A DNA stretch of 64,000 nucleotides. It comes from Pyrenophora tritici-repentis (taxonomy: Eukaryota; Ascomycota; Dothideomycetes; Pleosporales; Pleosporaceae). Of the stretch, positions 1 to 64,000 are shown piece after piece. The notes beneath the pieces are model-generated. The model was not told the DNA's origin and ran no database searches. It saw only the letters and a list, made by a program, of their open reading frames with translations. Positions within the stretch are counted from its first letter, which is position 1. The number at the start of each line of letters is the position of its first letter. The DNA is taken from the NCBI RefSeq assembly GCF_003171515.1, contig NC_089399.1, forward strand, positions 3,100,001 through 3,164,000. The letters run 5' to 3'. The position numbers and the translations under genes are program-made.

Positions 1-652
1 TAAGTCTACCTGTTCTTTTTAATAAAGCTTTCTAACGCTGTACAGGAGGAAGAGAAATACCTTAACGAGTAGCGTAAGTAGGGCCTATTAGGCACGCTTA
101 TAGACGTTATTAGCTACATCAAAACGCCACAACAGTACGACATGTTCGCGAACTTTCAGCGCCTCGCAAGGCAGGACTTACTAGCCGACGACGACGCTAA
201 ATTCTAAATACTCGAGCCTATAAAGCCTTGCGTTACGCGCTAGAACTCCTTTTGTTCAGCGTTTAAGAGAGCTGTATTACTACAACCCGCGTTTAACTCC
301 TACGTTTGTTTCTACGTGGAACAGCAGCGCGTTGCCAACTTACACGCCTAAACGAAGAATAATAAGAAGCCCTAGGCGCCTGCTTAGATAAGATCTAAGG
401 GCCTTACAGCTGCTAATTAGGCTGTTATAACTAAGTATATTAAGGTGCTAAAGCTGCTGAAAGATGCTATAAAGCGCCTTAAAGGTAGAGGCAAATATAG
501 CTGTTTTGGTGCGATATACGAGGTTATACCAGTGTTTGAGTTCCTTACAGGGCGCTTTAAGCAGCGTCTCCGGCAGTACGAGAGGGTTAATTTTGAGCAG
601 CGCGAGGCGCCTGAAGATCACATCTCTATCAACTTTCGCGCAGCGTAGGAGA
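1..652 (+). pseudogene. RIP-decayed hAT transposase relic, upstream half
   Basis: Translating this stretch gives a recognisable hAT transposase middle section: a 'YIKTPQQYDMF' block, 'KPCVTR*NSF' (family VTRWNS), then 'LKRLKGRGK'-type and 'FGAIYEVIPVFEF' blocks and 'APEDHISINFRAA'. It is broken by stops at positions where the two intact hAT transposases of this window have Trp (TGG to TAG), plus others. That pattern, G-to-A at TGG, is what repeat-induced point mutation leaves. The gene starts before the window. It is cut at 652 by the hAT-1 insertion and resumes at 4100. Confidence is high for family and decay; the original left end is not visible. Confidence 0.85.
645..652. repeat. 8-bp target-site duplication of hAT-1 (left)
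   Basis: GTAGGAGA occurs here and again at 4100-4107, directly flanking the CA-starting termini of hAT-1. Joining the relic across one copy restores the spacing of the older transposase (RAA, six residues, YY), as in its two relatives in this window. Confidence 0.9.
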
Positions 653-661
653 CATACTTGT

Positions 662-805
662 CAACGAGCGAGCCGGCTCGCTCAGCTCGCTCGGCTTGGA
701 CGTTTTGACCAAGCCGAATGAGCTGAGCGCGCAGTGCGCGCTTGCAAGCCGAGCGAGCTTAGGGATAGGCGCTCGCTCAGTCAGCTTGCTTAGCTTGGTT
801 GGATG
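662..805. repeat. left subterminal repeat cluster of hAT-1
   Basis: Repeated, both-orientation copies of AGCCGAGCGAGCT-like motifs (for example at 664-700, 712-728, 748-762 and 768-800). The mirrored cluster lies at 3975-4088. In characterised hAT elements such as Ac, short subterminal repeats are transposase binding sites; that role here is inferred. Confidence 0.7.
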
Positions 806-1020
806 GGGCGGTTGGAAACTTGGGGCTGAAGGACTTGGTGGAGGGGCAATCTCACGATGATTTTTAGGTGTAGTGCGTAAGTTCGAAACCTAGTTATAAC
901 CTAAAATACACTCTTTTTTGCTATATTTCTAGCAAATAAGCTACTAAATTTCCGGCTAACGGCCTGGCAACAATATTCTCCTTCTGCGACACTTCACTTA
1001 CTACTTATCACCCACCACAC

Positions 1021-1148
1021 CAGACTCCGCAACAATCAATCGGATCGGCATGATTGATTCCTATCTAGGTTAAAGGCTGCCTAATGAAGTAATTCTTTAA
1101 CCTATATAGGAATCAATCATGTCAATCGATTGATTGTTGCGGAGTCTG
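1021..1148. mobile_element. 128-bp hAT-type MITE (MITE-1) inside hAT-1
   Basis: Perfect 22-bp terminal inverted repeats (CAGACTCCGCAACAATCAAT plus CG at 1021-1042; reverse complement at 1127-1148) are flanked by a perfect 8-bp duplication CACCACAC (1013-1020 and 1149-1156). The interior is also self-complementary (TGATTGATTCCTAT... against ...ATAGGAATCAATCA), so the whole element can fold into a hairpin. The CAG-starting repeats and 8-bp duplication point to mobilisation by a hAT transposase, but the repeats differ from those of hAT-1, hAT-2 and hAT-3, so the driver is not in this window. Confidence 0.92.
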
Positions 1149-1217
1149 CACCACACTCACCTATACTCCATCAACGCGTCTCTATTTGCAGCTATTATCT
1201 ACCTCGCCGTTGCTATA

Positions 1218-3919
1218 ATGCCAGCAAAAAGAACACGCGTTAATGCTCTAGAAATCGCGACAACTTCGAAGCGCCCTAGAGTCGCAGCGCGTCATCGCGG
1301 GACTGCCAGCCAACCTGTGCTAGTCGATACTCGGCCATTCTCACCATCTCCACCTCCTCCACCGCTGTCGCCGCGTCAAGCTCTCGTCGCCGCGCCACAA
1401 GCACCAAATTTTGAAGCGACCCTCCGAGAGTCGCGCGCCGAAGAGACAATCATCCCACCACCTGAGGGCAGCGAGCATGCCACTGTTGCAGCTTCAGGAG
1501 CAGCTAGCGAGGCTGTCGACGAGGGTTTCGTATGGGTAGAGGACAAATACGACGGCTTTAATTGGAGTCGCTACCCAAAGCACTGCAAGCCGCCCACATC
1601 ACTTTCGAACCGAGCAAGCTGGGTATACAGCCATAGCTATCGCATCGCCTTGCGCAGCAACGTCGCAAAAGTCACGTGGATCTGCCACTATTGCTATAAG
1701 CACAAGTTCACTACTGTTGGCCGTGGCATACATGACGTCTCGCAGTCTCCATCAGCGCCAGCACGTCATCTCGGAGAAGACAAGAAAGGTCATGGCTTGA
1801 AGCCTCCAAGTAAGCGCACTACCGTCGCTCCTCGGAAAGAAACTCTCCTCGAACGCGCCCTTCAGAAGGGCTGCTCTCAGGCTGTTGCCAACGAGCTTAC
1901 CAACTTCAATATACAAGAGTTTAGGCTTGCGGCCGTCACCTGGCTCGTCGAAAACAACCTCCCACTCTCACAATTCGAATCATCGTCTTTTCGCAATATG
2001 ATACAATTAGCTAGCGTAGAGGCAGAACGAGCCCTGTGGGCATCTCATAACAGCGTCTCACGATACGTTATACGCCTGTACAACTACCTGTTACCAAAGG
2101 TTGTCGCAAGCCTTTCAGAATCAATGAGCAAAGTCCATATAAGCTTTGACGGATGGACGACAAAAGGTGGCAAGCGCGGTTACTTAGGTATCGTCGCCCA
2201 CTACGTTGATAGCTCTGGCGAGCTCAGGGACTTGCCTATTGCGCTCCCACAACTGACAGGTGCCCACACCGGCGAGGCCATGGCTGAGGTCGTGATGGCA
2301 ATATTCAAGCAGTTCGAAATCACTGTGGGCAAGCTCGGTTACTTCGTCCTCGACAACGCACATAACAACAACACCACGATCAACACTCTCGCCTTGCAGA
2401 TGGGCTTCAGCGCTACCGAGCGTCGCCTTCGCTGCGGTCCTCATACGCTTAATCTCATTGGCCAGATGCTACTCTGGGGTGAGGAGAAAGAGTCCTACGA
2501 CAACGAGGAGACTGAGCGCGTGAACGAAGCTGAGAACATGGCTACTTGGCGAGGCGATGGACCATTAGGAGTGCTTCTCGCGGTTATCAACTACATCAAA
2601 ACACCACAACAGTACGCTCTTTTTGAGAAGTATCAGAAGCTCGCTATTAGGGACCAGCCTGTCAACGCGCCAACAGAACAGCACAAAATCAAGGAGCCCG
2701 TCAAGCCAGTTGTTACTCGCTGGAACTCTTACGTTTCGTGTTTTGAGCGCGCTGTTGAGTTGCAATTAGCGGTTAATGGGTACGCCAACTACCATATTCA
2801 GAAGATTGAAACTGAAGACGCGTACGCCCGAAGTCGTAACAACAAGCTGCCTGCAGCGCCGGATTGGATGAGGTCTGATGGGATCAATGCCCATGACTGG
2901 CAGGTGATTGCTGAGTATATTGATGTGCTCAGGCCACTGAAACAAGCTACAAAACGGCTTGAAGGCCGCGGCAAAAGCGGTGCTTTTGGAGCAATCGCTG
3001 AGGTTATTCCAGTATTTGAATACTTACTTGGAGTCTATGAGGACCGCTTGCAAAGCTATGAAGACGTCATTCACGATGAGCATACAGAGTCACCCGAAGA
3101 CCACCTTGCTATCAACCTCCGCGCTGCCCTAGTTAAAGCCCGCGAGTACTACAACAAGCTCGACCTCTCGCCAGCTTACTATGCTGCTACAATCCTTCAT
3201 CCTCGCTACAAAAGCTACCTTGACGCAGCGTGGGCGGATAAGCCTGATTGGCTAGAGAGCAGCAACCGCAAGTTTCAACATTTGTGGGCGGAGTACAAAA
3301 GCTTACCGAAGCCGCGCTTACGCCCCAAAGTCAGGCACAATTAGACTCCGCAACAATCAATTCAATCCGGTCACTCTCCTAGACCCACTTACCTATCTAG
3401 GTAGGGCTTAAACTCCTATAGGTAACTACTAGGCTTAAAGCGGTAATCAATCAATCCAATCTGAACCTTCTAGGACCCACTTAATTGATTGTTGCGGACT
3501 GTGGGCACAATGATATAGACGACGCTATCAACAGCTTTATTGAGCCTGCAGGGCTTACGGAGAACGAGGAGGATGAATATGAGGCTTGGAAACGCAGCGA
3601 ACCGATCGCTAGCGAGGGCGTCGACCCTATAAAATACTGGGTAGGACTCCGCGATCGCTACCCCAGCCTTAGCAAATTTGCTATCGACATGCTATCAATC
3701 CCAGGCTCAAGCTGTGAGTGTGAGCGCTTATTCAGCGAGCTGGGTGACCTCCTCGAGCCCCGTCGGCGCAGCATTTCTCCGCAACTTCTAGCAGCAATAC
3801 AGTGCGATCGACGATGGATAAGAGCTGGATTTGGCAGTGGTGAGGTGCCTGTAAAGGAGGCTATCAGCGATGAGGAGATGGACGCGAAATACGGTGTACA
3901 TAAGTGGGATATTAGCTGA
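1218..3919 (+). pseudogene. hAT-1 transposase, split by MITE-2
   Basis: A BED-type zinc finger (CHYC followed by paired His, about residues 155-200), the hAT catalytic core (SFDGWTTKGGKRG, FVLDNAHNNN, the C-x2-H motif RCGPH, VTRWNS) and the C-terminal hATC dimerisation block (YWVGL, SSCECERLFSELGDLLEPRRR) are all present. The frame runs open from 1218 to 3341, where a MITE brings an immediate stop (3342-3344); it resumes in the same frame at 3512 and ends at 3919. Without the MITE and one duplicate the two parts join in frame, giving about 843 aa, the usual size. The start is placed at 1218 (MPAKRTRV), matching MPSIPAKRK of hAT-2; an upstream ATG at 1134 lies inside MITE-1 and is not native. 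Confidence 0.9.
3342..3503. mobile_element. 162-bp MITE (MITE-2) disrupting the hAT-1 transposase
   Basis: It shares the GACTCCGCAACAATCAAT-type inverted repeats of MITE-1 (right end ATTGATTGTTGCGGACTGTG, slightly diverged), with a different interior. A perfect 8-bp duplication GGCACAAT flanks it (3334-3341 and 3504-3511). It inserted on a codon boundary; its first three bases, TAG, terminate the transposase reading frame just ahead of the hATC domain. Confidence 0.9.
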
Positions 3920-3974
3920 GAAACTCAACACCAAGGTTTCTATATAACTTTCCTAATCGGGACTGAGCCCATCA

Positions 3975-4088
3975 AGCCGAGCGAGCTGACAGCCCTGTTT
4001 CAGCCAATCCGAGCGAGCCGAGCGAGCTGCTGGCCTCCGCTCAATTGGCTGAGCAAGCCAATTGGCTGAGCTCGCTCAGCTTGCTCAT
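3975..4088. repeat. right subterminal repeat cluster of hAT-1
   Basis: Multiple copies of CCGAGCGAGC / GCTCGCTCAGC and of CCAATTGGCT, mirrored with the left cluster at 662-805. Probable transposase-binding repeats (inferred). Confidence 0.65.
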
Positions 4089-4099
4089 TGACATCTGTG

Positions 4100-4745
4100 G
4101 TAGGAGAAGCTCAACGACTACTACAGTAAACTTAACGACTCACCCGCGTACTTTGCGGCCTGCGCTCTTCACCCGTACTATCGACGCTATTGCGAGAAGG
4201 CGTGGCGTAATAAGCCTAAGTGGCTCGTCGCCTGTATAGCTGACTTTCGTGCTCTTTAGGCAGAGTATACGACCTCTACTCCTCTAACAAAGCCCTTAAA
4301 AGAGCGTAATAACAGCACTATTAACGAGGCTATCTCGTATATTATAAGCGATAGCGAGGACGATAATAAGCTCACAGATAAGTACGACAGGTGGCGCAAA
4401 TTAGAGCTAAAGTGGACGAGTAAGTAGCACAACAGCCCTAACGTTGATAGTAACCCTATTAAGTACTAGGTACAGCTTTAGTCTAAGTATCCTAACCTTT
4501 CACGCTTTGCGATTAACGTGTTAAATATTCTAGCGAGCAGTTGCGAGTGCGAGCGCATGTTTAGTGAACTAGGAGATCTACTTACTCCGCGACGGCGCAA
4601 GATTAGGTTACAACTACTCGCCGCGCTTTAATATGTATAGGCTTAGAATGCCGCTAGCATAAAGCTGCCGACGTTAGCTACAAGCTAACTCTTAGATCAC
4701 GACCTTAAGCAGTTGTACAACCTCACAGCGTGGGAGCAACCTAGC
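4100..4745 (+). pseudogene. RIP-decayed hAT transposase relic, downstream half
   Basis: This is the continuation of the relic at 1-652. The translation reads 'EKLNDYYSKLNDSPAYFAA', then an hATC block 'NPIKYWVQL*SKYPNLSRFAI' and 'SSCECERMFSELGDLL', ending near 'LTAWEQPS'. Stops interrupt it at Trp or Gln positions. It begins with the right copy of the hAT-1 target duplication (4100-4107). About 230 bp of unrecognised AT-rich sequence follow, up to the hAT-3 insertion at 4988. Confidence 0.85.
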
Positions 4746-4987
4746 GATTCTAGTAAGTATAGCCTATCTCTATCCTCGTCTACGACCTCTAGGGTTATTA
4801 GGATAGCTGCTTCTTACAGCTTTAATATACCTAGCAGAGCGTAGCTAACTACTTCTTAAAATAGACGTCTCGCCCACCTTACAACGCCTATCTACTAAAT
4901 AATACCGCCTGCCTCCGCGTTAATTAATAAGTCTTAAGCTTTAATATATCCTATCTAAAGGCCTTAGAGAGGTTACTGTCCCTGCTG

Positions 4988-5092
4988 CAGTGATCGGAAT
5001 GGTCTGGTCTGGTCTGGTCTGAGGGTACAGACCAGACCAGACCAGGTGCTTACATAAGGACCGGTCCGACCAGACCGGTCCGACCAACAAGA
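4988..5092. repeat. left terminal/subterminal repeats of hAT-3
   Basis: TGGTCTGGTCTGG runs, then their inverted copies CAGACCAGACCAG, then tandem ACCGGTCCGACCAG motifs. The same motifs appear mirrored at 7597-7717. The GGTCTGG runs fold back on themselves within this end. Confidence 0.8.
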
Positions 5093-5158
5093 CCGCCAAG
5101 AATGAGGCTGAAGCAAAGAAGGAAGCCGAGGAAATGTGTTTTACTACTGACTGTCAAT

Positions 5159-7455
5159 CTAGTCGTCTTCGTTCTCACTATCCTCGATATCGCTGTTCCC
5201 CTCAGCTTGGGGCTTTCCATACCAGGCCCGGAGACACTCGCACGCTTCTATAATATCTGCCTTCAGCCTACCACGGCGATCGACGATAGTAAGCTTCGCG
5301 CTACTAAAAAGACGTTCGCATTCATCCGACATAGGCGAGATCGCAAACATGTCTAGAGCGAAGCGAGCGAGATCTCGTTGGGAGTCGTAGCGAGATAGCC
5401 AGTACGCAATAGCCTCATTGCAACCTGCCTCTTCGTTATGAAGCCGGTCAGTAGAGATGTATTGTTCATACAAATCAGTTGTAGAAACTGGAGCGTCTAT
5501 TCGAATGCGCTTATGTTCCCGCTGGCGATCAAATGCTGGGTCAGGATCTCTCTCCTTCCTGGCTGGTGGTGGCAGCATCTCGACAGGGTACCTTCCCTTA
5601 TACTCTGTCTCCCAGAGATGCTTCACCGCTAATTGTGCGTTTTCAAACCACCTCTTCTTCTCTTCGTCGCCATGAAGAACCCACTCTTGCCTGAACCATC
5701 CCCACTTGCGATATGGATCAAGGATTTGAGCCGCATAATATGCCGGTGGAAGGTCAGTATCTTCAGGGAATCGATTTTGCCAATTCAGCTGCTGATTGTT
5801 ATAGTACTCAACGCACTTTAACCAAGCAGCATCAGCGCAGCCTTGAAGGTACTTCCATGTAAAGTTGTTATCGTCCTCAGTGTGGATGTCGTGGTAGTGA
5901 TCCTTCGTCTCGCTTATCTCCCGGAGAAGGCAGTCCAAAGTTGAAAACCAGTCCGCAAGTGACGTCTTCTTACCTTCAGAAAGCAAAGTTGCAGCATAGA
6001 AGTCTTTGAGAGCGAGTTCAATCTTTTCAAGCTCAAACCAGTGCTGTCCATCAAGCTTAAAGTTCGCGATCCCTACGGAGCCCTTTCCAGGTACATGACG
6101 AGCCGAGAAGAGCTCTAAACGTTCTCGAACATTTAATGCACGTGTAATCGAATAAAACCATGAGTTCCAGCGGGTCGAGTTGTTCTGGATAAGCTCAAGC
6201 CCGTCGAATTGCGAAAGATCTCCGCCGATAATAATTGTAGCAAACTCCTCACGCCGTTGTGGAGTAAGCCTGATGTATCGCACCAGGTTGTGAAGACGAC
6301 CCAAACATCCGAACTTCTTCCAGAGCTCTTCCACCTTCGTATAGTCGCCACGTTGATGATGCTTCTCCAGCTTCGCAAGATACTTCTCACAGTTTCGCCC
6401 ATAAGGAACGCCTGGCAACAGAGGTTGATGACATGGCCCAAGCAACGCAGCCGGCGATGACGACGTTGTTTTGACTTCATCCATGGGCAGAGATCCTTGA
6501 GTATAAACTCAACAGCGGTATCATTTGCCGAGGCATTATCCAGCATAAAGTATCCAATCTGATCTCCGCTAATGTCGTATTCTTCCAGCAATTCAAGGAC
6601 CACCGATCCAAGATTCTCTCCAGTGTGTTCGCCGTATATACGTCGCATACCTAAAGCGGTAACACGTCGCATGCCGGTAGTATCAATCCACATAGCGACG
6701 ACGCCTAGGATAGCGTAAGGGTTTGGTGAAGTCCAGAGATCAAAGGAGATAGAGATCCTACTCCGTGAATGGTGTAGGTCCTCCCTAAGCTGTTGCTTCT
6801 TCGATATGAATGCATTCATTACCCAGCTTCGGATAGTCTTCGCAGCCTTCGGGAGGTGGTTGAGTAGTGCCGGATTTAAAAAGAGGAGTAGTTCACGAAA
6901 GTACTGGTTCTCTAATTGAAAGAAGGCGATATGGCAGTACACAATCCAACGAATTAGAAGCTCTTTAAACTTCTCTACTGACTCCTTCCAGAAAAAGATG
7001 CTGGAAGCAGCCCCATCCTTTTGCTGGTCGATTATAGACTTCCGTACAGAACCCTTTCGCTTGATGCCACTCTGGGGATCAATCTGGTGCTTCTGTTCCA
7101 GGTGATTCCGGATCCTAGAAGTGCCATTGATGACAAACAACTCTTGCTTGCTCTTCCCAACCCTGCACTCATGGCAGTAATACACCTCTTTCTTATCGCT
7201 ATCTCGAATGTATTGGAGTCCGTACTTCCAGATGTGTGATGTACCTTGACGGAAATCCTTCCTTGCAATTATTGCACGTTTCACGTACGTGATACCGCCC
7301 TGCACGAACTCATCTGGAGATTCGTGATATTGAATAGGAGTGGGTGATAGTATAGGGGTGGGTGATGACGTGGGGATAGGAGATGGAGTAAGAGACGTTA
7401 AATCTAGTCTTATAATATTCGATGGGGACGGTAAGGTTGGTGTTGAAGGCTCCAT
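5159..7455 (-). pseudogene. hAT-3 transposase with a single frameshift
   Basis: The N-terminal frame starts at 7455 (MEPSTPTLPSP) and carries a Pro/Ser-rich leader, a BED-like zinc finger (YCHEC then paired His), SISFDLWTSPNP, FMLDNASANDTA and RLRCLGHVINL. Near 6395-6403 the homology jumps to another frame (NCEKYLAKLEKHH), which continues through NSTRWNSWFYS to a complete hATC domain (AIAYWLSRYDS, SDECERLFSSAK) and stops at 5159. No GT-AG intron fits the switch, so a 1-base indel is the simplest reading. The joined product would be about 765 aa, a normal hAT size. A sequencing error cannot be excluded. Confidence 0.85.
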
Positions 7456-7596
7456 AACAATAGTATATAAGTAGGTTGTTAAGGACTTGATTGTTCTATG
7501 TAAGTAGAAGACTTACCTTGATCTTAATGACTCATATTGTGCTAAATTTTCTGGCTAGATTAGTCTAAGATCTAGTCACGTGGACCTATTTATAGC

Positions 7597-7717
7597 CGGA
7601 CCGGTCCGATCATCTAGACCGGTCCGACCACGGTCTCAAAAAATCGCCAGACCAGACCAAGTCTTGGCGGTCTAGACCAGACCAAGACCAAGTCAGACCA
7701 GACCATTCCGATCACTG
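7597..7717. repeat. right terminal/subterminal repeats of hAT-3
   Basis: GACCGGTCCGATC, GACCGGTCCGACC and several CCAGACCAGACCAAG motifs, mirrored with the left end, finishing in the terminal inverted repeat that ends ATTCCGATCACTG. Confidence 0.8.
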
Positions 7718-7725
7718 CCCTGCTG

Positions 7726-10548
7726 TATACTGCTGTTAGGGGCATATACTGCTAGTGAACGATAAGGATAGCTTGTGAGCACTCTGCTCAACGTAGAGAC
7801 TCCCGAGTAGCTAAGTTTCAACGGCGATAGCGATACAATCTTATCTTTTCTTGATTACTCGCGCGCAATAAGACTTTAGGTTATATACTACGCAACACTG
7901 CTATTCTCCCTCAAACGCGCTCCTAGAAGGACCTCTCTCTAGAGCAGATAGTTGCGGCCTTTTTTGCTTTGTGTTCGAAACTCTATACTAACTTCTCGTT
8001 TTGCCTTTTTTTGGCTCCAGAAACCGCCTTTTTCACTCTTCGGAGCTTCCTAAGGCTACCTAGCGATCAAGCCTATTAAGCTCACTAATTAAGCCTCACT
8101 GATCGACCTATCAAGCCCATTAAAGCAAGCTCAACACCAAGAAAACGTCAATCAAAGCAAGTATAGGGCCTGAAGCTTGATTGATTTGATTGTTGGCATC
8201 TCTGGCACAGGAGAATATGAAAGGTGCCGAACTGTGCAAGCAAGCAAGTATTGTATTGAAGCTATCCTTGTACATCATGTGTAAGTAACAATGCATAGTG
8301 ATGTAACTTGCTCTAGTAAACTCGTAGCCAGAGAAGGTATTTGCAGCGAAAATATTTTCAAAAAAGTATTCAAATGCTACCAAAAATGACATATACCGCC
8401 CCATGCATCCAACTTAGTCACACTCGTGGAAAGAGACAAAACCAAAATCAGGAAGCTTCGATAGCAGCAAGGTTACAAATATCATGTCACATCAGTTGTG
8501 AGCTACATCTAGGGTAACCACACTTCATCCATATCTACTAGTATGGATATTATCGTAATATGGATGGCAAGCTGGAAAGGCTTAATATAGAAATGAAAAA
8601 ATGAAGGCATTCGCTGCAAGACTGGTTGTCGCACAATAATGACCAGGAAGAGAGTGTGCGACAGGACGCGGACTAGAGCGGCAACCGCACTGTGGATGTA
8701 GAGAGAAGACACGTAGGCATCGGGCATAGGACAGAGATGAAACACGGAAAACGACTATGCACAAGCAAGGAATCTCTGCTGCAATGTGACAGAGAGCGTA
8801 GTACTTCGTAAACTTCTTCGTTCATCCATGTATAGCCAAAGTCGACCACGATTTCGTCCACTCGATCTGGCAAGCGCTAACCTCATTAGGTTAGTATCAT
8901 CGATGCGTCGGTATAGCTTCATACTACACGTACTCTATGTCCCCCCTACTCCAGTACGCGGGCCTTGATATAGTAAAAAATCAATCGCGACTGTTTATTT
9001 TTGATTATGCCATGAGTTGCCAGCGTTTGGCGCCATGCACTCATTCGTTAAAACTGAGGTGCTGTTGTAGGTTACACAGGCGCTGAGCTTCATGGTAGCG
9101 AGCGAGGCAGCCTGTCATTACTCCACTACAACCAAAGTATTACATTAACACAGTCCCCTTAGGAAAAAAAGGATAGCCCAATTTAGGCTGGAATGATCTA
9201 GTGGTAGTAAAACGCCTAAGTAGTCGTAATGTTGTGATGGGATAGTACGCCGTAAAGACTTATCCAAGCATGATCTTGAACACAGTTATCTAAGGCTTGA
9301 GTCCTGCTATGGTACTCCAGACACATCTTGCGCTTCCGTACTGGAATGACCTTGAAACGAGCGTCGTTCCCTGTCGCTAGAGCTACAACTGGAATCAGGC
9401 ATCGATTTCGTGCCATGGTCGTCTTTGCTGACTGCGTCCTCGTAATATAGTACAGCACTGGTGTCGAATTGTACCTTTCGTTCCGAGAGAGCGACTGGTC
9501 GAGGGATACGACTGGCCTTGCTCGTATGTGTACCATTTCCACCAATATCACAGGGTTTAGCGAGGGCACTAATGTTGCAGAACGCCCCTGGGCGCGGTGG
9601 TGTTGAGGAAGCCTCGACTTCTGCATCCTTCATCCCTGCACAGAGAATTATGAGGTTGGCTTGGCTAGGGGTTCTTTTCGATCGCCAATTTGCTCCGTCG
9701 GTGTAATTCTTTGAAGTCATTTGGGTGCGGTTTTCCGAAGGCAGCCGTTGAGATTTTCAGTTCAGACTCCACAACTCGTATCTGCAGTCACACTAAATTG
9801 TGCACAATGAAGAGGTAACTAACAGTTACCCCGCATGTTTGCGCATGCACGGATCAAGAAGTCTCACCGTTCCCCGTATACTTGAGTTTTAGATAGACGG
9901 GCTGATAAGGCAACTCGGAGGTCTATGACACAGCGATATCAGTAGCAGCGCATCGATGTCACTTGCGATAACGAACCGGTGAATGATAAAAGCTTTCCCG
10001 TCACAGGTTTCCATGGCTTGCAAGTTTTTCCGGCATATTTCTTATAATCCGAATTTTGTTATCGGCTTGCGGCGACACTGTACTCGGCAGCATGTCGGCT
10101 ACTTAGAAGTAAGATGGTCATGCGTAAGCCAGAGGAAGTAAGCGGACGGAACATACCGCGACTCACTGGAAACGTATGCCAAATGACACCTACAAATTAG
10201 CTCTGATCCAAGATTTAATGTCTTGCCACTCTTTATACAACTTCACTACTTTCGCTGCGAACAAACATGCTTTCTTGTTTTATATCATCTCTGTGTTTTG
10301 CAGACTTGGACGACGAGTGAGAAATCTCGTCCTCTTGTAGAGTCCCTTTTTCTCCGTCTTACGCGCCTATCTAGGTTAGACAATACCTGGGCAACGCAGC
10401 CTCTTCGTGTCAAATTGTTGACGTCAGCTTAGCATCTCATCGAGCACATATCATCTGGCGGCCAAGGCGACCCATGTCTTCAATCTAATGCTGCGCTGTG
10501 GCGCTTTCCAACGCATTCAATAAACTCATAGTTTTTCCCTCTGCGTAC
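7726..10548. other. AT-rich, gene-poor interval
   Basis: No convincing gene. The first ~380 bp are low in coding signal and may be more of the old hAT relic flank (inferred). The longest minus-strand frame (9720-9307, 137 codons, starting MTSKNYTDG) has no domain I recognise and no clear promoter or introns; it could be a small lineage-specific gene but I do not call it. No tRNA or terminal repeat structure was seen. Confidence 0.5.
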
Positions 10549-10555
10549 TATAAAT
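10549..10555 (+). promoter_or_regulatory. TATA-like box upstream of the secreted-protein gene
   Basis: TATAAAT lies about 190 bp before the ATG at 10741, followed by a pyrimidine-rich C/A leader typical of fungal promoters. Position and sequence only; not proof of use. Confidence 0.4.
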
Positions 10556-10740
10556 CAATCCAATAGCTTATTCGATCACTATCTTCGAATTCCCGCATAT
10601 CACTATATACGCACTGTGTAACATCCCACCAGTTCCACATTCCTATACACTTATCACTAATCGGTGACACCCGACTGTTACCTTCGTCAACCGAAACCAC
10701 TTCAGATCACCCGACCTTCCATAAAGCCATCTAAATCACC

Positions 10741-11117
10741 ATGAAAATCATCTTTCATACCGTTTCGGCATTGGTGATGGTTTCCCAGGTGCTTGCAGCT
10801 GATTACGTCGGACCGCTGGATCCGCCACGATTTGGCTGCTGTGATCCAAACCACCGTCGAGAGGGCACGTTCCGTCAGAGCGACGGAACATGCCGCGTTG
10901 GAATCGAACATTGTGTAAGTGTTCTACAGTTTTTTTTTCTTCATCTTAACTTACTTCTCTCTAGTGCTTCCTCCGTGACGGAACGGACCAGTGCTGGCAG
11001 TATGATGTGTACACGGAGGGCGTAGGCAATCTACAATGGAATACTGGCGGACGGTGTAATAATGACCCGGATGCACATCCTGTTTGGACAGTCGACTGGA
11101 ACAGACCTTGTCCCTAA
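10741..11117 (+). CDS. small secreted cysteine-rich protein (candidate effector)
   Basis: Two exons, 10741-10914 and 10965-11117, separated by a 50-bp intron (GTAAGT donor, CTCTCTAG acceptor), encode 108 aa. Residues 1-20 form a signal peptide with a hydrophobic core and a likely cut after VLAA. The mature ~88 aa has eight cysteines (33, 34, 51, 58, 59, 68, 89, 107) including two CC pairs, enough for four disulfides, and is Trp/Asp/Gly rich with no membrane segment or GPI signal. The splice site falls exactly between Cys58 and Cys59. No family was recognised. Size, secretion, cysteine content and isolation between transposons fit a plant-pathogen effector or an antimicrobial small protein, but this is inference. 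Confidence 0.75.
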
Positions 11118-12646
11118 GGTCTAAGACTGCTTATTACCGCGCTTTCGGTCGTTTTCTCCTAAGCTGTTTTAAGATTCAGATAGTAGAAGGACAGGGTCGG
11201 TAAGGTCGGCAGAGCTCTTGTCGAAATCATGTACGCGATGATTCTTTAGTTCATTTGTCAGCCAACACGGTTGGGTGTCCGTGCGTTAGCCCGATACGCT
11301 TATCAGATCTTCTAGCATCTTCTACTACCTTCACTATCTTACTATCTACATCATGTACTTACGTATATAAGCACACATCTATACTCCGTAGAATAATCAA
11401 CCAGTTCTCTCTTTTCCGTTGTTTGCCCACATCATTATGTTAGGGGTAGCTAGCGTGGTACTGTAGAGGATATAAAACTTTCGCGCGCACAAGGAAGAAC
11501 TCTTTTCTCATGACCGTATCTAAATACAAGACCGCCAGGTGATTATCTTCCTGTCAAGCGGGCGGAGATATCTAGCGTTAGTGCAGGCTCATCCATGTAG
11601 CGTGCAGGTTTATCAAGCTTGCAAGACATGTCAGCCAGCATAACAACCTAGTTTCACCAAGTCTAGATTATACATTACATTTCTGAGGAAGGTTGCGTAT
11701 TAATATAGCTTCAATGTAATCACGCAGTCGTGTTGCACGCATCTACCACAAGGAGTTTCGCTAGGCATATTACCGGAGGTCAGAACAAATACATAAGTCC
11801 CGGACTATAACTGAATGCTGCTTTCTGGTGATGGAGGTTGCTTAACTAAATTTCTGTGGGGCTAACAAATTATTGAGCACCCCGGGCATCTGGATTTATT
11901 CCTTCGGTTCTATTGAGATAAAGGGGCTACGATTAGAAGCAAGTGAGCTCAGGATTTCTGGAGTTGCGAGTCGGCGAATGTGGAACACACATCCCAAGAT
12001 AACAATTTTTACTGCGGACCATACTAACGAAAATTGCAATTTCATATCCAAGAGAGTATAAGATATGAGATAAATTGCTAGATGGTGGCCTTGATCGTAC
12101 AAACGGTATTTCAGTTTATATGATGTGGTGGTTAAGGAAGCAGATGTAAATAGCCAACGAATGAGTATGAGCATATGCTGCAAATATAGGACTAATAAAG
12201 GGCTTTGTGGGCTAGTAATGTCTTACGCGAAGTATTCGCGCTCTGAATATTATAATAACAACTGGGCCTGCGACGTGGAGCCTACAGCGTCTAAGACAGA
12301 TAATAGCACTAGTGAGATTTTCAGCGTCAAAGTTAGGTTTGAGGTAAAAAGGAAGTGAGATTTGAAACATCTAGGGAGAAAGAGGCCCAGTTTCTAGAGC
12401 ATGGAACACAGACAGCAAAGTCAATTAGCTTTGAAGAAGGGGCAAATCTAAAGTAGAAGAATTGCTTTTCCTAACGGATGCGGTAACCGAGCACATTATG
12501 TGCGACGGAGTGGACTGGTCGGAGTGGACATAAGATAAAACAGGGGTGCTACCCGAATACAGCCTTATATGATTGAAGCTCAATTGTAAATGCAGCATGG
12601 CAAGACTCAGGACCTATCCAATTGTCATGGCACATTGTACAGTAAT
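11118..12646. other. AT-rich interval without a recognised gene
   Basis: Only short frames without domain signal. No inverted-repeat termini were seen. It separates the secreted-protein gene from the pogo-like element. Confidence 0.5.
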
Positions 12647-12700
12647 ATGTTTTATAAGCGAGTGCACATTACAAGCGAGTGAGCACCCCACCAACTTTCT
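12647..12700. repeat. left 54-bp terminal inverted repeat of the pogo-like element
   Basis: Starts ATGTTTTATAAGCGAGTGCA and ends CACCAACTTTCT. It is the reverse complement of 13712-13765 with no mismatch that I can see. Confidence 0.85.
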
Positions 12701-12789
12701 TCAACGCGCAAACTTTAAATAATTATGGCACCCCCAACTCAAGCCTAGAAAGCTTCTTGTGAGGCTAATATAGGCCTTGCTATCTTAGC

Positions 12790-13647
12790 TATCTAGCAGA
12801 AACAAATTCAGACTGAATCTCGTGCTGCGCAGATGTTTAATGTCTCTCGCCATACACTCCACCGCCGACGCGCTGGCAAGCCTGCACGACGCGATTGCCA
12901 GCCTAACTCAAGAAGGCTTACCTAGAGAGAAGAGGAGGTGATTTTTGACTATATACTTCAGCTGGATAAGAACGGATATGGGCCTACCTACGCTGATGTA
13001 CGAGATATAGCTAATAAGCTGATAGCTGCGCGCGGCGCTAGCCCTGTCGGCATCCACTAGCTACGCAACTTTGTTAAGCGTACAGACAGTCTTCAGACGT
13101 GTTTCAACCAAGCGTACGATAGGCAGAGAGCTCTATGTGAGGATGCGACATTAATAAGAGGTGGTTTAAGCTTGTAGAAGAGACAAAGGCTGAGCTTAGT
13201 ATCTGCGATGAGGACGTCTACAACTTTGATGAAGCTGGCTTTATAATGGGCAAGATTACAACGCAGCTAGTTATAACAGGAGCAGAGAGGAAAGGCAGGC
13301 CGAAGAGTATTCAGCCAGGCAATCGCGAGTGGGTAACGCTGATCGCTGCTATCAGCGCTGCTGAGCTGATGCGCGATCGGATCTCCAGTCTTGAGAAGGC
13401 TAACAGCGCAGCCTCAGCGCGTAGGCAGCGCTCTAAAAGGCATATACAGAAGCATGGAGTACTTATAAAGGGAGCTGGAGAGGATATACTGGCTCAAAAT
13501 GAGGCTGACCAGCAGATTGCTCATGAAGAGCGTCAAGGAGGAGCGCGATTAGGCCTCAGCCAGCGCGCTCAAAGGCGCTGCACTAGGTGCAAGGAGACTG
13601 GGCACAACTCGCGCACATGCAACGCTAATACTGTTGATATAAAGTAA
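12790..13647 (+). pseudogene. pogo/Fot1-like transposase remnant
   Basis: The translation shows a CENP-B-type helix-turn-helix region (RAAQMFNVSRHTLHRRRAGKPAR), then 'REEEVIFDYILQLDKNGYGPT' and 'ANKLIAARG', and a core start 'DVYNFDEAGFIMGK', in which the first catalytic Asp is visible, followed by 'RPKSIQPGNREWVTLIAAI'. It then jumps straight to a C-terminal basic region and a zinc knuckle (C-x2-C-x4-H-x4-C, about 13580-13622). Roughly 200 residues holding the other catalytic acids are missing at about 13350, next to a GCTGCT microhomology. There are also stops and a frameshift near 13150. It cannot encode an active transposase. Confidence 0.8.
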
Positions 13648-13711
13648 TCTACTGTATCAATATCTAGTAGTAATATTATTGCGTTGTTAAGATACGTCGC
13701 TTTAAAGCTGT

Positions 13712-13765
13712 AGAAAGTTGGTGGGGTGCTCACTCGCTTGTAATGTGCACTCGCTTATAAAACAT
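13712..13765. repeat. right 54-bp terminal inverted repeat of the pogo-like element
   Basis: Reverse complement of 12647-12700. It begins AGAAAGTTGGTGGGGTGCTC. Confidence 0.85.
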
Positions 13766-16394
13766 GTTAAGTTGTAGAGAACAAAAAAGTCAATAGATTC
13801 GAGCAAGAAAAAAAGGGTAGCTGGTCACGAAGATTTCTGTTGGTTGCTCTTAGTTTTCGAGCCACCGTACGTACGTGGCGAGCACGTGACTACGTGCGTG
13901 GCCCGTGCCGTGGGGTGGGATTCAGTTCGTACGCGAGCTGCAGCCCACCTCCTCTAATCAATCATAACCATCTACTTCAACTCGTTGCAACGACCGTTAC
14001 TTGATTCAACCTCACCTTTGCCGTATCAACAATTTCCTCAGAAGTGGACATCATATTAACTTGCGTAAGAAGAGATTGGGGGAAATACGAATGACGACCC
14101 ATAGAGTGTATTGAATGAATATCCCTAAAATAGGCTAACAAGCCAATAAACCGTACGAATTAGATGATTGGACAGGAACATTGCAGAGTCACTAGTGGCG
14201 AACACATGTTCTTGGAAGACCACGAAGATAGCTGAAGTGTGAAAGATGCGGAAGCTGACAATAGCTGGGGTGCAGCTGATATGCGCGTGCCGGCGGGGAT
14301 CCGGCTCGAGACTTTTATATTGCGACACCGCAGAAGCCTGTCCAACTTAGACTACTTTCGAATATTTATCATGACTTTGGTGATGAGCACCCTATAATTA
14401 AACATGTCAGATACAATTGGAATTCATTGATACATAGGCGATCAAATATTGAGGCGACAGATTCTAAGTCAATCCACGCTTAACAGCGCGCAAAAAATGT
14501 GTTCCTTTATCAATTTACAGCCGCTTCGTTGCTCGTTTGATGGGTGGATAAGTACTTTTGCGCGCCGGCGAATGATGGTTTGGAGAAGGCAAAGAGGGCA
14601 ACAGAAAAGGTGTCGAGCCGAGAGATATGTTTCTACCTAGGTAGGAATGCGAAAAAACTGAATCAATGTTGTTCTGATTGATCTTGGGGCTCGGCGTAGG
14701 GGCTGAAAGCTCGGCCATCCTGCCACAGCATATGTATAGATGATTTTGTTTGAGTGTAGGTAGTGCACGGCTGGGCGAGGAGACGAGATCGGGTGCGGCA
14801 ATTGTCGAGAGTCCGATGACGTAATCGAAAGGAATGTCTCGTGGGGGCTCAAACTTCGGCAATTCGGCTCGCCATCACCAAATACCCCTTCATCTCAGCC
14901 TTGGAGTTAGCCCTACGACATTGCGTTCGATGTCGACTTCGACGCGTGTTCTAGACCTTGTGATATGGGGCAATTACCGCCTGCTCTTACCTACCGCAAG
15001 TTCGTAGGACACTGTGCACATGGACACGATAAGATGACCAGGAGGTCGCCGTTGGTCTGGAATTTCCCCCCCGAGTGGTCAGCTTCCGTCTGCGCACATG
15101 CACAAGCGTTGCAACAGCATGCGCGCAGTGCCATCGGTCGGCGTTCATACTTTACCAATCAACCCTGGACTTTTTTCTCGCTTCCAAGGGAGATCTCTGT
15201 GTTATCGACATTAGCCGCATGATTGGGCTGATGCTCAGGAATTACGGTGAGATTATACCCTCGCCAAAGGAGTGCAGGAGGCTCACAGTGTCGCTCATAG
15301 GGCTGAGCACTACGGCTGACATGCACCGAAGATGCTATCGGTGACGTGAAAGTAATGCGTCGGTCCTCTTTCGCTTTGTGGACTTTGGCTCGAGTGTTTG
15401 TGGCCGTCACCACTCTTCAGCTGAGGTGGGTCGGCTGAAAATCAGCACCCCTCCTAACTCATGCAGGTACAGCGAGTTTGGAGCGACGTTACTACCAGGA
15501 CTCTGGGCAAAATGAGACATCGCCAAATTTCCGGGATCGAGGGCGTGGAAGAGACTGCCGCAGCTTGAGCAGGGCAGGCGTCCCTGCGTCACTCTACGTA
15601 TTTTGTCAACACCTTGATACGATCTCAGCAGCACGCATTAGATTCCGATATGGAAATATCTACATCATCAGATCGTGGTCTTGCAAAGCACCCCGCAGCA
15701 TCTCTTAATTCTCAGCAAATGTCCAACATCAGCTCATCCACGGACCGTTGCACCAGTGCTATACTAAGCCTGTAAACCAGAAACAAATATATCACACCAC
15801 GGCAGCTATCTACAGTGCGTCAATCAACCAAGACCACGGGAAGCGTCCCGGCGTCACTATTGCATGCACGCATGTTAGTAGGCAAGCCACTCACCTCCAG
15901 TTTGCTAGCAGATGGCGCCTTCTTTGACATGTTACAAGACGAGGAGTCGGTCAGGCTCCCGGCAGTAGTCGACTAGGAACGGCTAGTGGGCAGCCCCTAG
16001 CTAATCTTGCATCGCGCATTGGCTGTCCATCCCGTTCTCGAACGAACAACAAGATCCCCACCAACAGCATGACACAATGATCTCGCCGTTCTATTCGTGG
16101 CCAGCCCGAGCCTGCAGCTCGAGACAGAGGACAATGCAGCCAAATCCGATCATCGTTCTCTGCCTCTCCGCTCTTTGAAAACGGCGACGACTCCAGTCAA
16201 AATGCATGATTTCGGGAGCTCCGCGAACAGCTGATTTGCAGCGGGATGGGGAGCGGGGCTCCAGCGGCTGCGCCGAGCACTGCCTACATGTCTGACTGCC
16301 CCACTTATTTTCTTGTAAGCTCTGAGAATACCACACCATACTTCGCAGCTCGTCAAGATGGTATGGGGGCTGAAAGGACGTACATATAGCAAAA
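13766..16394. other. gene-poor interval
   Basis: Several frames of 60-115 codons overlap on both strands (for example 14862-14515 on the minus strand, starting MPKFEPPRDIP), but none has a domain I recognise or a consistent exon structure. A CACGTG-containing stretch lies near 13880-13900. It may hold decayed genes; nothing supportable was found. Confidence 0.45.
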
Positions 16395-16406
16395 GATATA
16401 TAAATT
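16395..16406 (+). promoter_or_regulatory. TATA-like box of the calpain gene
   Basis: GATATATAAATT sits about 80-90 bp upstream of the calpain ATG at 16485, a usual TATA distance. Confidence 0.45.
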
Positions 16407-16484
16407 ATCCGCGGCCCCCAATGAATCTCATACGCCCCATTAGCACACGGCCCCTCACTAAGCCGGTCTCCTTCATCACTGATC

Positions 16485-19400
16485 ATGGCATCCAACGGTA
16501 CTCACGACTTCATCCATATCACAACCCCACACTCTAGGGCGCCCAGTATGGTTCAGGAGGCGCCAGCACCCGCTCTACGTCCACGTTTTCCAGTGAGGAA
16601 ACAAGCCCCTCAGAGAAACATTGATGAATTCTGGCACAAGTTCACTACGAAACACCCTGGCAAGATATTTACTATCTTACCCGACAACCTTTATGCCAAG
16701 CGCGCCGCTGCACATGCGCCTAGGGGCTCCATTGCCGGAGTCAATGCACTTGCGTCCTACGAGGAAGCTAGGGAGGCATGCACTAGAAAGGTGGCCAAGA
16801 TCGTCAAGGAATGCCGACGCCTGAACCAAAAGTACCGAGACCCGCATTTTGACATAGAAGCCGATTTCAAGCGCCACCAGGCGTTCCCAGATACACCACC
16901 CGACTGTCTTACCGGTCTTAATGAAGAAAAGACTGAATTCAATCCCTTGTCAGTCAAGCGGGTAGAGGTATGTATACCTATCTTCAACGATACACTTTTG
17001 TTGACGCGTCTTAGGACATTTTCGACCATCCACAGTTCCTCATAGAAGGCGCCACAGCCAACGACGTACGGCAAGGGAATGACGGTGATTGCTGGTTTAT
17101 GTCTGCATTGGCAACAATATCGAATAAAGATGGCCTGATACAACGGGTATGTGTGGCACGGGACGAGAAGGTCGGCGTATACGGTTTCGTTTTCCACAGA
17201 GGCATGTACCTGCAGCGCGCGCCTGAAAATCCCATCTAACTCATTACAGACGGCGAATGGATATCCGAGGTTATCGACGACAAATTGTATCTTATCAAAG
17301 AGGACTTCGACGAGGCAAAACTCGAACGCCACCACTGGCTAGAATTACAGAACCGTAAAAGTCCAGAGGATGAATACCGTACAGTCATGCAGACTGGTTC
17401 CCGAGCGCTATATTTTGCACAGTGTAGCGATCCCAATGAGACCTGGCTTCCGTTACTCGAAAAAGCTTTCGCAAAGGCGCACGGCGACTACAGTGCGATC
17501 GAAGGAGGCTTCGTGGGCGAAGGTATTGAAGACCTCACAGGAGGAGTTACCTCCGAAATCTTCGCAACAGATATCCTGGACAAGGACAAGTTTTGGCGCG
17601 AGGAGCTCATGAATGTCAACAAGACTTTTCTGTTCGGATGTGGTCAGATGGGTGGCATCTACGGGGCACGAAAAGGCATCCAAGAGAAGCACGCTTACTC
17701 CATCATGGAGGCTCGTGAAGTTGATGGTCAGCGACTATTGAAGCTCCGCAACCCCTGGGGGCGTTCAGAGTGGACTGGTCGCTGGAGTGATGGATCCGAG
17801 GAGTGGACTCCGGAGTGGATGAAGAAGCTCAACCATAAGTTCGGTGACGATGGTGTCTTCTGGATCTCCTACCAAGATATTTTGCGCACCTATCAACATT
17901 TTGATCGCACAAGGCTCTTCGGACCAGAGTGGACCGTGTCTCAGCAGTGGACGAGCGTCAACGTTCCTTGGAGTGTTGACTACCTCGATACCAAGTTCAA
18001 AATCCATCTCGCCAAGGGTGGTCCTGTCGTCATCGTGCTTAGCCAGCTCGATGATCGCTACTACGAGGGTCTCGAGGGGCAGTATGAATTCAACTTGCAG
18101 TTTCGTCTGCACAAAGACGACGAGGAAGAATACATTGTCCGCAGCAACGGTACATACTACATGAAACGGTCTGTCTCTACTGAGCTGGATCTTGAAGCCG
18201 GCAATTACACTGTCTTGCTCAAGATCAAAGCCACTCGGAGCGCGGAAAAGCCCACGCCAGATGAAGTTATCCGGGAAACGTGCACCAAACGGCGCGAGAA
18301 GCTGCTATCGATTGGTCTGTCCTATGATCTTGCCCACGCCAAGGGACAATTCAGAGAGCAAGAAGAGGACATGCAACAGCGTCTCAAGGAGCAGAAGATC
18401 GAACGCAAGAAACTGGAGATGAAGCAATCGTACGAGCGCGGCAAGAGACTACGGAAAAGGGCTGAGCTCCGTGAACAAAAGAAGGCTGCCAAGGAAACTC
18501 GTAGACTCAACAGGGCCGGCGATATGCAGGAAATTACGAGAAAGCTGCAAGACCTGCCTGGCCTTGGTATCAATGTCGAGGAAGAGAACCGTGTCTCGGG
18601 TGACGACGAAGCCAAACCACTTCACCAAGCTGTTTCAAGACATCATCGCGGATCAAGTACAGGCTCTCTCCGCGAGCGGTCGGAAAGCCCTAGTGGCGGT
18701 TTCGGGGGCCGAGGGGGATACAACAAAGGCCGTGATGGATACAACGTGGCGTTGCCAGGAGCACTACAAGGTCGTGGTGGTTACAATCGCGACACTCATG
18801 GCAACGCCATGTCCGAAACGTTGGCTCTCCAAGGCCGCGGTGGATACAATCACAGCCCACAAGGGTCTTCCAATGCTCACAGCCAAGGTTTCCAAGGACG
18901 TGGAGGTTACAACCAGAACATGTCTGGCGAGCTACAGGGCAGGGGAGGGTACAACCAAAACATGCCCGGTGAGCTTCAAGGTAGAGGAGGCTACAATCAA
19001 AATATGCCTGGAGAACTCCAGGGTAGAGGAGGGTACAACACGGAGTTACCCGGCATGTATCAAGGCCGGGATGGCTATAATGGCCGCGATGGATACAACG
19101 ATGGGCCCTTGACGGATTCGCCAATGCCAACGCCACTGCCAACACCTCTTCCAACACCCATGACCGATGAATTCCGGCCGGGTACTCCATCCCAGATAGC
19201 TTACAGCCCTCGTCGATCTCCCGCTCAATCTCGCCGCGCAACCCTCACACCAATCCCTGGTGTACGCCCAGGTATACAGGTCAGCCGCGGTCGAGGCATT
19301 AGCGTATGCTCGCATCGTGCACACACTCCCAATGATATATCTGACGATTCTTCATGGGATTCCGAGATTGATGGTCCTTGTTCGGCCGATTCGGGCCTTT

Positions 19401-19843
19401 CAGATGATGATGAAGACACTCCGCGAATTTTCTCTGACCGGCATCCGCGGTACGTTGGGTACAACAGCGCACGCTATACACATGTCGAAGAGGATGAGTT
19501 TGAGAGCGATCCCTGGAACGCAGTCTGCGTCGTCAGCCTCCGCGTTTTCAGCAAAGACAACACCGATGTCACCATTGAAGTCCAGAATGGTGAAGGGGAT
19601 CGCCGCAAGAAGAACGATGGCGACGATGCTAGTGTAGCTAGCATGGGCATAGCGAGGAGGAAAGAAAAGGAACTAGATGTGGACGATAGTGCTGCGGATG
19701 CTACCAGCCCGATGCGTACCAGGAGCACAGGGCTTGATGATGAGCTCATCAAACGGTCCAGGACCGAGGAAGCGGAGTTGGTGAGCCAGGTGGGAACTGC
19801 ACCGGCGGGAATGGAGAGAAGTCGCCAGGGAACATTGAGTTAA
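16485..19843 (+). CDS. calpain-family cysteine protease with GYN-repeat tail
   Basis: Three exons (16485-16967, 17015-17201, 17250-19843) encode 1,087 aa. Intron 1 is GT-AG; intron 2 (17202-17249) needs a GC-AG pair, which exactly restores the conserved FHRDGEW block. The protease core shows the papain-like triad: Cys187 in GNDGDCWFMSAL, His371 in KHAYSIMEA, Asn391 in LRNPWGRSEW. It is followed by a C2-like calpain domain III (about residues 430-560), a charged coiled-coil (about 565-660) and a low-complexity region with repeated RGGYN/RDGYN motifs (about 710-841), then an acidic Ser-rich end. Calpains are intracellular, often Ca2+-regulated processing proteases; the substrate here is unknown. 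The ATG is the first in frame, behind a TATA-like box. Confidence in the family is high. Confidence 0.9.
18708..19101 (+). repeat. coding minisatellite: RGGYN/RDGYN repeats in the calpain
   Basis: About eleven copies of R-(G/D)-GYN, the last ones in a regular unit of 14 residues (QGRGGYNQNMPGEL). Nucleotide copies near 18880-19040 are very similar, suggesting slippage or unequal exchange. Aromatic, Gly- and Asn-rich composition suggests a disordered, possibly self-associating tail (inferred). Confidence 0.8.
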
Positions 19844-20565
19844 ACACCAGTAGAAGTTTGAGGGGGGTGAGTTGCTCTTAGATTGAAGATACTTTGGGGA
19901 AGCCCTGGTGGTTCACGGTACTTTCGGCTCAACGTGGCGTTCTCGGTAATGACTTTACCTGTCTTTGAAGAGTAGCAAAATTGCATTTTGTAATTATTGG
20001 CATAGAATTTCCATCACGTCGCTTGTTTATGTCGATCTCTAGCAGCAGTAACGGTGCGCATGTGCGGAAGATTCATTTGGTGATGCATGGTCACGTGATC
20101 GATGACATCATGAACGGGTGATTAGCAGTCACAACGGCCTGTCTTCCTGCATCACTTCATCGCGGATGACACCACTTGGAAGACTTTTCACTAAACTCAT
20201 AGTTATACTGTAAAGTTTTTTATGTTTTCTCTGGTGATTTTTTGACACTCATGTCGTCGAGTTGTGATCATCTCAATCGCTCCGCCGTACAGCACTTCAC
20301 CTTGACATCGCACCATCGTGTTTTCTCCCGCATACCGTGCATACGAGCTGTCGCTTATCGCAGAAGTAGGAAAATAATGTGGACCCATCCAACTTGGTAT
20401 AGCTGCGCTCTGAGCATGGTTGTTATTGGCGGTCCCGCGACCCAACTGTGCCGCAATTCTTAGTGGGAGTGAGGGTTATTGTCTCATATTCTTCGATCAC
20501 GCCGATCCCAAACCACAACACACTACATCTGTTCTATTCGCGTTCGCAAGCCACTGTATCCAGAC
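19844..20565. other. intergenic, calpain 3' side and HET gene upstream region
   Basis: No gene recognised. Contains a TCACGTGATC palindrome near 20091. An upstream in-frame ATG for the HET gene exists at 20479. Confidence 0.5.
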
Positions 20566-21450
20566 ATGGGCTTCTGTGAGCCTTGTTCCAGTTACAATAT
20601 TTCGCTGGAGAGCTTTACCTCGGGTGCTAATCGTTGCTTCGAGGGGCTGTATCCAATAATTGCGTACGGCCCAGAAGAAGACCAACAGCTTCGAAAGGAA
20701 TACGATCTCTGTGGAATGATTCTCGAGATGATTGAGAATACAAATTTGGTTGAATACATTTCTGAAACAACCTGGATGAAGGGCATTACGGCGACCTTCT
20801 TCTTACAGAAGGCTAAAGAAAAAACTCATACCCTACCAATGAAAGTACCCTGTATTTATATCAAGATACGATCTCCTCTTGGATATACTTGTGCAGCAAT
20901 CAGATCGGCCTCGGAAGACCCCTTGAAGTATCCTGGTTTCAGTCGTCTTCTTCCACAGAAGCCGGCATCCCTTGATATACCATTAATACGTCACTGGTTG
21001 CAGAAATGTGACCTCGAACACACTCAGTGCTCTGAGATCTCGAACTTGGGAAGTTCCACGAGCCAGTTGATAGTCATTGATGTCTGTCGGAAATGTATTG
21101 TGTCGGCACCGAACGATTGCCGCTACGTAGCGTTAAGCTATGTATGGGGAAACACAATGCAATTACAGCTCAGTACGAATAATATCCACAAGATATCACA
21201 GGATATGGGACTATCTGGTGCATCGATTCCACAAACCATCCGCGACGCAATGGCGTTAGTGGAAAGCTTAGGCGACCGATATCTATGGGTTGATGCCCTC
21301 TGTATCATTTCGGATGACGCAAAGACCAAACAAGAAGCTATCGCCAATATGGACAATATATATGCCGGCTCATTGCTCACAATAGTGGCCAGTGCCTGCG
21401 CCAGTGCTGATGAACCACTTCGTGGCGTAAGCACAAAAAGCCCCTGGTAG
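20566..21450 (+). pseudogene. HET-domain protein, 3'-truncated
   Basis: The frame (start preferred at 20566, MGFCEPCSS; an upstream ATG at 20479 is possible) carries a Cys-rich N-terminus, an 'LIRHWLQKCDLEHTQC' segment and a HET domain with its signature blocks YVALSYVWG, PQTIRDAMALVESLG and YLWVDALCI, then NMDNIYAGSLLTIVAS. Such proteins normally run on for several hundred residues; here the frame ends at 21450, right where an Argonaute-like gene on the opposite strand also ends. HET domains trigger cell death in heterokaryon incompatibility. The open frame up to the junction suggests recent truncation. Whether a shortened product is made is unknown. Confidence 0.8.
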
Positions 21451-22466
21451 CTTCTACATTTTCGTTCGTCAGTCTGTTCAGAAGTGATGCAGTCATGAGA
21501 CCAACAGATGGAATCTTTTGAAGCTCTGTGCTGCAGCCAACGGTTTCTAGAAGGTGCAGTGGGATCCAAATGTCTTTACAGATATTGGCAAGAGGCATAT
21601 TTAGAAGGTTCGAAGGCAGCGTTTGATCGTAGTATTCCTTGAGGTATTTGGCTACGGAATACCTCACATTACCCTTCCAGAAGTCAGGAACCTCGCTAGA
21701 TCGCTTCAGGTCAATAACGATAGAAGCAGAAAAACAGTTCGGATTTTGCTGTGTAGTGTTCCCGAAGCCAAGTCCAAATAGTCGTGCGGCTGCATTGTTC
21801 GTAGCCCTTGTGATATCCGACAAAACTCTAGTCTTGGCAGGTGGTGAAGTCGATATGGATCCATTTTCGTGTGACATCCCATTCGCCGCTACCTTTGGGT
21901 CTTGGGTAGAATTAGTCTGTCGACCGTAAGTACGGGTGACGCTGAGACCGACTAGCATAGCCTTTGTTTTGTCTAAGACATTGGGGTTACTGGAATCAAC
22001 TATAGTAAAACCAAACGTGCTTAGAACCAAAGCAGAGAGGTTGGTGCCTCCCCTCATGCCAGCCACAAGATCGGTTTCCGCGCGCATCTTTCGGTCGTTG
22101 GGGTCGAGCTTAAGCGTGGTGCGGAACAAGTAATTCAGTATTGGAGCTTCTCTAAGCGTAGCCTTGCCATCTGGATGAGTGGCAACTTCTTTAATGGCAC
22201 TCTTGCTGTCAATGGACTTGCTGCTAGCGTCGCTGAGCAAAGACCCCGTCCTCGTGCAGAACTGTGCAGTTTTATCGGTAAGACCGAAGGAAGCTGTCTG
22301 CGTGCTTTTGCGCAGAATGACCTGGAGTTTCTGCCAATACTCAGTGGTATCGGCGTTGGTGGCAGTCAACTCTTTCAGTGCAGCGGCATTGAGGCTGCAA
22401 TAGATGGGCTTGTCACTCTTTTCCCCATTGGCTTTCCTAATTGTCGTGACTGTGACGTTCAACTCG
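21440..22466 (-). pseudogene. Argonaute-like gene, L1 and PAZ-like part (3'-truncated)
   Basis: Read from 22466 down, the frame is open: ELNVTVTTIRKANGEK, IYCSLNAAALKEL, an L1/DUF1785-like stretch (PILNYLFRTTL, AMLVGLSVTRTYG) and a PAZ-end-like block (SVAKYLKEYYDQTL, NMPLANICKDIWIPLHLLETV). This order matches eukaryotic Argonaute between the N and MID domains. The frame meets the truncated HET gene at about 21440, so MID and PIWI (the slicer domain) are absent. Its N-terminal part lies 7.5 kb away at 30387-29957, separated by the TA-flanked element; the joint 'VSKDT-Y-ELNV' is in frame. Family identity rests on eye alignment only. It cannot be a working slicer. Confidence 0.65.
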
Positions 22467-22468
22467 TA

Positions 22469-22503
22469 CAGTACTTTGCAAAACCGCCCTCACCCTTTGC
22501 GCA
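22469..22503. repeat. left 35-bp terminal inverted repeat of the NLR-carrying element
   Basis: Begins CAGTACTTTGCAAAACCG and ends CCTTTGCGCA. One mismatch against the reverse complement of 29922-29956. TA immediately outside at 22467-22468. Confidence 0.9.
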
Positions 22504-22800
22504 AGCGACGATTCCGTAAGACCCCTGCTAGCCTAGGATACCCTTGCTAACTTAAGCCAGTCGCAGAGTACCGAGCTCTACTAGCTTAAGTGAGCTAGCT
22601 CAGAATCTCGAGGCACTCTTGTTTGTAAAACAGGTTGAAGGTGATGATATAGGCTTACTACACAAAACAAAGTTACACTGTGATACAAGTCACTAATTGT
22701 ACTTAAGCTGCTCATGGCTGTGATGGCCTGTGATGGCAGCCTGTCAATGCAGCAGTTCACGCTAGGCTGTGCTGATCAGCTCAGTTCCAGCGCTTCTCGC

Positions 22801-23237
22801 CGTGCGACCACGCTTGCACTGCACCCTGCAGGCGACGCAGTGTGCCTTCTAGTGAAGAGAAAACAGCCACACCTCACCAACCCTCTGCTCTATTTGCGTC
22901 GGATGTTAAATAATGGAATTGCCCTGCTGTCCTAGTGCATCCTGTACCGGTATGCAATGCTCTTAGTCTGCTGGAGTTCACGATACGTTAGTAGGCACAT
23001 CATCAACAACCTTTAGCCACCACAAGACACGCTTGTTCCTAGGAATAGACAGTTGCGTACTTTAAACTTAACATTAGGGATAAATAGGAAATGCACAATA
23101 TCATTGCAGGGGACTTCTTCTTGCCTTCAACATGCCACACGAATAGAGCAGAATGTGCCGGTGAGGTGTGGCTGTTGTTTCTCAACTGGAAGTCACACTG
23201 CGTCGCCTGCAGGGTGCAGTGTAAGCGTGGTCGCACG
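22801..23237. repeat. large inverted repeat (99-bp arms) in the left end of hAT-2
   Basis: 22801-22899 (CGTGCGACCACGCTTGCACT...) pairs with 23139-23237 at roughly 85-90 percent, with a ~240-bp loop. Transcribed, it would give a long hairpin RNA. It may be a solo nested inverted-repeat insertion or part of the hAT end; no target duplication is evident. Confidence 0.85.
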
Positions 23238-23719
23238 GAGACAAGGTTGTCAGTAATCAATATCTCATCAATATTGTTGTTTGATTTGTTTGATTCGGAG
23301 CCAACCAACTAACCAACAGTTAGCCACTGTATTTCTGTCAATCAATCAACCAATCTTGAGAACAAAATGTTGATAGGATTGGTGTTGTTTGATAGTAAGC
23401 GAGGGAGGGGGATACCTAGGTGAGGCCTCTGGGATAGCTGCTCAACGACGAATTCTTAGTGTTGGATCTTGCTTACTAAGCCTACTCGCGTGTAAGTTAT
23501 ATGACCTAGGTTCCATCCCATCTCTCACTCACTCCAGGCTAGTACGTACGAGGCTTAGCGCCCACAACGCTAGCTGGCAGAGACATAGATCTCAATTCCT
23601 GTAGCACAATACACAACACGATTCACACATGTTCTATTCCTAGTGCTACTGACATCAGGCTTATAACATTTAACAACACCTTACTTTCTCGCGGCTCCGG
23701 CTTACTTTTAGCCTTATCC

Positions 23720-26398
23720 ATGCCCTCTATACCAGCAAAACGCAAGCCCGAGGCTGCCGAAGAAGCTGATACTCCCTTCAAGCGAGCACAACGTACGCGC
23801 AAACCTACGCTCAAAGCGCTGTTGGGTGACGGCAGCCAGCCAACCCAGCCGATAGAGCTGCCAGAAAGTACGCCGGATCCGCCTACAGAGCCGCCTACAC
23901 AAGTTATCGAGCCGCCCACACGGGCTATTGAACCGCCATGTAAGCCTGTACAACAACCCGAGGAGCGCCCTCGGCGGGCATCACCACTGCCTATTTTGGC
24001 TGCCTCACAAGCCTCTCGGCTCACTGATGAGCCAGCCTGGGAGTCGCAGTTAATGTTTGATAAGCCAGAGGACTCTATTGTACAGCCTTTAGCTTTCTCT
24101 AGCGCTGCCACTGAGGCTTTGGTGGAGGAGGATAGCGCTGTGAGCGTCGATTTTCGCGACTTTGAGGGCGTCGATTGGTCGCGATTAAAGGGGTTTGTCG
24201 CGCCGCTGAGCACTCCACGAGGCAAGGCAAGCTGGATTTTTCAACACGGCTGGCGTGTCTGGAAGGAGGGTACTCACCACCCAGATGAGTTGTACTTTGT
24301 GTGCAAGTACTGTCATATTCATAAGCTACCTAATGGTGTACACCGAGTAACGAAGTCAACCACTGCCGCCAACGGGCACCTCCAGCTTGATAAACCTGGT
24401 CATCGGCTCAGCAAAGATGGTCCAATCCTAAGCAAACCTCTCCGCAAACATGGACAACAATCACTTCGTCAGGCAGCTCTAAGCGGTGTCAAATTTAGTC
24501 TAGAGGCGTACAAGACTATAGGAAACTTCGACGTACAAGAATTTCGGCAGGCAGCTGCGCTCTGGCTGGTCGACAACAACAGACCACTCCGCGAGTTTGA
24601 GACGCCGGCTTTTCGCAAGATGATCAGGCTTGCTAATCCTGAGGCAGAGGCGGCGTTATGGAGGTCTCATAACAGCGTGTCAGCGTTCGTGATGAGGTTG
24701 TACAGTTGGCTACGGCCTCAGGTGGTGCGCGCGTTGGCTGAAGCCGAGAGCAAGGTACATATAAGCTTCGATGGGTGGACGACAAAAGGCGGCAAACGTG
24801 GCTTCTTTTCTGTAGTTGCTCACTACGCCAACAGTAAGGGCGCGATAGTTGACCTACCCATCGCGCTGCCGCAGCTGGTGGGTGCCCACACTGGTGAGGC
24901 GATAGCTGACGCTGTAACCAAAATCCTGCAATCCTTCAGCATTAATCGCAGCAAACTCGGCTACTTTGTGCTCGATAACGCTTACAATAACGACACCGCT
25001 GTTAACAAACTCGCCGCGATGTACCACTTTTCTGCCTCCGATCGCCGCCTCCGCTGCGCTTGCCACATACTTAACCTTGTTGGCCAAACGATTATGTTCG
25101 GGAGGGATGCTGACGCGTATAACAACGCCCTGGAGAACACAAAGATGGAGGATTTTTACATGAAGGAGTGGCGGAAAGAAGGACCGCTTGGCGTGTATCT
25201 TGATATTATCAACTACATCAACACGCCGAAGCAGTGGAGTATTTTTGAAGATTGCCAACGCGAGGCAGTTAACAGCATGCCCACAGGCGCCAGCGGCGGC
25301 ACTCGCGAGCCAATTAAGCCGTGTGTTACACGTTGGAACAGCTATTACGACTGCTTTAAGCGCGGAGTTCAGCTCCAACAAGCTATCAACGCATACGCCA
25401 CGTACCACATTCGCGAGACTGAACAGGCTGACGAACAGGCAGCTATTAGAGGAAACAAGCTGCCTGATGTGCCGCGGTGGATGAGGTCAGACGGCCTTAC
25501 GGCGGCTGACTGGGCGGTGATTACTGAGTACATGGCGATACTGCAGCCGCTCAAGTTTGCTACAGATCGCCTCCAAGGCCGCGGCAAGTGTGGCCGTTTT
25601 GGCGCACTCTACGAGGTCATCCCAGTATTTGAGAGTGTGATAACTGAGCTGGATGCACGCCTTCGGCCATACGAATCGGTCAACCACGAGCCATCTGAGG
25701 CGCCCGAAGATCACATCCCGATCAACCTGCGAGCCGCGAGGCGAAAAGCGAGCAATTACTTTACTAAGATCCTCCAAAGTCCCATTTACTACGCAGCTAC
25801 GGCACTACATCCACGATATAAAACATACTCTAAGCGCTTCTGGCGCGACAAACCTACACAATTGAGCACCGCGCACGCGAAGTTTCTGCGGGTTTGGGCT
25901 GCCTACAAGCCTGCCGCTGCTGCCACAACACCAACCCCTGCGCCAAAACCTACCATGAGCAGCTTTGACGACGCTATCGACGCTATACTAGATGAGGACG
26001 GCGAGCATACATTGGAGGTGGAGGATGAGTACGATAGCTGGTTAAAAGAGCCTATGTGGACGTCTGATCAACACAAGGAGGGTCCAACAGCTGTACAGTA
26101 CTGGTTATCGTTGAAGCCGAAGTATCCACATCTTTCACGATTGGCGATCGACGTGTTGACTATACCCGCCTCCAGCTCTGATTGTGAGCGCGTTTTTGCG
26201 GGAACTGGCGATATAATTGAGCCACAAAGGCGGAAAATTGGCGCGCAGTTACTGGCTGCTTTGGTGTGCTTGCAACGGTGGACTCGTGCAGGTTTTACAA
26301 CACCAAGCACGACAACAGCAGCAAAGCATACTGATGAGGAGCTCACGGAAGAGTTTGCGATAGGAACGTGGGAAGAGCCGCCTGCAGAATTGTCATAG
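23720..26398 (+). CDS. hAT transposase (hAT-2), full length
   Basis: A single open frame of 892 aa from MPSIPAKRK to a stop at 26396-26398. It has a Pro-rich leader, a BED-type zinc finger (VCKYCHIHK then paired His), the catalytic core SFDGWTTKGGKRG, YFVLDNAYNNDTA, the C-x2-H motif RCACHILNL, VTRWNSYYDC, and a complete hATC domain (VQYWLSLKPKYP, SSDCERVFAGTGD). All hallmark residues of the hAT RNase-H-like fold appear present, with no internal stop, so it may be active and could act on related elements such as hAT-1, whose transposase is closely similar. The start at 23720 is the first ATG after long AT-rich 5' sequence. Confidence 0.93.
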   Translation: MPSIPAKRKPEAAEEADTPFKRAQRTRKPTLKALLGDGSQPTQPIELPESTPDPPTEPPTQVIEPPTRAIEPPCKPVQQPEERPRRASPLPILAASQASRLTDEPAWESQLMFDKPEDSIVQPLAFSSAATEALVEEDSAVSVDFRDFEGVDWSRLKGFVAPLSTPRGKASWIFQHGWRVWKEGTHHPDELYFVCKYCHIHKLPNGVHRVTKSTTAANGHLQLDKPGHRLSKDGPILSKPLRKHGQQSLRQAALSGVKFSLEAYKTIGNFDVQEFRQAAALWLVDNNRPLREFETPAFRKMIRLANPEAEAALWRSHNSVSAFVMRLYSWLRPQVVRALAEAESKVHISFDGWTTKGGKRGFFSVVAHYANSKGAIVDLPIALPQLVGAHTGEAIADAVTKILQSFSINRSKLGYFVLDNAYNNDTAVNKLAAMYHFSASDRRLRCACHILNLVGQTIMFGRDADAYNNALENTKMEDFYMKEWRKEGPLGVYLDIINYINTPKQWSIFEDCQREAVNSMPTGASGGTREPIKPCVTRWNSYYDCFKRGVQLQQAINAYATYHIRETEQADEQAAIRGNKLPDVPRWMRSDGLTAADWAVITEYMAILQPLKFATDRLQGRGKCGRFGALYEVIPVFESVITELDARLRPYESVNHEPSEAPEDHIPINLRAARRKASNYFTKILQSPIYYAATALHPRYKTYSKRFWRDKPTQLSTAHAKFLRVWAAYKPAAAATTPTPAPKPTMSSFDDAIDAILDEDGEHTLEVEDEYDSWLKEPMWTSDQHKEGPTAVQYWLSLKPKYPHLSRLAIDVLTIPASSSDCERVFAGTGDIIEPQRRKIGAQLLAALVCLQRWTRAGFTTPSTTTAAKHTDEELTEEFAIGTWEEPPAELS

Positions 26399-26776
26399 AA
26401 ACGTCCCTTCAGAACCTTAAGTCTATCAATATTCAATCAATCAACCAACCAAAAATTGGCTCTTCAGTCTCATCAACTCAAACAAACAAACTGTAGCCCT
26501 AAGAAATGAGCCAGTCAATCAACATCTACGCCTCAAATGTTGGTTGTTTTGTTTGTTGACTTCTCTGCACGGAGAGAAGCGCTGAGAGCTGAGCTGATCA
26601 GCACAGCCTAGCGTGCACTGCCTCCACAGGCTGCTATTACAAGCTATTAGAAGACGTCACAGGCTATCACAGCCCTCAACTACTTATATTATCTCTTAAT
26701 CCGCCATGGCAAGTACTCTCTGACTTCAACTTGTTTGCGATATCTGCTTTTCCGTTGAAGCATCATTGTAGCAGCC
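26399..26776. other. hAT-2 right end and NLR 5' region
   Basis: Up to 26685 this is the subterminal and terminal repeat of hAT-2. The remaining ~90 bp precede the NLR start at 26777, so the hAT landed within about 100 bp of the NLR start codon and probably in its promoter or 5' leader. Confidence 0.7.
26568..26685. repeat. right terminal inverted repeat of hAT-2
   Basis: Its reverse complement aligns with 22705-22806, sharing the CAGCCTGT, CACGCTAGGCTGTGCTGATC and CAGCGCTTCTC blocks, with an extra ~23 bp near the tip. Confidence 0.8.
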
Positions 26777-29540
26777 ATGCGACTTCTTCACTTTGACCCG
26801 TCTGGCAGACTTGTTCTGACAGATTTTCGCAGTCAAATCATCCCACCATATGCTATCCTTTCACACAGATGGGGGCATCCCAATTCTGAGGTTCTCTTTG
26901 AAGACATTGAAAACGGGGCCTATCACAAGAAAGACGGCTATCGAAAGATCAAGTTCTGCGCTACACAGGCGGCCGAGGATCAGCTCCGGTACTTCTGGAT
27001 CGACACATGTTGCATTGACAAATGGAACGTCCGTGAGCTCTCAAGCTCGATACTCAATGTTTGTTTGGTACAAGAATGCAACAAGATGCTACGTATTCCT
27101 ATCAGACGTATCTGCACCCTCGACACTTCAACAAAGCGACTGGGAAGCTTCCTTCCGGGAAAGCGATTGGTTTCGTCGAGGCTGGACACTTCAGGAGCTC
27201 ATTGCGCCAATATCAGTCGAGTTCTACTCCTGCGAACGACGGCAAATCGGCGACAAAAGGTCTCTTGAGCAGCTCGTGCACGATGTAACTAGCATTCCAA
27301 TCACAGTATTGCGAAATTGTCCATTGGACCAATTTACTACATCTGAACGAATGCACTGGGCCAAAAAACGCAAAACTACTGAAGATGAAGATATTGTGTA
27401 CTGCCTTCTTGGAATATTTAATATCTCTATGCCTGTATCTTACGGCGAGGGAAAGGAGAAAGCATTAGGAAGACTACTAGCTGAAGTAGGCGAAGCCAAC
27501 AGCGCACCCTCTATCATTCCGTTTTCCCAGAACGATCGTTTTGTGGGTCAGGAGTCACAGCTTGCTAAACTAGAAGAAAAGCTCTTCAGCGACAAGCAAA
27601 CCACCACATTCGCGATTGTAGGACCTGGAGGAACAGGCAAATCACAGCTAGCGCTTGAGCTCGCACACAGGACACGGCAAAACAATCAGAATTGCTCAGT
27701 CTTCTGGATTGATGCAAGCAATCTAGACAGTCTCGATCAGTCATATGCAGGGATTGCCCAAAAGCTCAAAATTCCCAGCTGGGACGATGAGAAGGCAAAC
27801 CTTAAGCAGCTAGTAAGGCTTTGTCTAGAGGAAAGAGGTGCAAGACAGTGTCTGCTCATTTTTGACAACACAGAGGACATAAGCTTAGGATCTCCAGGGT
27901 TATCTGGACCACAAGCTGCAAGTTTGATTAGCTACTTACCTCAGTCTGAACTGTGTTCTATCGTCTTCACAACAACCAACAGAAACATAGCTAAGAAGCT
28001 CGCATCGCAGAATCTTGTAGAGCTGCAGAATCTGACACCTACTACGGCTCAGAGGATGTTCGAAAAGTACTTGGACGCCGTGCTTTCTGAAAGTGAGGAG
28101 CAGGAGGCAAAGCTGTTGCTACAAGAGCTATCCTATCTTCCACTAGCCATTGTCCAAGCAGCAGCGTGTATCAACAACACAGAATTAAAAGTCCCCCAGT
28201 ACCGATCACAAATGGGCCTGCAGAAGTATGATGCTTTCGAAAACAGCGACGAAGTGACTGACGTCAAGCTAAGGGGCTACAATATAAAGAGTCCTATAGC
28301 TACTACGTTGTTCATCTCGATGGACATGATCCGCATTGAGAATCCGATTGTAGTGAACTGTCTATACATCGCCGCCTGCGTAGACTCGAAAGATATTCCG
28401 CTTGATCTTGTACGAGCGTACTCACTTGGGATGGATGCTGCGGTACAGGTACTTAGCAATTACAAGGCCGTTACCAGGAGACCAGCTGAGACTGCATTCG
28501 ATGTTCACAGACTTGTGCATCTCGCTCTGCGGGAGTGCCTTGAAAGTCAAGAAAAACTAGCCCAGTGGACTCAGGATACTATTGCAAAGCTACTCCAGGT
28601 GTTCCCAGATCATGGTCATGGCAATAGAAGCAAGTGGGGACGACTACTTCAACATGCCAAGTGCGCTCTGTCATATGGTTGTGCTGAAGACGAGAATATT
28701 GACTGGCTACATCTAGCGAGGAAATCTGCCATGGCGTTGTACAGTGACGGACGGTATAATGAAGCGGAAGAGCTATTTGTGCAGGTGATGGAGACTTTCA
28801 AGACGAAGCTCGGAGCAGACCATCCAGACACGATAGGCAGTATGAACAATTTAGCGTCGACATACAGCAATCAAGGCCGCTGGGAAGAGGCTGAGAAGCT
28901 AAATGTCCAAGTGATGGAGACTTGCAAGATGAAGCTCGGAGCAGACCATCCAGACACGCTAGGCAGTATGAACAATTTAGCGTCGACATACAGCAATCAA
29001 GGCCGCTGGGAGGAGGCTGAAAAGCTACAGGTGCAGGTGACGGAGACCTGTAAGACGAAGCTCGGGGCAGACCATCCAGACACGCTGGCTAGCATAGCCA
29101 ACCTTGCGTCGACATACAGATTTCAAGGCCGCTGGGAGGAGGCTGAGAAGCTATTTGTGCAGGTCATGAAGACTCGCAAGACGAAGCTCGGAGCAGACCA
29201 TCCAGACACGCTGACTAGCATGAACAACTTAGCGTCGACATACAACAATCAAGGCCGCTGGGAGGAGGCTGAGAAGCTCTTTGTACAGGTGACGGAGACT
29301 CTCAAGACGAAGCTGGGATCGGACCATCCAGACACGCTGCGCAGCGTAAACAATCTCGCTTTTACGCGGAAATCACTTGGAAAAAACAAAGAGGCTCTTG
29401 GATTGTTGAGAGAATGCGTACAGCTTTCCCAGCATGGGTTTAGAGCTGATCATCCTGATTTGGTATCTTACACAGAATCGTTAGCTCAGTGGGAGGCAGA
29501 GCCTCAGGCAGTTGTCAAAGGCAAATGTATAGTAATGTAA
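26777..29540 (+). pseudogene. HET/NB-ARC/TPR NLR-like gene with one frameshift in HET
   Basis: From 26777 (MRLLHFDPSG) the frame gives the first half of a HET domain (IPPYAILSHRWG, FWIDTCCIDK). At about 27050-27056 the homology moves to another frame (MFVWYKNATRCYVFLSDVS), with no GT-AG pair to explain it, so a small indel is likely. The rest is one open frame to 29540: the HET end (GWTLQELIAP, DIVYCLLGIF), an NB-ARC nucleotide-binding domain (Walker A GPGGTGKSQLAL, Walker B CLLIFDN, LSYLPLAI) and five TPR (kinesin-light-chain type) repeats of 42 residues. Fungal NLRs of this build sense non-self and use HET to kill the cell. Alternatives are a sequencing error, or translation from 27058 of an NB-ARC/TPR protein without complete HET. 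It is the only non-transposase gene in the TA-flanked element. Confidence 0.8.
28736..29365 (+). repeat. tandem 126-bp TPR-coding repeats
   Basis: Five units of exactly 126 bp (42 aa: AEKL-VQV-ET-KTKLGADHPDTL...NNLASTY-NQGRWEE). The GCGTCGACATACA word recurs at 126-bp steps (28856, 28982, 29108, 29234). The units differ at only a few codons, concentrated at a few TPR positions. Confidence 0.92.
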
Positions 29541-29921
29541 GTGTTCGTGTGGGTGCGCATATGATACGTACCTTCCATCTCACCGCCGCAATCAAGGCAG
29601 AAAAAAACTATCACATCAGCTCTAGTCTCACGAAGCGAGTAATCTGTCATGGAACTGCTGCTATAATGACAGGAATATATGCTGAAAACTTGTGAAGGAA
29701 ATGCGATTGCGCTTATCCTCTGCACTTGATGGTATTTATTCTTTGTGATTGTACGTTTTATCAATGCTGTATTACTGTACTGTGTGAGTAAGCGTTGTGC
29801 AAGCCACTAGCTTAGAAACACAGGCTAGCTATTCCAGGATCTTGGCTACCGGCAGAATGGTTATTCGTCAAGCTCGGATAGGGCTATCCTAGTACAACAG
29901 GGATTCTGTCAAAGCTGAGAG
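29541..29921. other. NLR 3' flank inside the TA-flanked element
   Basis: No gene. Ends at the right 35-bp inverted repeat. Confidence 0.6.
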
Positions 29922-29956
29922 TGCGCAAAGGGTGAGGCCGGTTTTGCAAAGTACTG
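29922..29956. repeat. right 35-bp terminal inverted repeat of the NLR-carrying element
   Basis: Starts TGCGCAAAGG and ends GCAAAGTACTG, with TA outside at 29957-29958. One mismatch (G/C) against the left copy. Confidence 0.9.
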
Positions 29957-30387
29957 TAGGTGTCTTTAGAGACCTTAAGGAGATCAGTCTTGTCCGATCC
30001 AAACAAAATCAGCTGGTCATCCGGAAATGTTTCCTCATCGCTATCTCCTTCTGCTTTGATGGTCTTCTGGGCTAGATGTAGAGCGATGTTCTTATTAGAC
30101 GCAAGCCTATTTAAATACTCGGTGATTGCGTCGCGTCGTAACTTCCGGCTAGTAACAGGGACGAGTTTACCAGTTGTTTCATCTTTCGTACAGACTTGAA
30201 TGGGTACAACACAAAGCACTGCAGAATCCCCCAGACGGTAGTCTACATGACATATAGCAGTCTTGCTTGGTGGTTGAACTTCCCATGATACAGGTCTATT
30301 ATCAAGTCGTTTACCGATAAACTCTGGGACGTTGTTTTCATCGCCGGGCGGCTTGGTTTGCTGCTTAGGCTTGCCTCGTCGAGACAT
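29957..30387 (-). pseudogene. Argonaute-like gene, N-terminal part
   Basis: From the ATG at 30387 (MSRRGKPKQQTK) an open frame reads through NRPVSWEVQPPSK, 'VPVTSRKLRRDAITEYLNRLA' and 'DDQLILFGSDKTDLLKVSKDT', comparable to the Argonaute N domain, ending in the TA target site. The visible frame runs a few codons into the inserted element before stopping. The natural continuation is at 22466 on the same strand. Absence of stops in either part (about 480 codons joined) suggests that the insertion is recent. A basic, Gln/Lys-rich leader is usual for fungal Argonautes. The family call is moderate; the joint is strong. Confidence 0.65.
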
Positions 30388-31396
30388 TCCGTTTCTCGGA
30401 TCGAATAGAATGAATGAAGCAAGTTTCTGTAATGAACCTTACATGTCGTCTCAGGCCCCTATTTATCATTTTTCTGCGCCAAGGTTCTGGTTTGTCAGTG
30501 TCATGCCTTGAGTGTCTGCTGATCTCCATACAGGACCTCATTGCTTTGCTAGCCCAACACCACGAGCTGATTGCTACAAGTCATATTACTTCCAGAACCA
30601 GCGTACAGTACGAAATTTCTCAGATCTAGAAGGATCGCTAAGTTTGTGATCGTCGCTTGACGGCATCAGACACATCGTGAATCACACTACCTTAGGAATG
30701 ATCAAGACAGCAAGCGAGATGTTGCAGGGAGGAAATCTCGAGATTTGTCGGTACCTACAATACGCGGCTTTATTGGCAGCACTAGTGGCACCGCATTCAT
30801 TCCCGTCCCGAAAGATCATTAATAAATGAACAGGTCGGCTGGTTGTCAGTGGCATCGTCCGAATCATCTCGTGATAAAAGCTATTTAGGGTCCCAAAGAT
30901 CTCGAGCTCATCGCGCTAGTTCTTGACATGGCTTTCTTTTGTTCCCTAAATGCAACCGTTGCGGTAGATCACTGTGAATGTAACCGTGGTGCAATTATAA
31001 ATTATAGAATGGATAGCTTGTCGATGCCTACTTAGGTAGGCGAAGACGCGTCTTGGTGGAACTGCGGATGACTAACCAGCCCATGACGTCACGCGCTCTC
31101 ACTAGTCCCTGCACATGTGCATGCACCATCCAACTTCACAACGCGCAGCAATGAGATTCAGCATGTTGACTTCCATACAAACCTATCACTATTATAAAAA
31201 AACCACTAGAATCTGTTTAAGTTTCTTACGATTGATATATACTGGTCTATCCGGTCTTCAAACCTGCAACGAGACGCATCCGTTCAGTACCACTTGGCCT
31301 ATAACTCTCGCTCATATCACTCTCACCATCTTCCAGATCTACGCTTGGATCCATCATTTACATGTCCATTTCAACCCAGTGCGCCAGCGCATCAAT
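30388..31396. other. intergenic, upstream of the Argonaute-like gene
   Basis: No gene recognised. Probably the promoter of the Argonaute-like gene (-) and the 3' side of the next gene (-). Confidence 0.5.
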
Positions 31397-32146
31397 TTAG
31401 GACACAGTATCCATATCCAACCACTTCACACACACAGCCCTGGACCTCAAGCAAACCACCTTGACCTCATACCTTCCGCGCTTCCTCCTAGTAATATATG
31501 CCTTGATATCCTTTTCTGTGTCGATCAACGGCATCTGCTTGATCTTCTTGTTTGGGGGCGCTTTGGAAACCGGCGTTTCTGCTTGAACACCACCATCTCC
31601 AATTAACGTGACATCATCTGCAACGTCTGACTTAACATACGCAGCAGCAGCCTCTTTTTTCTGCATCGCCATCGCCTTGTCGAAATCCTCCAAACGACCC
31701 AAGCCCAACTTCCCAAGCACCTCCGTCTCGGTCTCCACACCGTAGGCTTTGCGGAACTGGTCGTCTAGCATGCGCTTCACGGCAACGGGGTCGATCTGCA
31801 TCATCTTGCATGTCGGGAAGATGCAGTGTTCGAGTACAGTGCTCAGCTCGCGGAGAGTCAATTCGTCGATCTCGTCGCGGTCCATGATGGGCATTTCATC
31901 GCGTAGCTGGCCGATGAGAGCGTGTTTCTCGCCGACGCCCAGGTTGGCCGCTTGGTATTGCTCGAAGGTGCAGTCTGCGACGCTCTTGAGTGGCTTGGGA
32001 ATTGCAGTGGCTTGTGTTACGGTTGCGTAGGTGGGCGGCGGTGGGTATGTGACTGGATGCGCTGGTGTACCGATCCTGATGTCGTTGAGACCGTTAAGGC
32101 GGACAACTTGCTTTCCCAAGTTCCTGCGTGTCTTGGGGGTTTCCAT
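31397..32146 (-). CDS. hypothetical protein, 249 aa
   Basis: A single open frame from METPKTRRNLGKQ at 32146 to a stop at 31397. It is mostly helical and charged, with a conserved-looking middle (DEIDELTLRELSTVLEHCIFPTCKMMQIDP, about residues 92-121, and MLDDQFRKAYGVETE) and a basic, Lys/Arg-rich C-terminus (TRRKRGRYEVK). No signal peptide or membrane segment. I do not recognise the family. It is the first ordinary gene to the right of the transposon-rich zone. The start is the first ATG in frame. Confidence 0.7.
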   Translation of the reverse strand: METPKTRRNLGKQVVRLNGLNDIRIGTPAHPVTYPPPPTYATVTQATAIPKPLKSVADCTFEQYQAANLGVGEKHALIGQLRDEMPIMDRDEIDELTLRELSTVLEHCIFPTCKMMQIDPVAVKRMLDDQFRKAYGVETETEVLGKLGLGRLEDFDKAMAMQKKEAAAAYVKSDVADDVTLIGDGGVQAETPVSKAPPNKKIKQMPLIDTEKDIKAYITRRKRGRYEVKVVCLRSRAVCVKWLDMDTVS

Positions 32147-32679
32147 CTTAGGCTGTAAAGAACATGACTTATAAGTATTGGACGAGCAATGGGAGGGCGA
32201 CGAGCAATGGTAGAGGGGGTGGGTGGTAAGCGGTGGTTGTGTAGGTGTGGAGATGGTTGGCGTGTTGTCTATTGTGTCAGGCGCGCATCAGGCAGAGACT
32301 TCCGGGCGGAGTAGTCGCCTTGCGCGTCATTCACAAAATTCTATTGTTGCGCAATTCTCTTTCATTTTCTTGGCTGAGTCGTATTGATCAGTTGCTGGTC
32401 TTGGCGATAACCGAGGCGCGTGAAAGGGACGACATTTCACGTACAGCTTAGCGCAAACTTTGACACCTCCGAAGGCACGCAGTCATGTTACATTGTTTGA
32501 AACATCGCTGAAGGGTTCTTCATGCTCGCTGCTGTGTAGGCTATGTGCTAGATATGATGTTAGTGGCACTCTTCCAGATGTCAGACGCACCTTGCAGCGT
32601 GAATTAATGTCTCAATATTATTGTTTTCTACCTGTTCCATTTCATGCCATCAAATATGGAGCAGCCAAGGACCACCCAC
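32147..32679. other. intergenic between two minus-strand genes
   Basis: No gene seen. Contains the upstream region of the 31397-32146 gene and the 3' side of the 5'-nucleotidase. Confidence 0.55.
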
Positions 32680-34568
32680 TTAAAGCATCAACAACGCAAC
32701 CAGTAGCCCAAATGCACTCGCACCAACAGTGTCCTGGCCGACCCGAGCGGCCGAGTTGGTAGTCTGCTGAGGCGGCGCACCAGTCGTAGGTCGCGTACTG
32801 TTCGTAGTGCCATTGCCAGATCCGGGAGCAACATCATCCCTCTGACGGTCCACCTCTTCAATCCTTCCGTCAAGCTTAATATCGACTGGGCTCTTGCTCA
32901 GAATATATGCAGTCAAAACCTCATCCTGCGTATCCAACGTGATGAAATCCGTTGATGGCTCGAAGAAGTTATCGCCGCCGCCCGCAATAAAGTCCAAGGT
33001 GACCATCTGGTACTTGGTCTCATTCTTTAGGGGCTCGTCTCCAATGGTAACAGCGATAAGCTTGCTGTTGTTGCCGTTCTCGGGGTTGTATTCGACTTTG
33101 ATGCCTGTGCTGATTTGGAAGAAGGAAGTGACTTCCCGACCGTTGCCAACATTGACACCGGTTACGATGCCCTCCAGAGACTCCCATAGAGTCTTTCCGT
33201 CGATTTCGACTTGGACGATTGCGTTTCCAAAGGGAAATGACGTCAGCACTTCGCCGCGGGTGATGTCGCCTTGGTCGATTGTGGCGCGGATGCCGCCTGC
33301 GTTGATGAGAGCGAAGTCTACATCTTGGGTGTTGTTCTTGCGGTAGTCGAGCATGGCATTGGCCATGAAATCGCCAAGAAGACATTCTTTCTGTTGACAG
33401 GTAGTCTGATCGAGCTCAACCGAGCTGGTGCCAAGAACTTCGGCGGCAAACTCCTCGAAAGGAACGCGCCATGCATCAATCTCTTTCTGAAGGTCCTCAT
33501 CTTGCTTAGTGGTGTTTGTGAGGTGGATAGGAGCGCCATGGTAAGCGACAATCTTGCCCTGGGGATCATAGGTGACATCGATATAGCCGACGTATTCGCC
33601 CCAGCGGTATGAAGTGACGATAAAGACTTCATCTCCATCTTTGTTGTCAACAATAGTGGGGTATTTTCCCTTAGCATCTTCCATGTCGCCAAGGAGAGTG
33701 TGACTGTGGCCACCAATGATGAGATGAAGACCGGTAGTAGCTTTCGCGAGCTCTTGATCTTTGTCATAGCCGATATGAGTAAGAGCTGCAATCCTGGTGA
33801 TGTTGGTTGTCGCTTTTATTTCATCGATGGCGCCTTGTACAGCCTGCTGCAATTAGTGGATGCCAACTGGCACGTGCATCGCTCGACGTACCTCAACCGT
33901 GTTGGAAAACACAGTAGTAGGGTCAGAGTTACTAAGACTGGCAGTCTCTTCTGCAGTAACACCAATCAAAGCGAGGTCATGCTCCTCGAAGATCGTATAC
34001 TTCTTGACTGTCTTGTTGACATTGGGATCCTGCGAATGCACATTCGCGCTGATGATCGGGAATGTCAGATTGACCAAGAACTCTCCGAGCTCGCCATCGC
34101 CCCCGTCAAACTCGTGGTTTCCAAGAGTCATAGCATCGAATTTGAGCTCATTCAGAGTTTCTGCAATCTTCTCGCCACCATAGAAGCTGTAGAACAAGGT
34201 ACCCTGAAACTCATCACCAGCGTTTAGCCATAAGCTGTCCTCGTAGTTTGGGCGTTGCTCCTCTATTATGGTCTTGACACGCGCATAGCCACCATAGCAT
34301 CCTCGTTCGGGCTTTGTGCAATCGGTTCCCGAGGAGCTGAACTCGTCGAGATGGGCGTGAACGTCGTTGATGTGGAAGAATGCTTGGTCACGTGAGCAAA
34401 AGCAATATCTTGTCTGTCAAGGACTAACTTACTGATGTTGTAGTTCCCATCCGCATCAATATCACGCTTTACCATGCGTTTACTGTAAAGCGCATCATCT
34501 GCTTGCGCAACCGCTACCAATGCCGAAAGGACAGCCAAGGAAGCGCTTGATCGGGTGGCGAACTTCAT
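32680..34568 (-). CDS. secreted, GPI-type 5'-nucleotidase / metallophosphatase
   Basis: Three exons (34568-34433, 34382-33892, 33846-32680) with 50- and 45-bp introns encode 597 aa. A signal peptide (MKFATRSSASLAVLSALVAVAQA) is followed by the calcineurin-like metal-binding motifs D52-x-H54 (INDVHAHLDEF), AGDEFQGT, GNHEFD, an HIGYDKD block and GGHSHT, then the 5'-nucleotidase C-terminal domain with its substrate pocket (NAGGIRATI, FPFGNAIV, SFFQISTG, DFIAGGGDNF). A Gly/Asn/Thr-rich linker and a hydrophobic tail (ASAFGLLVALLML) look like a GPI-anchor signal. The family hydrolyses nucleoside monophosphates to nucleosides and phosphate outside the cell. Another ATG exists at 34619; 34568 gives the cleaner signal peptide. 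Confidence 0.9.
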
Positions 34569-35544
34569 CTCGACTGACGATGTCGAAAGATAAGTTTTCA
34601 ATGAAAGAGGCGGGAGCACGAAGGTCCGCCTCCATACCGGCGGTCAATTCCTATATGTAGGTTTTTAACTAGCGGACGTCTCCGCTAGCGTAGTGCAAGA
34701 GCTCTTGGCAAGCCTTGGTATAGCCGTGCCCCATTCTCGGCAACTGCCTCTTGCATCCTAGCCGTCTTCTGTGCCTGATAACAATTGTCCAGTCACAGTG
34801 ACACGTGCGACATCTGCATGTAAGCTGCACGTCCGCTGTACGCGAACCTGGATGTCGGCATGAACGCAATGATGGCGTCGATGAGGTATGCTGTCGACAG
34901 CCGGGCTTACTCTTTTCCATTTCCAATGTATATAAAAGTCGACACAACATGAATTGTGAGACTACAAAAAAACTTTTCGTGTGCTAGAGCACAAAGAGGA
35001 AGTAAGCACCGTGCAAGAAACCAAGAAAAGAGACACACGAAGCAGAACAAAAGAAAGATCAATAACACATCCGGCGCATCTCCATCACCTTCCCGCACTC
35101 TCCCACCAATGCCTGGCCATCTGTATGTTGAATACTGATGTCGATGTTGTTGAAAAAGTTGTCGAAAATGCGGGGTCCCACCACTCGCCCCGCCCTGTCG
35201 AAAAGGACGCCCCGGCTTTGTTGATGTCGATAAAGTCGTGAAGAAAAAGAAACTGAGTCAACAAAAGCAGAGAGAAGAGGGAAGGAAAGAGAAAAGGGAA
35301 AGACGGGAAAGAGACAGGAAAGAGACAGGAAAAAGGCAGGGAAGGAAAAGGGCAGGGAAGGGAAGGGAAGGGGGGTACATGTAAAAGCAAAAAGCAAGCG
35401 GAGCGCAATCGCACCCATCCACCGTCTCCGTCTCTTGAGCTCCCGCAGTCGTCGAACTCACATACCTACCATACTGGCTTGGTTAGCATGTGCGATGATC
35501 AAACATGGGAGCTCAACTTACCCCCAGACTTCCTCCGTTGCAAC
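34569..35544. other. intergenic with polypurine tract
   Basis: No gene. Upstream of the 5'-nucleotidase. Contains the polypurine run described separately at 35255-35372. Confidence 0.6.
35255..35372 (+). repeat. polypurine (GGGAAA/GGGAAAGAGACA) low-complexity tract
   Basis: About 118 bases almost entirely A and G on the + strand, with imperfect GGGAAAGACGG, GACAGGAAAGA and GGGAAGGGAAG units. Simple-sequence expansion; triplex-prone by composition. Confidence 0.85.
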
Positions 35545-37432
35545 TTAATCCTCGAGATCAGCGGCTGGAAGACGTCCGAAGTTCTTCCTGATGAACTTGT
35601 CCCAGAACCGGGCAGTGGGCCAACGCGCCGGCTTCTTGAACGCCTTTACCCTCTTGTCAGGAATGATAGTAGGCTCGTACAGCTCATAGAAGGATCCGAA
35701 GACCACAACCGGGATTGCCTTCTGCCGAAGAGCACCCCAAAACTTGCCAGCACTTCCGATCTCACTCAAGTCCTTAACGATACCAATGTCGTGAGACACG
35801 ATCTTTCCGGAAACTTGGAGCGCGACCTTGAAAGTCCCGTTCCCATACTCAAGTTGTCCAAGACCGGGCTCGCCCGAAGACAACATGTCTTGGCGGCGGC
35901 GTGCCTCGTATGCTCGGACACTGACGTATCGTTGCAGGAAGCGACGCTTCAGGGTGAATTTATCCAGGTCGTTGAACTCGAAGAGTTCTCTCGTGCCTTG
36001 GCCTTGCGAAGAGGAAGGAGGGCGACGGAAGCCTTGGAGGGGCTCCCAGTCGAACTCTGTCTCCGAAGCCTTGGCATCGACGAGAGACTGGTTGGCGGGC
36101 TCGTCGTGGGAGTAGAAGCATGGCTTGATGGGACCATCAAGAAATTGAATGCGCTTCTGGGTTGTCTTGGAGCCAGGCTGGCGCAGCGCTGACTTTAATT
36201 TACCCCTAACGACGGATGCTGGACAAATAACGATAGCCTTAGTCGTCGTCGACTTTCCGCCCTTCAATGTCGGGGCAGAAACAGTCTTGGTCTTGGACGG
36301 CTGCGGCTTCGTGGGTGCCTTTGGGCGAGGAGGAGCGACCTTGGCAGGGGCCTTGCGCGAGGACGTCTTGGGAACGGCAGGCTTGAGAGCCTTGGTTGAC
36401 TTCGACGCCGCGTCCGGCTTGCGTGCCTGTCGCTTGGTAGCGCTGCTGGCCGCCGTAGCAGTCTTGCCGCGTCCCGCAACCTTGACAGTTGTGACCTTGA
36501 CAGTCGGGACGGGCGCTGGCTTCCTAATGCTTACTGCTGGCGAGGCAGCCTTCGGCATATCGGAAGTGGCAGCAGCAGGAGCTAAAAGTTGTCAGTCAAG
36601 GTCTTTCACTGCGATCAAAAAACTTACCATCCTCCTTCTCATCTAAAACTACCACAGGCACCTCCTCGGGTACCTCCACCTTCCTTGGGCGAACTCGCGG
36701 CATGCCGATGTTGTCGCTAGTATAACTAGGACAACGGGCAAGCCCGTCGAACCATGGCGCATTGATCAGCCTCTTCATGTTCATGCGGAGACGCTTCATG
36801 CTGATCATCGTGCGCTCACAGAGCCGCATAGCATCGGTCTGCAGCGATGGACTCAGGGCCTCATTTAAGCTGTCCTCCCCGAACATGACCGAGGTGTCGT
36901 CGGCTTCGTGGGCCATGGTGCCCTCCTCATCCTCCTCGGAAAACTCCTCCCATCCGATGATGCCGTCCTCTGACTTGGTCTCGACCTCGGTGGTCTCCTC
37001 GGTGATCTCCGTCGTCGGCGTCGAGATAGGGCGTCGGATGATGATACTAGTCATTCTTTCCCAGAACGATGAGTGTGTCCTTACCCTTGCCTTGATCGTC
37101 GGTCCCGGAATTCTAGTCTGTCTGAAAGCGGCATCTACGTTGTTCGGGTAGTCAGCACGAGCTCTTGCAGCAATAAGAGGTTTCCGTGACGCCGCCTTAC
37201 CAACGGCGCCCGGGGGTGATCTTGAAGTAGTGGTTGCAAGCGACCGAACAGCCTTCTTCGCCACTGCTGGGGTTGCAGGGCTCAGCCTTGACCTTGAATT
37301 ATATGGCCGGTGGAGTCGCTCGTACAGCGACTTGGCCTTGTTGTCGTTGACACTAGACTTAACTGCAGTACCGTGCATGTCAGGGACACGGAGTGCAGAA
37401 GAGACAACGTTCGAGAGAGATACAATTTGCAT
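35545..37432 (-). CDS. hypothetical protein with Lys/Ala/Pro-rich middle, 613 aa
   Basis: Two exons (37432-36628, 36581-35545) joined by a 46-bp intron (GTAAGT donor, TTTTAG acceptor; the frame joins as EDAPAAATSDMPK). The N-terminal third is basic; an acidic stretch (GIIGWEEFSEEDEEGTM) follows near residue 170; then a helical segment (MRLCERTMISMKRLRMNMKR), a long disordered Lys/Ala/Pro/Ser region (about 270-390) and a folded-looking C-terminal domain (QFLDGPIKPCFYS, FGSFYELYEP, WDKFIRKNFGRLP). No family recognised. Composition suggests a nuclear or chromatin-associated protein, which is inference. The intron confirms one gene rather than two. Confidence 0.75.
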
Positions 37433-38288
37433 TGTAAAGATCTGTCAATGGTATGAGTATGTGTGAGAGGTAGGGATATGTGGGGGGTGGGTTACCTTGA
37501 GCGTGGGGTGGGGTGGGAGCGACATATGTGTCGTGTGGCGGGCGCGGACGGCGCTAGGGTGCTATGGCAACTGGAGAACTCTTGTGTGCAAACGGAGCTC
37601 ACCCACCAGATGTTCTGGAAGGTGCGTTATCGGTGTGTTTGCTGCCTACGCTACCTGCGATAGCACCTTATCGGTGGTTGCGTGGCAACGCTGGGTGTAA
37701 ACTGCAATCGCAGGTGAAGTACGATCATGCAACACTGACTTGGGATGAAAGTACTGTGTGCATACATGGCCTTTTTTTGGAAGACTCTCTGGCAACTGCA
37801 TATAGTCAGTTAGTCAGGTTTGTCAAACCCTGTGAGTCTATCCAGATGATATCCCAAATGATGACTTCGAGTAGACTGCGTATCGGTACTCATCGCTATC
37901 TCAATACGATGGCCAACTCATGGCTACGAGACAGCAGGAAACATCTTTCCACACCTTTGCCTTGCTTAGCCTTTACGATGAATGGAGTCAATTGGCTGAT
38001 TCTGTAATGAAATGGAGAGTTCCTCAACTGTGCCGGACCGAAGCTGGTGACCATCTTGGAAAGAGCTGCCCTGCAGAAGACACCTACCACAGCAAGTATC
38101 AGATGAAACAAATTTATATTGTAATATTTCCAATATGCAGTAGTAAATGATTATATATATAAGGCTTTCAAGCGCGACGAGTCCATCTCTGTGTCACGAG
38201 CAACCCACATGCATGCAACTTAAGCCTCCACGACTTCTTTGATGTTTCACACCTCCGCCATCTTCCATCTCAAGACCTCATCAATGAT
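37433..38288. other. intergenic
   Basis: No gene recognised. Short frames on both strands lack domain signal. Confidence 0.5.
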
Positions 38289-39215
38289 TTAACACGGCCT
38301 CCCCAGTACCAGCGCCTCCTCCCCATAGTCCTCCCTACTCCACTCTTCCGCACAATGACTGACACCCCCACTCGTCCTCACAAACACCATCGCCGTCGGC
38401 ACCAACAGCGTAGTCACCGTACTATCATGACCCTTCCCCGTACGAATCGCGATGCCTTTCTCCCCACAATCCCTTGCCACACGATTTACAGCATCGGGCC
38501 AAAAGTCTCCTGGATAAAGTGTAAATCCCGCTGCATCACCAATTCAGGATGCTGCTTTACGGCAGTCTCCTTGATGCGGGTTTCCAGTTCCGCGCCCATG
38601 GTGTTCAGGAGCGCGGCGTTTCAGTTTACAAGGTACAAAGAGAGCTGGGCGGAGAATTGGATGTTGCAGGAGCACCAGGGGCCAGGGAAGATATTTGTAA
38701 CCGCTGAGCCACCGTTGTGGGTGTACGCGATGTCGTTAACTGTGGGAATCATTTTCGTGGCATCTATAAGCGTGTTGCACCGACGGTCCATGGTGTATGT
38801 AATTGCGTGGTCGTCTTCGCCGGTTAGTGGGAGTGAATAACATGTCATACCCTGCCAGCCTTCTACCTAGCCTAGAGGTTTCCTTGCTTCTTCCAGATCA
38901 TTGTTTTTCTCGACGTGAATCTTGAATTGCGCGCTGATAGAGTATTCAGCGAAAATATTGGGAGTGGAGCCTACGTATCCGGTCTTTGCTAGCTCGCCAC
39001 CCATGGTGAGGCCGGAGTGGTCGTTTGAGGGTGAGACGTGGGCTTGAGCAACTGAGGATCCATTTGCGTAGACGGAAGCACTTCCTAGGGGCGAGAATAA
39101 TCGTGCTTCTTCTCCATTCGTCCAGTTCATTAGAACGATAGGGGTGCGAATCTTGATATCTTGTCCGCGCATGAAGCAGAGGACTTCAAGACCACCGAGG
39201 ACCTGCTTCATAGTC
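38289..39215 (-). pseudogene. decayed M20-family amidohydrolase (N-carbamoyl-amino-acid hydrolase type)
   Basis: Read on the minus strand, conserved blocks of the M20 hydantoinase/carbamoylase family appear in order: GGLEVLCFMRGQ, VLMNWTNGEEARLF (metal-ligand Glu pair), GELAKTGYVGSTP, ISAQFKIHVEKNNDLEEARKPLG, TGEDDHAITYTMDRRCN, GPWCSCNIQFSAQL and GKGHDSTVTTLLVPTAMVFV. The frame is broken by a TAG where the family has Trp (near 38866), a TGA where Arg is expected (near 38634) and a frameshift near 38510; the N-terminal third is missing beyond about 39215. The two stops are C:G-to-T:A changes, compatible with RIP. The gene is dead and may be a duplicate copy. Confidence 0.75.
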
Positions 39216-39580
39216 ACTCTAAGACTACATATATACGACATTAACCTCCAACGCTGGAGTGCATTTACCTATATCGAGCCCGCCACAAACTCAAGTTCGT
39301 TGTTGCAGACTGCTAGAGGGACAACTCCAATCGAACTGTAAAGGAAGGATACGCGTTGAGGGGGAGAACTCGCGGGAATAATTAGCACTCTTCTTATTAA
39401 TTTGCCGAGACATACTTATTGTGTTGTAATCGGGACGACTTCATTGGAGTGCTTGCAGGCTGCCTTAACAGGCAGAGTATTATAACAACGAAAGCAAGAC
39501 GGTACGAGCTATCGGTTCGAACTTTTTGTCACTAAGATTTAACATTATCTTTCTACTACAGTCTACTACAGTCTACTCTA

Positions 39581-42211
39581 CTACGCAGTTTTCACAACAA
39601 CCTTTCCACTCTCCAATCCTTCTGACTTGGCTTCAATGACAATCTCCCCAGTGTTACCAACTTCACCCTGCACAATCGCCAATGCCATACCGTTGAAAGC
39701 TTTTCTCGTCAACTCCGGGAACGGCACTAGATCCGTTGGGTCGCCGTTATCGGTACTGATAATCATACCCGGGCCAGACGTCACCTCAAAAGTAATTGCG
39801 TGGTTTGCCATAGGAACCAGAATACCATTGGCATCGAGTACTTCCACGCTCACAAAGGAGAGATCGTATCCATCTGCGGTGATGGTACTGCGATCTGCAG
39901 TTACATTGAGTGACTTTGCGGCGCCGGCTGTAAGCTTAGTATCCCTAGCCCATTCAGTACCGTTCTTGTAGGCAACAGCGGTGACATTCCCGGGCTTGTA
40001 TTGAATACCGTCCCATCGAAGTCTGTAGTCGTATTTCCCTCTTGTCTGTCGTCCAGCAGTAATGCCATTGACGAAGAGTTCTACTTCATCGCCAGAGGTG
40101 TAGACGTGCACGGGAGTAATCTCTCCAACGCGGTCTTCTGGCCAAGTCCAATGTGGAAGAATGTGAGCCATGGGAAGATCCGAGCGCCAGCGTGCTTGGT
40201 ACAGGTAGAAGCGGTCTTTTTTGAAGCCTGCGAGATCGATCATGCCAAAGAAAGAGCTTTTGGAGGTGTTGGAGTATGGCGTAGGTTCGCCAATGTAATC
40301 CCATCCTGTCCAAACGAACTCACCCGCAACGTAAGGGTGTCTATCTTGCATTTCAAAGACCTTGTCCGGCGAGGAAGCCCATTCGGGTGCGTAAAGGTCG
40401 TATGAGCTGACTTGGCTGTTTACCATATCACCGCCTTCGCCGGTATGTCCACCAACAATGGCGCTTTTGTTGGGTGTAACTGGGAAAGTGTAGACGCCGC
40501 GAGAGCTGACACAGGATGAAGATTCAGTGCTCCAGATCATCTTTTCGGGGAATTTCTCATGGAACGCAGGGAAAGTACTTTGCCAGGATGTCCCTTTACC
40601 CTCCCCTTGGTAGTTGAGGCCAATTATGTCGATCTCCGCAGCGAGACCTGTGTCTGGACCAGCATTGTTCATGCCAAGGGTTACCAGACGAGTGGGATCT
40701 TCTTCGTGGGCAATATCCTGAAGTGCCTTTCCGGTCGCGGTACCAGATGAGTTCTTCTGATCAGGAAGCTCGTTTCCGACGCTCCAGGAAATGATAGATG
40801 GGTGATTGCGGTCACGGCGAATGAAAGATCGGAGGTCCGGTTCGTGCCACTCAGGGAATATGAGATGGAAGTCGTTATCGACTTTGCCAAAGCTCCACGT
40901 ATCGTAAATCTCATCCATAACCATCAAGCCCATGCTATCTGCGAGATCAAGGAATTCGGCAGCAGGTGGGTTATGCGAAGTGCGAAGAGCGTTGTTACCC
41001 ATTTCCTGCAAGACTTCGATCTGGCGCTCGGCAGCTCGTGTGTTCCACGCCGCACCCAACGAACCAAGAGTATGATGATTGCAAGTGCCTTTGACATAGG
41101 TGTATTTTCCGTTGATGAAAACCCCTTGGTCCTTGTCTAATCTGACTGATCGGATACCAAAGTTGGTTTCGTAAGTATCTACCGCCATGCCGTTGACCGA
41201 CACGGTGGAGATGGCAACGTACTCGTTAGGCGTCTGTTCTGGTAATGGGCCCCAGAGCTTAGGATTGGCAACCACGACGGAGCCATTCACAGATTGCTTA
41301 GTAAGACCTGCCACATCTGTCTTCGCTGTTGGGAAGGTAGCTACGCAAGCACCCGTAGCCTTCTTCGTCGCAGCGTCGCGCTCATAGATCTCGGTAACCA
41401 CCTCGACGCTTTGGCTATTGTTTCCCTTGTTTTGGATATCAAGAACCATGTTAACAGTGGCCTCCGTAGCCGAGACACTTGGGGTGGTGATGTAGGTTCC
41501 ATAGTGTCCAACATGGACCGGGCTGACGGTCACAAGCCAGATGTTGCGATAGATTCCCGCACCTGGGTACCAACGCGAAGATTCCAATTTGTTGTCAAGT
41601 CGGATAGCGAGTGTGTTGTCTCCCGCCTTGGCGTATGGTGTAAGATCGAGGCGGAAAGAGTTGTACCCATAAGGCCATCCGCCAACGAGATGACCATTTA
41701 ACCACACTGCAGCATATGCCATGGCACCGTCTACGTCCAAGTAGATCGATTTGCCAGAGCTAATGATTTCGGCATCCATTGAGACCATGCGGCGGTACCA
41801 CCCAACTCCATTGATCGGAAGAAATCCCAGATCACCAGATACACCAGGCGTATCGAAAGTCCCCGAGATAGCCCAGTCGTGCGGCAGGGTGACAGCCTCC
41901 CAGGCTGCGTCGTCAAAGCTTGATTGTACATAGCTGACATTTGCGCCCGGCGCATCTCCGGCAGGGCGGTCATACTTCTTTTCGCTGAGGAACTCGTTTG
42001 CCGTAGGCATGATCCATGGCTTCAAGATGTCGTAGCTCAAACCATCGGGATTAGACGTAAAACGCTCAAAACGCCAATTGGCATTGAGAGATATGCGTTG
42101 ACGGCTTTCAGACGCGTCGCGCGTCTTCTTGATTGAATGTGCGGCCGAATCATCGAAAAACACCGAGGCCATCAAGCCCAACACCAGGAATTTGTACGAA
42201 TTGTACAGCAT
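39581..42211 (-). CDS. secreted GH2 beta-galactosidase-like glycoside hydrolase
   Basis: An intronless frame of 876 aa from the ATG at 42211. A signal peptide (LVLGLMASVFF) is followed by a jelly-roll sugar-binding domain (LPHDWAISG, GVGWYRR, WLNGHLVGGWPYGYNSF), an Ig-like GH2 domain, the TIM-barrel catalytic domain (KGTCNHHTLGSLG, LRTSHNPPAAEFLD, DEIYDTW) with acid/base Glu481 in SVGNELPD and nucleophile Glu563 in IWSTESSS, then WTGWDYIGEPTPY and C-terminal Ig-like domains (DUF4982 type). GH2 enzymes with this layout hydrolyse beta-galactosides or related sugars at the cell surface or outside. Two further ATGs lie upstream (42253, 42226); the 42211 start gives the best signal peptide. Substrate not certain. 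Confidence 0.9.
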   Translation of the reverse strand: MLYNSYKFLVLGLMASVFFDDSAAHSIKKTRDASESRQRISLNANWRFERFTSNPDGLSYDILKPWIMPTANEFLSEKKYDRPAGDAPGANVSYVQSSFDDAAWEAVTLPHDWAISGTFDTPGVSGDLGFLPINGVGWYRRMVSMDAEIISSGKSIYLDVDGAMAYAAVWLNGHLVGGWPYGYNSFRLDLTPYAKAGDNTLAIRLDNKLESSRWYPGAGIYRNIWLVTVSPVHVGHYGTYITTPSVSATEATVNMVLDIQNKGNNSQSVEVVTEIYERDAATKKATGACVATFPTAKTDVAGLTKQSVNGSVVVANPKLWGPLPEQTPNEYVAISTVSVNGMAVDTYETNFGIRSVRLDKDQGVFINGKYTYVKGTCNHHTLGSLGAAWNTRAAERQIEVLQEMGNNALRTSHNPPAAEFLDLADSMGLMVMDEIYDTWSFGKVDNDFHLIFPEWHEPDLRSFIRRDRNHPSIISWSVGNELPDQKNSSGTATGKALQDIAHEEDPTRLVTLGMNNAGPDTGLAAEIDIIGLNYQGEGKGTSWQSTFPAFHEKFPEKMIWSTESSSCVSSRGVYTFPVTPNKSAIVGGHTGEGGDMVNSQVSSYDLYAPEWASSPDKVFEMQDRHPYVAGEFVWTGWDYIGEPTPYSNTSKSSFFGMIDLAGFKKDRFYLYQARWRSDLPMAHILPHWTWPEDRVGEITPVHVYTSGDEVELFVNGITAGRQTRGKYDYRLRWDGIQYKPGNVTAVAYKNGTEWARDTKLTAGAAKSLNVTADRSTITADGYDLSFVSVEVLDANGILVPMANHAITFEVTSGPGMIISTDNGDPTDLVPFPELTRKAFNGMALAIVQGEVGNTGEIVIEAKSEGLESGKVVVKTA

Positions 42212-42253
42212 CCTCGATGGGCCCATCATGCTGGGTAGCAGCAAATGTAACAC

Positions 42254-42980
42254 TGATCAAAATCCGCGATGAGATTTGTTCATCGAACGAACAAGTCAAA
42301 AGCAGTCGCTCCAACAAAGTTGACAAGATGTGGTGCAAAGTCTACCTGAGGAAAGCTTCCCTTTGTATGCTCCGGTAGAAGTATACCGGCATGAGATCGT
42401 ATACGGGACATCTCCCTCCGCATCTTGTACGTCTAGCGGAGAAACGAACCTGTTCGCGCCGTCTGGGCAGCGACTAATCCACTGTCCATCGAATGATATT
42501 TGCTGGAAGTTACCCATCGTGGACAAGAAGCGGAGGCTCTAAGCCGTTCCTCACAAGAGTGCGGGGTGGCACGCCTTGGCCATGCTTGCTTCTCGGCGCA
42601 AGTGTACTCGCGCCGGGTAAACGTCCAAGATTCATGGGCCATGCTTCCCAAAGCGATGGAGAGGAGTGAAGATCGGGGTACAAGGGTACACGGGTCGTGA
42701 GGCCCCGAGGTGACATTGGGATGACGTTGCGGAGCGCGCTAGGCTCGATGTGGAGAGCTTTCCGATTACTATCTTCTTATCGTTCCGCTTGTAGGGTCGG
42801 CCGGACATCGACTTCCTCGCCGTCCGAACGTGGGTAAATGCAAAAGCAATTCGATAAAATCAAGTCTATGGTATAATTATCGCAAACCCAAAATCAACTC
42901 CAAGGATGGAGACGAAGATAAGAGACGTGGTGCGTGCAAGTCCTTCGCAGCTGTACCCGATCCGACTCTCAATAACCACC
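42254..42980. other. intergenic, GH2 promoter side
   Basis: No gene. It lies between two minus-strand genes, upstream of the GH2 gene. Confidence 0.55.
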
Positions 42981-44989
42981 TCATCTCCTCGACTCCCCAC
43001 CATTGCTCTCCTCCCTGACCTCAACAACACCGTCCTTGTACTCTTCCCGTCCCCTATACTCCTCACTCACCATCTCCGCGCCGGCCCCACCAACAGCTCC
43101 ATACCTCTTCTTCCTCCTCGAGAAAAACACCATCGCACCAGCAAGACCCACCAAAAACGGTATACCCAGTCCCACACTGACCCCAATGATAACACCATTT
43201 TTCACTCCTCCTGTCTCGCCCTTGGTTGCATGTTCCAAAGCGCTTGCGACACCGCCATCGCCGCCGTCCCCATAATGCTTGGTTTCTTGAGGCGGCGCAA
43301 CATATGGCACGGGACTTCCTGAAAGAGTTTTGATTGTTCTAACGTGTTTTCCAAACGGTACCAATGTAGTAACAGTGTCCTGCGTGTCTGCCGGCCATGT
43401 AGCCTCGATGCCGCTGGGTACGGCTGTTGTAATTGTGCTACTGATCACTGCTTTCGTGGTAACTTGTTGGGAGTTGGGGCAGTTTGTCAGACCCATGACT
43501 TTGCAGCTGATACCGCTGCGCGTGAGTACTGTGCTGAGTGTTGTAGTGATGAGGTCCTGTCTTCTCTCCGGCGCAGACGTTATCGTCGGTGAAACGGAAG
43601 TAGATGATGCAGATATAGTAGGTGTGGGTGTGGCTTTCGCCGACCCACAAACTTCCGCCAAAGTCGTTGTGAAGACAGCAATGCTCTTCTCATTGACTGG
43701 TCCCCAGGTAGCAGTCTGATCTCTCCAATCCACAACCACCGATGCACCAGCAACAGCACCAACGGCTAGATTGTATTCTTGCACAACCTTGAGATCACAC
43801 TTCTCATCCTCTGGGTCATATGTTACGTTTGTTTTGAATTCAGCCACGTTGGCATAGACGGCAACTTCGATGCCGGATTGGATGTGTGGTGTATAATCAG
43901 ACATCATGGTGGCGAAAGGGGACTCAGGTTGGACGACTTCAACGCCGAGGTGGGCGCCCACGCGGAGAGCTGCGGAGAGGGCGACATTGGCGGATTTTAG
44001 AGTGACAGGGAGGAACTCGAAGCTGCCACCGTTGCTGAGGGGTGAGTCAGTGTGTGAGGATGGCAAGAAAGATTGGAGGGGGGCTTACATCGTCAAGTCT
44101 GAGACGGTGTCTCCGAAGAGGGCGATGTCGATACCAACGCCGTCGTCGAGCTTAATATGAAAGCCACTGCTGATATCCACTGCTCCTTTGACAGAAAGAA
44201 GTAGATCGACTGTTAGTACTGCGCCGAGCTGCAGGTACTTGCCCATCTTAACTCCAACAGGGGTTTGGGTAGCAAAGAGCGTGACTTCGTATGTTGCGCC
44301 CGCACTAAGTGATGTCTCCAGCTCGAGATAGAGCTCCATATCGTCGAATTGGAAATGCAGGTTCGCGTCTGGAACGGGTGGGACATCGATGTCGAAAGCC
44401 AGATCAATGGTGGGGAAGTCGAAATCTGAGGCGTCGATTCCATCCTTGAGGTTGTCCTTAACTTGGTTTACATAGTCTCCTATGTAGTGGTCGAATTTAT
44501 CTGTGAAGTTGCGAACAGTGGAGTTTACTGCGTCGATGGATTGCTCGATCAATTGGCTGGCGTTGAAGTCGCCGCTGATTTTGAGTTCAGCAGTAGCGGA
44601 TCCCCTGACATAACATGTCTGACATATGACTTCGAGACCAGCCTCAATCTCTGTAGTACCATTCTGGTGGTCTAGGGAAGGGTTCTGCGGAAGTTCCCTG
44701 GGAGTGATGTATCAGTCGCTGATTGAGGTTGAAGTGTAGTTGTTGTCGTATCTACTTACACTGATAGCAAAGTAGCGCCGCTCCAGCTCCTTGCAATAGA
44801 CATCTCAGCTTTGTAGTCTTCGCGTTTTTCCAAGCTAGCTACAGCGAGACCTCGCCTGATTGCGCGGTAGGTATCTTCCACTGTGTGACCAGGCGCATTG
44901 CGGACTTGAATGGAAGCATCCAGCGGCGTTGTTGCAGCATTTGTCACAAAGCTTGCATACAAGAGTAGTAAGACATGGAAAAGCGCCAT
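42981..44989 (-). CDS. Mid2-like single-pass surface protein, 630 aa
   Basis: Three exons (44989-44760, 44697-44089, 44034-42981) with 62- and 54-bp introns; both joints keep the frame (LLS-VELPQNPS and SDLT-I-NGGSF). The product has a signal peptide (MALFHVLLLLYASFVTNA), a long extracellular beta-rich region with few cysteines, a Ser/Thr-rich stretch (TPTPTISASSTSVSPTITSAPERRQ), a Gly/Asp spacer and one transmembrane helix (GVIIGVSVGLGIPFLVGLAGAMVFF, given as residues flanked by KN and SRRKKR), then a charged cytoplasmic tail. This is the layout of Mid2/Wsc-type wall-stress sensors and of many uncharacterised ascomycete surface proteins. No enzymatic domain was seen. Function is inferred from topology only. 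Confidence 0.75.
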
Positions 44990-46730
44990 TGCTGAAGTGA
45001 AGAGATAAAGGCAAATCGCTGGACTTCTATTGGAAGATGGTCTAAGCGCAAGACCAAAAGCCCTTGAGTTGTTACTCCAGAGACCAAACCAAACGTACCA
45101 ACTTATACTTTTGCATCAGTACCCCGCAACACCACGACCATGTAATGTTGGACAGCATGAGGCTTTGTGGCGTTGCAGACATGGGGGCCGGATCTGCGGG
45201 ATGCGACCGAAGATGCATCAGTGTGATACTTCGCCATGGACACCGCACCAGGTGTGGTGGTATGGTAAGGAAGTAGATCCTCCAGACATGTATTCACTTC
45301 GTTCTGATTCAGACCAGATGCATCGGACAGTACTTCTCCATTGGGTCGTGAAGGTACTGAGACATGCAGCTCCTACCAACATGCAGGAACGGCTTTTACC
45401 CAAACTACAAATTCTACAGGCATCTAGACTATAGCACGCATGTACAACCCTAGGGCTACGTTTTCGCATACGGAAGAATATGCAATCCCATGTCAATGAG
45501 CCACGGAGATACACTCATTCTACACTTTGAAGGTCTCAGCCTTGCGACCACGCCGCAAAAAAGCGAGCGACCCCCATCCGAAATGCGGCCTCGTTTCAGC
45601 CCCGGCATTAGACCACATCCTCTTAGAGATAAGATAACTCGGCGCAGTACATTTCTGTGTACTATTTCCGGTACCACATACCCACGACGTCGGAACTCCC
45701 GTCTAAGCCTTCAAACATACATGTGGGCTGAGTGACATACCATACCTACGCAGGTATCCCGCAGCAGCCACCAATCCAGATAATACATGAGGGATTTCTA
45801 CCAAGACCCCTGGCTAATAAGTCACTGTCGATTTGCGGCGCAGCAGTACTGCATGGCACTGTTTCTGAGCAACATGCTGCAGCTCGTGATCACCAATCCC
45901 CCGCGCGTTTCGAATTAAAACGCACGGTGCAGGACACAGCCTTCCGCTGGCGGGTGTTGCGATTCTTCTCTGGTGTTTTGTAGATTGCGGCACGGTTGCG
46001 TTTGCGAATGAGCAGTTGTGTGGTAGTTTAGCCGGCTGGCGGAGTGTGTTTGGGGATTTACGTTTGAGATACTCGATTTTGTTGTTTTGGGTTGGAGGTC
46101 ACGCTGTTCTCCAGGTACTCCTGCTTTGCAAGGGATATTCATGTATCATCTAGTCTATGGCTGTGCTGCGATGAAAGAAATTGGAAGCATACAAGATCGA
46201 TGAGTGAATGGGGGATCGGCGACAAAGACAGCTTGCCCAGGTAGTATCAACTTCACTACAACACAAGTATATCACCTCAACACAATCCCTTTGGTGGGAA
46301 CAGTAAAGTATTCCTACTCCAAGCCGAGATTCGAACAGACGTGGCAGTAGTAGTAACCATGGTGGAGAAAGCAAGAGATCCGGCAACCGCCGCATCTTTC
46401 CCAGACAGACCTGCCTGGCGCTAAACCCCTTCCCTCCAGGGTCTCTTGGCACTCGAACGTCACATCCAGCACCTAGCCCAGCGTTTCAAGCCTCACAACA
46501 TACACACAAATCCCACATCACACCCATCCTCCTGCCTCCCACATTCGCGCTATCCGCCAAGCCAACGCCACGCCGCGCCTCCGGTATCCAAGTGACCACA
46601 CCCGCCACCCAAACCGCGACGAGGAAAGCCCAACGCGCAACTTCCAAGCGACCAGACGCAACAATACTGTGTCGAGCACACGCCTACCACCCCAACCTCC
46701 ACTGAAAATCGGCGAAAGGACTAGCCCAAC
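44990..46730. other. 1.7-kb intergenic region between divergent genes
   Basis: No gene recognised. Frames of 60-134 codons on both strands overlap without domain signal. It is the shared upstream region of the Mid2-like (-) and SNARE (+) genes. Confidence 0.5.
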
Positions 46731-47167
46731 ATGTCGCAAGCCTACGAGCGTGAACAGCAAAACAACTCTCGTCTGGACGAACTCGCGTCCAAAGTGTCTG
46801 CCCTCCGCGGCGTGACGATAGATATTTATGATAATGCGAGGGATCAGGGTGTTATTGATAGTACTGTATGCCTTCACTTTCCACTTTTCCCTTCCCTATT
46901 CTCCTCCAATTCTCACCCTTCTCCTTCCATTCCCCCTTCCAACTCTCGAACCCCAAATCCCGAACTTCCAACCAAACTTGAACCAAATGCTAATGTAGAG
47001 TCGAATAGTCCGATACTTTCTCATCCTTCTCAACCACGCTCAAGGGCTCAGCAACACGATTGACAAGAATGGCGTCGTCGGGGAATAAAGTTGCGATATT
47101 AAAACTTTCGGGAATGATAATAGCGGGGGTTGCGGTGCTGTATTGGATGTGGCATTTGATTTTTTGA
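46731..47167 (+). CDS. SFT1: Sft1-like SNARE (Bet1/Sft1 class)
   Basis: Two exons (46731-46865, 47009-47167) with a 143-bp intron encode 97 aa. An earlier AG at 46997-46998 would bring an in-frame stop, so the acceptor at 47008 is chosen. The protein starts MSQAYEREQQNN, has a single SNARE coiled-coil (about residues 12-70: LDELASKVSALRGVTIDIYDNA, then TFSSFSTTLKGSATRLTRM, given here in parts) and a C-terminal tail anchor (AILKLSGMIIAGVAVLYWMW). Small Qc-SNAREs of this form act in Golgi and early secretory fusion. Bet1 is the nearest alternative; the short N-terminus favours Sft1. Confidence 0.8.
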
Positions 47168-47585
47168 GGGAGGCTGGTTGTGTTTTTGCAGGAGACATAG
47201 GCTGGCTGAGGAAAGATGAGAAGGAGGAGGGGGAGGGCTTGATATGCAGGTTATGGTCAAGAGATGGAGGAGCAAGCACATTTCAGAGGGGTTCTTTGGG
47301 GTATCTCATACGCCGGGTGCGTTGGGTGCGATAATTGAGGGCAGTCAATATTGTGGCAAATCATTTCCACGGGAAAAACAGATGCATGTAATTTCCTCTT
47401 GCATGTTCGGCGTTGGGGAAACGAGTCAAAGGGGTTGAGGCGTTTCTTGGTTTCGTAGTTGCAATTCAGTTCAGCAGCGGTCTATAAGAATTATATCATG
47501 TACAATACACAAAACCCAAATTTGGCATCTTTCCAATGCATGGTCGGGTTGCATTAGGAGTGCAACACGCTATTATGCAAGCCCA
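47168..47585. other. intergenic between convergent genes
   Basis: No gene; 3' flanks of the SNARE (+) and ArfGAP (-) genes. Confidence 0.6.
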
Positions 47586-49267
47586 TCACTCCCAAACATT
47601 AGAAAAGAGATCGTCACTTGCACCGCCAAATCCTCCTGCAGGCTTGCTTTGAGTGGTCGTAGTATGTGTCGTTGTGGTTTGTGTGGGTGCTGCGCTGCTC
47701 CAGCCCCCAAAGTCGTCATCTTGTGCAACAGCCGGCGCACCCCATGAAGAAGTCGATGCCTGGGTATGTGACGCGGTAGCATTAGTTGCAGGCTGACTAG
47801 GCGCAGGAGATGACCAAACGTCATTACCGCCCCAGGCATCCATGTTGGAGACACCAGAATAGTTCACTGCTGCGGGCGCGGGGGCGGCCTTGGGAGCAGG
47901 GGTCGGTGCAGGTGAAGACAGGTTGAAGGCATTGTTGACTGGTGGAGATGTGGCGGGCGCAGATGGCATGGACAAGTCGAGTAGGTCGTTCATTCCGGAC
48001 ATAGATGAGGCTGCAGGCTTGGACGGCGCCGGCGAGGAGAAGGAGCCAAAGTCACCCAGACCACTGGATGGGCTCATGGTGCGTTGCGACTGAGCCGGCG
48101 CTGCAGGTTTGGAGTCAAAGAAGTTGCCTCCGCCCCCGAACATATTGGACGAAGATGTCGCGGGAGGCGATTTCGTGCTAGAGAAGCTGTCGAGGCCAGA
48201 GAATGGAGATGGCTTGGGTGCTGGAGCTGCGTTGAAGGAAAGGCTGCTGAAAGCATCATTCATGCCACCAAAAGACGACTGCTGGGGGGACGTCTGCGCT
48301 GGCGGAGAAGCCATTCCACCAAACGAGTCTCCACGTGCATGTTGCTGTGGTTGTGATGCTGCCGCAGGTTTCGAGGCGTATAGCGACAAGATGGACTGCT
48401 TGAGGTCCGGTCTTGACGGTGCTGCAGCCGCGGGGCCTGTACTGGATGGTCGAGGGGGCGCCGCAGACGACCCTCCACCCAGGAAGTCTAGACCTAGCAA
48501 TGAATCTCCTGCTTTGTGCTGTTTGGGCGGGGCTGTCTCCGCCTTTGGGGGCCCTCTTGCTGCCACTGGCGGTCCGGTGCTCGGTCGCTGAGGAACGGGG
48601 TCGTCGCCGAACAGGTCGATGGCCGGTTGGGGCTGCGCTTGACGAGGAGGCTGACTGGAGCCTTGGGCGAGACGTTGCGAAGCCGAGCGTTCAATTTGTA
48701 CCTTTTCCTGGACCTTCTTCAGTGGCTGCTACATTGTTAGTCACTGCCCCTTTTCCAATGCAACACTGTCCCAGGTACTTACCACATCGTCATCGTCAGC
48801 TTCCAGAGTCGACGGATCCGGTATAGGCCCGTCCATGACCCAGCGCTTCGATTCATACTTTGTGCGGATAAAGTTCTCAATCTTTGCCTCGGACGGGACA
48901 TGGCCAGGCGCCAACTTGGACTCCCAGTACTTGTTCGCCCGCGCATTTCCCCACTTCAGCACACTCTGCAATTGCTCATCGGTCCAGGTATCGAGGTCGA
49001 CGGACTTGACTTTGCTGATATGCGTTCCCATGCCACGGTGGATACCCGAGCATCGAATGCAGATAAAGACGCCGAGGTTCCAGCTCGCCCATCGCGGATC
49101 TGGAATAGTCGTTAGTGAGATCGCATCACAAAAATGCACAAAGACATCGTACGCTTGTTCCTCTTGCAGTCTGAGCATGTCTTGTTGCCTTCGAGCTTGA
49201 CCAAGTTCTTCAACGTCGCCCGATTCTGTTCCGCCCGATCAGCGGCAGGGTTGGGCCGTCGAGACAT
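47586..49267 (-). CDS. ArfGAP-domain protein (Age2/SMAP type)
   Basis: Three exons (49267-49153, 49099-48783, 48728-47586), introns of 53 and 54 bp, 524 aa. The N-terminal ArfGAP zinc finger is complete: C31-x2-C34, then C52-x2-C55, with the arginine finger Arg60 in SGIHRGMGTHIS and the WASWNLGVF and DTWTDEQ blocks. The long remainder is disordered, Pro/Ser/Ala/Gln rich, with LDFLGG, NLS- and FGG-type short motifs and a DDLFSNVWE end, typical for coat or adaptor binding. The protein speeds GTP hydrolysis on Arf in vesicle budding at Golgi or endosomes. The frame upstream extends to an ATG at 49375, but MSRRPNPAADR at 49267 matches fungal ArfGAP starts. Confidence 0.88.
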
Positions 49268-49746
49268 TGTGGGGCAGGCAGCTGGGTGTGGAGGTTGTAT
49301 TCGGGTCGCGCAGGTGTATAATGTGGTATATAGTAGTCGCGTGGGTAGAGGAAGAGTGCAGCCTCGCGATCGCACGTGTCAAGGTCGAGGGATGTGGGTG
49401 AGTGGGGTTCAAGGTTGGGTTCTCTTATTCGTGCCTGAAGCGTTTGATGTTCCTTACCAATGACGCTTGTCTTGGCGCTACATACCGCCTCTCACATGTC
49501 TGGGAATTCCGTGGATACTAAGCTGATGCGTTGGTGGTGCGTTGGTAGAGATGACTTGAGGACTGCAATTACTTGTATGCATTTGTGACGTATGCAGTAT
49601 GTTGCTGAACGAGCCAGACAGCGACAGCCCTGCTGGAACTCAATGAATTGTTGTTTGCGAACGCCTACCTGGGTATCACAATGATAGTAACTATGCTACA
49701 ATATAGTACAGGGAAAAGCTCACTCCAAGTAATGCAACGGATCTTT
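49268..49746. other. intergenic
   Basis: No gene; ArfGAP upstream region and 3' flank of the next gene. Confidence 0.6.
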
Positions 49747-50475
49747 TTAAGCAGGATGGAAACGCCAGTCATCCCAGTCTTCATCGTCGGACTCGCTCTC
49801 TCCGTCTTCGTCGACATTAGGGGCCGCTGGTGCAATGTTCACCACGTCCACTGAACGAAGAGACGTGGATCGCAGTGCCTCCCTCTTTTCCCGTAGCTTC
49901 TTCACTCTCTCCTCAAGACCATCCATCTCCTCGAACTCGTCTTCAAGCGCCCGCGCTGCGTCTTCCTTCTCTCCTTCCATCTCCTCGTCCCGTTTCGCCC
50001 GTTGCGCGCTGTGCTCCTCGCGTGCCTGTGCTGCAATCTCGGCAGCAGTCATGGGCGCAGCCTCTATGACGGCGCCTGAGTATGTGGGTCTGGCAGATGG
50101 TGGTGGTTCGGGCTTCTCCGCGTTCATCTCCTCCAGAAAGGCGTCCAGCTCTGCTTGTGCGGCCGCATCTAGCGGTGGTTTGGATGCTACAGGAGGCTCT
50201 GCGGGCTGCGTCTCTGCTGTGTCCTCGGGGGCTGCTGGAGCTGCATCGGGCGCGACTTCCTCCTCATCCTTGGTAGCGCCTGCATCAAAGAAGCCGGCTG
50301 GTACGCCCGCTTCCTCCTCAGTCCGCGTACGTTTCCTCTCTTCCGCCGTCTCATCCGACGCCTTGCGCTTCTTCGAGACAGGTGCGGTTGCGGGCGCGGC
50401 CGACTGCTTCTGGGGCTTTTGCGCCTGCTGCCGTGCTGCTCGCTGTTGGCGCAGTAGAGTTCGTGCGTCGGCCAT
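49747..50475 (-). CDS. ZNF830/CCDC16-like protein lacking the zinc finger, 242 aa
   Basis: A single frame from MADARTLLRQQRAARQQ to a stop at 49747. The middle and end match the ZNF830/CCDC16 family: an acidic/Pro-rich region, LDAFLEEMN, PTYSGAVIEAAPMTAAEIAAQ, a charged coiled-coil (about 150-210: AEEMEGEKED-type, LEERVKKLREKREAL) and an acidic end (DDEDWDDWRFHPA). Family members normally have a C2H2-type finger just after the RRNERAAR-like start; here that start runs directly into QAQKPQKQSAAPA with no Cys or His. Human ZNF830 is associated with the spliceosome. Divergent from the Bye1 gene across 657 bp. Confidence 0.7.
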   Translation of the reverse strand: MADARTLLRQQRAARQQAQKPQKQSAAPATAPVSKKRKASDETAEERKRTRTEEEAGVPAGFFDAGATKDEEEVAPDAAPAAPEDTAETQPAEPPVASKPPLDAAAQAELDAFLEEMNAEKPEPPPSARPTYSGAVIEAAPMTAAEIAAQAREEHSAQRAKRDEEMEGEKEDAARALEDEFEEMDGLEERVKKLREKREALRSTSLRSVDVVNIAPAAPNVDEDGESESDDEDWDDWRFHPA

Positions 50476-51132
50476 GATGATTCAGCGCGTTTGGTACAAA
50501 CTCGTATCACTTAGATGTGTTTTTTAAATGTTTCGTGTCGGGTTCGGTTTTGGCGTTGTGATTTATCGATGCTCCGTCTCCGTCCCCCGGCGGCTTCGCG
50601 TACAGTAGTTGGCTAGTGGCCAGGATTGCGCGAGCGGTGCCAAGACATCGGCAAAACGCTGCGTCCAAGCTCCACCTCCTCACTGACACTACTCATTCCG
50701 ACACCACACGACACATTGCGCATCCCACTAGCAACTCGCACGTCTTTCTCAGTTGCCTAGCAGTGCCTTCACGACTACGCGCAGCTTCTGAGTCATCTTT
50801 TACTCGGCTTTGCCGTCTCCGTCGCGCCCCGCTCATTGTGCGCCGTCAGCTCCGCTCTCGTCCGCAAGGTACGCGCAAGAGAAAGCGGCGACTCATAATC
50901 GGCAGCCACACGTCGCATCGCGCCTTCTGCCTGTACAAATTGGCAGGAGCGCTGTTCGCGTCAGTTTACTAGTTAGAGGCCGCCTCATACGGCGTGGGCG
51001 CTTGACAGCAGTGCAACGCTCAAGGCAGGATTGGGGCTTCCGTAGAGACTTTTTGAATCTTGTTACGCACCTATTAGCATAAGCTGCACCCGTGGTATCG
51101 TCTATATTGAGCCCATCCCCGTGTCCGACACC
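50476..51132. other. divergent promoter region, ZNF830-like / Bye1
   Basis: No gene. Shared upstream region of the 49747-50475 (-) and 51133-53850 (+) genes. Confidence 0.55.
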
Positions 51133-53850
51133 ATGGCCGGTAAGCAGACACCATCTACTCGCGCCCGTACGATGAAGCTGGCGCGCCCCGCACGCCGCCG
51201 ACACGCGCAAAGCAAACCCCAGCCCTCAATTGATGCTGACCCAGCGACTGCAGAAGAAATCAGACGTTCAGGACGCGCCAACAAGGGCCACCACACAAAG
51301 AACCAAGATGCGCTCGAAGAGCCCTCCCCCGCCCCCAAGCCCAAAACACAGCCAGCGACCGAGAAGAAGGGACAGGCGCACGGCAAGAAGGGCCAAGCCA
51401 AGGGCCAAACACAGCGCGCGCAATCAACACAGTCGGCCGAGCAGGACGATGAAGAGGAAGAAGACGCCATTATCCGCTGTGTGTGTGGCGACCAGCGCGA
51501 CATTCGCGGACGTCAGATGATCTGTTGCGATAGCTGTGCCGCCTGGCAGCACAACAAGTGTCTAGGACTCCCCGAAGGAGACTTCTGGGAGGGCAAGGAC
51601 TACTACTGCGAACAATGCAGACCCGACCAGCACGTAGAGCTGCTCGCTGCCATGGCGCGTGGAGAGCGGCCGTGGGCGCGCAAGAAGGGCTCCAAGCCAA
51701 AGGCCCGTCCTAGCGATGTCAAGCCGGATACTGCCAGCGAGAAGGCCAGCACTCCACAACCCGCAACTACGCCCCTGCCAGCCCCACCGGCTCCTGCTGA
51801 AGCGTCGACTCCTACGCCCGCCCCCATAACCGTGCCCACTCCGGAAGCATCCAACGGACACGCCGAGCCAAAGGTAGCCTCTCCCGCCCGGCCCAATACC
51901 ACTACCACTCCCACTCACAACATCAAACAGGGCACCAAGAGCCAGCCACAGTCTCCCCTTGGCGAGAAGCGGCGCCATGAGGCTAGTGCGGAAAAGCCAA
52001 ACGCGAGCAAGAAGCGTAGAAAGTCTAGCCACGTAGAGAGCAAGCCCGCCCCCCAGAGTGCTACAGTTAGCGACATCGACGCGCTTCCGCCGAACCAAAA
52101 GACGGTAGCGGAGAAACTTCGAGAGACGCTGACCCCACTGATCAATGCTGCCTCTGACAGCAGGGGATACCGCATCCCCGATGGACAGACCGCCAAGTCT
52201 CTGGCCACCAAGTACACCCTACAGATGAGCCATGCTGCCTTTGAGCTTTACGGCGAGCCCACTGGAGGCTCATCACCTTACTTCAACAAGTTCCGCACGA
52301 TCATGTTCAACGTCAAGAAGAACACGCTCTTGGTTGACCGCCTGCTCTCAGGAAGCTTGAAGGCTGGAGATCTCGTAGGCATGGAGGCTGAAGAAATGGC
52401 AAGCGAGGACAAGCAACGCGAGTATGCCGCTATGCGAGAGGCAGCCGAGAAGCAGATGATTCTAACTGAAGAGACTGGACCGCGACTCCGCAAGACACAC
52501 AAGGGTGAAGAGATTGTCGGCGAAGACAACTTTGATAACGATGATTACCCCACTGTTCGCGAGAGCATCGCTGAAGACGCGGTAATGCAGTCACCCATGG
52601 GTACACGTCCGCCAGAGACTCCGGCTTCTGCATCACGAGGACTCCCGGAGATAGACACTCAGCAGGACAGCGCACGTCGAGCTTCAAACAACTTCGACAT
52701 CAATTCCGTCTTTGACAAGGTCCGGTCACCACAGCATGATCAACAAGCCTTCCTCCATCGCCGTCACAGCTCCATGCACACCCAAGACAAACCTCAATCC
52801 GCCGTCGACGACGCAGACGTTGACAGATTACTAAAGGATGAAGACAACGATGTTGAAATGTCCGGTTATTCATCAGATCCGACTGTATGCTGGCAAGGAT
52901 CCATCAACATGCAATCCATGGAGCCTTTCGATGCTGTCGCTCGATTCGTTGCTGGTGGCGACTTTGGTCAAGTTGTGCCATGGGAAAAGCTGCTGACCAA
53001 TGTCGTGGCAATTCAAGGACGCATAGAAAGCAGCAAAGGCAACGATTACATCCAAAGCATCGCACATACTGAAAGTCACGAAGTCAGCATCCTCGCCATT
53101 AGTCCTGTCACTACAGATGGACGCTCGGTCATGGACCATCTATTCCAATACTTCCACTCCCGTGGCAGATGGGGCGTAGTACCAGTCGAGGACAACGATG
53201 TACTACGCGATCTCTATGTTATCCCAATTGAAGAGGGTGGAAGCAACCTGCCTCCGTTCATCGATATGCTAGAGTACTGCACGATCGAGACACCTCGTAA
53301 AGAGCACATGTTGATCCTGGCCCTCGTCGCGAAACTGCCAGAAATGAAGCCTCAGCTCCCACCCACAGAACACTTTGAGAGATATCCCGCTCAAGAGATC
53401 GCAACTGGCCAGACTGCTCAACACGCCCACACTGGCCCGGCCCCATCGCCAATGACCAACCCTCACGCACCGCAATTTTCGCCAGTCAGCGCAGCCTATC
53501 CTGCTCCGGGACAGTACGGAAACCCATTCGCGCCACCGCCTGCCAACATGGTGCCACACCAACAACCCACGCCACCCATCAACGCGCCGCCACACCACCA
53601 GATACCCAAAGCCCTTGAGATTCTCGGTCCCTATATCGATGCACCCGTCATTGTCACAATTCTCGGATCTAGCTTATCCCAGAACTCTGTGGTGTCGGAG
53701 CTGCAAATGATCAACCTGAGGCATATTGTCGAAACTGTACCTGAAGCCCGAGACAACATTACCGTCCTTACGAATCACCTTCGCTCGAAGACTGAGACTA
53801 ATGGGCAACAGCCGCAGCAGCAGCAAGTTCAGCCCCCTGGCACCTTCTAG
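51133..53850 (+). CDS. BYE1: Bye1-like transcription regulator (PHD, TFIIS-M, SPOC)
   Basis: An intronless frame of 905 aa. Residues 1-105 are basic and disordered. A PHD finger spans about 113-163 (CVCGDQ, MICCDSCAAWQHNKCLG, YYCEQC), then a long Pro/Thr/Lys linker with a nuclear-type signal (KKRRKS), the TFIIS central domain about 319-436 (TVAEKLRETLTPLI, YFNKFRTIMFNVKKN, LLSGSLKAGDLVGMEAEEMAS), a SPOC domain about 587-736 (WQGSINMQSM, VPWEKLLTNV, RGRWGVVP, YVIPI) and a Pro/Gln-rich tail. This order is that of yeast Bye1, which binds RNA polymerase II and H3K4-methylated chromatin. The start is ATG 51133; an in-frame GTG at 51121 is ignored. Confidence 0.9.
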   Translation: MAGKQTPSTRARTMKLARPARRRHAQSKPQPSIDADPATAEEIRRSGRANKGHHTKNQDALEEPSPAPKPKTQPATEKKGQAHGKKGQAKGQTQRAQSTQSAEQDDEEEEDAIIRCVCGDQRDIRGRQMICCDSCAAWQHNKCLGLPEGDFWEGKDYYCEQCRPDQHVELLAAMARGERPWARKKGSKPKARPSDVKPDTASEKASTPQPATTPLPAPPAPAEASTPTPAPITVPTPEASNGHAEPKVASPARPNTTTTPTHNIKQGTKSQPQSPLGEKRRHEASAEKPNASKKRRKSSHVESKPAPQSATVSDIDALPPNQKTVAEKLRETLTPLINAASDSRGYRIPDGQTAKSLATKYTLQMSHAAFELYGEPTGGSSPYFNKFRTIMFNVKKNTLLVDRLLSGSLKAGDLVGMEAEEMASEDKQREYAAMREAAEKQMILTEETGPRLRKTHKGEEIVGEDNFDNDDYPTVRESIAEDAVMQSPMGTRPPETPASASRGLPEIDTQQDSARRASNNFDINSVFDKVRSPQHDQQAFLHRRHSSMHTQDKPQSAVDDADVDRLLKDEDNDVEMSGYSSDPTVCWQGSINMQSMEPFDAVARFVAGGDFGQVVPWEKLLTNVVAIQGRIESSKGNDYIQSIAHTESHEVSILAISPVTTDGRSVMDHLFQYFHSRGRWGVVPVEDNDVLRDLYVIPIEEGGSNLPPFIDMLEYCTIETPRKEHMLILALVAKLPEMKPQLPPTEHFERYPAQEIATGQTAQHAHTGPAPSPMTNPHAPQFSPVSAAYPAPGQYGNPFAPPPANMVPHQQPTPPINAPPHHQIPKALEILGPYIDAPVIVTILGSSLSQNSVVSELQMINLRHIVETVPEARDNITVLTNHLRSKTETNGQQPQQQQVQPPGTF

Positions 53851-55593
53851 GGAAAGGATCCGGGAGCGCTAGCTCTTTTGAACTTTAGTTTACTTTCAAT
53901 GCTGTAAATGGGACGGGTGGCAGGCTGTGACTTTAGGTTGGTTCGGTGTTTTCATATTGCGGCGCATGCACCTGCCATTTCTCCGCTTTCGTTGTTGTAG
54001 GAAGAGAGTGAGGGAGGGGAATGGGAATGAGGGGAAGTGTATGTGTTGTTGGGCATAGGTCGGGCCTATCTACGGTTCTGGACCTGAAGTTCTGTGGCGG
54101 CGCTTTCTACATCTCTCTCTTTCTCTTTCTTTACATTTTCTCTTCTTTTTCTTGTATCTTGATACCCTGATGTGGTGTTGCTCTGTAAAGGTTTTCAGTT
54201 TCTTCCTTCGTGCGGAGAGGGGGAATAGAGGGGGAAGACTTCAATATGTAAGCGTGTCTCCCACCTCATGTCCTAGTCATACATGTACGTTACCTAAAAG
54301 AATCTATTGTTTTTATTTTGATTGTTCGCCCACTTCTCGTTTCGTGAAGAAGAACATTTTGGAGAATGTCTCGACTCTACTTGGTGCTGCCTCGTTGTGG
54401 TACTCGTATCGAGCCGTATAAGATCATCTCTTATACCCACGTATCCATCCACAATATACGACCCCACCCCACCCAGAACCAACACTAATAACCCTATACA
54501 TTAAGCGAAATTGAAAGATTGACTAGAATCAACACTTTTTCCCCCATTGCTGATCCAACTTACCCGATCAGGCAGTTGCCGTTGTGATATAACACTTGAT
54601 ATCACAGGGTATGCCATCACAAGGTGTGTTAGTTTGGTGTAGTAGATCGTAAGGCTACCCTTGTATGGTTTGTGTGATAGGACATACGCGCATGCATATT
54701 ACGGTCGCAGTGTCTTGGTAGATAATGCTGTCATAGAAGGGCCGATACGCAGGTGACTGGAATCGATAGTTGGGGGTGCAAGTTACTGCGTTGGGTATGT
54801 TGGAAGCTTGGTCGTGGGGGACGAGCGCGCTGACCGTGCTACTGGAATCCATGGGTAAAGGCTGAATTACTGTTCTGGGGGTGTTGGGGATTTGGTGGCT
54901 ATCCGGGGAGGGGAGGGGATCATGTTGTGGAAGGGCTGTGTGATGGAGGGGGGGATATTTTGTGGTATGCGTGCATCATGGTCATAAATCTACTGTGTTA
55001 CAGCAGATTTGCCGTATTAAGAAATTCTGCGTGAGGTTGGACTGTGACTGTTACTGTGAGCGGGAAGCGACAGGTGGTGGTGCGTTCATGCAAGCTTTGG
55101 TGTTAGGGTCGAAAGAAGCAAATGGTTCAGTATGCCAGTGTACATGTGCTCAGCATTTGTGATTACACGACCGCAAACCCCTCTCTACACGGTATCCACG
55201 ACCACGAGAAACAGGGACCACATGGTAAGTTGTGTAACCTTTCCTCCACCCAACCATATCACTCAGATTCCCCCCGTGTTCTCAATCGGAGAAGAGCGCA
55301 ACGTCGCAATCCACACCCATCCCCAAACTACCCAACTGGGTATATGAGACAAGTGGGTCAAGAAAACGGGGCAAGACATGGTTCTACAAGCGAGTTGTGA
55401 CGGCGCCGGGTAAGTGGGTAGACGGGCGATCACCATAATCTACACCCTTTTGCAAAACTGCTCATTAGGGTAAGTCTAAAGTTCAGCTTGTTCACGTGAA
55501 GAACGCCCAGGTCGTACATGCCGAGAGAGCCTAGATTGCCTAACGGGCCGAACAGTGTCGTTACACAACAGGAATCAATGGCAAAGTGTCAAA
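53851..55593. other. gene-free stretch
   Basis: Bye1 3' flank with pyrimidine-rich runs, then unrecognised sequence. No gene or RNA supported. Confidence 0.5.
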
Positions 55594-57405
55594 ATTACTG
55601 TATGCGGTAGGTTGGGGATGGTGAAAATAAACGCCACGCTGTTGTGTTACCTAGCAGGAATCGATAGGGACACCCCAAAGTTACCCTATACGGCAGGTTG
55701 GAGCTCAGCCCTGGTCGCGGGTAGGAACAAACGCAGCACACTGTTAATGAACGCAGAGCTCTGTTACACACCAGGAATCAACATCTAACCTCAACATTAC
55801 TCTATACAGTAAAGATGTCTCGGGTTTCACAGATGGAATCAACACCTAACACCTAGACTTGTCCTATATAGTAGGTCAAAGAACGTGACAACAACGTTAC
55901 ACAACCGCAATCCACACCTTCTCCCAAACCTACCCAATTCAGCCATACAACCCCGCTCGAAAGGCCCTCCCCAACCCACCGCTCGACCAGAGCGCGAGCG
56001 GTTTGACCCCGAGATTTCTATCAGCAGAGGCCCCGAACTGTTCATGCATGCTAGAATCGACAGATATGCAGAAATTACCGCATTCGGGGGTAAGGATCTC
56101 TTCAAGGGTGCCAGCATGAATTCTTGGCTATAATCAATGGACCTAAGCGAATTGCCTGAAAGAGTAGTTATGAAGGTGGTGCGGAGATATGGACGACAGG
56201 GCTAGTGTTGTGCGACACCCGCTACGTGTTGCGAACCAATGGCTACGCTCGTGTAGGGTGTAAATTAGTCCAGGTGCGTGGGCGGACACGGTTGGGGGTA
56301 ATGCGAGCGCGACCTACGGTCATGCGGACAGGGAGGATTGGATTCAATGCGACGGCAGGTGGGGTTCGACGTGGCGGGAAAAAGGGAAAAAGAGTCAGAA
56401 GGCGAATGCGAGATGCGCACGGATACCCAGGTCTGTGTAGCTGATGACATGTTCGCCAAGGTGGCCCAGAATCAACAGTATATGCGCAAAACTACCTTTT
56501 ACGGTAGTTTTCTTACACATGTTTCGCGCCGCACAAGCAGCCAGGTAACGCTGAGAATACAAGGAGACAGCATCTCGTATATCCCGGACGCTGTAAGACG
56601 TGAAGGTCGCTATACTACACCTTTTTTTTTGCTCCAAACCTAGCCTAAATTCTGTCTTATTCCCGACAATACAGTTCGTCCTGCATCGATGATGTGCCGG
56701 CACGGCAATCTCCGGTCCACACACGGCACATCCCGGACCCGAAGCAGAACTCGAGATCTCGCGATACGATAACGCCAGTCGCCAGCTTGGCTCTTGCCGC
56801 CCCATGCTCTATGCCCTTGAATGCCACGCTCACATCATTTGCCGGATGCGGAAGTGCGAAGCGAAAGTCGAGCATAACAATTTGTGAAACCAGAATAAGA
56901 ATGCGAGGCCAGTCTTCAACACAAGCCTTGCATTTTACTGCATGTGGTAAGACAGCGAAGAAGCAGAATGAGAATGCGAAGTCAGTCTTCCATACCACTC
57001 CTTGTAATTACCAGATACGGTAGTAAAGGCCGTTGCAGACGAGAACGAGAACTCAAATGTGAGCGCCTGCTATCTACACGAAACGTTGCAGTGTACTAGT
57101 TACTCGTCGTAACCTCCTTCACCGCTCAAAACCAGAACTCGAATCCGAAGCCCGGTATCCATACCAAACACTCAAATTACCACATGCAGTAACAGGCAAA
57201 GAGCGAAAGCGACGACGAATACGATATAAATCCTCGGTTTTTGCCTATATTACCACTTGCGGTAGTTACGTGGGAGGGATACTCCTTGGACCAACGTGTG
57301 TGGGGATGCACATGTGTTGTCATCTGCTGCAACCCAAAGAGCGAAAGCGAAAGGGAATACGATACCAATCCTCGGAGTTCGCGATATTACCACTTGCGGC
57401 AAATG
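55594..57405. repeat. degenerate array of TTACC-N6-GGTAA palindromes
   Basis: At least ten imperfect palindromes of the form TTACC(A/G)CATGCGGTAA recur near 55595, 55681, 55797, 56076, 56491, 56935, 57007, 57177, 57250 and 57387. Their context also recurs: AGAATGCGA-G-CAGTCTTC near 56897 and 56969; GAGCGAAAGCG...ATACGATA near 57200 and 57340; CAGGAATCAA near 55569, 55656 and 55771. Distances cluster near 65-75 bp or its double. This is an old tandem array with a palindrome per unit; the function is unknown. Confidence 0.65.
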
Positions 57406-57866
57406 GACCGGAGGGGTGGGCCTTGAACCACGTGTTTAGAGATCCGAAGGTGTTGCAAGGGTGTCCCGACATATGATGACGCTGACAGGGTTGTGTGTTG
57501 TACCTGATCGTACCTGGGAAAGATTGCCGGTTTTTCTTTTCGTTTAGGAAGGAATGGATTATAGGTGCGAGGACTTTGCAGGGGGTCCCTAGAGTAAGGT
57601 GAGTTTGCAGGGTGTGCAGTCTTCGATGATGATCTTCAGAATTACCTCTTTTCAATGCAGAAGGGAAGATCAGCTTGCCACGGGACGGTAGGCGAGCTTG
57701 CGGACTGCGATAAGCCCCGTTGACAGGCTTAGAAATTTTCACTGACTTCATTTTGTTCGAGGGTGGAAAACTACGTAAAGTCTCATTCGCTAAGCTCCAG
57801 TGGTTCAACCATTTCTACTCGATTGCTCTATCCGTTCACAATACGCGCGCCGCTCTGGATGAGCAG
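57406..57866. other. intergenic
   Basis: No gene recognised. Frames here lack domain signal. Confidence 0.5.
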
Positions 57867-59210
57867 CTAGTAATTCGGATTGGCTGTGGGCTCCCAATAA
57901 TGGCTATCCAAGGGGTCATCTCTTCCGCACGCCTCATAGCCGTACGTCATGATTCTATTGAATGTGCCCCTGCTCCGGAAACAATGACTGCATAGCGCGT
58001 TCCTCTTCCACTCCTCGCCATGGATGTTTTTGAAGATGGAAATGTCTTGTAACCACTCATCACCTTGTCTCTTTCCGCCCACAACGACGCTTGTATCTAA
58101 CAAGTGCAGCGGCCGAGCATAGCTTGGTGTCTCCGGCGGTTCAGGAGTCTCGGATGGCGATCGGCGCTCTGAATATGGCATGGGAGACTTAGGGCGAGAA
58201 ATCTGCGCTAGGACTGGCTCAAGGCCTTCTGGTGAGGCGATACTGGGACGAAATGAGGAAAGTTCAGGTATATGCTGGTTAAGGGAGGTTGGAAGCACAC
58301 CTGCTGGCGCTCTTTCGGTAAATGTCGCTTCTCTTATCACTTGCCTGTTGTCACCGGCGATGCCGGCCCTCATCGACGGAGATAGTCGTGTTCCATGAGA
58401 CAGGACGGTTCTGATCTCAGGAAGAGCCATAGAGCGCATCTTCTTGAGTGGTGAAAAAGAATCCCCGAAGCTCGGACTGCGTTCTCTTTTGCTAGCTGTA
58501 CATTCATCAGCACATACGAGATAGAGAAGAACGTGCAAGTGTATGGAACATTAGGTTGTCGGCAATCCAAGATGTCCGCAGCCTCGAAGCCTGCGGAAAT
58601 ACTAAAATGCCTTGCATCTGCTGCGCTTTGAGGGTAACAACTTACGACTGTTGGTCTGCGACCTGTGATTAGATGATGAGATGGTCGCTGCAGTGCTTGT
58701 TGCAGACGTTGGCTGGTCGGAGGATGATGAACTGGAAGAGATGTCCGAGTCGACAAACATCAACGGCGACACCATTCCGCTTGCGTTCTCACCAGATATT
58801 GTTGGCTGCGCAATGAACCTTGACGATGGAATCTGTAGTTTACCAAGAGTAGGTCGTGAATGTGGCAGTGTTGCATTGCCATCTGCCTCATGATTGTCAC
58901 TATTGTAGACTGTGTTACTGCTATCCGCGGCTTGGTCTTGAGGTCCGATGAGATTACTCATGTACAAGCCATCGCCCTGAGGCGATGATGGACTTGGACG
59001 GGTTAGCGGAGTGCCCAAACTTGAAGATGCACCATCTGTCCCGAGTGCAATCTTCTTGGATCGGGCTTCGTCGGAAGCTCGTAACTTGTCTCGAGCATCT
59101 CGAGCAACGACATCGCCGTCGATCCAGACTGAGACTGTTTGCTTTATAGTGTTTTGACAAACCGAGCTTGACCTGTCCATGTCAATATAAGTGACGTGAC
59201 AGATGGCCAT
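57867..59210 (-). CDS. Ser/Pro-rich hypothetical protein
   Basis: Two exons are supported: 59210-58645 and 58495-57867, with a 149-bp intron (GTAAGT donor, TGTACAG acceptor) that joins TNS-P-SKRERSPSFGDSF in frame. The product is about 397 aa, largely disordered, Ser/Pro/Thr rich, with a poly-Ser run, basic patches (PSKRERSP, SPLKKMR) and a more ordered C-terminus with a Cys pair (LCSHCFRSRGTFNRIMTYGYEACG). Another short frame just upstream (59409-59254, MTTPSRRPSYRSS) looks like a possible first exon, and DGDVVARDARDKL near 59125 may be where the second exon begins, but I could not place that splice. No family recognised. Confidence 0.6.
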
Positions 59211-59811
59211 GGCTCAATTCAAAGCCGAGTGGCCTCCGACGACGCTGGTACATCTCACTCTGGGCTAGAATTTGGGGAGATGGTATCATGCTGTACGGCT
59301 GTCGGTGTGCCTGTCCCTCGAATCTTATCTAGAAGAAGACGAAGAAAAGATGCAGCGGGTTCGGCATTGCGAGAGGATCTATAGCTTGGCCGCCGGCTAG
59401 GAGTAGTCATGCTGATAGGATGCTCATATATGGATCAATAAGCAATGCAGGGTAGGCGACGTGAACGGTCATACAATATTCCCGAAATGTGACATGGAAG
59501 AGGTGAGGTGATGCAAGACATGGCGGGATGCTTGACTTTGTTTGGGTAGTGTGGCACAGGAAGGAGGGAAAGAGCGTCATGTAAAGAAAGAGGCAGGCAC
59601 TGTGCGACAGCATCATCGGCAATCACTCACGTGGCAAGATTAAACAGATGAAAGAACGAGGCAATACACGGAACGAGAAAGGTCATGACAAAGTGAGATT
59701 GGCTATCATGTGCGACAAAGCTCTCACTTTATATGATATACTACAAGCCTCGTTCTATCATGCAGAGGCCTTTTCATTGCGCTTGTTCGTATCGTGCATT
59801 GGTCGTATTCC
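59211..59811. other. intergenic or 5' exon of the preceding gene
   Basis: May include a first exon of the 57867-59210 gene on the minus strand (59409-59254). Otherwise no gene. Confidence 0.4.
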
Positions 59812-60724
59812 TCATGACTCGGACATTTCAGTGTCCTCAGCCTTGGCCAGGCCGTGCTCCTTGAGCAGGGCATCGATCTCATCCGCACCCCAAAGGTGGT
59901 GGTAAATCTTGCCAGTCTTGGTCTTTCCTACTGTTGCAAATTCAACTGGGGATTGTTAGCATTGACTTTATTGTGAAGCGGATTCGTGACGCACTCTTCT
60001 CGCTGCTTAGCTTGGTCGAGTCCATCGTCTTGCTAAGCACCTTGACTGCCAGTCCGCATGCCTCCTTGAGATCGCATTCCTCCTTGTAATCCTGCTTCAA
60101 CAAGCTCTGTGCGGACGCATTGTTTGCGCCGACACTAGTTGCCTTCCAGCCACCATAGTTGCCACTGGGGTTGCTCTGGTAGAGCTGGAACTGTCGCTGG
60201 GGATCCCATCCTGCGTAGATGAAGGATACACCGAACGGCCGGAGACCTCCATGTTGCGTGTAACCTTGCTTGAGATCGCATAAGCGGCGGACGAGCTGCT
60301 CACAAGGAATGTCTTCGTTGTAGGTGAGGAGGTAGCGCTGAGCAGCTTGGCGGGCATAGTTGATGAGGATGTTGGCGTCTGCCGTCATTCCTGCTACGGC
60401 ACAAATCATGTTGCTGGGCGTCTATTAGTATGTAGTCTAATTGAGCTTGACCGCCTAACGCACTCGTTCAAGATGTACAGCTTCTCGGCCGATGTATCCT
60501 GCTCCAACAACTTGCTGGTCACCTTTCTCTCTGCGGCAAGTACAATGCCATCCTGAGCTAAGATACCAAGCGCCGTTCCAGCGTGAGAGATGGCTTCCAG
60601 AGCATATTCGACCTGGTAGAGGCGACCTTCGGGGGAGAAGATAGTCGTCTATACACTATTAGCTGTGTTGTTGTTGCCGCCTTGATTAGATAATACACAC
60701 CCTGGAGTCGTATCTCCGCGACAT
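59812..60724 (-). CDS. PRE9: 20S proteasome alpha subunit, Pre9/PSMA4 type
   Basis: Four exons (60724-60701, 60648-60464, 60413-59995, 59945-59812), introns of 52, 50 and 49 bp, 253 aa, the usual length. The first exon holds only MSRRYDSR; the joints keep the frame ([31 protein letters not shown]). The alpha-type signature ([20 protein letters not shown]) is complete, followed by [43 protein letters not shown] and the acidic end [12 protein letters not shown]. It is a structural subunit of the outer rings of the 20S core. It is divergent from the Urn1-like gene with only 264 bp between start codons. Confidence 0.95.
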
Positions 60725-60988
60725 GATTGCGGTTTACTTGTAACGATCTGGGTTGTATTGACGTTGTTGACACCAGTAAGGGAGGAAAGTGCGGCGGGGA
60801 AACTGGGGTGCGGGCTTGTGTTGGTGAGAGCTCCAGGCACAAGCTCATACGCAGCGCGTCGGCGGTTCAACATCCTTGGCGCCGACCAGTTTTTGGTGCC
60901 AACGAGCCGCAACACCAAACTCTCGCATCGCCAACTCTTCTGTCGAATTCCTCTTCTCTCGCAGGATTTCTAGTTTCAAGTCTTCACC
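60725..60988. promoter_or_regulatory. 264-bp bidirectional promoter, PRE9 / URN1-like
   Basis: The start codons of two genes transcribed away from each other are 264 bp apart, so the region must hold both promoters. It has pyrimidine-rich leaders on each side and no obvious TATA box; I did not see a clear proteasome-associated element (GGTGGCAAA). Confidence 0.6.
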
Positions 60989-62757
60989 ATGTCTGATATA
61001 CCCGTTCGGCCGCCTCCGCCACCACCTCCACTTCCACCAGGATGGACAGAACACAAGGCACCTTCAGGTAGCTATAGCTTCCTACTGCGTCATATGCATT
61101 TGCTCATTTTATATCAGGTCACTCCTATTACTACAACACCGAGACGAAGAAGTCAACATATACTCGGCCCGTACCAGAGATAGCGCAATATCATCAGCCA
61201 ACACCACCTGCCGCACCTGCTTCTTATAGCGCAGCCCCAAACTACAGTGCCTATCCCGATGCGCAACCTGCGCAAAATACCTTCCAGCCTCAACCGTCAA
61301 TCAACGACTTCATTTTCGCAAGCGCGCCGAAACAGTTTCCGAAGCATGGCGGAGCGCAACAGCAGGGACGCGGTGGGCATCGTGGGGGGATGCGCGGAGG
61401 GCATAACAACTTCAATGATAGAAGGAGAGAAAAAGATGACAGACCCAAGCATCGCCAGGACATTCCAAACTGTGCGCCATGGGTATTGGTGAAGACCAAG
61501 TTCGGACGGCGCTTTGTGTGGAACAAGGACACGAACGAGAGCTTCTGGAAATTCCCGCCCAACGTCATGACGGCCGTGATCGAATTTGATCGAAGAGAGC
61601 GCGAGAAGAAGGAGCGTAGGGAGCGTGGCGAGCCGAGTGATGTTGAGGAGGATCATGACGCCATGGCTGAAATTGAGGCAGAGTTGGCCGAGGCGGAAGA
61701 GGAGATTGAGATTGTCGAGGTAGATGGCGAGGAGGGCATGGAGAATGATGAAGAGTACGAGGAGGTCGAGGTTACGGATGATGAGGGCGAACAGAGTAAT
61801 GCGACAAAGCGACAGCGCACCGAAGAGCCGTCCGGCGACCAACCACAAGAAATGGGCGACGACGACCTTGCGTGGCAACTGGCGCAAATGGAAGAGATGG
61901 AGATGGGAGGTGATTATGACGATCAATACGACGACGAAGAGCCTGCATTGTCTGAGGAGGACTGCAAGGCGCTCTTCAAGGAGCTACTGGACGACACAAA
62001 GATAAGTCCATTCACGCAATGGGATAAAATTCTAGAAGACGGTGTATTATTCGACGACGAACGCTACAAGGCTCTCCCAACCATGGCTGCAAGGAAAGAG
62101 TGTTTCAACGAGTGGTCACGCGACAAAGCCCAGTTTCTCAAGGAAGAGAAAGCTCGACAATCGAAGCGCGACCCCCGGATACCATATCTTGCCATGTTGG
62201 ATCGTTACGCAACACCAAAGCTCTACTGGCCTGAATTCAGGAGGAAATACAAGAAAGAGCCAGAAATGAGAGATACCAAGCTCTCCGACAAGGACAAGGA
62301 GAAGCTATACCGCGATCACATCAAACGTCTAGCCATGCGATCATCAGAGCTCAAATCAGACCTATCCGCCCTCCTACGAGCACAGCCCCTTGCCCTACTC
62401 AACCGCTCAACTACTCTAGATACTCTGCCTTCGGCTGTACTCAGCGACCTCCGCTTCATTTCCCTTCCCCCGTCAACTCGGGACTCCCTCATTACTACCT
62501 ACATCTCCACCCTCCCACCTGCGCCCGAAGGCGTAGTCTACTCAGCCGAAGAAGAAGCCGAACGTGCGAAGAAATGGGCCGAAAGGGAAAGGAGAGAGAA
62601 GGCGCTTGCAGACCGCGAACGCCGTGTTAGAGAAGAAAAGAGGAAACAGGAACGTGATTTGGAGTATGGTAAAGGACGGTTACGCGAGGAGGAAATGGAG
62701 ATTGAAAAGGCGATGAATGTGGGCAAGGAGGGGCTGAAGGCGTATTTAAAAGAGTAG
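60989..62757 (+). CDS. URN1: WW/FF-domain splicing factor (Urn1-like)
   Basis: Two exons (60989-61067, 61118-62757) with a 50-bp intron encode 572 aa; the joint falls inside the first WW domain ([29 protein letters not shown], residues about 16-45). A second WW-like segment (WVLVKTKFGRRFVWN...SFWKFP) lies at about 147-173, then an acidic region, and an FF domain at about 308-362 (CKALFKELLDDTKI, FDDERYKALPTM, CFNEW). The C-terminus is a charged coiled-coil. Poly-Pro near the N-terminus is typical. The layout matches yeast Urn1 and fission yeast Dre4, which are associated with the spliceosome. Confidence 0.85.
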
Positions 62758-64000
62758 GTGGTTTCATGTGTAGGGATTTGTGGATATAATTAACTGGAAC
62801 GAGAGAAAGCTGCCCACGTGTGTAGCCTTGAATCGCATCTTGATTCGATCACGTGTAAAATCACTTTAGTGACGTGGTTTGACTGAAGCGTCGTTGTCGT
62901 AGATAGTACGTCACACACTGCTATACTTCTGAATTTGGTCCCCATCTCCGTTTTCCAAGACGGGAGACGAGTGGTTTAGTGTCTTTGGCTCGGCTTTATT
63001 ATTCAATTCTCCTCAAGAAGAATGACCAAGGTGGTGATGAAAGCGGATAACATGGATCAGTCTTCGCCATGAGATCTGTCCGAAACTGTCCCCTTTACTC
63101 TAAGCCTATGGATGACGATGAGCTGGGTGGTTTGGTCACGGGGGCAATCTCTGGGAGGATGCCTGCGTTACGTTGGAAAACGCTTTAAAACGCAAGGATA
63201 TGCGGATCACTATAGTGGGATCGTTTTTCTCTATAGATAAGACTGAATGCAGATTCTGTGATGAGGAAGTTGGATGCTGAGTATGTACGTGTGAGTTTTC
63301 CTCCCCTTTCCTCCTTTGGTTTTTAATGCGTGCAGCTTCGTTCCGCACCGGGTATCAAAGCCCTCACGTCACTGCCACCACCATAACGCAAATATACACT
63401 TACACAGAACCCTATTCCCAACCACGAGAAATCAGTACATCTCACATTGAGTTCCCGAGACAGTTGAAAAAAAGGTATCCATTGTTGTATTGTTTGTACC
63501 ACTCCAAGCATGCCCGGGCCACCATCAATGCACCTCAAAGACCCACCCCGGGGCCGTAAGCGCCCTAATGTGGAATTTAATGTTGCGAGTAAATATAATG
63601 AGCACTCAAAAAGTTGACAATGGGTAATGATTTGAGGTTGATCTCCTGGTGGCTCTCACGGGAGTACCCTCAGCGATCTCGACACGTCTTGGTGTTACTC
63701 TTCCATATTTGATGAGTGTAATACGTATGCTATGAGGAAGTACGGGCGTGATGGAGCAGGAGCACACTGGGGAGTAAGCACGAGGGAAGGACTTGGGAAG
63801 GAACATGTGGAGACGTGGCAGGAGGTTTGTACGGAGATCCTCTGAGCGGGAAGACAGCTTGATATTGGCTGGTTTGAGGCAGAGGTGCTTTCGTCTCATA
63901 GTGTAGAGAAGTATTAATTACACGTAGGGCTAATTTCATCACTTCCAAGTGTCTCGAGGCTCGAAACCATGATCGATTAAGTATGCATACTATGAGATTC
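62758..64000. other. gene-free right edge
   Basis: No gene recognised. Two CACGTG E-box-like sites lie near 62814 and 62850. Frames are short and without domain signal. Confidence 0.5.

Follow-up and report, generated by a model that had tools for sequence, protein, structure and literature searches.

A TA-flanked inverted-repeat element with an NLR gene inside interrupts a host gene in Pyrenophora tritici-repentis

The window analysed, a stretch of 64,000 nucleotides from the genome of the wheat-infecting fungus Pyrenophora tritici-repentis (contig NC_089399.1, positions 3,100,001 to 3,164,000), contains a segment, at C10:3122467, that precisely interrupts a host gene. Between its ends lie an NLR gene, a hAT transposon and a foldback sequence. 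The features are listed below in window positions (C2a, C2b, C6 and C7 are other loci of the same genome with similar ends).

21377-22466, minus strand: rest of the interrupted host gene, with a 99% match to protein P0001
22467-22468: left copy of the TA target site, read from the sequence; one TA kept restores the host frame
22469-22503, plus strand: left terminal inverted repeat, 35 bp, beginning with CAGT
22469-22690, plus strand: left subterminal region, resembling the left-type ends of C2a, C2b, C6 and C7 over about 140-224 bp from the TA
22704-26686: foldback (MITE-like) sequence, about 0.65 kb without the hAT, outer borders set by eye
23234-23241 and 26568-26575: target-site duplication of the hAT, 8 bp, CACGGAGA, perfect
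23242-26567, plus strand: hAT transposon, 3,326 bp, with an ORF at 23543-26398 carrying Dimer_Tnp_hAT (Pfam)
26779-29540, plus strand: NLR cargo gene with HET, NB-ARC and TPR domains (Pfam), the HET reading frame being broken near 27040
29784-29956, plus strand: right subterminal region, sharing 86-87% identity with the C7 right end across about 170 bp
29922-29956, minus strand: right terminal inverted repeat, 35 bp
29957-29958: right copy of the TA target site, from the sequence and the frame-rejoining test
29959-30438, minus strand: 5' part of the interrupted host gene as a stop-to-stop frame, homologous to proteins P0002-P0004, family not established

When the flanks were joined by script with one TA, the open frame ...SKDTYELNVTVTT... 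was obtained in one of the three frames. The homologues P0002-P0004 run unbroken across the insertion point in the alignment, and the host gene is contiguous in these relatives; P0002 matches the right-hand host piece at 62% up to its residue 143 and the left-hand piece at 53% from residue 143 onward. P0001 is a separate hypothetical protein of P. tritici-repentis. A preliminary description of this DNA had spoken of an Argonaute-like frame that is exactly rejoined. Its rejoining by one TA was reproduced, but the Argonaute identity was not confirmed: Pfam gave no match to an Argonaute domain at E ≤ 10 for either host piece and none at 0.1 for P0002, and a PDB search with the host gene gave no Argonaute match at E ≤ 10. 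The AlphaFold model of P0002 (pLDDT 29.8) was unusable.

The two 35-bp inverted repeats differ by one mismatch (34/35, or 36/37 with the TA counted). Mechanical repeat detection, which reported 42-nt arms at 93% with the flanks included, confirmed them as first described, and TA was confirmed directly outside both ends. The hAT assignment was likewise borne out by Pfam. Because this hAT sits in an arm of the foldback sequence (arms at about 22704-22878 and 23160-23241 plus 26576-26686; inverted repeats I1, I3, I5, I6 and I8), the element measures 4,154 bp after removal of the hAT and about 3.5 kb after removal of both. The size of about 3.5 kb originally given for the element before the hAT landed thus holds only if the foldback sequence is also taken out, the pre-hAT size being 4.15 kb. 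The hAT occurs at no fewer than 40 near-identical genomic places, the window copy counted, and its presence in two copies of the element is therefore unremarkable. As a mobiliser of the unit it was rejected, since the element encloses both the ends of the hAT and its duplications of 8 bp, CACGGAGA and CCTGTTAG.

The NLR is the only recognised gene of the window copy besides the later hAT. Pfam identified HET (E 2.9e-6), NB-ARC (E 1.2e-12) and TPR_10 (E 6.8e-77) domains, and the gene has the layout of a fungal NLR (STAND), namely an effector domain, NB-ARC and repeats, with the HET domain frame-broken. The domains of the HET/NB-ARC/TPR gene reported earlier were thus recovered, but not in an intact reading frame: the HET pieces lie in different frames, and in the five distinct paralogue loci compared they lie in one (a sixth subject, L053, coincides with L025). 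The window copy has probably lost its function.

The genome was scanned for the ends. A 28-base core of the end, with up to three mismatches, was found at six places in 40.9 Mb, and its reversed control at none. This pattern starts nine bases inside the TA, which it therefore does not require; TACAG lies outside the core at all six places, and TA outside all six ends. A second end pattern gave eight places (reversed control, none). Seven of them were accepted as ends, while C10:2487526, with three mismatches, was not accepted as an eighth. An end profile built from these same seven ends scored them at 60-88 bits; outside the profile-building set it matched, at 22.7 bits, the portion of the C7 left end that continues beyond a nested hAT. 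The ends begin with CAGT in five cases and CAGC in two, giving the consensus form CAGY...TTGCAAAACCGSCCTCAC with TA on each side. Other TA-flanked copies of the ends thus exist. Only two right-type ends were found, and two left/right pairs, those of the window element and the C7 structure. Used as a query for distant members, the C6 end matched itself and the window only, and terminal pieces compared with loci L023-L053 matched the window and C7 places alone. The end core had no match in the IMG/VR viral contigs. No family ends were found at five HET-NB-ARC-TPR paralogue loci (C1, C5, C7:60.9 kb and two on C9), mostly within the match plus 1.5 kb. The C5 NLR is surrounded by an 89-nt inverted repeat, and no family end was seen there.

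The second left/right pair encloses a larger structure:

C7:21473-40960: TA-flanked structure of 19.5 kb, about 10.5 kb net, with a left-type end at C7:21473 and a right-type end at C7:40960 in inverted orientation
C7:38064-40727: ORF of the gene called NLR2, ending 231 bp before the right end

This structure holds two outward-reading NLR genes, a PNP_UDP gene (PNP_UDP_1, E 1.2e-8) and the remnant of a Tc1/mariner-like ORF, in a region (C7:21-41 kb) crowded with hAT, Copia and LTR insertions. NLR1 and NLR2 are inverted copies about 80% identical, and the C-terminus of NLR1 faces the left end; Pfam identified a NACHT-TPR NLR here. A NxGxQxG motif is present in all three proteins, the PNP protein ending with it and the NLRs beginning with it. 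The right terminal 170 bp or so are alike in the window and C7 (86-87%), though the NB-ARC regions share 34% protein identity. The stretch between the C7 NLRs does not match the window element at the DNA level. It contains the Tc1-type ORF, judged by eye to be internally deleted; this 162-aa ORF has no DDE match, and its HTH_32 match stays below the threshold. Of the three genomic sequences most closely related to it, one (54% identical) sits between a second divergent NLR pair at C7:1.3433-1.3522 Mb and has a DDE_3 match in an adjacent frame. No family ends were found around that pair (middle 6.2 kb; pattern scan of 11.7 kb) and no convincing terminal repeats belonging to the C7 Tc1-type ORF, which may be an ordinary nested insertion.

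At C2a, a DUF7708-NACHT-ankyrin gene lies inside a left-type end that is itself located in an F-box-like ORF. The DUF7708 match starts 940 bp inside the end and is preceded by an ORF without Pfam match starting at 513 bp; no right end was identified. At C6, the C-terminal remnant of an NLR lies 320-405 bp inside a left-type end, although the match is weak (protein E 0.086). No NLR or other cargo was identified inside the C2b end in the sequence examined. As to whether other ends adjoin NLRs, an NLR gene or the remnant of one lies no more than 1 kb inside the end at three of the four non-window loci (C7, C2a and C6, not C2b). For 72 STAND/TPR loci, a list merged by hand, the rough chance of this at three or more of four loci is 3.6e-6, and at two or more 5.6e-4; the estimate assumes random placement, whereas repeat-rich regions may be enriched in both transposons and NLRs. 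The left-type end lies 5' of the NLR in the window and C2a and 3' of it in C7 and C6, which counts against a family with NLR cargo.

Transposons of the Tc1/mariner/pogo (IS630) type have TA on both sides and a single TA at the empty site, carry short inverted repeats of CAGT type and insert precisely. The window element is alike in its precise insertion, its short inverted repeats, its TA at both ends, one of which restores the host frame, and the CAGT ends of its family, replaced by CAGC in 2/7. The family differs in its asymmetric left and right subterminal regions of about 170-220 bp and in carrying a large host-type NLR gene, with no transposase gene found. No working transposase gene was found between family ends, nor did the window-element ORFs that were scanned include a DDE/D transposase of this type. 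Among the best 150 of 454 DDE_1 candidates, none lay within 44 kb of the seven accepted ends, and the full-length pogo-type element with the same ends that the preliminary description had proposed to look for was not found there; two pogo elements examined (L054 and L055) carry other ends. The Tc1/mariner/pogo class first proposed fits the ends and the TA, and is read from these only, no working transposase gene having been seen in an element with these ends. Because no DDE/D transposase gene was found between the ends, the element is said to work like this group and is not filed as a member of it.

Altogether, we consider it quite probable that the segment is a copy of a small TA-inserting family, of Tc1/mariner type by its ends, with fungal NLR (STAND) cargo. 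The central proposal of the preliminary description, that an inverted-repeat element inserted at TA and holds an NLR, thus withstood the attempt to refute it. Because the same ends adjoin other NLR genes in the genome, the data suggest that NLR genes were moved around it as transposon cargo, and the family probably moved in trans. A transposase that acts in trans, or that the element once had and lost, would bind the conserved ends and cut and paste the NLR unit at TA, by which NLRs would reach new loci. There they may diversify: the number of TPRs would change, and effector and NB domains would be exchanged while the ends stay constant. Their role would be that of cell-death or allorecognition sensors, as in other filamentous fungi, the window NLR presumably signalling by its fused HET domain and the C7 PNP effector being coupled to its NLR through the NxGxQxG motifs.

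A different account of C7 takes it as two broken elements that lie head to head, with a separate 3' end for either NLR, which would leave the window as the only complete copy. It fits the inverted NLR copies, each facing the nearer end, and the lack of a DNA match to the window element between them. The outer ends, on the other hand, are one left-type and one right-type, inverted and with TA outside as in the window, and no family end was found between the NLRs. We regard this account as possible though doubtful; it is compatible with the cargo family, and the confidences expressed here do not sum to one. We hold it unlikely that C7 instead stands near the ancestor, a Tc1/mariner transposon of about 10 kb that could move itself, with its transposase between divergent NLRs and an amyloid-coupled PNP effector, of which the window copy would be a shortened derivative moved in trans. 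The Tc1-type ORF between the C7 NLRs and its 54% relative between the second divergent pair support this reading.

It also appears improbable, to a similar degree, that a non-autonomous TA (MITE-like) element took up an NLR once, in the window, and that the remaining ends are near NLRs through shared repeat-rich regions. There are only two left/right pairs, C2b has no NLR seen inside its end, C2a lacks a right end, and C7:21-41 kb is full of other insertions. Against such a single capture, both pairs contain NLRs, each with a gene reading toward the right end; an NLR or a remnant occurs within 1 kb at three of the four other loci; and the right terminal 170 bp or so are conserved while the NLR halves differ. 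Starships carry NLRs as accessory genes (PMC9815663, PMC12506042), and HET and NACHT genes occur in a Starship of P. tritici-repentis (PMC9594970). That the segment is an NLR-carrying Starship or a fragment of one is nevertheless very improbable, as the unit has only 3.5-4.2 kb, 35-bp inverted repeats and TA, and a Pfam scan of three sense-strand ORFs from the window element gave no DUF3435 match. The cargo family remains our preferred reading.

Pack-type TIR elements of plants are non-autonomous and carry captured host gene sequence as random fragments. The family described here is likewise a non-autonomous TIR element with host gene sequence, but one functional class, the NLRs, recurs as its cargo. 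As in the HET-S/NWD2 and PNP_UDP/NLR amyloid pairs, the C7 PNP_UDP protein ends and the NLRs begin with a shared motif, although the C7 genes lie between transposon ends and agreement of the predicted motifs with the PP core is limited to its first seven positions. The PP amyloid motif is described in PMC9815663. Starships are described as large elements that have a DUF3435 tyrosine recombinase as first gene, Sanctuary having a 6-bp direct repeat (PMC12506042). They too are transposons that carry NLRs, here HET-NB-ARC-TPR in the window and NACHT-TPR in C7, but they are far larger, whereas the present family has inverted repeats, TA and no recombinase found in the scanned ORFs. Because Starships carry NLRs, such cargo is not unprecedented, and the initial statement that no fungal family of this kind is described has to be narrowed: a small TIR/TA element with NLR cargo was not seen in the literature searched, most subscription papers and bioRxiv preprints being outside its reach.

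The spread of fungal NLR genes, both inside a genome and from one genome to another, is not a settled matter. If the interpretation is true, the family would provide a direct and testable route, separate from Starships, by which genes of immunity and allorecognition could be copied inside a genome and perhaps across species. In C7, NLRs would be carried together with a candidate effector; if C7 were the ancestral form, it would be a transposon with a complete cell-death module, perhaps a selfish device or one that benefits the host. With the 35-bp ends defined, any fungal genome can be searched for such elements.

The window (C10:3100001-3164000 in a genome of 40.9 Mb and 41 contigs) carries an inverted-repeat element, flanked by TA, in Pyrenophora tritici-repentis, the wheat tan-spot fungus. 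Its parts are as follows.

22467-22468, left TA
22469-22503, left repeat
23242-26567, nested hAT, with duplication CACGGAGA
26779-29540, NLR gene, HET - NB-ARC - TPR (Pfam)
29922-29956, right repeat
29957-29958, right TA

With the TA counted, 36 of 37 positions agree between the two ends, and a weaker in-register resemblance goes on inside the repeats (CCCTG...CTAGGATA; score reached by 8 of 1000 single-base shuffles). The nested hAT is surrounded by foldback sequence of ~0.65 kb. Its removal alone leaves 4,154 bp; the pre-hAT size of ~3.5 kb proposed in the preliminary description is obtained only when the foldback is removed as well. Genome-wide, at least 40 places (40 scored of 288 candidates) are practically identical over 1.5 kb of this hAT, whose family was therefore amplified recently.

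The element interrupts a host gene that lies on the minus strand on both flanks. When one TA is kept, the frame reads through (...DTYEL...), so that the exact rejoining described earlier holds. Two separate searches with the host gene returned the same four proteins. P0001, named Pyrenophora tritici-repentis, is 99% identical to a host-gene piece, and P0002, P0003 and P0004, which are unnamed proteins of 405-431 aa with other sources, run uninterrupted across the insertion point. The alignments of P0002 with the two host pieces (62% to one, 53% to the other) meet at its residue 143; the unoccupied gene is therefore seen in relatives. The former label 'Argonaute-like' received no support from Pfam, PDB or structure prediction; by eye, the order of conserved stretches may resemble that of an Argonaute. 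A HET-domain ORF (plus strand, window 20473-21450) and the host gene (minus strand, from 21377) overlap at their 3' sides at about 21377-21450, where an old rearrangement may have cut off both.

Related ends were found elsewhere in this one fungal genome, to which all counts refer. The 28-base end core, with up to 3 mismatches, matched 6 places and a wider end pattern 8 (control 0 in each case). Seven of the eight were accepted, and C10:2487526, with 3 mismatches, was left out.

22469 and 29956 of the window, left and right ends
C7:21473, left-type end
C7:40960, right-type end
C2:1880166 and C2:1872076, left-type ends in the same direction (C2a and C2b)
C6:1763698, left-type end

TA lies outside all seven. 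Compared with the left end of the window, the other left-type ends agree at about 65-73% along 141-224 bp, and C7 at 91% along its first 66 bp; the two right-type ends, the only ones found, agree at 86-87% over ~170 bp. Left-type ends stand 5' of the NLR in the window and at C2a, versus 3' at the C7 left end and on C6.

The C7 structure, the second paired unit, measures 19,484 bp between its TAs, or ~10.5 kb once hAT and Copia are subtracted.

From C7:21473, left end, 66 bp, then interrupted by another hAT copy (duplication CCTGTTAG)
About C7:25204, left end resumed (profile match 22.7 bits), followed by NLR C-terminal codons that read toward the left end
After these codons, Copia element, 5,244 bp (5-bp TSD ACAAT by eye)
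Within C7:30972-33213, beyond Copia, remainder of the first NLR
C7:36162-37286, frame of a PNP_UDP_1 gene (E 1.2e-8)
C7:37432-37917, 162-aa ORF (HTH_32 match below threshold)
C7:38060 (ATG) to C7:40727 (end of the ORF), second NLR, apparent introns by eye

The right end follows this last ORF by 231 bp. An NxGxQxG motif stands at the start of both NLRs and at the end of the PNP protein. According to PMC9815663, the PP motif, with core NxGxQxGxN, couples NLRs to effectors including PNP_UDP; the C7 motifs fit its first seven positions only. Judged from these motifs, C-terminal in the PNP_UDP gene and first-exon in the NLRs, C7:30972-40727 is a candidate amyloid-coupled NLR/effector module.

An NLR or its remnant lies within 1 kb inside the end at three of the four loci besides the window. 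At C2a, a DUF7708 - NACHT (NPHP3_N) - ankyrin gene, split by another hAT, is found inside the left end; the DUF7708 match starts 940 bp in, and an ORF just before it, without Pfam match, 513 bp in. This end sits in an F-box-like ORF, which may be a second interrupted host gene; the stretch C2:1861500-1880166 yielded no right end. On C6, an NLR C-terminal remnant lies 320-405 bp inside the end (against C7, DNA E 1.65e-7 in a four-sequence comparison, protein E 0.086). C2b shows a left end and then a Copia element, with no identified cargo. The crude chance of at least 3/4 is 3.6e-6 and of at least 2/4 is 5.6e-4 (72 STAND/TPR loci, merged by hand from several match lists), figures that are too small because random placement was assumed.

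In the window NLR, the HET part and the remainder are in different frames, unlike the single frame of five distinct paralogue loci compared; this copy is therefore either broken or affected by an assembly error. P0011, which represents 12 sequences named P. tritici-repentis, is 94% identical to it over 78% of the query. By eye, P0011 is missing some TPR units as well as the stretch surrounding the break, so other isolates seem to carry an allele that shares this defect and differs in repeat number. Family ends were absent from five close NLR paralogue loci in the stretches examined. At C5:1532536-1537171, 89-nt inverted repeats (80%) surround a HET-NB-ARC-TPR gene, with no family end seen.

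The sequences show a family of ends with TA outside them, a precise insertion in the window, paired ends in the window and C7 units, and NLRs inside. A Tc1/mariner-type transposase would act on such ends, by cut-and-paste at TA. All listed DDE_1 matches lie farther than 44 kb from every accepted end. By eye, the C7 162-aa ORF looks like a Tc1/mariner transposase with an internal deletion, and it is a candidate remnant. Its three nearest relatives are 80%, 54% and 48% identical; the 54% relative has an HTH_33 match, with a DDE_3 match in a neighbouring frame, and sits between another divergent NLR pair (C7:1.3433-1.3522 Mb), where window-family ends were not found. As a transposase link, this ORF and its relative between divergent NLRs are suggestive only. 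At C7:1342000-1353700, the Tc1/mariner-like gene (HTH_33 and DDE_3, in two frames) lies together with an unnamed ORF of the minus strand between two divergent NLR/TPR 3' ends that are ~77% identical. Window 12854-13247 is 80% identical to C7:1342717-1343111, beside which a minus-strand ORF resembles, by eye, the DNA-binding part of a pogo-type transposase.

NLR-carrying transposons are already known, namely Starships (PMC9815663, PMC12506042 and PMC9594970). In the available literature searched, no family of small elements was seen that has inverted repeats, inserts at TA and carries NLRs. By analogy with other fungal NLRs, the cargo probably works in regulated cell death upon non-self recognition.
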